Positions 1-48,217 of a stretch of DNA of 48,217 nucleotides are shown here, piece after piece (the stretch's first letter is position 1; each line of letters opens with the position of its first letter). The notes under the pieces were generated by a model. The model saw only the letters and a list, made by a program, of their open reading frames with translations. It did no database searches and was not told the DNA's origin. Position numbers and translations under genes: made by a program. Location: the NCBI RefSeq assembly GCF_002087085.1, contig NZ_MWQY01000027.1, positions 1 to 48,217 on the forward strand, written 5' to 3'. Source of the DNA: Marispirochaeta aestuarii. GTDB taxonomy: Bacteria > Spirochaetota > Spirochaetia > JC444 > Marispirochaetaceae.

Positions 1-23
1 TAACCTATAGCACATGTAAATTT

Positions 24-56
24 AAAAAGGGACTGCCTACTTAATAGACAGCCCCC
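24..56 (-). terminator. Rho-independent terminator of ilvB-ilvH
   Basis: Read on the minus strand, an 11-bp stem (plus-strand arms 29-39 and 45-55, two G-U pairs, 5-nt loop) is followed directly by five T (plus-strand A at 24-28) and an AT-rich stretch. It begins 22 bases beyond the ilvH stop codon, so it closes the ilvB-ilvH transcript. Confidence 0.85.
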
Positions 57-77
57 CGGATGAAAATGCTCAGCAGC

Positions 78-590
78 TCAGGTGATTCTTGAACCCTTGG
101 CCATGAGGATCTTTCCGGAGCGCACCATCTCCACGACACCGTAATGGCTGCAGATATTGTGGACCGTGTCCAGCTTTTCCGAATCCCCGGAGATCTCGAA
201 AGTGATTGTAGAATCACTGAGATCGACGATTTCTCCGTTGAAGGCGGAGGCCACCTGGAGAATTTCCGTTCTCTTTTCAGGAGGGCACTCCAGTTTGATC
301 AGCAGAAGTTCCTTCTGGATTACATTTTCGCTGGTATTGTCGGTGGCATGGACAACATCCACCAGTTTGTTCAGCTGCTTGAGAATCTGGTCCAGGGTTT
401 TTGCGTCCCCGGAAGCGACGATATTCATCTGGGAGAATTTCGGATCGTGCGCACCGGATACAACCAGGCTGTCAATGTTGTAGCCACGGCGGGCGAAGAC
501 CAGGGAGACCCTTATGAGCACCCCCGGTTTGTTGGCGACATAGAGACTGATTGTATGCTGGCGATAATCCTGTTGGGCTGCTGTGCTCAT
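78..590 (-). CDS. ilvH: Acetolactate synthase small (regulatory) subunit
   Basis: Regulatory subunit of acetohydroxyacid synthase, which binds valine and stimulates the catalytic subunit in the first common step of branched-chain amino acid synthesis. The 170-residue length is normal for IlvH/IlvN. An N-terminal ACT domain (about residues 12-85) opens with HTISLYVANKPGVLIRVS and contains the glycine-turn motif RRGYNIDSLVV; the C-terminal ACT-like half begins near residue 90 (ELLLIKLECPPEKRTEI). The ATG overlaps the ilvB stop by one base (TAATG), and AGGAGGT lies just upstream inside ilvB, so translation is probably coupled and the subunits made together. A terminator follows. ilvN is an equally acceptable symbol. 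Confidence 0.95.
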   Translation of the reverse strand: MSTAAQQDYRQHTISLYVANKPGVLIRVSLVFARRGYNIDSLVVSGAHDPKFSQMNIVASGDAKTLDQILKQLNKLVDVVHATDNTSENVIQKELLLIKLECPPEKRTEILQVASAFNGEIVDLSDSTITFEISGDSEKLDTVHNICSHYGVVEMVRSGKILMAKGSRIT

Positions 591-2308
591 TAGGTACCTC
601 CTGTGGGTTTGGCGAGTTTGCCGGTTTTCGGCACTTCCAGCAGCATCGCGCTGTAAGGCGCACCGGAGGGAATCATGGGAAAGACGTTGTCCTCTTTTTC
701 CACCTCTGCATCGATTACGCAGGGGCCGTCGTTGTATTCCAGGGCATTCCTGAGGACCCGGCGGACGTCCGCGGAGCGTTTAATCCGGAAGGCCTTGCAT
801 CCGTAACTCTCGGCGAGCTTTACGAAATTGGGGTTTCCTTCCATGTCTACCCCGGAAAGGCGGTTGTCGTAGAACATGTTCTGCCACTGCCGAACCATTC
901 CCAGGTAGTTGTTGTTGATGATGAGGATCTTGAGGGGAAGCTTGTGGATGACCGCGGTGGCCAGTTCGTTCAGGGTCATCTGGAAACCGCCGTCTCCGAC
1001 GATGGCAATTACGGTCTTATCCGGTTCCCCCAGGGCGGCGCCGATGGCCGCGGGAAATCCGAAACCCATGGTGCCGGCTCCACCGGAGGAAATCCACTGA
1101 TAGCGGTGCTTGATCAGGTAGTACTGGGCCGCCCACATCTGGTGCTGCCCGACGTCGGTGGTGACCACCGCTTCGCCGTTGGTAAGCTTGTATATCTCGT
1201 CAATTACATGCTCCGCCTTCAGTTTGCCTTCCTTGCGGTATTTCAGGGGGAACTTGCGGCGGAAGCGGCGGATATCCTGCATCCAGGCGGAGGTGTCTCC
1301 CGGCTCGACAACAGCGGCGATGGCTTCGACAACGTGCCGGGCGTCTCCGATGATGGCGCAGTCCACGGGGACCGACTTGTTGATCTCCGAGGGATCAATA
1401 TCGATGTGGATTTTTACCGCTCCTGCACAGAACTCGTCGAGTTTTCCGGTGATCCTGTCGTCCCACCGGGAACCGATGGACATGATGAGGTCGCAGTGTT
1501 CCACCGCCTTGTTGGCGTAGGCCGTACCGTGCATGCCGAGCATACCCAGGTTGAGTTCGTGGGTCTCGGGTACGCAGCCTTTGCCCAGGAGAGTGTTGAC
1601 CACCGGAACCTGGAGTTTCTCCGCCAGGTAGGTAATCGCTTTACCGGCATCGGATATGACCGCGCCGTGACCGACCAGCAGAAGGGGGCGTGATGCACGG
1701 CTGAGCATCTCCGCCGCGGTTTCGATATCCTCGATGTTTCCCTCCCTGGGAATCCTGTATCCCGGAAGGTGAAAATCCTCGCTGACTGCGGGATCGATAA
1801 GGGCGCTTGAAACGTCCTTCGGCAGGTCGATAAGAACAGGGCCCGGGCGGCCGGTGACTGCCAGATGGAAAGCTTCACGGACAATCCGGGGAATGTCCTG
1901 GGGCTCCTTTATGAGATAGGAGTGTTTTACCACCGGGTAGGATATTCCCGATACGTCCGCCTCCTGAAAGGCGTCGAGCCCCAGGTTTCCCGTGAGCTGC
2001 TGACCGCAGATGATTACCATGGGAACTGAATCCATGTGGGCTGTCATGATTCCCGTAATGGTGTTTGTCGCCCCGGGACCGGAGGTGACCAGAACGACTC
2101 CTGGTTTTCCTGTGGCCCGGGCAAAACCGTCGGCCATGTGGGTGGCACCCTGCTCATGCCGGGTGAGAATCAGCTTGATCGGGGAATCCACCAGGGCATC
2201 GAATACCGGGATGGCGTTTCCACCGGGATAGCCAAAAAGGTATTCGACTCCCTGCTGCTGGATGATATCCACCAGTACTTCGGCGCCGGTACGGAGGTTC
2301 TTTGTCAT
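590..2308 (-). CDS. ilvB: Acetolactate synthase large (catalytic) subunit
   Basis: Thiamine-diphosphate enzyme that condenses two pyruvates to acetolactate, or pyruvate and 2-oxobutyrate to acetohydroxybutyrate, in Val/Leu/Ile synthesis. At 572 residues it is full length. Visible are the N-terminal TPP-pyrimidine domain ([17 protein letters not shown] with the catalytic Glu in [17 protein letters not shown]), the central FAD-binding-type domain, and the C-terminal TPP-binding motif [15 protein letters not shown] ending in [12 protein letters not shown]. The ATG has GGAG nine bases upstream. It is cotranscribed with ilvH; expression may be tuned by the leader peptide described at 2339-2374. 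Confidence 0.96.
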
Positions 2309-2338
2309 ATTCTGTCTCCAATGTAACTGTATTTGCTG

Positions 2339-2374
2339 TTATCTTCCCCTGAAGGCACGGATAACAACCGGCAT
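2339..2374 (-). CDS. Candidate ilv leader peptide (MPVVIRAFRGR)
   Basis: Eleven-codon ORF on the ilvB leader, ATG at 2374 and TAA at 2341-2339, ending 30 nt before ilvB. Codons 3-5 are Val-Val-Ile, products of the pathway ilvB begins, as in known ilv attenuator peptides. The ATG lies 6 nt after the predicted -10 box (2386-2381), so it would be read as a leaderless ORF. The GTT ATC codons form one arm of a potential stem with GATAAC just downstream. No U-tract follows that stem, so classic transcription attenuation is not shown; translational coupling or stalling control is possible. The peptide and its role are inferences. Confidence 0.5.
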   Translation of the reverse strand: MPVVIRAFRGR

Positions 2375-2380
2375 TGAAGA

Positions 2381-2410
2381 ACTATAGGCCTGTCTGTTGG
2401 GGGTTGTCAA
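2381..2410 (-). promoter_or_regulatory. Sigma-70 promoter of ilvB-ilvH
   Basis: On the minus strand TTGACA (plus 2405-2410) and TATAGT (plus 2381-2386) are separated by 18 bp. Predicted start of transcription is about 2374, giving a leader of roughly 65 nt before ilvB that contains the candidate leader peptide. Confidence 0.75.
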
Positions 2411-2611
2411 TAGAAAACTAACGAAAAAACAGCTAAGTTCAATGAAAAACATAAAAATGCTAATAAAAATAACCAATAAATAAACAAATATCGGTAAAAA
2501 GAGCCAAATACCAAATAATTTTAACTAAAATAACGATAAACAAGTAGTGATTTTCGGATTGTGCTTCAGAAAAGTAAAAATACACACCTTTCCGTTAGTC
2601 TCTGTCCTGAG

Positions 2612-2640
2612 TTGACAATTTTTGAAGCTGTCTCTACAGT
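2612..2640 (+). promoter_or_regulatory. Sigma-70 promoter of ptsN, placed for a leaderless mRNA
   Basis: TTGACA at 2612-2617, 17-bp spacer, TACAGT at 2635-2640, then only 8 nt to the ATG at 2649. With transcription starting about 7 nt after the -10 box the message would have essentially no 5' untranslated region. No Shine-Dalgarno sequence precedes the ATG. Confidence 0.7.
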
Positions 2641-2648
2641 CTTTACCC

Positions 2649-3095
2649 ATGAACCTACGTAAAGTGTTGAGCCCCGAGCTCATCTCTCTGGGCCTGAAGG
2701 CTTCCACAAAACAGGAAGCTGTCGAAGAACTTGTCGATCTGCTTATGCAGGGAGGCAGGATTAATGACCGGGATGCCGCCCTTCAGGCAGTGCTGGAACG
2801 GGAATCCAAGATGTCCACGGGCATTCAGCACGGTGTTGCCATCCCCCACGGCAAGACCAGTGCGGTGAATGATCTTGTCGCCTGTGTGGCGGTAAAGCCC
2901 GAGGGAATTGATTTCGAATCTCTGGACGGAGAGCCGAGCACGATTTTTATCATGACTCTTTCTCCTCTGAACAAAACAGGACCCCATGTTCAGTTTCTGG
3001 CGGAGATAAGCCGTCTTTTGAAGACCGCAGAATCCCGGGAACGCATTCTGAAGGTTAGCTCAAAGCAGGAACTGCTTTCCGTTCTGCTGGAGTAA
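2649..3095 (+). CDS. ptsN: PTS EIIA-type nitrogen regulatory protein (PtsN)
   Basis: Cytoplasmic phosphocarrier of the nitrogen-related PTS (mannitol/fructose EIIA fold), usually a regulator of potassium and nitrogen homeostasis rather than of sugar uptake. The 148 residues cover one EIIA domain: SPELISLGLKAST, DRDAALQAVLERE, and the phosphorylation site GVAIPHGK with His67. An in-frame TTG at 2622 would add nine residues but falls inside the promoter spacer, so I chose the ATG at 2649, where family homology starts. The antiporter gene follows five bases after the stop, suggesting that PtsN controls or is co-regulated with ion transport. Confidence 0.85.
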   Translation: MNLRKVLSPELISLGLKASTKQEAVEELVDLLMQGGRINDRDAALQAVLERESKMSTGIQHGVAIPHGKTSAVNDLVACVAVKPEGIDFESLDGEPSTIFIMTLSPLNKTGPHVQFLAEISRLLKTAESRERILKVSSKQELLSVLLE

Positions 3096-3100
3096 ACTCT

Positions 3101-4720
3101 ATGAACCATATTATGACTCGCCTCATGCTGCAGCTGGCGGTGGTAATCATCAGCTCCAAGATTCTGGGCCACCTGTTCTCCCGGGTTTTACGTCAGCCCC
3201 GGGTTCTTGGAGAGCTGGTTGCCGGTATGATTATCGGTCCCTATGCCCTGGGAGCGATTTCCATCCCCTTCCTGCACGGCCCCCTTTTTCCCATCTTCGA
3301 CGGGGTACTGCCCATTCAGCCGGAACTCTACGGCTTTGCAGTCCACGCCTCCATAATCCTCCTGTTTCTCTCGGGACTCGAGACTGATCTACCCACCTTT
3401 CTGCGCTTTTCGGGCCTCGGGTCCGTAATAGGCATCGGAGGCGTGGTGGTCTCCTTCCTTTTCGGCGATCTGGTGGCTGTGCTGATGCTCCCGGGGGTTT
3501 CCTCCTTTACCGATCCGGCGGCCCTGTTTCTCGGGACCCTCTCGACGGCAACCTCCGTAGGTATTACCGCCAGGATTTTATCGGAAAAGCACAAGATGTC
3601 CTCCCCCGAGGGAGTCACCATCCTGGCCGCCGCGGTACTGGACGATGTTCTGGGAATTATTCTGCTGGCCGTTGTGGTGGGCATCTCGAAGGCCTCCGGC
3701 AGTGCCCCCCTGGACTGGGGAGGAATCGGGATTATCGCCGCCAAGGCCTTCGGTTTCTGGCTGGTCTGTACGGTTATCGGAATTCTGGTCGCCCCGAAGC
3801 TGACCAGGGGACTCAAGCAGTTTCAGGGCATGGATACCATCGCTGGAATAGCCTTCGGCATCGCCCTTATCCTGGCAGGCCTCTCGGAGACTGTCGGTCT
3901 TGCCATGATCATCGGGGCCTATGTGACGGGACTCTCCCTCTCCCAGACCGATATCGCCCATGAAATACGGGAGAACCTGTCGGGGCTCTACTCCTTCTTT
4001 GTACCTATCTTTTTCTGCGTCATGGGGATGATGGTGGATTTCAGCTCCCTGATTCCCGTCCTGGGTTTCGGGCTTGTCTTCTCCGCCACTGCAATTGCAG
4101 GCAAGATGATCGGCTGCGGACTGCCGAGCCTGCTGACCGGTTTCAACCTTCGAGGGGCATTCCGTATCGGTGCGGGGATGCTCCCCCGGGGAGAGGTTAC
4201 CCTGATTGTCGCCGGCATAGGTCTCTCCTCGGGAGTCATCGGAAAGGACCTTTTCGGCGTGGCCATCATGACCCTCCTGGTTGCCAGCATCACCGCTCCG
4301 CCCCTGCTCATCCGCAGTTTCAACGGAGGCAGCGGATATACCAGGCGCAGAAGAGGAGAAAAACCCGAGGCTCCCCAGCAGTCCTTTGATCTTGAGTTTC
4401 CTTCCCAGCGTATGACCGATTTTATCCGCCAGGAGATGCTCAAGGCCTTCAAGGATGAGGAGTTCTTTATCCACCGGGTGGATTCCTCCCAGGACCGGCT
4501 GTATCACATACGCAAGGATGAGATCCTGATCACCCTGGTACAGAAGGACAATACCATCTCCGTCAGGACCGCCCCTGAACACGAGCAGCTCGTCCGGCTT
4601 CTGCTTCTCGAGGAGGTCCTGGAGTTAAAGGATCTTCTCAAATCCATGGAGAGCATGAAGGACCCGGATAAGATGGGGGCGAACCTGCTGATGGGACTCT
4701 TTTCGGAAGAGGGCGTTTGA
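3101..4720 (+). CDS. CPA2-family cation/proton antiporter with C-terminal cytoplasmic domain
   Basis: Inner-membrane monovalent cation:proton exchanger of the KefB/NapA (CPA2) type, 539 residues. Residues about 8-410 form a dozen hydrophobic helices. LRQPRVLGELVAGMIIGP near residue 32 is the family N-terminal motif, and the paired aspartates D181-D182 in AAAVLDDVLGIILL are the ion-binding carboxylates; a DD pair is typical of electrogenic members. After a basic linker (YTRRRRGEK) comes a soluble tail of about 120 residues that I do not recognise and that is not an obvious TrkA-N domain. A GGAG lies within the ptsN end, 8 nt before the ATG. Substrate (Na+ or K+) cannot be read from sequence; the ptsN linkage favours K+ homeostasis. 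Confidence 0.85.
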   Translation: MNHIMTRLMLQLAVVIISSKILGHLFSRVLRQPRVLGELVAGMIIGPYALGAISIPFLHGPLFPIFDGVLPIQPELYGFAVHASIILLFLSGLETDLPTFLRFSGLGSVIGIGGVVVSFLFGDLVAVLMLPGVSSFTDPAALFLGTLSTATSVGITARILSEKHKMSSPEGVTILAAAVLDDVLGIILLAVVVGISKASGSAPLDWGGIGIIAAKAFGFWLVCTVIGILVAPKLTRGLKQFQGMDTIAGIAFGIALILAGLSETVGLAMIIGAYVTGLSLSQTDIAHEIRENLSGLYSFFVPIFFCVMGMMVDFSSLIPVLGFGLVFSATAIAGKMIGCGLPSLLTGFNLRGAFRIGAGMLPRGEVTLIVAGIGLSSGVIGKDLFGVAIMTLLVASITAPPLLIRSFNGGSGYTRRRRGEKPEAPQQSFDLEFPSQRMTDFIRQEMLKAFKDEEFFIHRVDSSQDRLYHIRKDEILITLVQKDNTISVRTAPEHEQLVRLLLLEEVLELKDLLKSMESMKDPDKMGANLLMGLFSEEGV

Positions 4721-4737
4721 CTGGAGCCTTCAGGTTC

Positions 4738-7700
4738 TCATTCGCAGGCGGAGAAATACTCCTCCTGCAGACGGATCACCAGATTACTCAGGGCATCAAG
4801 CTGCTGCAGGAATTCCCCCCCCGGAAGCCCGACGCAGCGCTGTGACAGTGCTTCAAGCTGTTCCGGGTCCCGGGGCAGGGTGTGGATCTGCCGGTCCTCG
4901 TAGAGCTGCAGAAAATGTTCAATACGCCTGAAAAAGCGGTAAGCCTCGTTCAGGCTTCTCAGGTCCCGGGGCTTCATTATCTCCATCTCCCCCAGAAGAG
5001 CCAGGGTTTGCAGGGTATTCCCGCAGACAAGACCGGGATGCTCCGGTCCCTGTATCAGCTGCAGCCCCTGTACGAGGAATTCGATATCCCGGATACCCCC
5101 GGGGCCGTTCTTTATCTCCCGTAAACCCCGCTGAAGGTCCCTGTTTGTACGCAGGGCCGACTGCCGGTTATTCCTGATGGCAGTAATAATTTCCTTCGCT
5201 TCCCGCCGTTCCAGAAGGAGGGGCCGCAGACGATCTTCGAAAGCAGCAAGGGTACGGGGATCGGGATCAAGAAGCCGGAGTTTCAACAGGGCCTGCAGTT
5301 CCCAGGGGGCTGCCGTGTTCCGGTAATATTCTTCCAGAGCGGCAAGACTGACGGTAAGATCCCCGGAACGGCCGAAGGGCCGCAGACGGTAGTCCACCCG
5401 GTATCCTGCACCCACAGGGGAAGAAACCGCCAGAAGCTCCCGTGTGCGTTCCATCAGTTTACGCCCCTCTTCCTTGTCCAGGCCCCGATTCTCCGGACTC
5501 TCCCGGAGAATACCGATAAGGTCCAGATCGGAAGAGTAGTTCAGCTCCAGTCCTCCCAGTTTTCCGAAGGCCGCGATTACTACCGGAACCGTGCCTTTTC
5601 CCCCTGTCTCAAGCCATGCGTAGTTCAGGGCTTCCCTGATCTGGCTCTCCGCTGTGAGGGACAGTTCCAGGGTGATCTCCTCCAGGGGGGCCCCGTAGCA
5701 GATGTCCCGGGTCCCGATACGCAGAATCTCCCGTTTCTTTGTCCAGCGCAGGGCCGCGATAAAACGTTTTCTGTAGGGGGCCTTTTCCGTTTCCGCCGCC
5801 AGGCGCCGGCGGAACTCATCGCGGGTGAAGGGACGATGGATAAGAGCGGGATCAGTGATCTCGTTAAAGAGATCCGGTTCCCGGGCGAGGATATCGCTAA
5901 GGAACTGACTGCCGGAAAAAAGCCGCATCAGCAGGTTAATCCGGGTGGGCTGGGAAAGCATCTGCGCCGTAAGTTCCCCGCCGTTTCTGGCGGCGGCTGC
6001 AAAGCGTTCCCAGTTGTTCAAGGCCATATCCGGATCGCTCCGTCGCATCAGCTCCTGGACGGCCAGGATCGCGACGGAAACAAAGGCTTCCCGGTTCCCG
6101 GATTCCCGGGCGAGACTCTCGAAATTATGGATTCCCCGTTTCGGATTCTTGAAACCGTAGCGCCGGAGAATCTCTGTTCTCAATTCCAGGGATCTCTCCG
6201 GAAAGAGAATAAGGTCGGCAACGGTCTCTGTCCCCCGGAAGGGAAGGGCCTCTCGTCCCAGATAATGTTCAACAAAACCACGTACCCTGGCGGTGCGTTC
6301 CTCGAATTCAGTCTTGAGCTGTTCCCCGGGAAGCATATCCTGCTTTCCCTTGTAGCCCATTCGCCGGGCAAGATGGGTATACTCGTCGGATTCAAAATCG
6401 GGGAGGTAAAGGTCCCGGGCGGAACCCCGGAGCATGCGCAGGGCATTGATAAGGCGCCGCAGAAAACGGTAGGCCCAGATTATCTCCTGGGCCTCGGTGG
6501 ACAGGATAATCCCAAGACGGGACAGCTCCTCCAGGGCCTGGTGAATGCTGGGGGTACGGAGACTCAGGTACTCCCTGCCGTGTTCCGCCTGAAGGATCTG
6601 GACGGTATACTCCACGTCCACCAGAGCGCCGGTTGAAAACTTGGCATTGAAGCTTCCCGGTCTGTTTTTTTCCTCCAGCTGCCGCTGACGCAGGTTTCGC
6701 AGTTCCTTCAGGTCAAGGGAACCGTCGACGTAGAGAATCTCGTCCCGGATTATTTCAACGCGCCGGCCAAGCTCCCCGTCGCCGGCTACTCTCCTCAGGC
6801 GCACCAGGGCCAGGCGTTCAAAGGAACGGGCTGTTTCGCGGTAATAGGATGTAAAGCGTTCAAGGCTCGATGCGTGAGGGCCGGCGCTCCCGTGGGGCCT
6901 CAGGCGCAGATCCACACGGAAAATCCCCTCCTGTTTTGTCCGGATGATCCCGGCGGCCTCCTTGACCAGACGGTCGAAGAACTCCGGGTTGGGAATCTGC
7001 TGCTCCCCGTCGGTAGTGCCGTTATCGGAGTAGACGCAGATCAGCTCGATGTCCGAGGCATAACCCAGGGCCTGGCCCCCGAATTTCCCCAGACCCAGAA
7101 CAGCCCAGGGTACCTCAAGTCCGGCGACGGTACGGGGTCTGCCGTAGCGATTCTTCAGCTCTTCCTCCGCCAGCATGAAGGCGGTGGAGACAACGGCTTC
7201 CGCCAGACGGGTCAGATGGTGGCTGAAGCGTAGAAAATCTTCCTCGGGGGCGAGGATCTGCCGCAGATCGAGCTTGAAGATTTCATCATCCTTGAACCTG
7301 TTCAGACCCTCGATCTTTTCCTCATACCCGGACAACCTGGACAGGGCGACCTGAAGCCGGTATTCAAAATCTTCCCGGCTTACGGGTGCCTCGAAAATCG
7401 CTCCCGATGTTCGCGGAGCAGCACCCAGAAGAGGTATGATGTTTTCGTACTGCAGACGGATAAAATCCTCCCACAGAAAATCGCTCATACCCAGCAGCTT
7501 TGCCAGTTCCCTGAGAACTTCCGGGTTGTCCAGCAGGTCCTTCCACTGTTCCTGGTCCGGGGAGCGGGAGAGTTCTTCCAGCAGGGACTCAAAGCGGGTT
7601 ATCGCGGCATAGGGAGACGGCGCCTCCCCGAGAAAAAAGGTGAACTGCTTCGTCAGAAGAATCGAGAAGCGCAGCAGATTCAGGGCCTTCTGGTCATCGA

Positions 7701-8358
7701 TCTTTTTTCCTTCCATGTCCAGAAGACCGATGCGGTCATGGATTCTTCCGCTGACGGTGTTTATCTCCACCCGTTCCACCGACAGTCCCTGGAGGGTCAG
7801 GGCGGTGGCCACTGAATAGAGGAAGAAGGGGCTGTCCTGGGCAGTCAGTTCTATCCAGGTGTAATCGGGAAGGTCCTTGTGCAGTACCAGGTCCACCGGC
7901 AGCAGGGTCGTTTTCCCGGCGCTTTCCAGTCGTGCCACAGCCGCTGCAACCCACTCGTTCACTCTTCTCCGGGCCGCTGCCGCCCGGTCCGGTCCTGTGC
8001 TGCTCAGCAGGGGAGGAATCAGCTCGGCAAGACGTTCGTTAACCCGTTTCTGAAAAGAGGAGGACGTTTCATCTCTGCCGATTCTGCCGGAAAAACTGTC
8101 CATGATCCCCCGGCCAGGAAGGGGAGGGGTTTTCTTCCTCCTTCCAGGAGCGGATGATTCCGGCAGAACAAGGGTGTTTATCCGGGCGGAGGAAATCTCC
8201 ATGCCCAGGGAAGAGAGAACCCCGGTCAAAAGCGAGAAGATGGAGGGGAGGTCGTAGGTGGCGATGCTGACCTCGAGTATTCCGGATACGGCATCCCGGG
8301 TTTCGGTAATGAATGGGTCTGAGGGACTAAGTGCTCTAATCAGTCGTTCGCCGGTCAC
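4738..8358 (-). CDS. glnE: Glutamine synthetase adenylyltransferase with N-terminal ACT-like domains
   Basis: Bifunctional enzyme that attaches AMP to, or removes it from, a tyrosine of type I glutamine synthetase. It has 1206 residues against about 950 for E. coli GlnE; the excess is N-terminal, where residues about 27-62 and 165-215 resemble ACT repeats, which sense amino acids (in GlnD, glutamine). Two nucleotidyltransferase modules follow: the first has GLGKFGGQALGYASDIEL (D436-x-E438), the second AFGKLGGLELNYSSDLDL (D944-x-D946), plus GPGGIRDIEFLVQ. In the first, the second metal carboxylate is Glu. I chose the GTG at 8358 because GAGGT lies 7 nt upstream; a TTG at 8427 has no ribosome site. 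The target glnA lies just upstream, separated by a terminator. Confidence 0.9.
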   Translation of the reverse strand: MTGERLIRALSPSDPFITETRDAVSGILEVSIATYDLPSIFSLLTGVLSSLGMEISSARINTLVLPESSAPGRRKKTPPLPGRGIMDSFSGRIGRDETSSSFQKRVNERLAELIPPLLSSTGPDRAAAARRRVNEWVAAAVARLESAGKTTLLPVDLVLHKDLPDYTWIELTAQDSPFFLYSVATALTLQGLSVERVEINTVSGRIHDRIGLLDMEGKKIDDQKALNLLRFSILLTKQFTFFLGEAPSPYAAITRFESLLEELSRSPDQEQWKDLLDNPEVLRELAKLLGMSDFLWEDFIRLQYENIIPLLGAAPRTSGAIFEAPVSREDFEYRLQVALSRLSGYEEKIEGLNRFKDDEIFKLDLRQILAPEEDFLRFSHHLTRLAEAVVSTAFMLAEEELKNRYGRPRTVAGLEVPWAVLGLGKFGGQALGYASDIELICVYSDNGTTDGEQQIPNPEFFDRLVKEAAGIIRTKQEGIFRVDLRLRPHGSAGPHASSLERFTSYYRETARSFERLALVRLRRVAGDGELGRRVEIIRDEILYVDGSLDLKELRNLRQRQLEEKNRPGSFNAKFSTGALVDVEYTVQILQAEHGREYLSLRTPSIHQALEELSRLGIILSTEAQEIIWAYRFLRRLINALRMLRGSARDLYLPDFESDEYTHLARRMGYKGKQDMLPGEQLKTEFEERTARVRGFVEHYLGREALPFRGTETVADLILFPERSLELRTEILRRYGFKNPKRGIHNFESLARESGNREAFVSVAILAVQELMRRSDPDMALNNWERFAAAARNGGELTAQMLSQPTRINLLMRLFSGSQFLSDILAREPDLFNEITDPALIHRPFTRDEFRRRLAAETEKAPYRKRFIAALRWTKKREILRIGTRDICYGAPLEEITLELSLTAESQIREALNYAWLETGGKGTVPVVIAAFGKLGGLELNYSSDLDLIGILRESPENRGLDKEEGRKLMERTRELLAVSSPVGAGYRVDYRLRPFGRSGDLTVSLAALEEYYRNTAAPWELQALLKLRLLDPDPRTLAAFEDRLRPLLLERREAKEIITAIRNNRQSALRTNRDLQRGLREIKNGPGGIRDIEFLVQGLQLIQGPEHPGLVCGNTLQTLALLGEMEIMKPRDLRSLNEAYRFFRRIEHFLQLYEDRQIHTLPRDPEQLEALSQRCVGLPGGEFLQQLDALSNLVIRLQEEYFSACE

Positions 8359-8365
8359 TGTGAAT

Positions 8366-8370
8366 ACCTC
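8366..8370 (-). promoter_or_regulatory. Ribosome binding site deciding the glnE start
   Basis: GAGGT on the minus strand, 7 nt before the GTG at 8358-8356. No comparable site precedes the longer TTG start at 8427. Confidence 0.6.
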
Positions 8371-8446
8371 TGTGCCGCAGGCGCAGCATGCATTATTCCA
8401 TGTAGTCGATTGTAGCCCCGGTTTCAACCCGGTGAAAAGCGGGAAG

Positions 8447-8496
8447 AATAAAAAAAGTTCCGCCCTCTCCCCCGGAGGTAAGGAAAGAGGGCGGAA
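8447..8496 (-). terminator. Rho-independent terminator of glnA
   Basis: Perfect 11-bp stem TTCCGCCCTCT / AGAGGGCGGAA (plus arms 8458-8468 and 8486-8496), followed on the minus strand by C and a run of seven T. It separates glnA from glnE, so glnE either has its own promoter or depends on read-through. Confidence 0.9.
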
Positions 8497-8513
8497 TATG
8501 ATGGAGTCTATCC

Positions 8514-9938
8514 TTAAATATCGTAGTACAGGGCAAACTCCCAGGGATGGGGCCGGAGATCAAGGGCCTTGACCTCATGTTCCATCTTGTAATCGATCCA
8601 TGTGTCCACCACATCCTGGGTAAAGACGTCCCCTTTGAGCAGGAACTCATGATCCGCCTCCAGGGCTTCCAGGGCTGCCCGCAGGGATCCGGGAGTTTTG
8701 GGAACCATGGCAAGTTCCTCAGGGGGCAGATCGTAGATGTCCTTGTCCAGGGGGCTGCCGGGATCGATCTTGTTCGCGATACCATCGATGGCGGCCATGC
8801 ACATGGCGGAAAATGCAAGGTAAGGATTGCTGGAAGGATCGGGGCAGCGGAATTCGAAGCGTTTGGCTTTCTCGGAGGAGGAGTACATGGGAATCCTCAC
8901 CGAGGCTGAGCGGTTCCGGCTTGAGTAGGCCAGGTTGACCGGCGCTTCGAAGCCGGGGACGAGCCTCTTGTAGCTGTTGGTGGTGGGATTCGTAAAGGCC
9001 AGCAGCGCAGGAGCGTGCTTCAGAATGCCCCCGATGGCCCACATGGCTTCCTGGGAGAGCCCCGCATAGCCGTCGCCGGCAAAGAGGTTTTTGCCGCTCT
9101 TCCAGAAGGACATATGCACATGCATACCCGACCCGTTGTCGTTGAACAGGGGCTTCGGCATGAAGGTCACCGTCCGGTTGTACTTCTTGGCGGTGTTCTT
9201 GATGATGTACTTGTACTTGAGGACGTTGTCCGCCATCTCCACCAGGGGAGCAAAGCGCATATCGATTTCGCACTGTCCCCCCGTGGCTACCTCGTGGTGC
9301 TGGGCTTCGATGGGGATTCCGATTCTCTCCATGACCAGCATCATTTCGCTGCGGATATCCTGCAGACTGTCCGTCGGCGGTACGGGAAAGTATCCCTCCT
9401 TGTACCTCGGCTTGTAGGCCAGGTTGGGATTTTCAATGCGTCCGGTATTCCAGCGTCCCTCGATGGAGTTCAGGTGGTAATACCCTTCGTGTTCATTCTG
9501 GTCAAAGCGGACGTCATCGAAGATGAAGAATTCCGCTTCGGGACCGATAAACACCGTATCCGCAATCCCGGAGGCCTGCAGATACGAAACGGTTTTACGG
9601 GCGATATTCCGGGGATCCTTGGGGTAATCCTCGCCGGTAATGGGATCGCAGATGTTGCATACCATGACCAGGGTTTTGTGCTGAAAGAACGGATCGATAA
9701 AGGCGGAGTCGGCCACCGGTTTGACCAGCATGTCCGATTCGTTTATCGCCTGCCAGCCCCGGATACTGGAGCCGTCGAATCCGAGGCCCTCGGTAAAGGT
9801 CTCCTCGTCGATTTCATGGGCGGGTACGGAAAAGTGCTGCCACAGTCCCGGGAAATCCATGAAACGGAGGTCCACCACTTCAACGCTTTCCCGTTTCATA
9901 AGATCCAGCACGTCTTTCGGGGTCTTGATTTCATTCAT
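8514..9938 (-). CDS. glnA: Type I glutamine synthetase
   Basis: Makes glutamine from glutamate, ammonia and ATP in the cytoplasm; dodecameric GSI. The 474-residue length is usual. Visible are the N-terminal beta-grasp with [12 protein letters not shown], the metal-binding [11 protein letters not shown], the [14 protein letters not shown] loop, [19 protein letters not shown] for ATP and ammonium, and [10 protein letters not shown]. The adenylylation loop reads DIYDLPPEE with the modifiable tyrosine at Y402, which marks it as the regulated subtype and fits the neighbouring glnE. GGAGG sits just before the ATG. The 105-nt leader after the upstream GSIII gene contains two hairpins, and no promoter was evident there, so cotranscription from the GSIII promoter is likely. 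Confidence 0.96.
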
Positions 9939-9973
9939 ACTACTTCCTCCTGGGGTAATAGTGTTTGCAACAG

Positions 9974-10023
9974 GCCGCTCATTACGCGGCGAATATTTAC
10001 AGGGGGCCCGTCAAGGGCGCCCC
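9974..10023 (-). promoter_or_regulatory. Two hairpins in the glnA leader
   Basis: Between the GSIII stop (10044) and glnA start (9938) lie a 5-bp GCCGC/GCGGC stem with 7-nt loop (9974-9990) and a GC-rich stem of about 7-8 bp with a bulge (10002-10023). Neither is followed by a T-run on the minus strand, so they are not classic terminators; processing sites or mRNA-stabilising structures are possible. Confidence 0.4.
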
Positions 10024-10043
10024 GTATTGCCTGATAACTGTTT

Positions 10044-12167
10044 TTATAGCCTGAATAGAAGGTCCTCATAGGTCGGGAAGGGCCAGTAGTTCCTGGCGAC
10101 CATGGTTTCCAGGGCGTCTCCGTGGGATCTGACTTCCTGCATTTTCTCGAAGACCCTGAATCTGAAGGCTTTGCCCATCTCGAAGGGATCGGAACCCCCT
10201 TTGGCAGTCTCAATCTCCTTTTCCAGCTCATCGGTTCTGCTCTTCAGGCCCCGAATTTCCGTCGAGATCTTCTTGAGAACCTCGGCCTGGGCTGATGCGT
10301 CTCCGCCGGCGTTTTTAATGGCAGCTGCCGAATCGGCCAGAACCTTCGCATAGGCGGTCGCCGCCGGAAAGATCTGCAGGTTGGACATCTGGACCATGAT
10401 GCTGGCTTCTATGTTGAGCTGCATGCAGTATTTTTCCAGATAGACCTCATAACGTGATTCCAGCTCTTCCCTGGTAAATACCTTGTGTTTTTCAAACAGG
10501 GCGACGGATTCCGGAGAAATCAGCTCCGCGATGGCCTCTACGGTGGTCTTGATGTTGGGCAGACCCCGTTTTTCGGCTTCGGCAATCCATTCGTCGGAGT
10601 ATCCGTTGCCGTTGAATATGACCCGCTTGTGGTCTTTCCAGGTCTTTTTTACCAGTTTCTGGATTACGGCGATTTTGTCCTCTCCCTTCTCCAGCTCATC
10701 CGCGAACTCCGCAAGGACCTCCGCCACCGCTGTATTCAGAACCACATTGGGACCGGCGATCGACTCCGAGGAGGGGACCATCCGGAACTCGAATTTATTG
10801 CCGGTAAAGGCAAAGGGGCTTGTCCGGTTACGGTCGGTTATGTCCTTGGGAAGCTTCGGCAGGGTGCTTACGCCGAGTTCGATTTTTTCTCCCCCGTTGC
10901 GTTCAGAGGGACTGCCTCCTGCGAGTTTTTCCAGGATGTTCTGAAGCTGATCTCCCAGAAAGATCGAGATGATGGCGGGAGGAGCTTCGTTGGCACCCAG
11001 GCGGTGATCGTTGCCGGCGTTGGATGCTGCCATGCGGAGAATCTTCGCGTACTTGTCCACCGCCTTTATGGTGGCCGCCACAAAGAGCATGAACTGTGCG
11101 TTGTCCTGGGGATTGTCTCCCGGTTCAAGAAGGTTCTGTCCGTCATCTGTTCCGATGGACCAGTTGTTGTGCTTGCCCGATCCGTTTACCCCCGCATAGG
11201 GTTTCTCGTGAAGCAGGCAGACCAGCTTATGCCGGCTGGCAACCTTCTTCATGGTTTCCATAACTAGCTGGTTTGTATCGGTGGCGACGTTGGAGGAGTT
11301 GAAGATGGTTGCCAGTTCAAACTGACTTGGAGCGACCTCGTTATGCTGGGTTTTGGCGGAAATTCCGAGTTTCCAGAGTTCAAAATTCAGCTCCCGCATG
11401 AAGTCTGCCACCCGCTCCTTGATGGAGCCGAAGTAGTGGTCGTCCATCTCCTGTCCCTTGGCGGGCATGGAGCCGAAGACGGTCCTCCCGGTAAGCATCA
11501 GGTCTGGGCGCCTGTTGAAGTACTCCGCGTCCACAAGGAAGTATTCCTGCTCCGGTCCGACGGTGGTAATGGCCCGTTTGCTGGTTTCATTTCCCAAAGC
11601 CCGGAGAACCCTGATGGTCTGCCGGTTGATCGCCTCCATGGAGCGCAGAAGGGGAACCTTCTTGTCCAGGGCCTCGCCGTGGTAGGAGATAAAGGCAGTG
11701 GGGATATAGAGGGTAACGCCGGTATTGTCCTCCTTCAGAAAGGCGGGGGAGGTGGTATCCCAGGCGGTATAACCCCGGGCTTCAAAGGTGGCCCGAAGTC
11801 CTCCGGAGGGAAAACTCGAGGCGTCCGGTTCGCCCTGTATCAGTTCCTTGCCGGAGAATTCCATAATGACCCTTCCCTCCGGCGTGGGAGAAATAAAGGA
11901 GTCATGCTTTTCTGCTGTCAGACCTGTGAGAGGCTGAAACCAGTGGGTATAGTGGGTTGCCCCTTTTTCTATGGCCCAGTCCTTCATGGCGTTTGCGACA
12001 ACCTCGGCCACTTCAAGGCTGAGTTCGGCTTCGCCTGCCTGAACCTGTTTCACACTTTTATAGATGCTCTTGGGAACCCGTTCCCGCATAACCGCGTCAT
12101 TGAAACAATTACAGCCGTACAGTTCGGTCAGGGGGTTGCTGGTAAAATCAATCTGCGTGCGCTCCAC
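10044..12167 (-). CDS. glnN: Type III glutamine synthetase, copy 1
   Basis: GSIII makes glutamine like GSI but is a larger enzyme (about 700 residues) found in Bacteroidetes, cyanobacteria and some other lineages; this one has 707. Family signatures include the N-terminal [88 protein letters not shown] and [17 protein letters not shown]. The start is GTG at 12167 with AAGGAG 7 nt upstream. A sigma-54 promoter lies upstream at 12204-12219, so expression probably follows nitrogen status. No GSI-type adenylylation loop is visible. It is very similar to the next gene (copy 2). Confidence 0.95.
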
Positions 12168-12203
12168 GTTACGCTCCTTGGTGAATTATTACGTAAATAA
12201 AAT

Positions 12204-12219
12204 TGCAATATTCATGCCA
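12204..12219 (-). promoter_or_regulatory. Sigma-54 (RpoN) promoter of glnN copy 1
   Basis: The minus strand reads TGGCATGAATATTGCA, matching the -24/-12 consensus TGGCAYRNNNNTTGCW, with the invariant GG and GC 10 bp apart. The predicted start is near 12193, about 26 nt before the GTG. It lies in the non-coding gap after a strong terminator for the upstream gene. I did not find a clear enhancer site for an NtrC-type activator. Confidence 0.75.
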
Positions 12220-12323
12220 TGTATGGGGCCGTGGATCTAAATGTTTTCAGGATGGTAAGTTATGAAATTGCGCTTAAAAGGGGACGAAAAAAGAGCCTCC
12301 GTATTTGCCACGAAAATGTAGGC

Positions 12324-12359
12324 AAAAAAAACCGGAGCCACCAAAAGGTAGCATCCGGT
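12324..12359 (-). terminator. Rho-independent terminator of glnN copy 2
   Basis: On the minus strand a 12-bp stem with a one-base bulge (plus arms 12331-12342 and 12347-12359, AAAA/TTTT loop) is followed by eight T (12324-12331). It lies 29 bases past the stop of the upstream GSIII gene and insulates copy 1. Confidence 0.9.
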
Positions 12360-12388
12360 CGTTTCTGCGATACCGTCTGGGTTCGTCT

Positions 12389-14515
12389 CTACAAACGGAA
12401 AAGGAGCTCCTCGTAGGAGGGAAAGGGCCACAATTCCCGGGGAACAAGGGATTCCAGCCTGTCCGCGTGGACCCTGAGTTCCTGCATGGCGGGAAAAACA
12501 AACTCGTGACAGGCCCTGGCGTTCGCCCCGTATTCAGCGATTCCGTGAGCCCTGGCAAGGGCCGCAGCCAGTTTGTCGCAGCAGGATTTCAGGGCGCAGG
12601 TTTCGTCGTTGATGTCCGTCAGCAGCGCGAGGTGTTCTTTCGTATCCAGGGAGGCGGAAACGCTCTGCAGGGCGCTGATGCTTCCGGAAAGGCGCCGGAT
12701 GTACTCCATCGCGGCAGGATATATCTCGGTACGGGCCATCTCCAGGGAGATACTGCCCTCGATATTGATCTGCTTCGCGTAGCGTTCAAGATAAATTTCA
12801 CAGCGGGAATGAAGCTCCTCGGACCTGAATACACCATGCCTGGTGAAAAGCTCTATGGACGCATTGCTTACAAGCTCGGGGATTGCATCCACGGTGGCGG
12901 TAATGTTGGGCAGACCCCGCCGGACGGCTTCGGCGACCCACTCTTCGCTGTAGCCGTTGCCGTTGAAGATTATCCTCTTGTGCCGGCGATAAGTTTCGGC
13001 TATCAGGAATGAGACCTTCTTCTGGGGGTCCTCCGACTGCTCCAGTTCGTCTGCAAAGCGCCGCAGGATTTCCGCCATGGCCGTGTTCAGTACCACGTTT
13101 GGTCCGGCCACCGATTCGGATGACGGTACCATCCGGAATTCGAACTTGTTGCCGGTGAAGGCGAAGGGGCTTGTTCTGTTCCGGTCGGTAAGGTCCCGGG
13201 GAAGCTTCGGGAGGGCCGCCACGCCTGTTTCCAGAAGGGTCAGAATATCCTTCTGTTTTTTCCTGGAATCATCCGCCAGCTCCTCCAGCACCTCCGTGAG
13301 CTGGTCTCCCAGAAAGATGGAGATGATCGCCGGGGGGGCTTCGTTCGCTCCCAGACGGTGGTCGTTGCCGGCATTGGCGGCTGACATGCGCAGTATCGGG
13401 GCGTACTCATCCACAGCCCGGATGGCAGCGGCCAGAAAGAGCAGAAACCGTGCATTCTGGCGGGGATTGTCCCCGGGTTCCAGCAGATTGATACCGTCAT
13501 CCGTGGCTATGGACCAGTTGTTGTGTTTTCCCGATCCGTTTACCCCGGCAAAGGGTTTTTCGTGGAGCAGGGCAACCAGGTTGTGCCGCAGGGCGACCCG
13601 TCCCAGGGTCTCCATAACCAGCTGATTGGTATCGGACGCCACGTTGGAGGTATCGAAGATACAGGCTATTTCGAACTGATTCGGCGCCACCTCGTTGTGC
13701 TGGGTCTTGGCGGATATTCCAAGCTTCCAGAGTTCAAGGTTGAGTTCCCGCATAAAGGCGGAGACCCGTTCCTTCAGGGCGCCGAAGTAATGGTCTTCCA
13801 TCTCCTGTCCCTTGGCGGGAAGGCAGCCGAAGACCGTTCGTCCGGTGAGCATCAGGTCTGAGCGCCTGTCGGCGTAGCGCCTGTCCACGAGGAAGTATTC
13901 CTGTTCCGCCCCCACCGTGGTTATGATCCGTGTGCTGCTGGTGTTCCCCAGGATCCGGAGTATCCTCATGGCCTGTCTGTTGATGGCCTCCATGGAGCGC
14001 AGCAGGGGCACCTTCTTGTCCAGGGCCTCGCCGTGGTAGGAGACAAAGGCAGTGGGAATGTAGAGGGTGACTCCCGTACTGTCCTCTTTCAGAAAGGCGG
14101 GCGATGTGGTGTCCCAGGCGGTGTAGCCCCGGGCTTCAAAAGTGGCCCGAAGTCCTCCGGAGGGAAAACTCGATGCGTCGGGTTCACCCTTGATCAACTC
14201 CTTGCCGGAAAACTCCATCATGACCCGTCCGTCCCCGATGGGGGAGATAAAGGAGTCGTGCTTTTCCGCTGTCAGACCCGTGAGGGGCTGAAACCAGTGG
14301 GTATAGTGGGTCGCACCCCGTTCTATGGCCCAGTCCTTCATGGCGTTCGCCACAACCTCGGCAACTTCCAGGGTGAGTTCCGCCTTGCCTTCCTGAACAT
14401 CCTTGATGGCTTTATAGATGCTCCTGGGCAGACGCTGCTTCATGACGGCATCGCTGAAGGCGTTTATTCCGTATAACTCAGGTATCGCTTTTTCCGACAA
14501 ATCCGGAGGGGTCAT
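12389..14515 (-). CDS. glnN: Type III glutamine synthetase, copy 2
   Basis: Second GSIII paralogue, 708 residues, colinear with copy 1 and sharing the same motifs ([72 protein letters not shown]). They differ most at the N-terminus, in the segment before [14 protein letters not shown], and in the C-terminal helical region (residues about 620-690). The ATG has AAGGAG about 9 nt upstream. No sigma-54 motif was found before it, so the two copies are probably expressed under different conditions. All catalytic motifs look intact. A tandem duplication with divergence is the simplest origin. Confidence 0.93.
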   Translation of the reverse strand: MTPPDLSEKAIPELYGINAFSDAVMKQRLPRSIYKAIKDVQEGKAELTLEVAEVVANAMKDWAIERGATHYTHWFQPLTGLTAEKHDSFISPIGDGRVMMEFSGKELIKGEPDASSFPSGGLRATFEARGYTAWDTTSPAFLKEDSTGVTLYIPTAFVSYHGEALDKKVPLLRSMEAINRQAMRILRILGNTSSTRIITTVGAEQEYFLVDRRYADRRSDLMLTGRTVFGCLPAKGQEMEDHYFGALKERVSAFMRELNLELWKLGISAKTQHNEVAPNQFEIACIFDTSNVASDTNQLVMETLGRVALRHNLVALLHEKPFAGVNGSGKHNNWSIATDDGINLLEPGDNPRQNARFLLFLAAAIRAVDEYAPILRMSAANAGNDHRLGANEAPPAIISIFLGDQLTEVLEELADDSRKKQKDILTLLETGVAALPKLPRDLTDRNRTSPFAFTGNKFEFRMVPSSESVAGPNVVLNTAMAEILRRFADELEQSEDPQKKVSFLIAETYRRHKRIIFNGNGYSEEWVAEAVRRGLPNITATVDAIPELVSNASIELFTRHGVFRSEELHSRCEIYLERYAKQINIEGSISLEMARTEIYPAAMEYIRRLSGSISALQSVSASLDTKEHLALLTDINDETCALKSCCDKLAAALARAHGIAEYGANARACHEFVFPAMQELRVHADRLESLVPRELWPFPSYEELLFRL

Positions 14516-14583
14516 ATATCTGCTCCTTTGTATTGTGAATATACCCCGGATTTTCCCTCAATGTTAATACATGACGGGTATGG

Positions 14584-14606
14584 GAGCCCTGCAGGACACA
14601 GGGCTC
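14584..14606. repeat. 7-bp perfect inverted repeat between DUF2156 gene and glnN copy 2
   Basis: GAGCCCT and AGGGCTC flank a 9-nt loop. Neither strand has a convincing T-run after it (only GGGGGTTTT on plus), so a factor-independent terminator is doubtful; it may still mark the end of the DUF2156 transcript. Confidence 0.4.
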
Positions 14607-14628
14607 GGGGGTTTTGAGGGATCCGGGT

Positions 14629-15546
14629 CTATTCCTGGGGACAGGGGCAGGACGGATCGATATAAACCCGGAACTTCTTGACAAATCCCGTTGGCCGATA
14701 CGTCATCTTCGCCTGCCGGAGCCCCGGATCTCCCAGGTCCTGTTCCCGGTTGATGAAGGAAATGCTGTTGGGAAGAATGGAGGCGAAGGCCTTGTTTATA
14801 AACTGGTATATGCCTTTGTAGTTACCTACGGCTTTTTCGAAATGCACCACGAAACCTTTTCCCCGGGCGATGGGTTCCCCCAGAACGTAGGCCGCGGGGA
14901 CACCGTCCACATAGTAGAGATATCCGCAGAGGTCCAGAACCTCCTTCAGTTCCAGCGCCTCGATGGCCGCTTCGGTGTCTCCGGGATCATCCTTTCCTTC
15001 CGCCCACTGCCTGGCGACGGAGAAGGCGTCCTGAATATTTTCAGGATCGATTCTGACTTCGGAATACTCATAATTGTTCAGGAACTGTTTTACCAGGTTT
15101 CTTTTCTTGTGGTATTTCTTTCCCGGAAGATGGGCCAGATCCTTTGTGAGGTAGAGGTAGTCAAAATTGTCCCGGTCTTCGATAACGCAAAAGCCTTTTC
15201 GTTCCAGATCGATCTGTCCGGCCACGGCGTAGGGCTCTGCCAGGTTTTTCAGGTACATGTGTTCGGAAAACAGGCTGATCAGGGTCTCATCGTCCGGGAG
15301 TCCGAAGGGGAGCATAGCGAAGTTCTCGCCGTCCTTTGTTCCCGAAATCACGATTCCACCGTCGTCGAAGCGGCTCAGCCGATAGTTATAGGTTTTACGG
15401 AAAAGGAACAGATTTGCAAAGGTAAACTCCGAGATGCCGAACTTGATGGATGATAATCGGGGATGAAGCTCATCCCGCATCTCGAGATCTACTGGTGCGA
15501 ATTCAGGATAGCCGGGTATCTGCATGGCATCAATATAGATAATCAC
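14629..15546 (-). CDS. DUF2156 / phosphatidylglycerol lysyltransferase C-terminal-like protein
   Basis: 305 residues resembling the double-GNAT fold domain at the C-terminus of MprF lysyl-transferases, which occurs alone in many bacteria with unproven substrate. The family signature DYLYLTKDLAHLPGKKYHKKRN lies near residues 128-149, followed by YYVDGVPAAYVLGEP and HFEKAVGNYKGIYQFINKAF, typical of the acyl-acceptor half. There are no membrane helices, so it is not a full MprF flippase. The GTG at 15546 is preceded by AGTAG only; an ATG seven codons later is an alternative, so the start is uncertain. It is divergent from pepT and appears monocistronic. Confidence 0.75.
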   Translation of the reverse strand: MIIYIDAMQIPGYPEFAPVDLEMRDELHPRLSSIKFGISEFTFANLFLFRKTYNYRLSRFDDGGIVISGTKDGENFAMLPFGLPDDETLISLFSEHMYLKNLAEPYAVAGQIDLERKGFCVIEDRDNFDYLYLTKDLAHLPGKKYHKKRNLVKQFLNNYEYSEVRIDPENIQDAFSVARQWAEGKDDPGDTEAAIEALELKEVLDLCGYLYYVDGVPAAYVLGEPIARGKGFVVHFEKAVGNYKGIYQFINKAFASILPNSISFINREQDLGDPGLRQAKMTYRPTGFVKKFRVYIDPSCPCPQE

Positions 15547-15567
15547 CTACTAAAAAGCAACTGATCA

Positions 15568-15576
15568 TGATATACT
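15568..15576 (+). promoter_or_regulatory. Extended -10 promoter of pepT, placed for a leaderless mRNA
   Basis: TGATATACT, an extended -10 element (TGn plus TATACT), ends 9 nt before the pepT ATG at 15586. No good -35 hexamer is visible, consistent with extended -10 use, and no Shine-Dalgarno sequence lies in the short gap. Confidence 0.6.
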
Positions 15577-15585
15577 CGCTTCACA

Positions 15586-16848
15586 ATGAAACAGACTGAA
15601 CGGATTCTTCCGGAAAAACTTCTCGAACGCTTTATTCGTTATGCAAAAATCTGGACTACCTCGGATCCCCACAGCGCAGACTCTCCAACCACTGAAAGGC
15701 AGTGGGAACTTCTTCGCTTACTCTCAGCTGAACTGGAGGATCTCGGGGTTCCCGCTGAACTGGATGAAAACGGTTTTCTTATCGGCCGACTGCCTGCCCG
15801 GGGGGTCGGTCCTCAGGTTCCCACCGTCGGTTTCATGGCCCATGTGGATACTTCTCCGGATGTCTCCGGCGAGGGGGTGAGTCCCAGGATACATCGGAGA
15901 TGGCAGGGAGATGCGATTGTACTCAGGGATGATGTGGTTCTGGACCCGGTACAGATGCCGGAGCTGGCTGCACGGAAGGGAGATACGATCATCACCTCCG
16001 ATGGTACAACCCTGCTTGGGGCTGACGACAAGGCGGGGATCGCCGAGATAATGGCGGCGGTGGAGTATCTGCAGTCCAATCCGGACCTTCCCCACGGCCC
16101 TCTGGAAATCATCTTTACCCCCGACGAAGAAACCGGCAAGGGGATGGACCGTTTTCCCCTGGAGAGGATCCAGAGCCGCTGCTGCTATACCCTGGACGGC
16201 GATGAGCTGGGAACCCTCGAAGCGGAATGTTTCAATGCCTACCGGGCGGACATCGGCTTTTTCGGCGTATCCGCCCATCCGGGACGTGCCAGGGGCAGGC
16301 TGATCAACGCCATAAGCATGCTGGGGAGCTTCCTGGAGATGCTGCCGGGCAGTGAGAGTCCCGAGGCCACCGACGGCCGTTACGGATTCTATCATAGTGT
16401 GGAAGTCTCGGGGCATACGGAAAAGGCGGAGCTGACCCTGATCCTGAGGGATTTTGAACGGAACGAGGTAGAGCGCCGGGTAAAGGCCCTGCAGGCTTTC
16501 GCCTCCGCCGTCGAGGCCGCCTATCCCGGAGGAAAGGTAAAAGTCTCGTGGGTAAAACAGTATTTGAACATGCGGGAAGCCTTCAGCGAAGATCCCCTGG
16601 TCGTAGAACTTGCTCAGAAGGCGATTGCATCCCTGGGAATCAGCCCGGTACTGACCTCCATCCGCGGAGGAACCGACGGCGCCCGGCTCTCGGAACTTGG
16701 AATCCCCTCCCCGAATCTCTTCGCCGGGGGCCATAACTTTCACAGCCTTACCGAATGGGCATCCCTGGAGGTTATGACCTGTGCCGCCGAAACTGTACTT
16801 GCCCTGGCCCTCTTATGGGGGGAATTTGAAAGCCCGGCCCCAGCGTGA
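15586..16848 (+). CDS. pepT: Peptidase T (tripeptide aminopeptidase)
   Basis: Cytoplasmic zinc metallopeptidase of family M20B that releases the N-terminal residue from tripeptides. The 420-residue length is normal. Zinc ligands and catalytic residues are in place: GFMAHVDTSPD (H86, D88), GADDKAG (bridging D147), PDEETGKGMD (E181/E182), LDGDELGTLE, and the C-terminal GGTDGARLSELGIPSPNLFAGGHNFH with the last zinc histidine. The central HPGRARGRLINA segment is in the dimerisation lid. The promoter sits directly before the ATG, so the message may be leaderless. The 77-bp repeat array begins 16 bases after the stop codon. Confidence 0.94.
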   Translation: MKQTERILPEKLLERFIRYAKIWTTSDPHSADSPTTERQWELLRLLSAELEDLGVPAELDENGFLIGRLPARGVGPQVPTVGFMAHVDTSPDVSGEGVSPRIHRRWQGDAIVLRDDVVLDPVQMPELAARKGDTIITSDGTTLLGADDKAGIAEIMAAVEYLQSNPDLPHGPLEIIFTPDEETGKGMDRFPLERIQSRCCYTLDGDELGTLEAECFNAYRADIGFFGVSAHPGRARGRLINAISMLGSFLEMLPGSESPEATDGRYGFYHSVEVSGHTEKAELTLILRDFERNEVERRVKALQAFASAVEAAYPGGKVKVSWVKQYLNMREAFSEDPLVVELAQKAIASLGISPVLTSIRGGTDGARLSELGIPSPNLFAGGHNFHSLTEWASLEVMTCAAETVLALALLWGEFESPAPA

Positions 16849-16864
16849 TAAAATTCAGCTGAGG

Positions 16865-17241
16865 GACGGCTTGGCCGGCCCCGAACGAGGCAGAGCGGAG
16901 TCGAAGGACATGAGTCCTTCGGCGACCGAGAAAAGCGAAGGGACGGCTTTGCCGACCCTGAACGAGGCAGAGCGGAGTCGAAGGGCGAAAAGACCGACGG
17001 CGACCGAGAAAAGTGAAGGGACGGCTTTGCCGGTCCTGAACGAAGCAGAGCGGAGTCGAAGGACATGAGTCCTTCGGCGACCGAGAAAAGCGAAGGGACG
17101 GCTTTGCCGACCCTGAACGAAGCAGATCGGAGTCGAAGGCCATGAGTCCTTCGGCGACCGAGAAAAGCGAAGGGACGGCTTTGCCGGCCCTGAACGAGGC
17201 AGAGCGGAGTCGAAGGACTTGAGTCCTTCGGCGACCGAGAA
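16865..17241. repeat. Five tandem copies of a 77-bp hairpin-forming repeat
   Basis: Units begin with GACGGC at 16865, 16942, 17020, 17097 and 17174 (spacings 77, 78, 77, 77). Each contains a small CGGCTTTGCCG-type stem, a conserved core (GAACGA, GCAGA, CGGAGTCGAAGG) and, except in the altered second unit, a strong stem of the form GAAGGAC-ATGA-GTCCTTC. The last unit ends just before the ribosome site of the FecR gene. Since 77 is not a multiple of 3, repetitive peptides appear in several frames on both strands; these are not genes. The array fills the 407-base gap between pepT and the FecR gene. Confidence 0.95.
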
Positions 17242-17255
17242 TAAGGAGACAGGTA

Positions 17256-18401
17256 ATGAAGTCTTTCTCTGGTGTTCCGAGGAAAAACGCAGCTTTTTTT
17301 GTAGTGGTACTCCTGCTTTGCATAAGTCCCCTTCTGGTCTTCGCCCAGGAGGTCGGCAGAATCGAGTACCTGGACGGGATTGTGGATATTCACCGGGGGG
17401 GCGAGATCGTCGAACTTTTTCCTTCAGATATCGGGTTTTCCCTGGAAGCCCTTGATACCATTCAGACGGGCCCGGACGGTACGGTACAGTTCTCCATCTC
17501 GACCCAGAAACGCCGGGGAACCAGCGTAAGCGTGGGCAACAATACCACCTTTCTGGTGGAGGCCAGCCTGGACCCCGGAGGAACAAAGACAAGAATCGAG
17601 GTCTTTACCGGTTCTCTGAGTCTCAAGGTGGCCCGGCTGACCGGCCGGGAGGAACTCTCCGTCAGAACAGAGAGCGCCGTAATGGGAGTACGGGGAACGG
17701 AATTCGAGGTTATCACCGCTCCCGACGGCGGCGTGCTCGTGCTCTGTGAGGACGGCAGCGTAAGCTGTCAGGACCAGAATCAGCGGGAGATGATCGCAGT
17801 TCCCGGTACCGGGGTAGAGAAGGTCCCCGGACAGAGCATCAGTTCCGTGAACGTTGATCCTGAAGAGTACGGGGATTTCAGACAAAAATGGCGGGAAACC
17901 AGGATGGAGATCTTTCGTTCCGGGGCCCCGGTTTTTTTTCGTGCCTACATTCAGCAGTTCCGGCGGACTGAACCCCGATTTTCAGAGGCCTACGCCGAGC
18001 TGGAAGGCTTCGATACCAGGCTGAAAGACTATGCCCGCCGCAGCAGTGAAGGGCCTTCATCCATCGGAAGCGGAGAGCTTTACCGCTTTCGGGCCGAAAT
18101 TTCCCCCTCCCTTGCCCGGATGCGCAGTATTATCCCCCTGTACCGGCAGACCTTCTTCCGTCTTGCAGAGCTGTTGCGCTATTATCAGGAATCCGGTATC
18201 GCCGGGGATGAGGTCATCGACGGCGTGAAGGTATCGAATTTCTTCAGGAATTTTCAGCAGAGTCTGCGCGGGGAGAGACTGCGGATCGCCCGGGTGGAAA
18301 ACTGGTTCAAGCTCTATCGGGGCCTCGGCGGCGAAGGACAGGAGAGCCTGATGGATGAATTTTTCGGTCCCGGAGAGGGCAGCCTGCTGGATGAATTTTA
18401 A
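17256..18401 (+). CDS. Secreted FecR-domain protein
   Basis: 381 residues with an N-terminal signal peptide (hydrophobic about 13-29, likely cleavage after LLVFA) and a periplasmic FecR domain (about 32-175): GRIEYLDGIVDIHRGG, LEALDTIQTGPDGTVQFS, SVRTESAVMGVRGTEFEV. In spirochaetes such proteins are stand-alone envelope proteins rather than anti-sigma factors; there is no transmembrane segment or sigma factor here. Residues about 205-365 look entirely helical, and the C-terminus repeats the motif SLMDEF / SLLDEF 12 residues apart. AAGGAG lies 7 nt before the ATG, right after the 77-bp repeats. Function unknown; it probably belongs with the exported proteins that follow. Confidence 0.8.
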   Translation: MKSFSGVPRKNAAFFVVVLLLCISPLLVFAQEVGRIEYLDGIVDIHRGGEIVELFPSDIGFSLEALDTIQTGPDGTVQFSISTQKRRGTSVSVGNNTTFLVEASLDPGGTKTRIEVFTGSLSLKVARLTGREELSVRTESAVMGVRGTEFEVITAPDGGVLVLCEDGSVSCQDQNQREMIAVPGTGVEKVPGQSISSVNVDPEEYGDFRQKWRETRMEIFRSGAPVFFRAYIQQFRRTEPRFSEAYAELEGFDTRLKDYARRSSEGPSSIGSGELYRFRAEISPSLARMRSIIPLYRQTFFRLAELLRYYQESGIAGDEVIDGVKVSNFFRNFQQSLRGERLRIARVENWFKLYRGLGGEGQESLMDEFFGPGEGSLLDEF

Positions 18402-18469
18402 TCCTCGTCCTGAGATAGGGACACCACTGAAAACTACTCTTTTCCCCATATCCGGCGTCGTCAGGATTT

Positions 18470-18509
18470 CCCGCGGTCCTCAACTCTTGTTTCCACAAGA
18501 GTTTGCGGG
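18470..18509. repeat. Inverted repeat downstream of the FecR gene
   Basis: CAACTCTTG and CAAGAGTTTG form a near-perfect inner stem (18481-18504) around a 6-nt loop, and CCCGC/GCGGG (18470-18474, 18505-18509) an outer stem. No T-run follows immediately on plus, so terminator function is uncertain. The rest of the 208-base gap (18402-18609) shows no gene I trust. Confidence 0.4.
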
Positions 18510-18609
18510 CGCTACAAAATCTTTCCTCCTTGACTGTGGAAAATATACCACGTTTTTTGAAGTGCCCGTAGTATATTTACAGAAGGGATAGAGGGGATCC
18601 TTCGGAATC

Positions 18610-20448
18610 ATGAAAGAGCGTCTAAAACCTGCAGGCGTATTCTCTATTGTCCTGACCCTGATGTTTGTCGTCCTCCTTTGCGGATGCGGTGAATCGGGGC
18701 TGATGGATATATATGCCGTTTCCAGCGCTGTCCGGCTCAGTACGATACCCGCAGGTTCGGTGATAAATCCCGGAGATCAGATTCCCCTTTCCCTGACAGT
18801 GGATTCAGGTTCCGCATTGCCGGAGATTCTGGGGGTACGGATTTACCGGGACGGGAATTCCCTTGTTTCAACCATGGACCACGAGGTGGAATCCTCGATA
18901 GTACTGGTTGAGACTGATGATCTGGTTCCGGGCTTTTACAGGATCACTGCGTTTTCCGGAATTTCAGAGGATCCTGAAACAGAGCTGGAACTTCCCTTTT
19001 TTATCTCCTCCGGTGCAGGCGGCATACAACGGATAAGTGCTTATCCTTCCACGGTACTTCCCGGGGAGGGGATGGTGTTGTTTGCAGACCTGGCTGAGGC
19101 CCCGGCGGATGATCCGTATATCCGTTGGAAAGCGGGCGGACGGACAATTGGCGCCGGACGCGTGGCCGAGGGAGCCCAGCTGGCAAACTGGCAGGTGCCG
19201 GAAACACCGGGAATCTACCCGGTTACTGCGGAGTACTTTCCCTTTCCTCCCCCGGGAAACGGAGATTTTCCCTTTGCGGGAGCTGAAAAGCGCAGTGAGG
19301 CTTTCGTCTCCACGGAACAGCGCACGCCCCGGGGCGAGCTGGGGCCCGCTGAATCCTACAGTTCCCTGTTCCATTTTCGGGGAACCTTTCAGTCCAACGG
19401 GTTTTCAGTGCTGCCGGATCCCCGTATCCAGGGCAGTCCGGTACTTGCCCTGGAGGATGAAATATTCGGGTACAGCTTCTCGGAAAAGGACGTCCTTGCC
19501 TTCGATACCAGCCTGATTCCCGTCAGGAACGGAAGCCCCGAAGCCTTCGTTCTGGAGATGAAGGGAATCTTTTCCCGGAACGGTCCTATCCTTTCCATCC
19601 GGGACCAGCGTGACGTTCAGGTATTGTCCCTTCAGCGGAGCGATGAGGGTTTTCTCCTGGCGGGGGGCAATTTTCAGATCTCCCTGTCTCTTCCTCCGAG
19701 TTTTACCCTGAGGGAAACCGGTTCGCCACTCTACCTTGCGATTGCTGTCGAGCCCGGATCACCATCGGGACGGCTTCGCTGGTATGTTGACGGGGTGTAC
19801 CAGGGGAGCGCCGTACTGCCCGGTATCCCTGGGTTTTCCGGAACAGGATTCAGTACTCTCATCGGGGGCGGTTTTCACGGACTCCTCGATGAGCTGGGAA
19901 TCCGGAGCCTGGAAGCGGCCCGGGACGGAGGAATTTTCGGCTTCGCCATGCGGGAGCGCTATGGCAGATCTCTGGTGCTGGCTGAAGGATTTGATGCTCC
20001 CTGGCCCGATGAACTTCTTCTGCCGGGAAGCACCGGTCGCGGTGAAGGCAGTGAGGAGAGTGTACTGCTCATTGAAAAAGGCGGAAAGGCGGGTTTTGCT
20101 GTCCCCCTGCAGGGGATAGAAGGAAGGATAATCCTCACCTTTAAGGAGCCGGCGGCCGGGGCCGCAGTACGATTCAGGCTCGGCGGGGAGGAGTCCGACA
20201 CCGCAAACCTGATCACCAGGGCCGACGGAAGGGCGACCCTGTTTATTCTCCGCAGGGAGCGAAACCTTCGCATCAGTCAGAACGAAAATCTCCTTGCCTC
20301 CTTTTCCGCTGATGAAAGCGGTGGGGACCTTCAGCTCTGGATAGAGGCTGCGGATGAATCCCTCCGGCTGGATTCGATTCTGGTGAGCAGGGGGGAGGAG
20401 CGTTTACGCGTGCAGGCCCCCGGAGCGGAGGCTTCTCCTGAGGTCTGA
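18610..20448 (+). CDS. Large lipoprotein with LamG-like domain
   Basis: 612-residue predicted lipoprotein. The signal peptide ends in LLCGC with the lipidated cysteine at C26. Residues about 40-230 look like two immunoglobulin-like beta domains (VIYPAGS-type strands, ISAYPSTVLPGEGMVLFADL, GIYPVTAEY). Residues about 255-440 resemble a concanavalin/LamG sandwich: an FRGTFQSNGF strand, then GRLRWYVDGVYQGSA, STLIGGGFHGLLDELGI, a pattern typical of LamG-like jelly-roll domains. A further beta domain closes the protein. No catalytic residues are evident, so a surface or periplasmic binding role is likely. The start has only a distant GAGGGG. The next gene overlaps its end by 11 bases. Confidence 0.7.
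   Translation: MKERLKPAGVFSIVLTLMFVVLLCGCGESGLMDIYAVSSAVRLSTIPAGSVINPGDQIPLSLTVDSGSALPEILGVRIYRDGNSLVSTMDHEVESSIVLVETDDLVPGFYRITAFSGISEDPETELELPFFISSGAGGIQRISAYPSTVLPGEGMVLFADLAEAPADDPYIRWKAGGRTIGAGRVAEGAQLANWQVPETPGIYPVTAEYFPFPPPGNGDFPFAGAEKRSEAFVSTEQRTPRGELGPAESYSSLFHFRGTFQSNGFSVLPDPRIQGSPVLALEDEIFGYSFSEKDVLAFDTSLIPVRNGSPEAFVLEMKGIFSRNGPILSIRDQRDVQVLSLQRSDEGFLLAGGNFQISLSLPPSFTLRETGSPLYLAIAVEPGSPSGRLRWYVDGVYQGSAVLPGIPGFSGTGFSTLIGGGFHGLLDELGIRSLEAARDGGIFGFAMRERYGRSLVLAEGFDAPWPDELLLPGSTGRGEGSEESVLLIEKGGKAGFAVPLQGIEGRIILTFKEPAAGAAVRFRLGGEESDTANLITRADGRATLFILRRERNLRISQNENLLASFSADESGGDLQLWIEAADESLRLDSILVSRGEERLRVQAPGAEASPEV
20427..20431 (+). promoter_or_regulatory. Ribosome binding site supporting a CTG start
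   Basis: GGAGG, 6 nt before CTG at 20438-20440, inside the end of the preceding lipoprotein gene. It is the only start-like codon in frame that would include the signal peptide of the next gene. Confidence 0.55.
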
Positions 20449-21211
20449 GTGTTCTGATATAAACAGAAGCCTGATCCTCCTTGCGGTAATATTTCTCTTT
20501 CTGCTGACAAATTCTTCTTTTGCGGCTGAAAAAGAGGGAGAGTCTCCTGTTGTCCTTCAGGTCCGGGAAGCGTCGATTGTTTTTTCTGTTGCCCCGGGTA
20601 TGGATCTGAAACCGGGGGATGAATTAACCGGCACTTCGAAAAACGGGGAGCCGCTGCTTGTAAGGATTACGGAACGGTATCCGGAAGCCGGGATCGCCCG
20701 GATCATCTACGGCAACCCGCAGATTGAGGACGTCCTGGCTGTCCGTCCGGCCCTGGGGCTGGATGTACAGGGATATCTAGGCGGAACAATCACCTTTTCC
20801 GGGACTTTTAAAACAGTTCCGGGTATACGGATTATCGGGATCCGGGGCTTCTCCGGATTGTTCCCCGTCGTCGGGATTGAATTTCCTCTCTCCTCCGCTG
20901 GTCCCGAGGGGGTCCCGCTTTTTCCCTATGCGGGAATGCAGCTGCAGTGGGACATCGGAAGGTTCCAGATACTGCCTTCCGGAGTTCTCGGGTTGGGAAT
21001 TTATCTTCCCCCCGGCGGCGACGGCTCGTATTCCGCGGATTACCTGGGAGGGATCGGCGAGATCGGTATAAGCTGGCTTGTTCACGATTCCTGGAGAATT
21101 CTGCTGGGGCTGGGTTACAGCTCCTGGGTGGGAAGGTCCGGGCTTGAAGAGGACGATCGTTACGGTTATAACGGAATAACCCTGAGAGGGGGATTAGTCT
21201 GGAAGATGTAA
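20438..21211 (+). CDS. Exported beta-rich protein with probable CTG start
   Basis: The reading frame from the first ATG (20600) begins in mid-protein, but the same frame continues upstream without a stop into a textbook signal peptide (RSLILLAVIFLFLLTNSSFAA). No ATG, GTG or TTG lies in frame there. CTG at 20438 follows GGAGG by 6 nt and would give 257 residues starting MRSECSDINR. The mature protein alternates polar and hydrophobic residues and ends in amphipathic strands (GIGEIGISWLVHDSWRILLG, GITLRGGLVWKM), suggesting a small outer-membrane or periplasmic beta protein. An undetected base error near 20449 is the alternative. Function unknown; overlap with the upstream gene suggests coupled translation. 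Confidence 0.6.
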   Translation: MRSECSDINRSLILLAVIFLFLLTNSSFAAEKEGESPVVLQVREASIVFSVAPGMDLKPGDELTGTSKNGEPLLVRITERYPEAGIARIIYGNPQIEDVLAVRPALGLDVQGYLGGTITFSGTFKTVPGIRIIGIRGFSGLFPVVGIEFPLSSAGPEGVPLFPYAGMQLQWDIGRFQILPSGVLGLGIYLPPGGDGSYSADYLGGIGEIGISWLVHDSWRILLGLGYSSWVGRSGLEEDDRYGYNGITLRGGLVWKM

Positions 21212-21252
21212 TACTGTGAGCGCTGCTCGCATCAAGGAGTTCTGAATATACA

Positions 21253-22668
21253 ATGGCGCCTGGAAAATTCGTATCGCGGCAGGTGTTGCCGGTTCTGGCA
21301 ACGGTTTTTATCCTCTCCTGTACAAGCCTTGAGCAAAGTGCTCCACCGATTCCCGGGGAAGAACATACGGCGGTTTCACGAGAAATCCCTGCCCCTCTGG
21401 TCTTTGGACGGGGCCTGGGTGCGACCGGAGAAGAAGCCGTGGATGCTGCCCTGCGGGACGGCGCGCGTAAAGTCGCGGAAGCCCTTCTTGGGCCGGGAGC
21501 TGCCTTGAATAACCAGGACCTCCTGGACCGGCTCTTTTCTTCATCCATTTATACTGTCAGGGAAGCATATTACGGGGACAGCATTGAAATTCTGGGTACC
21601 GAAAAGTCGGCAGAATCTGAGGACACCGGCGCAGTTGTCCGTGGAAGAGTCAATGTTTCCGTCCTCATCAGCAGAATGCGAGAGGCGGGAATCCCGGAAA
21701 ATCTGCTTCCCGAAAATCCTGAATCCGTCGGGCTCGCCGATGAAGCTGTACCCGGGTATGCAGACGCCTACCTTACAGGCAGGGCGGAGCTGCAGAAAAC
21801 TGAACCCGATCCCTTGGTTCAGGGTGTACACGAAACTGCCGCCCTTGATATCGAAGACCTGGGGAGACTTAAGCTCAATGAAACCGAAAAAGAGCGGCTC
21901 GCCAGGTTTCTGAGCAGTCTCAGTTTCATGATACTTTCATCCCCCTCGGGTGAAGAGGACAGTTTCTACAGGCGGGAAGCTGCCTTCGAGTTATCCAGAG
22001 TCCTGAGCCGCTACGGTTATACCTGTCATTATCCCGATCAGGTTGATGGTATTCTTGCCGGACAGCAGGAGACCTACCGTGAAGAAACAGGAGGAGACAT
22101 CCCGCTGCTGCAGTGGACGGCAAAAAAGCTCGGGGCAGATATCTACGCCCAGGTGAATACGCAGACGGATGTACGCCGGGATTCCGGGGGATTTTACGCA
22201 AGTGCTTCCGTCAGAATCGATCTGCTGGATACCCGGAGCTGGGAAAAGGCCGCTTCCATCACCTCCCGGGAGTCGCCCCCCGCCTTCAGCAGCGTCTCGG
22301 AACAGGAAGCCGTCAGTTTCGCCCTGCGGAGTGTAATGCTTGAACTGGCCCCTGATGTTGTCTCTTCAGCCAGAGAGGCCTACAGCGGCACTCTGATAAA
22401 AGGTCTTCCCTACGAACTGATTCTGCTGAGTCCGCCTGAACAGGGAGAATTGAAGCGGTTTCTGGATTTGCTGGAAGATGAAGTCCGCAGAATCCGCAGG
22501 ATCTCCTCTTCTTCTGAAGAAGAGAGGTTCGAATTGAGGTTTCTCGGCAGCCTGGAAGAGCTGGAATCTCTGCTCTACGATGTTGCCGGGAGTATCGATG
22601 GCATGGAGGATTTCTCACCTGCCTATCAACGGGGAAACACTCTCGCTTTTTATACCGGACTCTTCTGA
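21253..22668 (+). CDS. Lipoprotein with LPP20/CsgG-like regions
   Basis: 471 residues; signal peptide with cysteine C23 in FILSC. Residues about 50-140 (GRGLGATGEEAVDAALRDGARKVAEALL, then RVREAYYG- and GRVNVSVLI-type strands) resemble the LPP20/FlgT N-terminal fold found in exported spirochaete lipoproteins. The central part, LLQWTAKKLGADIYAQVNTQ followed by SASVRIDLLDTRSWEKAAS, has the pattern of CsgG-like nucleotide-free Rossmann domains in outer-membrane assembly proteins. The C-terminal third is helical then beta (FELRFLGSLEELESLLYDV). These assignments are by eye. AAGGAG lies about 13 nt before the ATG. Probably in one operon with its neighbours; function unknown. Confidence 0.6.
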   Translation: MAPGKFVSRQVLPVLATVFILSCTSLEQSAPPIPGEEHTAVSREIPAPLVFGRGLGATGEEAVDAALRDGARKVAEALLGPGAALNNQDLLDRLFSSSIYTVREAYYGDSIEILGTEKSAESEDTGAVVRGRVNVSVLISRMREAGIPENLLPENPESVGLADEAVPGYADAYLTGRAELQKTEPDPLVQGVHETAALDIEDLGRLKLNETEKERLARFLSSLSFMILSSPSGEEDSFYRREAAFELSRVLSRYGYTCHYPDQVDGILAGQQETYREETGGDIPLLQWTAKKLGADIYAQVNTQTDVRRDSGGFYASASVRIDLLDTRSWEKAASITSRESPPAFSSVSEQEAVSFALRSVMLELAPDVVSSAREAYSGTLIKGLPYELILLSPPEQGELKRFLDLLEDEVRRIRRISSSSEEERFELRFLGSLEELESLLYDVAGSIDGMEDFSPAYQRGNTLAFYTGLF

Positions 22669-22692
22669 TTCCCTGGAATGAGGTAGCCGCCG

Positions 22693-23868
22693 ATGGATCG
22701 CAGGATTACCCGCTGCTGTTTACTTCTGACCATTCTCGTTATCGGTCCTGTCTGGTTTTCAGGATGCGTCTCCTCCCCCGATCCCGGGGCTGCTTCAGCC
22801 TATCGGCCGGATCGCTATGCGTCCGCTGATTCCGTCGAATCCCATACCCTCGCGGGCAAGGATGAGAGCCTTGCTTCCGCTGAAGCGGAAGGTGACCTCC
22901 TCATGGCTGAGGGGCGCCCGTATCAGGCCCTGCGAATATACCTGGAGGCTCTGGGTATCGAAAGGGTCCTGTCTCCGGCTGAAGAAGAGCAGCAGAGGAT
23001 GATTCTGGAAAAGAGCCGCAGAATTGTGGAAAAGATCAGGATCGAGCCCCTGACTGCCGGAATGACGGTAGAGCTGGGGCGGCCTTTTGTCTCCCCCTTC
23101 AGGGCTCAGGTCACCTTCAACGGAAAGGAGACAGGGCTCCCGGGGGTGCGGCTGCTGGTTCGACATAAAATTCCCGGGGCTTCCGCTTCCGGAGGCGAAT
23201 CGGTACTGCGTTATGTATCCGACGGGTCTGGCGCGCTGTCCTACAAACCTTCGGTTCCTTTCTTACCGGGGAACGGTGCTGTCTACATATCCCTTGACCT
23301 TGAGGGGGAACTTGCGCAGATTGACGAGCGGGCTTTTTCCGGATCCGCTGTGGCTGAGGAGTATCGTGCCCTCAGGCGTTCGATCAACTCCGTGCAGGCG
23401 GTTTTTCCCTACCGGGTGGAAGAGACCGGGGACAGGGTACTTGTGGCTGTCCTGGTCTTTGATCGGGACAGTGCAGGAAACCCGACGGGCGGGGGCTTTA
23501 CGGCTTCCGGTTTGGCCGGAGTTTTCGATACCTCCCTTTTCGATGTACGGATTCTCGAGGCGGACAGGGAACGCCCGGATGAGCTTCCCCGGGAGATTGC
23601 CCGGCGATTCGCGGAGAGTCATGGACGTTCCGGCTGGTTAATCCACGGCAATGCCAGGATATCGGAGTACGAGGAAAAAGACGGGCGGGTCTATGTTACC
23701 GTCATCGGTTCTGCCCGGGCTGTTAACCTGGCCTCGGTGGGTCCCGGCCCTGCAACGGGAGAAATGAAAAAATCGGTTATCGGCAGCAATTCCCGGAACA
23801 CCGTATTATCGGCGTACCGGCAGCTGGGAAAAATACTGGGTGCTGAACTGATTAATCAGCTCAGGTAA
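22693..23868 (+). CDS. Lipoprotein with TPR-like, Ig-like and CsgG-like regions
   Basis: 391 residues; lipobox FSGC with C25. Residues about 60-90 (EAEGDLLMAEGRPYQALRIYLEAL) look like one TPR hairpin, about 120-200 like a bacterial Ig-like domain (VTFNGKETGLPGVRLLVRH, SDGSGALSYKPSVPFLPG), and about 235-390 like a periplasmic alpha/beta domain ending LSAYRQLGKILGAELINQL, as in CsgG-like assembly lipoproteins. GAGGT precedes the ATG by 8 nt, and the gap to the upstream gene is 24 bases, so they are cotranscribed. The 3' end overlaps the convergent glycerophosphodiesterase gene by eight bases. Function unknown. Confidence 0.6.
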   Translation: MDRRITRCCLLLTILVIGPVWFSGCVSSPDPGAASAYRPDRYASADSVESHTLAGKDESLASAEAEGDLLMAEGRPYQALRIYLEALGIERVLSPAEEEQQRMILEKSRRIVEKIRIEPLTAGMTVELGRPFVSPFRAQVTFNGKETGLPGVRLLVRHKIPGASASGGESVLRYVSDGSGALSYKPSVPFLPGNGAVYISLDLEGELAQIDERAFSGSAVAEEYRALRRSINSVQAVFPYRVEETGDRVLVAVLVFDRDSAGNPTGGGFTASGLAGVFDTSLFDVRILEADRERPDELPREIARRFAESHGRSGWLIHGNARISEYEEKDGRVYVTVIGSARAVNLASVGPGPATGEMKKSVIGSNSRNTVLSAYRQLGKILGAELINQLR

Positions 23869-24598
23869 AAAGATCCTCAGGACGGTTGGAAATGATTCCC
23901 GTCGCCCCGGCGTCTATGCAGCGTCTGGCTTCCCCGGGGGAATCCACCGTCCAGCAGAGGACAGTTTCCCCGGGACGGACGCTTTTTCCGACCATGTTCG
24001 CGGCGGGTTTGCGGAAATCAGCTCTGCTGTAACGGCATGCCGCAGTAAGAGGCAGCCAGGAGGGCAGGGATCTCCTGTCGTATATGAGTCCCGCCGGGAC
24101 CCGGGGAAGCACCCGTTTTGCCGTGCGGACAATCCGCGGATCAAAGCTCGATACTGCCGCCCTGTACAGGGTTCCGGTTTCTTCCAGCAGTCCCCCCAGA
24201 AGGCGGGGAATTTCCAGGGACTCACGGAAGCGGTAGTACTTGATCTCTATGTCGAAAATGATAGATCCTCCGAAGGCTTCAAGGACCTGTCGCAGGGAAG
24301 GTATGCCGCTGCCGGTATACTGTGCTCCCTTCCAGGCCCCCGCTTCCATGGCCTGAAGTTCCTTCATGGAGAAATCCCCGATGCTTCCCGGCACACCGCA
24401 GATCCGTTCGAGTTTTTCATCATGAAACACCGCCAGTTCGCCGTCGGCGCTGAGCTGCACATCCAGTTCGATGCCGGGAATACCCTCTTTTTTCGCCAGT
24501 TCAAAAGCAGGCATGGTATTTTCCGGTGCACGGTGGGAGCATCCCCGGTGGGCAAACAGAAGAGGTCTGGAAATTTCGGGAAAGAACCTTGTCTTCAT
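23861..24598 (-). CDS. Glycerophosphodiester phosphodiesterase
   Basis: TIM-barrel GDPD-family enzyme that hydrolyses deacylated phospholipids to glycerol 3-phosphate and an alcohol; 245 residues from the chosen start. The active-site set is present: AHRGCSHRAPENT (H17, R18, E26, N27), GIELDVQLSADGELAVFHD (E44, D46, H59), IFDIEIKYYRFRE, and CWTVDSPGEARRCIDAGATGIISNRPE. No signal peptide is seen, so it is probably cytoplasmic. I chose ATG 24598, where homology begins; a start at 24676 would add 26 poorly conserved residues overlapping mnmE and its promoter. A -10 box ends 7 nt before this ATG with no ribosome site. UgpQ is the closest named type, but the symbol is not certain. Confidence 0.88.
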   Translation of the reverse strand: MKTRFFPEISRPLLFAHRGCSHRAPENTMPAFELAKKEGIPGIELDVQLSADGELAVFHDEKLERICGVPGSIGDFSMKELQAMEAGAWKGAQYTGSGIPSLRQVLEAFGGSIIFDIEIKYYRFRESLEIPRLLGGLLEETGTLYRAAVSSFDPRIVRTAKRVLPRVPAGLIYDRRSLPSWLPLTAACRYSRADFRKPAANMVGKSVRPGETVLCWTVDSPGEARRCIDAGATGIISNRPEDLFT

Positions 24599-24605
24599 GT
24601 TCCGC

Positions 24606-24611
24606 AGTATA
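24606..24611 (-). promoter_or_regulatory. -10 box of the glycerophosphodiesterase gene
   Basis: TATACT on the minus strand, 7 nt before the ATG at 24598, with only a weak -35 (TTCCCG-like). The spacing suggests a leaderless transcript, divergent from mnmE. Confidence 0.5.
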
Positions 24612-24626
24612 GAGGATTTTATCCCC

Positions 24627-24656
24627 TTGCGGGAAGTTCGCCGAAAAGGGTATGCT
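24627..24656 (+). promoter_or_regulatory. Promoter of mnmE-mnmG-rsmG
   Basis: TTGCGG (24627-24632), 18-bp spacer, TATGCT (24651-24656), then 9 nt to the mnmE ATG; no Shine-Dalgarno sequence in between, again a leaderless layout. Confidence 0.55.
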
Positions 24657-24665
24657 GTTGCACTT

Positions 24666-26024
24666 ATGAAATCCATCTCCTACGATACCAGTGAACCCAT
24701 AATCGCCCTGGCAAGTGCCTGGGGCGAAAGCGCTGTCGCGGTACTGCGGGCCTCAGGTCATGGCTGTATTCCCCTGCTGGCGGACTGTTTCTCCCGTTCC
24801 GAGGCTCTCCTGAAGGCTCCGAGCCATACCATGGTTCACGGTGTGCTGATCGATCCGGCCACGGGCGATGCAGTGGACGAGGTGGTGTGTGCCGTTTACC
24901 GGGACGGCCGGGGGTACACCGGAGAGGAAGCGGTGGAGATATTCTCCCATGGCAGCATGCCGGGAATCCAGCTCATCCTTGAGACCCTCCGTGCCCGGGG
25001 TTTCCGGGACGCCCGGCCGGGGGAGTTCACCCTCAGGGCCTTTCTCAACGGAAAGATTGATCTTACCCGGGCAGAGGCCGTGGGGGAGATTATCTCCTCC
25101 AGGAGCAGGGCTGCCCACGCCATGGCCCTCCACCGTCTCGAAGGCAGTATCTTTCGCAGGATCGACAGTTTCAAGGAGGGGCTGAAAAAACTTCTGGCTG
25201 TGGTGGAAATTCAGCTGGACTATCCGGAGGATGAGGTTTCCGCGGAAGATCTGATAGCCGAAGACGATATCCTTCAATTAAAGGGGGAGCTCGAAACCCT
25301 GGCAGCTACATTTTCCACCGGACGGCTCTACCAGGAGGGGGCCAGAGTGGCCCTGAGCGGGCGGACCAATGCGGGTAAATCCTCGCTTTTCAATTTGTTT
25401 GTGCGGGAAGATCGCTCCATTGTCTCGGATATTCATGGGACTACCCGGGATTTTGTGCATGAACAGCTGAGTATTCGCGGTATTCCCGTAACCCTCTATG
25501 ATACAGCAGGCCTGCGGCACGGCGAAACAGGCGATACGGTGGAACGGGAAGGAATCCGCCGCAGCGGTCTCGTTACCCGGGAAGCGGACCTGGTTCTGTA
25601 TCTGGTGGACGGGAGTACCGGGGTCCGGACAGGTGAACTTGAGGGGCTTGATCCGGGGAAGACTCTCCTCCTCTGGAATAAGGCCGATATTGCCAATGGC
25701 CCTGCTCCGGAAGGATTTCTTTCCGTCAGTGCGGTAACGGGAGAGGGATTCGCACTGCTTGAGGAGGAGATCTGCCGGAGACTATCCGGTGTAAAGATCG
25801 GAGCCGACGAGGCTGTCATCGATTCCCTCCGTCAGCGGGATCTTCTTGTCCGTTCAGCGGAATCCCTTGCACAGGTTCTTGAGGGGCTGGATGCGGGGAT
25901 GCCCCTGGATGCCGTGACGGTGGACCTGCGGGACGCCATGGATGCTCTGGGAGAGATTACCGGAGAGGTAACAAGCGCAGAGGTCCTGGAGGACATGTTC
26001 TCCAGGTTCTGTGTAGGCAAGTGA
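24666..26024 (+). CDS. mnmE: tRNA uridine-5-carboxymethylaminomethyl modification GTPase MnmE
   Basis: GTPase which, with MnmG, modifies U34 of tRNAs reading two-family codon boxes. The 452 residues match the family. The start at 24666 gives the usual SISYDTSEPIIALASAWGESAVAVLR N-terminus (formyl-THF-binding domain); an earlier start at 24471 would overlap the divergent gene and is rejected. The G domain has G1 SGRTNAGKSS (about 229-238), G2 GTTRD, G3 DTAG and G4 NKAD; the C-terminus ends in FCVGK with the catalytic cysteine. First gene of the mnmE-mnmG-rsmG operon; mnmG begins 8 bases after the stop. Confidence 0.95.
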   Translation: MKSISYDTSEPIIALASAWGESAVAVLRASGHGCIPLLADCFSRSEALLKAPSHTMVHGVLIDPATGDAVDEVVCAVYRDGRGYTGEEAVEIFSHGSMPGIQLILETLRARGFRDARPGEFTLRAFLNGKIDLTRAEAVGEIISSRSRAAHAMALHRLEGSIFRRIDSFKEGLKKLLAVVEIQLDYPEDEVSAEDLIAEDDILQLKGELETLAATFSTGRLYQEGARVALSGRTNAGKSSLFNLFVREDRSIVSDIHGTTRDFVHEQLSIRGIPVTLYDTAGLRHGETGDTVEREGIRRSGLVTREADLVLYLVDGSTGVRTGELEGLDPGKTLLLWNKADIANGPAPEGFLSVSAVTGEGFALLEEEICRRLSGVKIGADEAVIDSLRQRDLLVRSAESLAQVLEGLDAGMPLDAVTVDLRDAMDALGEITGEVTSAEVLEDMFSRFCVGK

Positions 26025-26032
26025 GGAGTCCT

Positions 26033-27895
26033 ATGGACCACGAGATAATTGTTGTCGGCGGGGGACACGCCGGAATTGAAGCTGCCCTGGCCTGCGCCAG
26101 GCTGGGGTTCAGGACCCTTATGATCACCCAGCATCTGGATGCCATCGGAAGGCTCTCCTGTAATCCTGCTGTGGGAGGACTTTCCAAGGGAAACATCGTC
26201 CGGGAGGTGGATGCCCTGGGGGGTGAAATGGGCCTTTTAATCGATGCCAGCATGATTCAGTTCCGCATTCTCAACCGGCGCCGGGGACCTGCGGTACAGG
26301 CCCCAAGGGCCCAGGCCGACAAGTATCTCTACGCCCGGCTGGCAAAGGAACATCTCGAGATGCAGAAGGATCTGGATCTATTCCAGGATACCGTTACCGG
26401 GCTGGTCTACGACGGTCCCGGTACGCCCGTCAGAGGAGTGCTGACCGAAAGGGGACGCCGTTTCGAAGCGAAGGCTGTTGTGCTCACCACCGGAACCTTC
26501 ATGGAAGGGAAGATTTTTATCGGGCCTTACACTGCTTCCGGAGGCCGGCTGGGGGAACCCGCCGCTGTGGGACTGGGGAGCTATCTGCGTTCAGCGGGCT
26601 TCAGCGTCAGCCGGCTGAAAACCGGTACCCCCGCCAGGGTCGCCCGCTCGAGTATCGACTTCAGCAAGGTCGAGGAACAGCCCGGAGACGAGGAAATGCT
26701 TCCCTTTTCCTTCCGCAACGCCTCCGTCTCCAGGCCCTCCGAATCCTGCTATATTACCTATACCAACCGGCGGACCCATGAGCTCATTCAGAAGAACATG
26801 GAGTTCTCGCCCCTCTATTCCGGCAAGATAGTCGGGGTCGGACCCCGGTATTGCCCTTCCATCGAGGACAAGGTGGTACGCTTTCCCGACCGTGAACGGC
26901 ATCAGATATTCATCGAGCCCGAAGGGTACATGAGCGAAGAGATGTATCTGAACGGGATTTCCTCCTCCCTGCCGGAGACGGTTCAGGAGGAATTCCTGCG
27001 TACCCTGCCGGGGCTGGAGAATGTACGGGTAATGCGTCCCGGCTACGCGGTGGAATACGATTTTCTCGATCCCAGGCAGCTTTTTCCGAGCCTGGAAGCC
27101 AAAGCGGCCCCGGGACTCTTTATCGCCGGACAGACCAACGGTACCTCCGGCTACGAGGAGGCGGCCTGCCAGGGACTGGTGGCGGGAATAAACGCGGCCC
27201 GGAAGCTCCAGGGCAGGGAACCGATTGTTCTCTCCCGGGCGGACGCCTATACCGGGGTTCTGATTGACGATCTTGTGACCCTGGGGACCGAAGAACCGTA
27301 CCGGATGTTCACCTCCCGGGCGGAGTACCGCCTGTCTCTGAGGCACGACAATGTGGATCTGCGCCTGGCGGATACGGCGGTGGAAATCGGACTCCTGGGA
27401 CCTGACGCCCTGGAGCGGCTTGAAGAGAAGCGACATGGAATAGACGAGATCAAGGAGCTGCTCCGTAAGAGGCGTCTGGATGAATCCATGCTCACTGCCC
27501 CGGACTCTCCCCTGGCGCAGCATATCGGAAAGAGCCTTTTCGCGCTTATGAAGACCCCCGAAGGGGACCCCGGGCTGCTCCAGTCCATGGAACTGAAGGA
27601 AGCCGGGCGGGGATACTATCCCCGGGAGTGGCTCAGCATCGCCGCCCTGGATATCAAATATGAGGGCTATATCCAGAGACAGGAGCGGCAGGTAGCCCGT
27701 TTTCGGAAGATGGAGAACATCCGGATCCCGGATAGTTTCGATTACGCGGCGGTGGAAGGCATATCCACCGAATCCAGGCAGAAGCTGTTGCAGATCAAGC
27801 CCCTCAGTGTGGGGCAGGCCTCCAGGATTTCCGGGGTCAGAAACAGCGATATTGCCGTGCTGCTGGTATATCTAGGACGGAGAAAAGAACCATAA
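26033..27895 (+). CDS. mnmG: tRNA uridine-5-carboxymethylaminomethyl modification enzyme MnmG
   Basis: FAD enzyme, partner of MnmE (older name GidA). 620 residues, full length. Visible: dinucleotide-binding IIVVGGGHAGIEAALACARLG, signature SCNPAVGGLSKGNIVREVDALGG, RRGPAVQAPRAQADK, the second FAD motif LFIAGQTNGTSGYEEAACQGLVAGINA, and TSRAEYRLSLRHDNVDLRL. The ATG at 26033 has AGGAG just upstream; a GTG at 26021 would overlap the mnmE stop and lacks such a site. The stop overlaps the rsmG start (TAATG). Confidence 0.96.
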   Translation: MDHEIIVVGGGHAGIEAALACARLGFRTLMITQHLDAIGRLSCNPAVGGLSKGNIVREVDALGGEMGLLIDASMIQFRILNRRRGPAVQAPRAQADKYLYARLAKEHLEMQKDLDLFQDTVTGLVYDGPGTPVRGVLTERGRRFEAKAVVLTTGTFMEGKIFIGPYTASGGRLGEPAAVGLGSYLRSAGFSVSRLKTGTPARVARSSIDFSKVEEQPGDEEMLPFSFRNASVSRPSESCYITYTNRRTHELIQKNMEFSPLYSGKIVGVGPRYCPSIEDKVVRFPDRERHQIFIEPEGYMSEEMYLNGISSSLPETVQEEFLRTLPGLENVRVMRPGYAVEYDFLDPRQLFPSLEAKAAPGLFIAGQTNGTSGYEEAACQGLVAGINAARKLQGREPIVLSRADAYTGVLIDDLVTLGTEEPYRMFTSRAEYRLSLRHDNVDLRLADTAVEIGLLGPDALERLEEKRHGIDEIKELLRKRRLDESMLTAPDSPLAQHIGKSLFALMKTPEGDPGLLQSMELKEAGRGYYPREWLSIAALDIKYEGYIQRQERQVARFRKMENIRIPDSFDYAAVEGISTESRQKLLQIKPLSVGQASRISGVRNSDIAVLLVYLGRRKEP

Positions 27896-28539
27896 TGGAC
27901 CATAGAGAACTTCTGGCGGAGGGACTTGTTTCCCTGGGTCTCGAATACCGGGAAGAGGAACTTGAGGCTCTGCTCGCGTACATCAGGGAGCTGCTGTTCT
28001 GGAACAGACGTTTTAACCTGATCCGGAGTCAGGAGTCCGAACTGGTTCGCAGGCATATTATCGATGCCCTGGCGGCGGTTCCGATCATACGCCGTTCCGT
28101 GGACCGGAAGGCCCGCTTTGCTGATGTCGGTTCCGGTGCCGGTATCCCCGGAATACCCCTGGCGATCTTTCTTCCCGAGGCGGAGCTGCTGCTTATTGAA
28201 CGTTCGGGAAAACGGGCGGGATTCCTCCGCAGTGCCCTGGTGGCAGCGGGCCTTGCCAGGCGCTCAGAGGTAATTCACAGCGATGTACGCTCCTGCGGGG
28301 TAGAGGCCGATGCGGTGGTCATGCGGGCCTTTAAACCCCTCCCCGAGGCTCTTCCCCTGGTTCTTCCCCTTATGAGACCCGGGGGAAGCCTCTTCGCCTT
28401 TCACGGACGCCGGGAGACGATTCAGAAGGAGCTCGAGGATCCCCTGGTACGGGAATTCCACTGGATCCTCCATTCTCTGCCGCCGGGACCTGAGGGCGAA
28501 GAGCGGCATCTGCTTCAGGGAAGCTACAATTCCACCTGA
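27895..28539 (+). CDS. rsmG: 16S rRNA (guanine-527-N7)-methyltransferase RsmG
   Basis: SAM-dependent methyltransferase of small-subunit rRNA (older name GidB), 214 residues. The SAM site ADVGSGAGIPGIPLAIFLPE begins near residue 74, preceded by the family motif FWNRRFNLIR and HIIDALA, and followed by VVMRAFKPL. The start overlaps the mnmG stop by one base, so translation is coupled. The convergent prepilin peptidase gene ends three bases after the stop; no terminator is visible. Confidence 0.94.
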   Translation: MDHRELLAEGLVSLGLEYREEELEALLAYIRELLFWNRRFNLIRSQESELVRRHIIDALAAVPIIRRSVDRKARFADVGSGAGIPGIPLAIFLPEAELLLIERSGKRAGFLRSALVAAGLARRSEVIHSDVRSCGVEADAVVMRAFKPLPEALPLVLPLMRPGGSLFAFHGRRETIQKELEDPLVREFHWILHSLPPGPEGEERHLLQGSYNST

Positions 28540-28542
28540 TTT

Positions 28543-29007
28543 CTAAAACCCCGCAGGACTGAATCTCTCCGCTGCAAGCAGTGCTGCTGCCATTGTCCCT
28601 ATTCCGATAAAGGGACCGAAGGGTACCCGGAACCGTCGCCCGATGCGTCCGCTGATCAGCAGGGGAATAAAGACGAGCAGGGCGGAAAGGGAGGCTATGG
28701 ACAAGGCCGGAAGCCACTGGAGACCCGGCAGCAGGGCCCCGCTGGACGCAGCGAACTTGACGTCCCCGAGGCCTATACTGCGGGATGTCAGTGCCCGCAG
28801 GAGCAGAAGAAAACCCGAGGCCGCCGCAGCGCTCACCAGCGAAGGAAGCCATGGACGGCAGCCCGTGATGATCATCAGGGCAATAAGACTCAGCAGGCAG
28901 CCAAAGGAGAATACATCCGGGATTCTCCGGCGGGTAATATCGAACCAGGATACCGGCAACAGCCAGAGACTGTAGAGGATTAATCCCCGGACAAAGCAGT
29001 CCTCCAT
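28543..29007 (-). CDS. Short prepilin peptidase (family A24)
   Basis: 154-residue integral membrane aspartyl peptidase with about five hydrophobic helices. Catalytic aspartates are D23 in SWFDITRRRIPD and D82 in the GLGDVKF (GxGD) motif. It lacks the N-terminal methyltransferase half of PilD, so it corresponds to the TadV/CpaA-like or stand-alone peptidase type that cleaves leader peptides of type IV pilin-like proteins. No pilin or secretion genes occur in the window. The ATG at 29007 has no close ribosome site (AAAGGG is 12 nt away); the gene starts 17 bases after the TPR gene stop and is probably cotranscribed with it. Confidence 0.85.
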   Translation of the reverse strand: MEDCFVRGLILYSLWLLPVSWFDITRRRIPDVFSFGCLLSLIALMIITGCRPWLPSLVSAAAASGFLLLLRALTSRSIGLGDVKFAASSGALLPGLQWLPALSIASLSALLVFIPLLISGRIGRRFRVPFGPFIGIGTMAAALLAAERFSPAGF

Positions 29008-29024
29008 CAGGGTCGTTCGCCCTT

Positions 29025-30398
29025 TCAGGTGGCGCTGCGGGAGTGCCCCACCTGGTTCATGCGCTTCATGAGATCCTCTTTTTCTATCAGGTCAATCAGC
29101 CGTGCTTCAACAAACTGATGAGCACCATCGGAGAAATCCCCGGCGCTTAGGCAGAATCCCCTTCCGGCCTTTACCTCCTTGCTGCGGGAGTAGAGGTCCC
29201 TGAGAACGAGTTCCCCCACAGTGTTGGTAGTACGCACAAAGCGGAAGAGGACCAGGTCCTCCCATTTTGATGTGCTGACCTCTGCCAGGATGTCGGCGTA
29301 TTCGCTCTTCTGAACCGAGACGTCTACAATCTTGACCTTCGCCTTGGGAAAAAAGGTGCTGACCACCTTGCGGCAGAGGGTGACAAAATCCGAAGTGCCC
29401 GCAATCAGGTAGGTCTGCAGATTCTGGTTTCCGTGGAGTTCACGATACTTGCGCAGCAGGTTGGGAACATCCCGGTACACCGGCTGAACGGAGTGGATCT
29501 CCTCCAGGAGTCTCAGAGCCGAGCCGATTTCCTGCTGCCGTATGTAAGCCGAAGCCAGGCGGTATTTCAGTTCCAGGAGGGTCTTCTCCGGGATGTTCTG
29601 ATGCCGCAGTCCTATTTCGAAGTCCAGCATGGCCTTGTCGTACTGGTGCTGGTTCATGCGAATGCTGCCCGCGAACAGGGCCGCGCTGGGGCCCAGGGCG
29701 GGATCTGCCCGCAGATGGGTGAAAATCTTGATGGCGTTGTCGTTCTGCCCCAGCTCATGATAGCACTGGGCAATGGCAAAGAGGGATTCCTTGTCGTCGG
29801 GTTCCAGATCGATGGTCTTGCGGAGAATGCCCACCGCCTCGTTGAACTTGTTCATTCGAAAGAGACTGTGCCCCAGGTAACGAAGGGTGGGAACATGTTC
29901 TCCCTTCTCCTTGCGTGCGTTGGTCAGAAGCTGGACGGCTTTTTCATAGTTCTTCTTAAGGTATTCCAGGTATCCCAGGTTGTAATTGACCTCGAATACA
30001 TCGGGATTCATGGTTCGCGCGATTACAAGACTCTTGTAGGCCTCTTCGTAATGCTTCAGGCGAAGGGCCGACAGGGCGTACTTCAGGGTAATATCAAACT
30101 CGTCGAGCTGTTTATTTGTGGCGCAAAGATCGATCAGCACCTCGAAGGTCCGCATGGCCTTGTCGAATACCTGTTCCGAGAAGTAGAGTTCTCCCAGGGC
30201 CAGCAGGGCATCGGCGTCCTTCGGATTCTGGGCCAGCCGCCGGTTGGAGTCCTTGATGATCTGGTTTCTGTCTTTGTTCCTGATCTTCCGTCCGGACTGC
30301 CGTTTTTCCGCCTTACCGTCGCTTTTGGAAAGGACCAGAAGGATTCCGGCACCGAATACAACAATAGTAAAGGGTATCAAAAAAACAAGGACATCCAT
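29025..30398 (-). CDS. Membrane-anchored TPR protein with degenerate Mrr-like C-terminal domain
   Basis: 457 residues. One N-terminal hydrophobic segment (about 2-24) is followed by a strongly basic stretch (KAEKRQSGRKIRNKDR), predicting a cytoplasmic body anchored at the membrane. Residues about 50-325 form seven or so TPR units (DADALLALGELYFSEQVFDKAMRTFEVL and similar). The last 110 residues (AEVSTSKWEDLVLFRFVRTTN, GELVLRDLYSRSKEVKAGRGFCLSAGDFSDGAHQFVEARLIDLIEKEDL) resemble the PD-(D/E)XK restriction-endonuclease fold of Mrr, but the expected D...Q/E-x-K catalytic set is not apparent, suggesting a binding module. I chose ATG 30398, 9 nt after a consensus promoter; a longer start at 30488 would overlap the divergent gene. 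Function unknown. Confidence 0.75.
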   Translation of the reverse strand: MDVLVFLIPFTIVVFGAGILLVLSKSDGKAEKRQSGRKIRNKDRNQIIKDSNRRLAQNPKDADALLALGELYFSEQVFDKAMRTFEVLIDLCATNKQLDEFDITLKYALSALRLKHYEEAYKSLVIARTMNPDVFEVNYNLGYLEYLKKNYEKAVQLLTNARKEKGEHVPTLRYLGHSLFRMNKFNEAVGILRKTIDLEPDDKESLFAIAQCYHELGQNDNAIKIFTHLRADPALGPSAALFAGSIRMNQHQYDKAMLDFEIGLRHQNIPEKTLLELKYRLASAYIRQQEIGSALRLLEEIHSVQPVYRDVPNLLRKYRELHGNQNLQTYLIAGTSDFVTLCRKVVSTFFPKAKVKIVDVSVQKSEYADILAEVSTSKWEDLVLFRFVRTTNTVGELVLRDLYSRSKEVKAGRGFCLSAGDFSDGAHQFVEARLIDLIEKEDLMKRMNQVGHSRSAT

Positions 30399-30407
30399 AG
30401 TAGCCCC

Positions 30408-30436
30408 AGTATGTATTGACCTGTCCGGGATGTCAA
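30408..30436 (-). promoter_or_regulatory. Consensus promoter of the TPR gene, placed for a leaderless mRNA
   Basis: Minus strand: TTGACA (plus 30431-30436), exact 17-bp spacer, CATACT (plus 30408-30413), then 9 nt to the ATG at 30398; no ribosome site. Confidence 0.75.
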
Positions 30437-30450
30437 GAAATGAAAAACGA

Positions 30451-30479
30451 TTGACAAAACACCCCGCTGCGGCTACGCT
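30451..30479 (+). promoter_or_regulatory. Consensus promoter of the Hsp70-SBD/LysM gene, placed for a leaderless mRNA
   Basis: TTGACA (30451-30456), exact 17-bp spacer, TACGCT (30474-30479), then 7 nt to the ATG at 30487; no ribosome site. Its -35 box is 14 bp from the -35 box of the divergent TPR gene, and together they form the inverted repeat TGTCAA-N14-TTGACA. Confidence 0.75.
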
Positions 30480-30486
30480 TTTAGCC

Positions 30487-31398
30487 ATGAGTTCCGTAAG
30501 TGATACAACTACCGGTACAATCGGGATTAAAGTCGCTGATGGCGCGTATTATCCAATACTGCAGGAGGGAAGTTCGGCTAAGAAACGGCTTGTACTTACC
30601 ACTGTCAAGGACAATCAGCCCAGTGTGCAGATCGACCTGTACAAGGGGCGGGGTGACGAAATAGAGGACGCTGTCTATATCGGCAGTCTTGTGATTGAGG
30701 ACATTGAACCGGCAGCCGCCGGTGATCCGGAAATAGAGCTGACCCTTGGCCTGGACAGCGAAAATAATCTGTCCGCCACCGCCGGAGACAAATCAACCGG
30801 AGATACCCAGTCGCTGAGCGTCAGTCTTGAATCCCTGGATAATCTGGGGATTTACGATATTCCGGAGTTTGATCTGGAAGAAGAGTTCAGCCCCGACGAT
30901 GTTCTGTCCAGGGAGGAAGAGACCCGTCTGCGGGACGACTATCCCGAGGATGAACCCCGCAGGCTGCCCAGGGAGCGGCGAAGCCGCCTGCGCATACTGG
31001 CCATGATTCTCCTGTTTATCGGACTTGCCATGCTGGCGGCTTTTCTTCTGTACAGCTATTTTGAGACCCGGAACACCGGGGCTGGTATTGTTCCTTCACC
31101 GGCAGCCGGGGAACCCGCCGCCGAAGCCCCACCCGCACCGGTTTCTCCTCCCCTGGTGGAAAAGGAGGCCCCCAGGGAGGTTCCGCCGGACCCTCCTAAA
31201 GCTCCCCGGGAGCCCGCTGCTGTTCCCGGAGAGGGAGTATGGTATCAGCTTCAGTGGGGGGATACCCTCTGGGACCTCTCTTCCAGCTTTTATCGCGATC
31301 CCTTCCGCTACGGTCAGATCGCCGCTGAAAACGAGATCGAAAACCCTGACCTGATCTTTGCCGGGCGGGATATCTACATACCCGATCCCCGCCGATAA
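30487..31398 (+). CDS. Hsp70 substrate-binding-domain / transmembrane / LysM fusion protein
   Basis: 303 residues. Residues about 10-115 match the DnaK substrate-binding beta domain: GIKVADGAYYPILQEGS aligns with DnaK GIETMGGVFTKLIERNT, VLTTVKDNQPSVQIDLYKG with FSTAEDNQPAVTIQVFQG, IGSLVIEDIEP with LGRFDLVGIPP, PEIELTLGLDSENNLSATAGDKSTG with [25 protein letters not shown]. There is no ATPase domain. An acidic linker (115-158) and basic RRLPRERRSRLR precede one membrane helix (169-190), then a Pro/Ala-rich stretch and a LysM domain (251-298, YQLQWGDTLWDLSSSFY). The positive-inside rule puts the Hsp70-like part in the cytoplasm and LysM in the periplasm, bound to peptidoglycan. A lytic transglycosylase follows 37 bases later. 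The combination suggests a sensor or adaptor between envelope and cytoplasm. Confidence 0.8.
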   Translation: MSSVSDTTTGTIGIKVADGAYYPILQEGSSAKKRLVLTTVKDNQPSVQIDLYKGRGDEIEDAVYIGSLVIEDIEPAAAGDPEIELTLGLDSENNLSATAGDKSTGDTQSLSVSLESLDNLGIYDIPEFDLEEEFSPDDVLSREEETRLRDDYPEDEPRRLPRERRSRLRILAMILLFIGLAMLAAFLLYSYFETRNTGAGIVPSPAAGEPAAEAPPAPVSPPLVEKEAPREVPPDPPKAPREPAAVPGEGVWYQLQWGDTLWDLSSSFYRDPFRYGQIAAENEIENPDLIFAGRDIYIPDPRR

Positions 31399-31435
31399 TC
31401 AGCCCCCTTTAATCTTCCGTTTATTCGAGTACCCT

Positions 31436-33595
31436 GTGATACCCGCCATCAGTTCTGTAAAGAAAGTTCCCTTGCCTCTGTTCAGCCTGCTCATTCCCCT
31501 GTTCATGCTCTGTATCTCCTGCTGTGGTTCTCCCACAATCTGGGGCTACCCTGAACAGGATTTCCGCAGCCGTCTTGTCTCCGGTACTCTTCCCCAGCTG
31601 CATGAAGAGGACATCTCCCGGCTTTCTTTTTCCGAACTGAATCAGCTGGGACCCGGCGCCCCCCTGTTTCTCTCCTACTTTCCCTTTGCGGATGCCGGGG
31701 CCCCCTTGCGGCTGCGTCTGTACCAGGCGGAACTGGGGGAGGAGCCCTACGCATCCTTCGCACTTGAGCTTCTGATCCGCGACCTGCTTGCTTCGGAGGA
31801 TTATCGCCTCATTCAGGATCTCGAGGATGAAATTCCCCCCCGCTACCATGAGTTTTACCCCTGGCGACGATCACGGGTGAGCGCAGCCTACTGGCTGCGG
31901 CAGGACGAAGAGGCGGCGGAAATGCTGGATGAGCTGGTCAGGGACTTTCCCGAACAGGTTGAGGCTGACCGGGAACTGGTGCTCATGAAGACCGTTCTGG
32001 AACAACGTACCGGCAGGGAAGACTGGCGTAACTCCTTTGTGTCTTTTTTTCGGGATTTCCCCGCCGGGCCCCACCATGTGCGTGCCTGGGACTACCTGAG
32101 AATCGAGGGGCTGCTGGACGGATTCGGCCCGGAGGAGCAGCGCCTTTTGCGGGGAGTGGACCTGGTGGCCCGGGGCGAAAAGGTTCGGGGCTTTGAGCTT
32201 CTGCAGGGTCTTTTTGACGGAGCGAGGACGGAAGAATTCCTCTCCTCCGGTACCCTGCAGACCATTGCCATGGCGGCGGATACCCCCGGCAGGACAGGGG
32301 AAGTCCTGGAGCTCTATGGTCGTATTTCCGAAGAGCTTCCCGGGTTCAGCAGGGAGATCAGGGAGCTGTCTGCCTTCCTGCTGCGAAGAATCGGCCGTCA
32401 TCGTGAGGCCCACACTCTTTTCAAGAGCCTTGTACAGGAGGGGGATCAGCGTTTCCTCTGGTACGCCTTTTCGTCCCTGGTTCGCTCTGATACCGCAGCT
32501 GCCCTGGGAGAACTCCCTTTTCTTGTGTCTGAAATGGAAGAGCCTTCCTACTTCTCCGATGTGCTGGCTGAACTCTGCCAGCGGATGGCACGCTACCGGA
32601 ACTGGACAGGAATTGTCAGGGCTTACCGCATTCTCGATGGTTCGGTGGCGGCGGGTGTATTGAGTCCCTACGCCTATATTTCCGCCCGGGCAGCAATGAC
32701 AGGGCTCAGCGATTTACCCATGGATCTGCCTCCTGCGGATATTCTCCAGCGCCTCGGCCGGGGTGAGTATCCCGGGAGCGGCGGGGATGTCGCCCCGGAG
32801 GGCTCCTCCGATTCCTACTATCGTTTACTGGCGGCGGTCCTGAGCGCTTATAATCCAGAGCCGGAGTCCCGGCCTTCTGTGCCGGAAGTTGAAGCCGGGA
32901 GACTCGATCCCCTGGTTCTCGGACTGCTGAGTTTCGGTCTGACGGATGAGGCCCTGGAGATTACGAACAATGGAGACAGCGGGACTTCAAGCTCCGCAGC
33001 TGCAGCTGTTGTGGAAGCCCTGTATGGAGAAGATCGCTACGAGGAGGGGCTTCGCCTGCTCCTTCGCAGAGCGATCCCCATGGAGGAACGCTTTTTTTAT
33101 CCCCGGGCTTTTGAAAAGGAGACGGAAAACCTTGCGGAGGAGCAGGCGGTACCGGCATGGCTTCTCTTTTCCCTGGTCCGGCAGGAGAGTCTTTTCAATC
33201 CCGCGGCACTCTCCCACGCCGGGGCAGTCGGCCTTACCCAGCTGATGCCCTCCACGGCAGGGGATGCGGCCCGGCGACTGGGTATGGAATCCCCTGGAGA
33301 TCTCTCTGATCCGGAGGTCAACCTGCGCCTTGGTGCCTGGTATCTGGGCCACATGATGGAACGTACCGACAGCCTGGCGGATGCCCTCGCCGCCTATAAT
33401 GCCGGCATTACCCGCCTTCGCCGGTGGCGAAGGCAGGCGGGCGGGCTCCCGGATGATCTTTTCATTGAGACCATCCCCTTTGAGGAGACCAGGGATTATG
33501 TAAAGCGGCTGCTTGTGTCATCCTGGAATTACGGGTATCTTTACTACCGCCTTGGCGGGAACGAGCTCGTGAGCCGCTATTTTCCCCGCTTATAA
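31436..33595 (+). CDS. Soluble lytic murein transglycosylase-like lipoprotein
   Basis: Cleaves the glycan backbone of peptidoglycan with formation of 1,6-anhydromuropeptides. 719 residues from GTG 31436: n-region with KK, hydrophobic segment, and lipobox CISC (C29). Residues about 50-560 are helical and repeat-like as in the Slt70 superhelix. The SLT domain (about 570-700) has the catalytic glutamate in RQESLFNPAALS (about E584), then AGAVGLTQLMPSTA, LRLGAWYLGHMM and ALAAYNAG. A TTG at 31358 would overlap the preceding gene and place 26 odd residues before the signal peptide, so I prefer the GTG, although it has no clear ribosome site. uppP follows 20 bases later. Confidence 0.88.
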   Translation: MIPAISSVKKVPLPLFSLLIPLFMLCISCCGSPTIWGYPEQDFRSRLVSGTLPQLHEEDISRLSFSELNQLGPGAPLFLSYFPFADAGAPLRLRLYQAELGEEPYASFALELLIRDLLASEDYRLIQDLEDEIPPRYHEFYPWRRSRVSAAYWLRQDEEAAEMLDELVRDFPEQVEADRELVLMKTVLEQRTGREDWRNSFVSFFRDFPAGPHHVRAWDYLRIEGLLDGFGPEEQRLLRGVDLVARGEKVRGFELLQGLFDGARTEEFLSSGTLQTIAMAADTPGRTGEVLELYGRISEELPGFSREIRELSAFLLRRIGRHREAHTLFKSLVQEGDQRFLWYAFSSLVRSDTAAALGELPFLVSEMEEPSYFSDVLAELCQRMARYRNWTGIVRAYRILDGSVAAGVLSPYAYISARAAMTGLSDLPMDLPPADILQRLGRGEYPGSGGDVAPEGSSDSYYRLLAAVLSAYNPEPESRPSVPEVEAGRLDPLVLGLLSFGLTDEALEITNNGDSGTSSSAAAAVVEALYGEDRYEEGLRLLLRRAIPMEERFFYPRAFEKETENLAEEQAVPAWLLFSLVRQESLFNPAALSHAGAVGLTQLMPSTAGDAARRLGMESPGDLSDPEVNLRLGAWYLGHMMERTDSLADALAAYNAGITRLRRWRRQAGGLPDDLFIETIPFEETRDYVKRLLVSSWNYGYLYYRLGGNELVSRYFPRL

Positions 33596-33615
33596 CCAGG
33601 TCCAAGGAGCTGCCT

Positions 33616-34404
33616 GTGACATTTTTCGAAGCCGTTTTTCTGGGATTTCTGCAGGGGATTACCGAATTCCTTCCCGTATCCAGTTCGGGGCATCTGGTCA
33701 TTGCCCGGCAATTCCTCGAAATCCGGGACATCCCGGTCCTTTTTGATGTTCTTCTTCATATCTCCACCCTTCTTGTGGTGTGCCTGGTATTCAGAAAAAC
33801 CCTCCTGCGTCTTGTAACAAGCTTTGTGCGGCTTCTGGGAGCAAAGAAGGTTGATGCCGACGACAGGGGCAGCATCCTGGCGATTATCGTTGCGACCTTC
33901 GTTACCGCGGTACTGGGCCTGGGGATCGAATCCCTCTCCCCAGGAGAGAACCCTGTTCTTGTTGCGGTACTTTTTCTTGTCACCGGTATTATACTGTTTC
34001 TGCCGCGGATTTTTTCCTGGGGGGGAGAAGACAGAACTCCGGGGATAAAAACGGGCCTGATTGTGGGGGCGGCCCAGGGACTGGGGGTTTTCCCCGGTAT
34101 TTCCCGTTCCGGTATAACCATAACAGCCTCCCTGGGAGCCGGTCTGTCCAGGGAACGGGCAGGGGAGTTCGCCTTTATCATCTCCATCCCGGCAATTCTG
34201 GGGGCCCTCGTCCTTACCCTGCGGGACCTGGAAAGTCTCAGCGGCAGAATCGATCTTCTGAGCCTGGCGGGGGGAATGCTTGCATCCTTCCTGGTGGGTT
34301 ATGTCAGTCTCAGACTCCTCCTGCGCCTTGTAAGGGGGGGGAATCTGCACTATTTCAGCTTCTACCTGGTCCCCTTGAGCCTGATCAGTCTGCTGATACT
34401 CTGA
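33616..34404 (+). CDS. uppP: Undecaprenyl-diphosphatase
   Basis: Integral membrane phosphatase (BacA) that converts undecaprenyl diphosphate to the monophosphate, recycling the lipid carrier for peptidoglycan and other glycans. 262 residues, about eight helices. Signature motifs FLQGITEFLPVSSSGHL (near residue 10) and FPGISRSGITITASLGAGLSRE (near 160) carry the catalytic Glu/His/Ser/Arg. The GTG start has AAGGAG 6 nt upstream. It sits between a lytic transglycosylase and FtsK, consistent with a wall-growth cluster. Confidence 0.95.
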   Translation: MTFFEAVFLGFLQGITEFLPVSSSGHLVIARQFLEIRDIPVLFDVLLHISTLLVVCLVFRKTLLRLVTSFVRLLGAKKVDADDRGSILAIIVATFVTAVLGLGIESLSPGENPVLVAVLFLVTGIILFLPRIFSWGGEDRTPGIKTGLIVGAAQGLGVFPGISRSGITITASLGAGLSRERAGEFAFIISIPAILGALVLTLRDLESLSGRIDLLSLAGGMLASFLVGYVSLRLLLRLVRGGNLHYFSFYLVPLSLISLLIL

Positions 34405-34505
34405 AGATCAGTCCAAATATCGACAACGCTGTATGGGCTAAAAAGAGTGGTTTTTACAGTCGCCCCTGGTAAATATCCGTCCTTGTCAGGCCGATAGTAT
34501 AAAGC

Positions 34506-34514
34506 AGAGGAGGT
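34506..34514 (+). promoter_or_regulatory. Ribosome binding site deciding the ftsK TTG start
   Basis: AGAGGAGGT, 8 nt before the TTG at 34523. This strong site supports the rare start codon. A TATAAA lies at 34498-34503, but with no -35 box at correct spacing. Confidence 0.7.
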
Positions 34515-34522
34515 CTCTCGTT

Positions 34523-37300
34523 TTGGGAAAGCGGATTGTTTCCGGCATCCTGGGATTTATTCTCATTTTTGCCGCTTCATGGATCGTGGTTTCTGTTTCT
34601 CTCTATGCCCTGAAGGGTGGAGCGGCCCCGGGGTTTCTGCTCGTTCCCGGTGCCTTCCTGTACGAGCGCTTCCTCCATGCTTCCTACTATCTGGGAGTAT
34701 ATCTCCTGGTTCTTGCCTACCTGAGCTTTTCCAGGGATTTCCAGACCCAGTCAATCCTGTTCCTTCTCTATACCCTGATTCCCTTTGTGACGGCGGCGGT
34801 TCTGTTTCACGTCGCCATAAACCCCGAACCCAATACCATCATAGAGTTTTTTATCCTGGGATTCGGCGGCAGGCGTCCCGGGTCCCTTATCCTGCTCCTC
34901 TTTCTGATCGTGGAAATCCTTCTGGGATACCGGATTACCATGGCTGGGGACAGCGGCACAGTGTCCGCTGAAACCGACGAAGACGATCAGGCGGCTCATG
35001 CGTCGGCAGGTAAGGATGTCCTGGATGACGGTCTTTTCCCCGAACGGCACCACGAAGTCTTCGGGAATCAGGAGGCCCCGGAGGTTGAAGAACTACCTGC
35101 TCTGGCGGAGACGGAGGAGGATACTCTTCTTCTCGATCGTGATTCCCGGGGCAGGCTGCGTTTTTCCGTGGGCACAGGTGCACAGGAAGAAGAGGAAACT
35201 CCCTCCGACGATCTGGAAGATGAAGAAACACGAGACAGCTGGAATCCGGAGCCTGTGGAAGGGGCCGCTCTCTACGAGCTTCCCCTGGAGCACGATACAC
35301 GCCCGAAGACAGGTAAAAAACCTTCAGTCTCCGGTACCCCGGATGGGGAAGGCGCAGAAATCGTACCCGAGGGAGAGCCCGGCAGCTTCGATAAACTCTA
35401 CGTGAATGACGATGACGATCCCTCCATCCGCGGGATGGTCAGGGACATTCTGGACGCCGAGGTCGGCGCTCCATTGCCCGGCCCGGAACCCGCCGAGGAC
35501 GAGGAGATCCCGGAACTGCCCGAAGAGCTTGACCTGGAAGAGATCGAACTGGCGGAAGAAGAACTGGAGGAGGAAGAACCGCCGCTCCTCTCCGGGGAGG
35601 AAGACGAAGTCCCGGACCTGGAAGACGAGACTGACGAGGTCGAAAGCGTGTCCTTCGATTTTCCCGAGGAAGAGACCTGGGAGGATGACCAGCTCGCTCT
35701 GCTGGAAGAAAAGTACGGAGACGACGATACCTACCCCTCGGATCCTGTTCCGGTGGACCCTGAAGAAGAACTTCAGGATGAACCTGAATTCCCCGAGGAC
35801 CCGGGGGAAGCAAAAAAAAAATCCCCCGAATCCGGGCCAAAAACCCCTCATAAAAAGCCCGTAAAGAGCTATTCAGTACCCGTCGACGATCTTCTCGACC
35901 ATTATGGCGATCATGCCTACTGGGTTGTGGACGATGAGACCCGGCATGCCGGAGAGGTCCTGCGGAAGACCCTGGAGGAGTTCAAGATCGAAGCGGAAGT
36001 TACAGGTATCCGCAAGGGGCCGGTTATCACCATGTTCGAGATACTCCCCGCCCCGGGAGTCAAGCTCTCGAAGATTACCAATCTGGCGGACAACATCGCA
36101 CTGCGTCTTGCGGCTTCCAGTGTCCGTATCGTTGCCCCCATTCCAGGGAAGCACGCCGTCGGAATCGAGGTGCCCAACCATAAACGGGCCATTGTCTCAT
36201 TTCACGAGATGATTTCCCACGAGACCTTTCAGAAGAAGCATTTCGAAATCCCCGTAATCCTGGGCAAGGACATCGCCGGCGAAGCACAGCTCGTCGATCT
36301 GATCAACACCCCGCACCTGCTGATTGCCGGCGCCACGGGGTCCGGAAAATCGGTCAGTGTAAACTCCCTCATCTGTTCGATCCTCTGCAAAAAGACCCCC
36401 GAGGAGGTCCGGATGCTGCTGATCGACCCGAAAATTGTGGAACTCAAGCTATATAACGATATTCCTCACCTCCTTACCCCGGTTATCACCGAACCGAAGC
36501 GGGCCTTTCAGGCCCTGCAGTACTGTCTCAGCGAGATGGAACAGCGCTATGCCCTGCTGGACAGCCAGGGAGTCAGGGATATACGGTCCTACAACAGAAA
36601 GGTCAAAGAACGCAGGCTTGCCACCAGACCGCTGCCGTATATCGTGATAATCGTCGATGAGTTCGCCGACCTGATGGCCTCCACCGGAAAAGAACTGGAG
36701 TCCACCCTGGCCCGCCTGGCGGCCATGTCCAGGGCTGTGGGACTGCACCTTGTGCTGGCGACCCAGCGCCCCTCCATCGACGTAATAACCGGACTGATAA
36801 AGGCGAACATCCCCTCCAGAATCGCCTTCATGGTGGCGGGAAAAACGGATTCCCGCATTATCATCGATACCGTCGGGGCGGAGAAGCTCCTGGGCAAGGG
36901 GGATATGCTCTTTACCTCCGCCTGGGACCCGAATCCGGTACGCATACAGGGTGCTTTTCTCTCCGAGGACGAGGTGGGGAATATCGTTTCCCACGTAAAG
37001 ACCCTGGGGGAACCGGACTACATAGACGACGAGATATTCTTCGACGACGACGAGGAGGCCTCGGGACTCTTTGATGAGGGAGGGGAAGACCCTCTCATGA
37101 ACAAGGCCCTGGAGATTGTCTCCCAGGCGGGCAAGGCCTCCGCCTCCTACCTGCAGCGCCGGTTGAAGATCGGCTATAACAGGGCCGCCCGGCTCGTGGA
37201 AGAGATGGAATACCGCGGTATTGTGGGACCCCAGAACGGCAGCAAGCCCAGGGAAATCCTCCATGTTCCCGACAGAATAGAACAGACCGTGGAAGGCTGA
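34523..37300 (+). CDS. ftsK: DNA translocase FtsK/SpoIIIE
   Basis: Septum-anchored motor that pumps chromosomal DNA during division and helps dimer resolution. 925 residues. About four membrane helices lie in residues 5-140, followed by a roughly 290-residue linker very rich in Glu and Asp (about 145-440). The motor begins near 450: LLDHYGDHAYWVV, then Walker A LLIAGATGSGKSVSVNSL (about 602-620), Walker B PYIVIIVDEFADLMA (about 706-718), and VLATQRPSIDVITGLIKANIPSRIAF. The gamma winged helix (about 856-912, ALEIVSQAGKASASYLQRRLKIGYNRAARL) recognises polar KOPS-type sequences. Starts at TTG with a strong ribosome site. The chorismate mutase gene follows seven bases after the stop. Confidence 0.95.
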   Translation: MGKRIVSGILGFILIFAASWIVVSVSLYALKGGAAPGFLLVPGAFLYERFLHASYYLGVYLLVLAYLSFSRDFQTQSILFLLYTLIPFVTAAVLFHVAINPEPNTIIEFFILGFGGRRPGSLILLLFLIVEILLGYRITMAGDSGTVSAETDEDDQAAHASAGKDVLDDGLFPERHHEVFGNQEAPEVEELPALAETEEDTLLLDRDSRGRLRFSVGTGAQEEEETPSDDLEDEETRDSWNPEPVEGAALYELPLEHDTRPKTGKKPSVSGTPDGEGAEIVPEGEPGSFDKLYVNDDDDPSIRGMVRDILDAEVGAPLPGPEPAEDEEIPELPEELDLEEIELAEEELEEEEPPLLSGEEDEVPDLEDETDEVESVSFDFPEEETWEDDQLALLEEKYGDDDTYPSDPVPVDPEEELQDEPEFPEDPGEAKKKSPESGPKTPHKKPVKSYSVPVDDLLDHYGDHAYWVVDDETRHAGEVLRKTLEEFKIEAEVTGIRKGPVITMFEILPAPGVKLSKITNLADNIALRLAASSVRIVAPIPGKHAVGIEVPNHKRAIVSFHEMISHETFQKKHFEIPVILGKDIAGEAQLVDLINTPHLLIAGATGSGKSVSVNSLICSILCKKTPEEVRMLLIDPKIVELKLYNDIPHLLTPVITEPKRAFQALQYCLSEMEQRYALLDSQGVRDIRSYNRKVKERRLATRPLPYIVIIVDEFADLMASTGKELESTLARLAAMSRAVGLHLVLATQRPSIDVITGLIKANIPSRIAFMVAGKTDSRIIIDTVGAEKLLGKGDMLFTSAWDPNPVRIQGAFLSEDEVGNIVSHVKTLGEPDYIDDEIFFDDDEEASGLFDEGGEDPLMNKALEIVSQAGKASASYLQRRLKIGYNRAARLVEEMEYRGIVGPQNGSKPREILHVPDRIEQTVEG

Positions 37301-37307
37301 GACAGGT

Positions 37308-38060
37308 ATGGATATGCTAGAGCTCGATTACATCGCCTCCAGGCTCGAGGCCCTGGAGGAGACGATTATCTTTGTCCTGATAGAGCGCATCCAGTTCATG
37401 CTGAACCCTTCCTGCTACCTTCCGGGGAAGAGCGGGTTTAACGGAAAGAACGCTGAGAGCCTCTTTTCTATGCGGCTGAAGGCCCAGGAGGAGATGGATG
37501 CCAGGTTCGGCCGCTTTCTTACCCCGGAAGAGCGTCCGGTAAACAGGGAGCTTCCGCCATCAGAGCGTAAGCTTCAGGTCAGTCCCCGGGGACTCAATAT
37601 CGTCGACTATGACCTGGTCAATCTGAGCGGGGAGATTGCCGGCGCCTATCTGCAGCTGCTTCCGCGGATCTGTACGGAAGGAGACGACGGCCAGTACGGT
37701 TCCAGCATTGAGCGGGATGTAATCTGCATCCAGGCCCTGGCCAGACGGGTACATTTTGCCTCTTTCTATGTTGCGGAAAGCAAATACAGGATGAACCCGG
37801 AATCCTACGATCTCCTCATTCGGGAAGGAAAAACGGAAGATATCGGAGCTCAACTGACCCGCCCTGAGGTGGAGGCTCGTATTCTTGACAGGGTCCGGAC
37901 CAAGTCACAGCGTCTTCAGGAGATCAGCGATTTTTCTCTGCGCAGGGTTCTCGATCCCGAGGCGGTAACCGCACTCTACCGGGACGTCATTATTCCTCTC
38001 ACCAAAGAGGGGGAGGTGCGCTACATGATGACCCGCTCTACCCGGCCTCTTCCGGATTAA
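37308..38060 (+). CDS. Chorismate mutase of eukaryotic (Aro7-like, AroQ) type
   Basis: Converts chorismate to prephenate for Phe/Tyr synthesis. The 250 residues are colinear with yeast Aro7 (256) rather than with the ~90-residue bacterial Aro[17 protein letters not shown] matches the Aro7 N-terminus, [31 protein letters not shown] matches the central helix with catalytic Arg and Lys, and [21 protein letters not shown] matches the C-terminal catalytic helix with Thr and Glu. R12 corresponds to yeast Arg16. Of the yeast allosteric pair Arg75-Arg76 only one Arg seems kept ([11 protein letters not shown]). The ATG at 37308 has a weak ribosome site, with another ATG two codons on. Seven bases after ftsK, so probably cotranscribed. 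The 3' end overlaps msrB by 23 bases. Confidence 0.88.
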
Positions 38061-38439
38061 AACGCAGAGACACCGAGTTGATGCAGTAGCGAAGACCCGT
38101 CGGCTCGGGTCCGTCGGAGAAAACATGACCCAGATGGCTTTTGCAGTTCGAACAGATCACCTCCGTGCGCAGCATACCGTGGGAGGTGTCACGGTGTTCA
38201 TCCACAGCATCGGTGCTGACGGGTTGAAAGTAACTTGGCCAGCCGGAGCCTGATTCGTATTTGGCCTCGGAACTGAAGAGTTCCTGCCCGCAGGCGCGGC
38301 AGTAGTATCTGCCCCTGCGCTTTTCGGTGTAGAGCTTTCCGCTGAAGGCCCGTTCCGTTCCCTTTTCTCTCAGTACATGATATTCCAGGGGACTCAGGGT
38401 TTCCCGCCATTTTTCTTCCGAAGCTTCTTTTCTTTCCAT
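38038..38439 (-). CDS. msrB: Peptide-methionine (R)-S-oxide reductase MsrB
   Basis: Repairs methionine-R-sulfoxide in proteins. 133 residues, a single MsrB domain not fused to MsrA. Zinc cysteines C47/C50 (YYCRACGQ) and C96/C99 ([13 protein letters not shown]), the [11 protein letters not shown] loop, and the catalytic cysteine C119 in RYCINSVSL are all visible. No resolving Cys in the GWPS loop region is seen. It is convergent and overlapping with the chorismate mutase gene. The start has no Shine-Dalgarno sequence but a -10 box 7-9 nt upstream. Confidence 0.95.
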
Positions 38440-38446
38440 AGCAGGT

Positions 38447-38476
38447 AGAATATAATCATTCTAATCAGAAAAACAA
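38447..38476 (-). promoter_or_regulatory. Likely promoter of msrB
   Basis: Minus strand TTGTTT (plus 38471-38476), 16-bp spacer, TATATT (plus 38449-38454; overlapping alternative TATTCT at 38447-38452), then 7-9 nt to the ATG at 38439: another leaderless-type layout. Confidence 0.5.
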
Positions 38477-38506
38477 AAAGCTCTTCTCCCCGAGGGGCTG
38501 ATGGTG

Positions 38507-38512
38507 TATACT
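38507..38512 (+). promoter_or_regulatory. -10 box of the cyclase-like gene
   Basis: TATACT preceded by TG. Transcription from here would give a leader of about 80 nt with a normal ribosome site, in contrast to the leaderless layout of the divergent msrB. A short CGGC-ACAAG-GCCG stem followed by a T-rich stretch lies in the leader but is too weak to call an attenuator. Confidence 0.4.
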
Positions 38513-38598
38513 GGCCGACAATAAACGGTAGCAGCAAAAAAAGTCCCTGCGGCACAAGGCCGTACTCTTTTTATATGTACATCTGGTGAGAGGACGAC

Positions 38599-39525
38599 AT
38601 GCTGGAACCTGCTCTGAAGAACCGAAAAATCGAACTCCTGGCGCAGAATTTTCGTCCCGATGAGATTGATGAAATCGGGCGGCTTCTGTTCAAAAAATAC
38701 AACAGTCACCTGCTTACAGGTACGGAGACCCACTTTACCCTGTCCCCCCGCAAATGCGCAGCAGCCCTGGTTGACGAGTGTATCGAAAAGGATCGGGTGG
38801 AAAAGCTTATTGAGCTTATTGTGAGCCTGGATGATCAGACTATCCTCGGGCGTCAGGTCAGAATCGAAGGTCTCGAGGAGTTTCTCAACAACCTGGCCCA
38901 CACGGGAACGGTCTATGATTTTCGTAAACGTAGGCTCGTCAAAGCCCGCAAGGAGCTGGACCTGCAGCCCGGCTGGGGGTCTCTGAACGAAGGAAAACGC
39001 TACTCCATTACCGTCATGAGTCTCGATGTGGCCGGTAATTCCGCCCTTGTCTCAAAATACGGCAACCGGGTCATGGAAAAGGTCTATTTTCACCTGCGGA
39101 GATTTCTCGAAAACCGGATCTACCGCTACGACGGACGTATCTGGAACTTCGCCGGCGACGGGGGAATCGTCGCTTTTACCTTCAGAGGCCACCAGGACAG
39201 GGGAGTGCTCTGTGCACTGGAAATTCAGCGATCCCTGCCGATTTTCCACCTGCAGATGGAATCTTCCCTGAAAGAGTCTATCGCCCTCAGAATCGGACTG
39301 GATACGGGAAAGCTCAAGTTCAGCAATCAGACCGGTAATATCGTTTCCGAGGTTATAAATTACGCCAGTCATCTTGAAAAGCAGAACACCTCCGCCGGAG
39401 GGGTCTCAATTTCCGGGAATCTCCACGGCGAAATCAGTTCCAGAATAGCTTCAGTTTTTGAATGCACGGGGGAATTCGAAGGGCGCCCGGCCTACTGCAT
39501 GCCGAACCGACTCGACCTGTTGTAA
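38599..39525 (+). CDS. Class III nucleotide-cyclase homologue with altered active site
   Basis: 308 residues. Residues about 133-300 form a class III adenylate/guanylate cyclase catalytic domain: metal aspartates D143 (VMSLDVAG) and D187 (NFAGDGGIVAF), RIGLDTGKLKF, and VINYASHLE. Both metal residues and the transition-state Asn (N254) are present, but the transition-state Arg position is His258 and the base-selecting Lys position appears to be Asn183. It may have low activity, an unusual substrate, or be a pseudo-enzyme. Residues 1-120 are helical with no recognised domain; no membrane helix. AGAGG precedes the ATG by 6 nt. A strong terminator follows, so it is monocistronic. Confidence 0.75.
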   Translation: MLEPALKNRKIELLAQNFRPDEIDEIGRLLFKKYNSHLLTGTETHFTLSPRKCAAALVDECIEKDRVEKLIELIVSLDDQTILGRQVRIEGLEEFLNNLAHTGTVYDFRKRRLVKARKELDLQPGWGSLNEGKRYSITVMSLDVAGNSALVSKYGNRVMEKVYFHLRRFLENRIYRYDGRIWNFAGDGGIVAFTFRGHQDRGVLCALEIQRSLPIFHLQMESSLKESIALRIGLDTGKLKFSNQTGNIVSEVINYASHLEKQNTSAGGVSISGNLHGEISSRIASVFECTGEFEGRPAYCMPNRLDLL

Positions 39526-39615
39526 AGAAATAAAATATTTCCAAAAAAATGTAACTTCTGAACCGGTTTGGGGTTAGAAATATTGAGAGAGTTTTCTTTT
39601 TCATTGACCTCCTTT

Positions 39616-39659
39616 GGCCCCCCGGGTTTTACTCCTTTTACCGGGGGGTCGCTTTTTTT
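39616..39659 (+). terminator. Rho-independent terminator of the cyclase-like gene
   Basis: GGCCCCCCGG (39616-39625) pairs with CCGGGGGGTC (39641-39650), with one G-T pair and a 15-nt loop, followed by GC and seven T (39653-39659). The remainder of the 144-base gap holds nothing else I can support. Confidence 0.9.
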
Positions 39660-39669
39660 ACCGGCCCTG

Positions 39670-40149
39670 TCATCCGGCCGGCGGAAGTCGTCGCGCCCCA
39701 AGGTAGCGGTCCCTGTAATAGGGGGAATCAAGGGATGAGATTATGATTCCCTGTCTGTTTTCCCCCGAGGCGGCATGGATAAAGCGTCTGTCCCCCAGGT
39801 AAATACCTACGTGGCTTGCGGTCCATCCTTCGGTGTTAAAAAAGACCAGGTCCCCGGGCAGCTCCTCTCCCGTTGTAACTGCGCTGCCGAAACGGTACTG
39901 GTCGATTGATCTTCGGGGAAGGTCCGGAACCCTGTCGGAATAGATCATATAGACGAAACCCGAACAGTCCATCCCTTTCAGGTTGGCCCCTCCCCAGAGG
40001 TAGGGAATGCCTTTCAGGGATACCGATTCCAGTACTACGGCCAGAGAAAGTTCCTCTTCCCCGGGCTCGGCGGACCAGGCGGCATGAAAAGACGGGAGTA
40101 TCGGAAACAGAAGTACCAGGAATATGGAAATTCTTGCGGCTGCCCTCAT
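39670..40149 (-). CDS. Secreted NlpC/P60 (C40) cell-wall endopeptidase
   Basis: 159 residues; signal peptide (hydrophobic 7-24, cleavage likely near AWSA). The catalytic triad of the papain-like C40 fold is clear: C62 in MDCSGFVYMIY, H113 in SHVGIYLGD and H125 in FIHAAS, with the conserved PYLWGG before the cysteine and LPGDLVFF before the histidine. It probably cuts stem peptides of peptidoglycan in the periplasm. No binding domain (SH3 or LysM) is present. A TAATAC box ends 6 nt before the ATG at 40149 and there is no ribosome site, so it may have its own leaderless transcript although it lies 34 bases after pgi. Confidence 0.88.
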   Translation of the reverse strand: MRAAARISIFLVLLFPILPSFHAAWSAEPGEEELSLAVVLESVSLKGIPYLWGGANLKGMDCSGFVYMIYSDRVPDLPRRSIDQYRFGSAVTTGEELPGDLVFFNTEGWTASHVGIYLGDRRFIHAASGENRQGIIISSLDSPYYRDRYLGARRLPPAG

Positions 40150-40183
40150 ACATCAGTATTATCGGCAGCCGCGAAGCCCGGTT

Positions 40184-41782
40184 TTACAGCTTAAGAAGCC
40201 GGGCGTAGGTGTCCAGGAGATCTCCCCGTTTTTCCGCTGCCCCCAGCACCTGACTGGTGAGGATCTTTCCCAGCTGTACTCCTTCCTGGTCAAAGGAGTT
40301 GATGTTCCAGATAAAGCCCTGGAACATGACCTTGTTCTCGAAATGCGCCAGCAGAGCCCCCAGGGCTTCCGGGTTGAGCTGTTCCCCGTATATCAGGCTC
40401 GAAGGACGGCCTCCGGGAAAATTTTTGTTCAGGTTGCTGTTTTTCTTCCCCGCGGCGAAGGCTACAATCTGGGCTGTCAGGTTGGCTTTGAGCTTCTGCT
40501 GACTCGTCGAGTTCTCGTATTCGGTGTCATAGCCGGTCTGGGACTTGACGAAGCCGATAAACTGCAGGGGAACGATGTCCGTACCCTGATGCAGAAGCTG
40601 GTAGAAGGAGTGCTGTCCGTTGGTTCCGGGTTCACCGAAGATTACCGGACCCGTGGAGTACGCCACAGCGCTGCCCTCCCGGTTTACCTGTTTGCCGTTG
40701 GATTCCATATCCAGCTGTTGAAGATGGGCGGGAAAACGGTGCAGCCCCTGGCTGTAGGGCAGGATGGCCGAGACGGGATATCCGCAGATGTTGCGTTCCC
40801 ACACCCCGATAAGGGCATCCATAAGGGCCGCATTGCGCCGTACATCCCCTTCCATGGCAGCTTTATCTGCCTGGTGGGCCCCTGCAAGCAGACGCTCAAA
40901 GATCTCCGGCCCGAAGGCAAGGCTCAGTACCACGCCTCCAACGGCGCTGGTTGAGGAGTAACGGCCGCCGATATAGTCATCGATAAAAAAGGAGTCCAGA
41001 AAGCCCGGAGCACCGGCAAGGGGGCTGGTCTCGGAGGTAACAGCCACAAAGTGCCGTTCCGGATCCAGCCCCGGGATTCCCGCCGAACGCATCATTCCGG
41101 CAACCAGAGCGCGATTGGTGAGGGTCTCCTGGGTAGTACCGCTCTTGGAGACCAGGATAAACAGTGTGCGTTCAAAATCGAGGCTGCTCAGGACTTCTTC
41201 CGCGTCGTCGGGGTCCACATTTGAGATAAAGCGTGCCTCCAGCAGGGGGGACTTGAGCTCAGTGCGGCACCAGTTTTTCAGGGCCAGATACAAAGCCCGG
41301 GGACCAAGGTCTGAGCCGCCGATTCCGATCTGGACAACCGTGGAGAAACTCTTGCCCGTCGATCCGGTGATCTCTCCCGCCCGCAGCCTGCGGCTGAAAT
41401 CGGCTATCCGTTTCTGCTGCTCCCGGTAAAATGCTCCGAGATCACGGTCTTTTTCCGTAACAGGGCCCGCAAGCTCTCCCCGGGTCAGATGGTGCAGTAC
41501 CCGGCGGTCCTCGCCGGTGTTCATCCTCTCGCCGCCGGCAAGAGCACGATATTTTTCTATACATTCTGTCTCGGCGGCCAGGTCGCTCAGGAGCCGGAGG
41601 ACCTTTTCGTTGACCTCTTTGGCGGCATAATTGTAGGTAAGTCCGCCCCCGGCGGCTATGCTGCAGCTCCTGATTCTTTCCGCGGAAAGAAGATCCGGCA
41701 GGGAAAGTCGCTCTTTTCCGGAGGAGTATTCTTCCTTCAACTTCCCATATGCGTCGGTTCTGTCCAGATTAAGATATTTCAC
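40184..41782 (-). CDS. pgi: Glucose-6-phosphate isomerase
   Basis: Interconverts glucose 6-phosphate and fructose 6-phosphate. 532 residues. Family motifs: VVQIGIGGSDLGPRALYLAL, LFILVSKSGTTQETLTN, FIDDYIGGRYSSTSAVGGVVLSLAFG, and GEPGTNGQHSFYQLLHQGTD; the last also contains the catalytic Glu and His. The start is GTG at 41782 with GGAG 6 nt upstream. A large inverted repeat lies between argG and this gene, so pgi may be partly separated from the arg operon. Confidence 0.95.
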   Translation of the reverse strand: MKYLNLDRTDAYGKLKEEYSSGKERLSLPDLLSAERIRSCSIAAGGGLTYNYAAKEVNEKVLRLLSDLAAETECIEKYRALAGGERMNTGEDRRVLHHLTRGELAGPVTEKDRDLGAFYREQQKRIADFSRRLRAGEITGSTGKSFSTVVQIGIGGSDLGPRALYLALKNWCRTELKSPLLEARFISNVDPDDAEEVLSSLDFERTLFILVSKSGTTQETLTNRALVAGMMRSAGIPGLDPERHFVAVTSETSPLAGAPGFLDSFFIDDYIGGRYSSTSAVGGVVLSLAFGPEIFERLLAGAHQADKAAMEGDVRRNAALMDALIGVWERNICGYPVSAILPYSQGLHRFPAHLQQLDMESNGKQVNREGSAVAYSTGPVIFGEPGTNGQHSFYQLLHQGTDIVPLQFIGFVKSQTGYDTEYENSTSQQKLKANLTAQIVAFAAGKKNSNLNKNFPGGRPSSLIYGEQLNPEALGALLAHFENKVMFQGFIWNINSFDQEGVQLGKILTSQVLGAAEKRGDLLDTYARLLKL

Positions 41783-41806
41783 CGGGGGCTCCTTATCTAT
41801 GGACGC

Positions 41807-41841
41807 CTCTAAAAACTGCGTAAAATACCGCGTTTTTAGAG
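41807..41841. repeat. Large inverted repeat between argG and pgi
   Basis: CTCTAAAAAC (41807-41816) and GTTTTTAGAG (41832-41841) are a perfect 10-bp match, extended inside by GCG/CGC with one bulged base. On the minus strand the descending arm ends in TTTTTAGAG, so T residues lie in the stem rather than after it. It could be a weak terminator, a processing site or a protein-binding palindrome. Confidence 0.5.
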
Positions 41842-41850
41842 CCGCCCGTT

Positions 41851-43131
41851 TTATTTGTCGTGGAAGGTGGCGGCCACGTGTTTCATCTCCGGGGCCTGTC
41901 CCTCCTCGGCATCTATTCTCTTATGTACCATAGCCTCAACACCGGTGGCAAGTCCGTAGAGATTGATGAATCCCGTGGCGTCGGTGTGGTCATAGGAGGA
42001 CTCCCCGAAGGATGCCAGATCCTCAAGATAGAGGGAATAGGGGGATTTTCTGCCGGCGATGATTACGTTGCCCTTGTAGAGAACCAGGCGTACCGAACCG
42101 GTTACGTACTGGTATGCCTTGTCCATGAAGGCGTCCATGGACTCACGGAAGGTGGTGTACCACTTGCCGGCGTAGACTATGTCGGCGTACTGCTGGCTCA
42201 TTTTGCGTTTAAAGCTCAGAGTGTTGAAGTCCATGGTCATCATCTCCAGTTCCGCCAGTGCCGTAAGGAGGATTTCTCCCGCCGGAGTTTCGTAGACTCC
42301 GCGGCTCTTCATGCCGACGACCCTGGTTTCCACCATGTCCGCCCTTCCGATGCCGTTTTCCGCTCCCAGCTTGTTCAATCGGGAAAGAAGCTCCACCGCG
42401 CCCAGGCGTTTGCCGTCTATTCCCACGGGGAATCCCTTCTCAAAGTCGATGGTGATCTCTGTCTCTTTATCCGGTGCTTCCTGGGGCGATTTGGTCAACT
42501 GGAACATCTCGTTCTTCGGTCTGTTCCAGGGATCTTCCAGGTCTCCGCCCTCGTGGCTCATGTGCCATATGTTCCAGTCCCGGGAGTAGATGTTTTTTTT
42601 GCTGATATTTCCCAGGGGAATACCCCGCTCCTGGGCGTATTCGATGGCGTCTTCCCGGCTGCTGATGTCCCAGACTCTCCAGGGGGCGATAACCTCGAGC
42701 TGGGGAGCCAGGGCTTTGTAGGTCAGTTCAAAGCGGACCTGGTCGTTGCCTTTTCCGGTACAGCCGTGGGCCACCGCGTTGGCATTCTCCTGAAGGGCGA
42801 CCTCTACCTGGCACTTGGCCTGCAGGGGCCTGGCGATGGAGGTACCAAGCAGATATTTTCCCTCATAGCGGGCCCCGGCCCGTACTATGCGGAACAGGAA
42901 ATCCCTGGCAAATTCCTCCCGTATGTCACGAATGTAAAGCTTGGAAGCCCCCGAGGCCAGGGCCTTCTTTTCCATTCCGTCCCAGTCCTCATCCTGACCT
43001 ACATTGGTACAGATTCCGACGATCTCGGCACCGTCGTAGTTTTCCTTGAGCCAGGGGATGATGATGGAAGTGTCCAGTCCGCCGGAATAGGCGAGTACGA
43101 TTTTCTTGATTTCTCTCTTGTGTTGTTTCAT
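41851..43131 (-). CDS. argG: Argininosuccinate synthase
   Basis: Joins citrulline and aspartate with ATP, the penultimate step of arginine synthesis. 426 residues, slightly longer than the ~400-residue type. The N-terminal PP-loop LAYSGGLDTSIIIPWL and the downstream VAHGCTGKGNDQVRFE, SREDAIEYAQERGIP, and EGGDLEDPWNRP motifs are all present. Last gene of the arg operon; GGAG lies 6 nt before the ATG, 18 bases after argD. argH, argF and argJ are not in the window. Confidence 0.96.
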   Translation of the reverse strand: MKQHKREIKKIVLAYSGGLDTSIIIPWLKENYDGAEIVGICTNVGQDEDWDGMEKKALASGASKLYIRDIREEFARDFLFRIVRAGARYEGKYLLGTSIARPLQAKCQVEVALQENANAVAHGCTGKGNDQVRFELTYKALAPQLEVIAPWRVWDISSREDAIEYAQERGIPLGNISKKNIYSRDWNIWHMSHEGGDLEDPWNRPKNEMFQLTKSPQEAPDKETEITIDFEKGFPVGIDGKRLGAVELLSRLNKLGAENGIGRADMVETRVVGMKSRGVYETPAGEILLTALAELEMMTMDFNTLSFKRKMSQQYADIVYAGKWYTTFRESMDAFMDKAYQYVTGSVRLVLYKGNVIIAGRKSPYSLYLEDLASFGESSYDHTDATGFINLYGLATGVEAMVHKRIDAEEGQAPEMKHVAATFHDK

Positions 43132-43149
43132 CTTTGTCTCCTTGAGTCC

Positions 43150-44385
43150 TTACTCGGTTTCTTCTGCCAAAACGGAGGCGATAATCTCACAGCCTTCGTC
43201 GATTTGTTCATTCTCGATAATCAGCGGGGGGGCGATCCGCAGGATGTTTGTCCCGGACCGCAGAGCCAGGAGTCCCCTCTCCTGCATCTTTTCAATGAGA
43301 TTCCCCATCCGCGACTTTGCATCCTTTTCCGGATATCCGACGGCAATACCGGCGAGGAGGCCGCGTCCGCGGACCTCTCTGGCCAGGGGGACTCTGTCGC
43401 AGATATCCTGGAGCCGTTCATGCAGATATTCTCCTGCTTCCCGGACCCGTCTGATAAAGGCGGCGTCGCAGATAATATCCAGTACGGCCCCCGCAACGGC
43501 GGTTGTTACCGGTCCTCCGCCAAAGGTGGATGCGTGTTCTCCCACCTTGATCTGCCTGTTGATTCTTTCCGGTACCAGAACAGCCGACAGGGGGAGTCCT
43601 CCCGCCAGGGGCTTCGCCAGTGTGACCAGGTCGGGATTCAGTCCCGCCCAGCTGGAGGCCAGGATCTCCCCGGTCCGTCCCAGGCCGGTCTGGACCTCAT
43701 CGGCGATCAGAACAATGTCTTTTTCCCGGCAGATCCGGTTCAGTGCTTCCGCGAACCCGGGGCTTACAGAGCGTAATCCGCCCTCTCCCTGGAGGGGTTC
43801 CACGATAACCGCGGCAAAGCTGTCATCCAGGGTTCTCTCCAGAGCCTCTATATCGTTATAGGGCAGTGCCTGAAAGCCGGGGACCAGGGGACGGAAGGGG
43901 TCCTGGTAGGCAGGAGTAGGAGTTGCCGAAAGGGCCCCCATGGTTCTTCCATGAAAAGCGCCGGAGAAACTGGCGATCCGGTGGTGTCCTTCGCCTCTGG
44001 TACGCAGGGCGTACAGGCGCGCGAACTTCAGTGCCGCCTCCACCGCCTCGGTGCCGGAATTTCCGAAGTAGACGGCATCGAAATTGCCCAGATGCATCAG
44101 ACGTCCCGCACACTGGATTGCCGCTTCGGTGGTGTAGAGATTGGATACGTGAATGATCTTCTTCATCTGTTCCGCAGCAATCTCCGCCAGATCTTCCCTG
44201 CCGTGTCCGAGGGCATTGACGGCAATTCCTGACCCGAAATCCAGGTAACGCCTGCCGTCGGCATCAAAAAGCCAGCAGCCCTCGCCGTGATCAAGCAGAA
44301 GCAGGGTGCGGGCATAGTTATTTGCAAAGGGCGGATTGTGAACAAGCCTGAAGGTCTTGTTTTTCTGGTAATCCTGTTTGTACAT
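43150..44385 (-). CDS. argD: Acetylornithine aminotransferase
   Basis: PLP enzyme of fold type I that transaminates N-acetylglutamate semialdehyde to acetylornithine. 411 residues. Visible: DFGSGIAVNALGHG near the N-terminus, YFGNSGTEAVEAALKFAR (phosphate site), SFSGAFHGRTMGALSAT, IADEVQTGLGRTGE with the PLP aspartate, and the Schiff-base lysine in TLAKPLAGGLPLSA. GGAG lies shortly before the ATG; 29 bases separate it from argB. Assigned argD rather than a general ornithine aminotransferase because of its arg operon position. Confidence 0.94.
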   Translation of the reverse strand: MYKQDYQKNKTFRLVHNPPFANNYARTLLLLDHGEGCWLFDADGRRYLDFGSGIAVNALGHGREDLAEIAAEQMKKIIHVSNLYTTEAAIQCAGRLMHLGNFDAVYFGNSGTEAVEAALKFARLYALRTRGEGHHRIASFSGAFHGRTMGALSATPTPAYQDPFRPLVPGFQALPYNDIEALERTLDDSFAAVIVEPLQGEGGLRSVSPGFAEALNRICREKDIVLIADEVQTGLGRTGEILASSWAGLNPDLVTLAKPLAGGLPLSAVLVPERINRQIKVGEHASTFGGGPVTTAVAGAVLDIICDAAFIRRVREAGEYLHERLQDICDRVPLAREVRGRGLLAGIAVGYPEKDAKSRMGNLIEKMQERGLLALRSGTNILRIAPPLIIENEQIDEGCEIIASVLAEETE

Positions 44386-44414
44386 GGTTTTCTCTCCTTG
44401 GACCTTTTAATGAA

Positions 44415-45179
44415 CTAGTGCAGACGCAGGTGGGTTCCTGAACCCTGCAGGAGCGACTGCAGGTCTCCCTCTTTGTCGCAGCCTCCGATTATTATCTCCC
44501 CTATCCCCCGGGAGAGACCCCGGAAGGAGGAGCGTACCTTGGGGATCATACCGCCTGCGATCTCCCCTGAGGTGATCTTTTTCTCCGCTTCTTCAGGTCC
44601 GAGAACCGGAACGACCTGCTTATCCAGAAGGATTCCCGGAACATCGGAGAGGTAAACCAGCCGGGCGGCACTGACGCCGGCGGCGATCTCCAGGGCAGCC
44701 TCGTCGGCGTTGATATTCAGGGCCTCGCCGCTGCTGTCCATGGCCACGGATGAACAGACCGGCATGTATCCCCCCTGTATCAGGTCTGTAATCAGCGTTC
44801 CGTCGGTACTGACGATCCTGCCGGTACGGCTCCGGGGCGCGGCAGCTTCCGCAATGAGCATCCCGGCATCACAGCCGGAGAGTCCCACGGCCCGCATTCC
44901 CCGGACTGCAAGGGAGCGGACGAGCAGGGTATTCATTCTGCCCGCCAGGACCATCTCGACAACGGCCATCTCTTCTTCGCTGGTACTTCGCAGTCCGTCG
45001 ACAAATACCGGTTCCAGGCCGAAGATCCGGGATATCCGGCTTACCTCGCTGCCTCCTCCGTGAATCACCGCCACCGGGGTCTGCCGGCTTATCTTCTCCA
45101 GCTCTCCGCAGAGTACCTTCAGGCTTTCCGGGTCCGCCAGGGGGCGTCCGCCGATCTTGATAATACAGATCTCCGCCAT
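44415..45179 (-). CDS. argB: Acetylglutamate kinase
   Basis: Phosphorylates N-acetylglutamate, second step of arginine synthesis. 254 residues with the amino-acid kinase fold: IIKIGGRPLAD, AVIHGGGSEVSRI, VGLSGCDAGMLI, ALNINADEAALEIAAGV and GGMIPKV. It lacks the extra N-terminal helix of arginine-inhibited enzymes, so feedback inhibition is unlikely and control probably rests on ArgR. The ATG begins two bases after the argC stop, suggesting coupled translation. Confidence 0.93.
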   Translation of the reverse strand: MAEICIIKIGGRPLADPESLKVLCGELEKISRQTPVAVIHGGGSEVSRISRIFGLEPVFVDGLRSTSEEEMAVVEMVLAGRMNTLLVRSLAVRGMRAVGLSGCDAGMLIAEAAAPRSRTGRIVSTDGTLITDLIQGGYMPVCSSVAMDSSGEALNINADEAALEIAAGVSAARLVYLSDVPGILLDKQVVPVLGPEEAEKKITSGEIAGGMIPKVRSSFRGLSRGIGEIIIGGCDKEGDLQSLLQGSGTHLRLH

Positions 45180-45181
45180 GG

Positions 45182-46201
45182 CTACACCATTCCCGACAGG
45201 GCAAGGCCCGCTGCAGCATCAAAGCCCAGGCGGATGTTCATGTTCTGTACCGCCTGGCCGGAAGCGCCCTTTACCAGGTTGTCGATACAGGAGAAAAGGT
45301 AAAGCCGGTCCTCCTGAAGCCGAAAGGCTATATCGCAGCGGTTCGAACCCCATACCTCCCGGGTCTGGGGCAGCCTGCCTTCCAGGAGCCGGATAAAGGG
45401 CTTCCCTGCATAGGCCTCATCGTAAGCCTTCCGGATTGCGTCCTCCGTTAGCCCCGGTTTTATGGTCAGGGTTGTCGTTACCGCCATTCCCCGGCGCAAA
45501 GGGGCCAGATGGGGGGTAAAATAGAGCTCTCCGCCAAGTCTGTTCACCCTGAGCTGGTCGGTCATCTCCGCCCAGTGGCGATGACTCCTTCCCGGACTGT
45601 AGGCCCCGGCATTCTCGCTCCGTTCGCAGAAGAGGTAATTCTCCTGGCTCTTTTTTCCCGCCCCGGATATTCCGGAGATTGCGTTTACGATAACCGGCCC
45701 TTCGGCGAGATTCCCTTTCAGAACAGGCAGCAGAGGGAGCAGGGTTGCCGTGGGATAGCAGCCGGGATTGGCGATGAGGTCCGCCTTCCTTATTTCATCT
45801 TCGTAGATCTCGCAGAGACCGTAGACCGGGGGTACCGCTGCCTCGGGAGCCGGCGCACCGTAGGCGGAGGCGAAGAGCTGTCTGTCCGTAAGGCGGAAAT
45901 CCGCGGAAAGATCGATGACCAGGCTTTTCCCGATAAAGGGGGCGCATACCCTGGCCGAAGCCAAGTGGGGAAGCCCTGCAAAGACCACATCCGGTTTATG
46001 AGCGCTCATCTCTTCCAGGCTGAGGTATTCGGAACTGACGAGCTTGTCGGTCTCCGCAAAACCGTTGTCCCCGGCCTGAATCGCTGTTCCGGCCTTCGAT
46101 GAGGATACGGGCAGGATTTTTTCCACTCCGGGGTGACCGGCGAGAAGTCTGGCGAGTAACATTCCGGTATATCCGGTTGACCCGAGTATAGCTGCTTTCA
46201 T
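45182..46201 (-). CDS. argC: N-acetyl-gamma-glutamyl-phosphate reductase
   Basis: NADPH-dependent reductase of the third arginine step. 339 residues. The Rossmann motif AILGSTGYTGMLLARLL is at the N-terminus and the catalytic cysteine C148 lies in IANPGCYPTATLLPL. HRHWAEMTDQL and FTPHLAPLRRGMAVTTTL are typical of the type I enzyme. AAGGAA lies about 9 nt before the ATG, 14 bases after the argR stop. Confidence 0.95.
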   Translation of the reverse strand: MKAAILGSTGYTGMLLARLLAGHPGVEKILPVSSSKAGTAIQAGDNGFAETDKLVSSEYLSLEEMSAHKPDVVFAGLPHLASARVCAPFIGKSLVIDLSADFRLTDRQLFASAYGAPAPEAAVPPVYGLCEIYEDEIRKADLIANPGCYPTATLLPLLPVLKGNLAEGPVIVNAISGISGAGKKSQENYLFCERSENAGAYSPGRSHRHWAEMTDQLRVNRLGGELYFTPHLAPLRRGMAVTTTLTIKPGLTEDAIRKAYDEAYAGKPFIRLLEGRLPQTREVWGSNRCDIAFRLQEDRLYLFSCIDNLVKGASGQAVQNMNIRLGFDAAAGLALSGMV

Positions 46202-46215
46202 AGTCTGTGCTTCCT

Positions 46216-46686
46216 TTACAGTTCGAGGTCAGGCATAAAACTGCTTAAAAGGTTTATAAGGTCTTCGGGGCTGTTCTCTTCTTTCAATACGAGAAAGATC
46301 GTGTCGTCCCCGGCGATTGTTCCGAGAATACAGTCCAGGTTGAACCTGTCGATGGCGAAGGCTACGCTGTCCGCGTGGCCCTGGAGGGTTTTGATGACTC
46401 CGATTTTGCCGGAGAAGTCCAGGGACAGAAATCCCCTCTGCAGGTCCTGGATGTAGGTGCGCTGGATATCCGGAGGTACGTCTGATTCAGGAAGTGTATA
46501 ATAGTAGCCGTTCCAGCCGTCGGAGACCTTTCCCACCTTGAGGAGTTTCAGATCCCTGGAAAGGGTGGCCTGGGTAACACTGATTCCCTGTTTTTCCAGT
46601 TCCCCAAGGAGGCCCTCCTGGCTGGATATGCGATTCTCTTTGATAATTCGCATGATTAATCGAAGTCTGTCATCCCGCAGTTTCAT
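46216..46686 (-). CDS. argR: Arginine repressor ArgR
   Basis: Arginine-dependent DNA-binding regulator. 156 residues: winged helix (1-70) with recognition segment VTQATLSRDLKLLKVGKV, hinge, and hexamerisation/arginine-binding domain with the motif GTIAGDDTIFLVLK. It is the first gene of argR-argC-argB-argD-argG, so the regulator is probably autoregulated through the sites at 46701-46745. A three-codon ORF (ATG GAA TGA, 46691-46683) overlaps its start codon. Confidence 0.95.
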   Translation of the reverse strand: MKLRDDRLRLIMRIIKENRISSQEGLLGELEKQGISVTQATLSRDLKLLKVGKVSDGWNGYYYTLPESDVPPDIQRTYIQDLQRGFLSLDFSGKIGVIKTLQGHADSVAFAIDRFNLDCILGTIAGDDTIFLVLKEENSPEDLINLLSSFMPDLEL

Positions 46687-46700
46687 TCCATATATCTCGC

Positions 46701-46729
46701 TGTATATTTATTCCGTATAGGCGTATAAA
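46701..46729 (-). promoter_or_regulatory. Likely promoter of the arg operon
   Basis: Minus strand TTTATA (plus 46724-46729), 17-bp spacer, TATACA (plus 46701-46706). Predicted start is near 46694, leaving about 8 nt before the argR ATG. Confidence 0.5.
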
Positions 46730-46745
46730 ATTGCATAAAAATAGA
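46701..46745. promoter_or_regulatory. Candidate pair of ArgR operator boxes
   Basis: TGTATATTTATTCC (46701-46714) matches the ARG-box core TGAATATTTATTCA at 12 of 14 positions and covers the argR -10 box. A weaker second site, TGCATAAAAATAGA (46732-46745), lies 31 bp away, about three helical turns, just beyond the -35 box. Placement fits arginine-dependent repression of the operon, and possibly of the divergent fapA-like gene. Confidence 0.5.
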
Positions 46746-46796
46746 ATTCTTGCAAGCAGAAAGGGCTAAATTCCTGAAAAACTGACATTTTTTGCA

Positions 46797-46802
46797 TATA
46801 CA
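46797..46802 (+). promoter_or_regulatory. -10 box of the FapA-family gene
   Basis: TATACA ends 6 nt before the ATG at 46809. No good -35 box at proper spacing and no ribosome site are visible. Confidence 0.4.
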
Positions 46803-46808
46803 GCCGAT

Positions 46809-48146
46809 ATGGATACTATGGGTGAGCGAAACCGGGATGCCCGTATAATGATTACTCTTCGTGAGGACGAGATGGAGGCCCTGGGAACCCTGTATCCCGC
46901 TCTGGGTGAAGGGCGGCCTCTGGGAGTGGAAGATATCCAGGGGGAGCTTGAAGCCGCCGGCGTCGTTGCGGGCATTCTGCAGGAAACACTGAAACAGCTG
47001 CCGGACAAAACGGATCCTGCAGGAAAAGCTGTCTCCTGTGTGCTGGCCCGGGGAACCCCGGCGGAGGACGCCGACCCCGCCTATCTCAAACTGTCCCAGA
47101 AACTTTTTGATCTCAGACTCTACGGAAAAGAGAAGGGCGGTCGGGTCGACTTTCGGGAAGCCCGCCCCTTTGTGGTTGTCCGGAAAGGTGAAGCCCTGGG
47201 GAGGTATCTGCCCCCTGGTCCGGGAACGCCGGGGATTACTGTGACGGGGAGGATTCTTGAACCGGGGATAAAAAAACGTATTCCCTTTGAACCCGGAGAG
47301 AACACCTTTCGCGAAGGCGATTATATCCGCGCCGCAATCTCCGGACGCTTTGTGCTCCAGAGGCTGCGCTTCTCTGTAAGCGAGGTGCTTGAGCTCGGGG
47401 GAGTCGATTTTCACAGCGGTAATATCCGCTATCCCGGGGATGTAATCCTTAGGGGTGAGATCTGCGACGGGTTCAGCCTCAGCTGCGGAGGTGATCTCCA
47501 CTCGGCGGTCCCCCTGGACGCGACAGAGGTCAAGGTAAAGGGAGATCTCAGCGTAGAGGGGGGGATTATTGGTAGGGAACCAGGAATACTCAAGGTCGGG
47601 GGTGCTGTGCAGGCCCGGTTTATCGAAAACCTGGAGCTGGAATGCCGCGGTTCGATACGGCTGGATGGGGTAATCCTGCAGAGCAGAATCTCCACCCTGG
47701 GCTTTCTCCAGTGCGGAGAAAAGGGGCGCATCTTCAATTCCACCGTGCAGGCTGTGGAGGGCATAGAGACCTGGCAGCTCGGCCATCCCGCCGGCAGGAA
47801 AACCCTGGTACGCTGCGGTTCCGACTTTCGAAAGCTGAAACTCTACGGGGAGCTTAAAAGTAGAGAAGATGATCTTCAGCGTCAGCTTGGAAAAAGACCT
47901 TCGGAAGCAGATGCTGAGACCCTGCTGCAACTGCGCCGGGAACTTGAAGAGCTGCGGGATTCCGCCGCAGCTCTTCTGCGGGAACTGAACCCCCGTCCCG
48001 ACGCCCGTGTTACCGTAAGGGATACGATATATCCCGGGGTCACCATTGAGATCTGCCAGGTGCTGTACCGGGTGGAGACCGCCATTCCCCGGGGAAGCTT
48101 TTACCTGGACCCTGAATCCGGAGAGATTAAGGTGACCGGGACCTGA
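46809..48146 (+). CDS. FapA-family (DUF342) polymer-forming protein
   Basis: 445 residues. DUF342/FapA proteins contain a right-handed beta-helix and occur widely in spirochaetes and firmicutes, some acting in flagellar placement. Seen here are an N-terminal region (1-95), RKGEALGRYLPPGPGTPGITVTG near 135 (family signature), a beta-helix from about 200 to 345 with repeats such as VDFHSGNIRYPGDVILRGEI and EVKVKGDLSVEGGIIG, a coiled-coil segment (about 350-400, LQLRRELEELRDSAAALLREL), and a closing beta part (GVTIEICQVLYRV). Cytoplasmic. An alternative ATG is three codons downstream. Exact role unknown. Confidence 0.8.
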   Translation: MDTMGERNRDARIMITLREDEMEALGTLYPALGEGRPLGVEDIQGELEAAGVVAGILQETLKQLPDKTDPAGKAVSCVLARGTPAEDADPAYLKLSQKLFDLRLYGKEKGGRVDFREARPFVVVRKGEALGRYLPPGPGTPGITVTGRILEPGIKKRIPFEPGENTFREGDYIRAAISGRFVLQRLRFSVSEVLELGGVDFHSGNIRYPGDVILRGEICDGFSLSCGGDLHSAVPLDATEVKVKGDLSVEGGIIGREPGILKVGGAVQARFIENLELECRGSIRLDGVILQSRISTLGFLQCGEKGRIFNSTVQAVEGIETWQLGHPAGRKTLVRCGSDFRKLKLYGELKSREDDLQRQLGKRPSEADAETLLQLRRELEELRDSAAALLRELNPRPDARVTVRDTIYPGVTIEICQVLYRVETAIPRGSFYLDPESGEIKVTGT

Positions 48147-48178
48147 ATTGCGTGCACCTCCTAAAACTGATATGATGT

Positions 48179-48204
48179 GACCTTTGTCAAGGTTTATTTT
48201 TCTT
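48179..48204 (+). terminator. Possible weak terminator after the FapA-family gene
   Basis: A 6-bp stem GACCTT / AAGGTT with a TGTC loop (one G-T pair), followed by TATTTTTCTTT. The short stem makes it weak. Confidence 0.35.
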
Positions 48205-48217
48205 TCACGAAACAAAA

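Follow-up and report, generated by a model that had tools for sequence, protein, structure and literature searches.

The ilvBN leader of Marispirochaeta aestuarii carries, at its predicted extreme 5′ end, a probable short stem-loop whose 5′ arm doubles as the codons Val-Val-Ile of a putative leaderless peptide. In the predicted folds and translations, the stem persists across the three genus members compared, and the peptide does not. We give about even probability to the reading that this is a genus-specific, constitutive 5′-terminal stem-loop on the ilvBN mRNA, for which we infer folding in the cell and a stabilizing role. The Val-Val-Ile "sensor peptide" is most likely a by-product of the stem rather than a new kind of amino acid sensor.

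The ilvBN Operon and Its Predicted Leader

The window is a 48,217-nt stretch of the M. aestuarii genome (assembly GCF_002087085.1, contig NZ_MWQY01000027.1). At its left end, ilvB and ilvN are followed by an intrinsic-terminator-like hairpin with a T-run, and ilvBN therefore resembles a two-gene operon (Table 1). The ilvB promoter has an 18-bp spacer and agrees with the consensus at 11 of 12 positions; six bases beyond its −10 element, on the minus strand, an ATG (2374–2372) opens MPVVIRAFRGR, with Val-Val-Ile at codons 3–5 and a TAA stop (2341–2339) 30 nt before the ilvB start codon. Promoter, frame, and codons are all as the original prediction described them. The segment appears to be the 5′ leader of a two-gene ilvBN mRNA, with a putative start at or adjoining the ATG at 2374. 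It is 66 nt long and contains a single hairpin. No minus-strand terminator-like site was found in 1700–3000, in agreement with the earlier remark that a terminator with a U-run is missing. Rfam covariance models gave no match in the window at the gathering score, and a relaxed search (E up to 5) returned chance-level matches only, with no T-box, riboswitch, or known leader. The divergent neighbor of ilvB is a PTS IIA-like gene, toward which a second promoter match (TTGACA-17-TACAGT, window 2612–2640, plus strand) points.

Table 1. Features of the ilvBN locus in window coordinates
Feature	Position	Strand	Basis or remark
−35 element TTGACA, ilvBN promoter	2405..2410	−	Consensus scan
−10 element TATAGT	2381..2386	−	Consensus scan
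Short ORF MPVVIRAFRGR*	2339..2374	−	ATG at predicted +1, six bases after −10
5′ arm GTTGTTATC, exactly codons Val3-Val4-Ile5	2360..2368	−	
Hairpin loop	2344..2359	−	Alignment; 16 nt here, 15 nt in G003, diverged between sister species
3′ arm GATAACAGC, spanning the short-ORF stop codon	2335..2343	−	
Linker with ilvB ribosome-binding site TTGGAGA	2309..2334	−	Conserved in G003
ilvB, acetolactate synthase large subunit	590..2308	−	NCBIfam TIGR00118, 754.9 bits vs. cut-off 538.35
ilvN, acetolactate synthase small subunit	78..590	−	NCBIfam TIGR00119 and NF008864, over cut-off
Intrinsic-terminator-like hairpin and T-run 3′ of ilvN	23..57	−	Stretch 66–11 folds at −20.4 kcal/mol

The family comparison covered four genomes: that of the window (G000), G003 and G002 from the same genus, and G001, a family member from another genus (IlvB identity to G000 of 95%, 87%, and 79%, respectively). 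Two of the three genus members are closely related, and the G002 assembly has an estimated contamination of 12%. A wider survey added 29 further ilvB leaders from a phylum search, the promoters of which are consensus matches of uncertain assignment. TTGAC[AC] at −35 is common to G003, G002, and G001, and the −10 region CCTATAGT is kept in G003 and G002.

A Predicted Stem Is Kept in Three Genus Members

In the RNA fold, a 9-bp stem joins GTTGTTATC to GATAACAGC. The pairing of GTTATC with GATAAC proposed earlier is present, in a stem of nine rather than six pairs whose 3′ arm spans the short-ORF stop codon instead of following it. Folding predicts a stem in each of the three genus members (−12.8 kcal/mol in G000, −15.4 in G003, and −13.5 in G002), with z-scores that are weak in G000 (−0.35) and G003 (−1.30) and clearly low only in G002 (−2.84). 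Dinucleotide shuffles of the G000 leader produced a 9-bp stem in 5% of cases (1.2% if it had to start within +8), and stems of the length seen in G003 and G002 had shuffle frequencies of 0.65% and 1.7%, respectively. The combination of an ATG within a 5-nt window at +1 and at least three consecutive I/L/V codons among the first 12 is expected in ∼0.4% of leaders, or roughly 14% over the some 33 leaders compared. For a feature picked by eye, the stem chance and the codon-run chance are each modest alone.

The comparison within the genus nevertheless suggests more than coincidence. Judged from the alignments, a hairpin is able to form, conserved arms flank a diverging loop, and two-sided changes keep the pairing in G002. 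Both arms are identical between G000 and G003 (18/18 bases), whereas fourfold sites of ilvB are only 57% identical between these genomes; the segment therefore appears to be under selection. The two also have TTGACA-18-TATAGT, ATGCCGGTTGTTATCC, and GATAACAGCAAATACAG in common, with the promoter spacer and the loop diverged. In G002, the hairpin at this position is predicted to form from AAGCATTATC...GGTAATGT. By a hand-made alignment based on position, eight of the nine pairs counted from the loop are kept there (four unaltered, one altered in one arm only, and three altered in both arms: G-C to A-U, U-A to C-G, and U-G to G-U), and the ninth is lost. The loop between the compared arms measures 16 nt in G000, 15 nt in G003, and 8 nt in G002; the stem-loop occupies +7 to +40 in G000 and +3 to +26 in G002. 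The 5′-terminal stem-loop is thus kept as a structure in 3/3 genus members, a small sample in which G002 was aligned by hand. If ATG and stem were both accidents, resembling each other in two close species through common descent, the chance figures above would be compatible with this, but identity would then hardly be limited to the arms with their flanks, nor would a hairpin be expected at the same place in G002; we regard pure chance as distinctly unlikely.

Beyond the genus, G001 has a short leader with neither the hairpin nor a Val-Val-Ile peptide, and none of the 29 wider relatives has a stem of at least 8 bp that begins no more than 8 nt from the predicted start. On this survey, the hairpin looks like a gain in this genus.

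The same inverted repeat might instead be a DNA operator, at which a repressor seated over the transcription start would block ilvBN. The arms do lie just downstream of the −10 element, and they are identical in G003. However, an operator for one protein would not be expected to tolerate arm spacings of 16, 15, and 8 nt or the different arm sequences of G002, and no second intergenic copy of GTTATC...GATAACAG was seen in the four genomes, where the other two matches of the pattern fall in apparent coding DNA. The variable loop length and the tolerated G-U pairs fit an RNA better than a DNA operator, and we consider the operator very unlikely. A repeated element was likewise set aside, since no other intergenic copy turned up when the four family genomes were searched by pattern and by DNA sequence.

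The Short ORF Is Shared by Two Species

The start codon and the Val-Val-Ile codons of G000 recur unchanged in G003, where ATGCCGGTTGTTATC is identical despite diverged flanking DNA. The loop of G003 is 1 nt shorter, and its frame, peptide, and stop therefore differ from those of G000 after codon 5: the G003 version is MPVVILRLARDNSKYSKIGDRK, with a stop that overlaps the start codon of ilvB. G002 keeps the hairpin and has neither an ATG at +1 nor Val-Val-Ile. Past its first five codons, the short ORF is probably incidental. No +1 ORF with a comparable I/L/V run was found among the 29 further ilvB leaders, and a search for similar terminator-less leaders of ilvC and ilvD in the genus found no short I/L/V ORF. 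Conservation in relatives, on which the original prediction had staked the short ORF and its codons, extends to one sister species; beyond it, both are absent, which counts against the claim. Two distant relatives, G259 and G014 (leaders L015 and L029), have an ORF at the predicted +1 of ilvB whose TGA overlaps the ilvB ATG, as in G003; these ORFs are not rich in branched-chain codons.

Classical Attenuators in the Same Genomes

A second ilvB in G000, followed by ilvN and citramalate synthase, has a leader peptide rich in Ile and Leu, MLFNILSLIIILPIILIISPQSRGEYA, and then a strong terminator hairpin with a T-run (G000:C3, about 41760–41990); G003 and G002 have equivalents of this attenuator. 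Across the class, the leaders of this second paralog with a recovered branched-chain ORF (L140–L166, from 20 genomes) place the ATG 35–39 nt from the first TTGACA base in 20/20 cases, a result of geometry rather than of start mapping, from a search that allowed distances of 28–61 nt and met further in-frame starts at some loci. Leaderless leader peptides that begin at the predicted transcription start look class-wide on this geometry. It also makes a leaderless start at 2374 plausible, by analogy and as a predicted rather than mapped start. To this extent, the description of the ilvBN segment as a leaderless branched-chain leader stands: its ATG is at the predicted +1 as in the class leaders, and ATG and Val-Val-Ile are identical in G003.

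Other leaders in these genomes were noted in passing. A leuA-like gene (L183, L182, and L181 in G000, G003, and G002) has a Leu-rich leader ORF, 32 codons long in G000 and G003, with a terminator-like hairpin recognized by eye; in G000 and G003, a TTGAAT box stands 39 nt from its ATG. A third ilvB copy in G002 (G002:C394, about 235400–235630; L008) has a separate Val/Leu-rich leader ORF, MHIVVSLLVLLVVVVADDKLTG, plus a terminator. A second ilvC-like gene exceeds the family cut-off in G003 (G003:C6:64668–65591, L173) and not in G000 or G002.

A Stalled Ribosome Would Have Little to Act On

The main competitor to a constitutive stem-loop is a genuine leaderless sensor peptide that works without a terminator. 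A 70S ribosome would load on the 5′ AUG and, short of charged Val or Ile tRNA, stall at codons 3–5; the stall would hold the stem open and shield the 5′ end, raising the stability or translation of the ilvBN mRNA. The ATG at the predicted +1, at the 36-nt distance from TTGACA that the classical ilv leaders in these genomes also show, and the identity of ATGCCGGTTGTTATC in G003 against diverged flanks are what such a sensor would predict, and there are precedents in the Corynebacterium glutamicum ilv leader peptide, Sinorhizobium meliloti trpL, the mycobacterial cys leader peptides, and the ermC stall.

The original prediction had offered stalling that acts on ilvB translation as a possibility, which our comparisons do not support. 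First, the ilvB ribosome-binding site is not freed by masking of the 5′ arm: in G000, the predicted unpaired probability of its GGAG is 0.07 with the 5′ arm and 0.03–0.07 after masking of the first 15, 27, or 30 nt. Accessibility that does not change on masking argues against a switch, and an erm-type translational switch was rejected for this reason. Masking in G003 and G002 gave a single higher accessibility at one mask length each, which was not shared. Second, the start codon and Val-Val-Ile are missing in G002, which keeps the hairpin, and the frame, peptide, and stop of G003 differ. Transcription attenuation at the ilvBN leader was also rejected, terminator and antiterminator both being missing; the 3′ arm had no other partner in the fold, either with the 5′ arm present or with it masked, that could form a mutually exclusive antiterminator. 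In these models, a stalled ribosome has no evident target but the stem itself or the 5′ end, and no structure able to transmit the stall is apparent. Moreover, I/L/V codons make up 3/11 of the short ORF (Val3-Val4-Ile5), whereas the true leaders in these genomes contain long runs of them. Taken over all its forms, we judge a sensor unlikely. Its most specific form, by analogy with the ermC stall, would be 5′-end shielding: a terminator-free sensor in which a 70S ribosome stalled at Val-Val-Ile from the 5′ AUG keeps the stem open, guards the 5′ end, and raises ilvBN expression after initiation. We hold this version to be improbable.

A Constitutive Stem-Loop as the Preferred Reading

In the reading that we prefer, the functional part of the ilvBN leader would be the stem-loop at its extreme 5′ end, acquired in this genus, which would most likely protect the transcript from 5′-end-dependent decay constitutively. 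Val-Val-Ile would be one reading frame of the stem's 5′ arm, and amino acid sensing would be unnecessary to explain the codons. Several points count against a stabilizer. In G000 and G003, six bases stay unpaired ahead of the stem, more than expected of an ideal protector; ribosomes, if they start at the +1 AUG, would unwind the stem; and the comparison covers three genomes, two of them close, with weak z-scores in G000 and G003.

If the stem-loop reading holds, this is an ordinary 5′-end element on a housekeeping biosynthetic operon, and it illustrates how codon runs within a conserved stem can mimic a sensor peptide. If the sensor reading is true, the leader would exert attenuator-like control without a terminator or a ribosome-binding-site switch. 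True ilv attenuator leader peptides that start at the first bases of the transcript, class-wide, are a testable generality.

Comparison with Known Systems

Leaderless mRNAs are common in Leptospira (PMC5243855), and trpL is leaderless in S. meliloti (PMC7298713). So is the leader peptide of C. glutamicum ilvBNC (Morbach 2000, as cited in PMC11857589). By that account, it shares with the ilvBN segment an ATG where transcription starts (predicted, for ilvBN), the lack of a ribosome-binding site, early branched-chain codons, and a short ORF before ilvB; however, that leader is 292 nt long with three hairpins including a terminator, compared with 66 nt, one hairpin, and no terminator here, and the short ORF of ilvBN is not conserved in its genus. 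The ilv and leu attenuators found elsewhere in these genomes resemble the ilvBN leader in having branched-chain codons and an ATG 36–39 nt downstream of the −35 box, but their ORFs have ∼27–32 codons with long I/L/V runs and are followed by a strong terminator and T-run, neither of which the ilvBN leader has. Terminator-less cys leader peptides in mycobacteria and other Actinobacteria (PMC1262725) likewise place a short ORF with the relevant codons before a biosynthetic operon with no obvious terminator; they concern another amino acid and another phylum, and the ilvBN ORF is conserved in two species only.

A stalled ribosome stabilizes ermC mRNA, as described in PMC3997798, and 5′-terminal stem-loops stabilize mRNA themselves (Emory 1992; Bricker and Belasco 1999; both via PMC3997798). 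The closest parallel to our preferred reading is found among the latter. Although the sequence is unrelated, and although six unpaired 5′ bases precede the stem in G000 and two in G002, the ilvBN leader, in which we infer a similar role, resembles papA and related Escherichia coli mRNAs, as presented in that source, in carrying a short stem-loop at the 5′ end before the ribosome-binding site.
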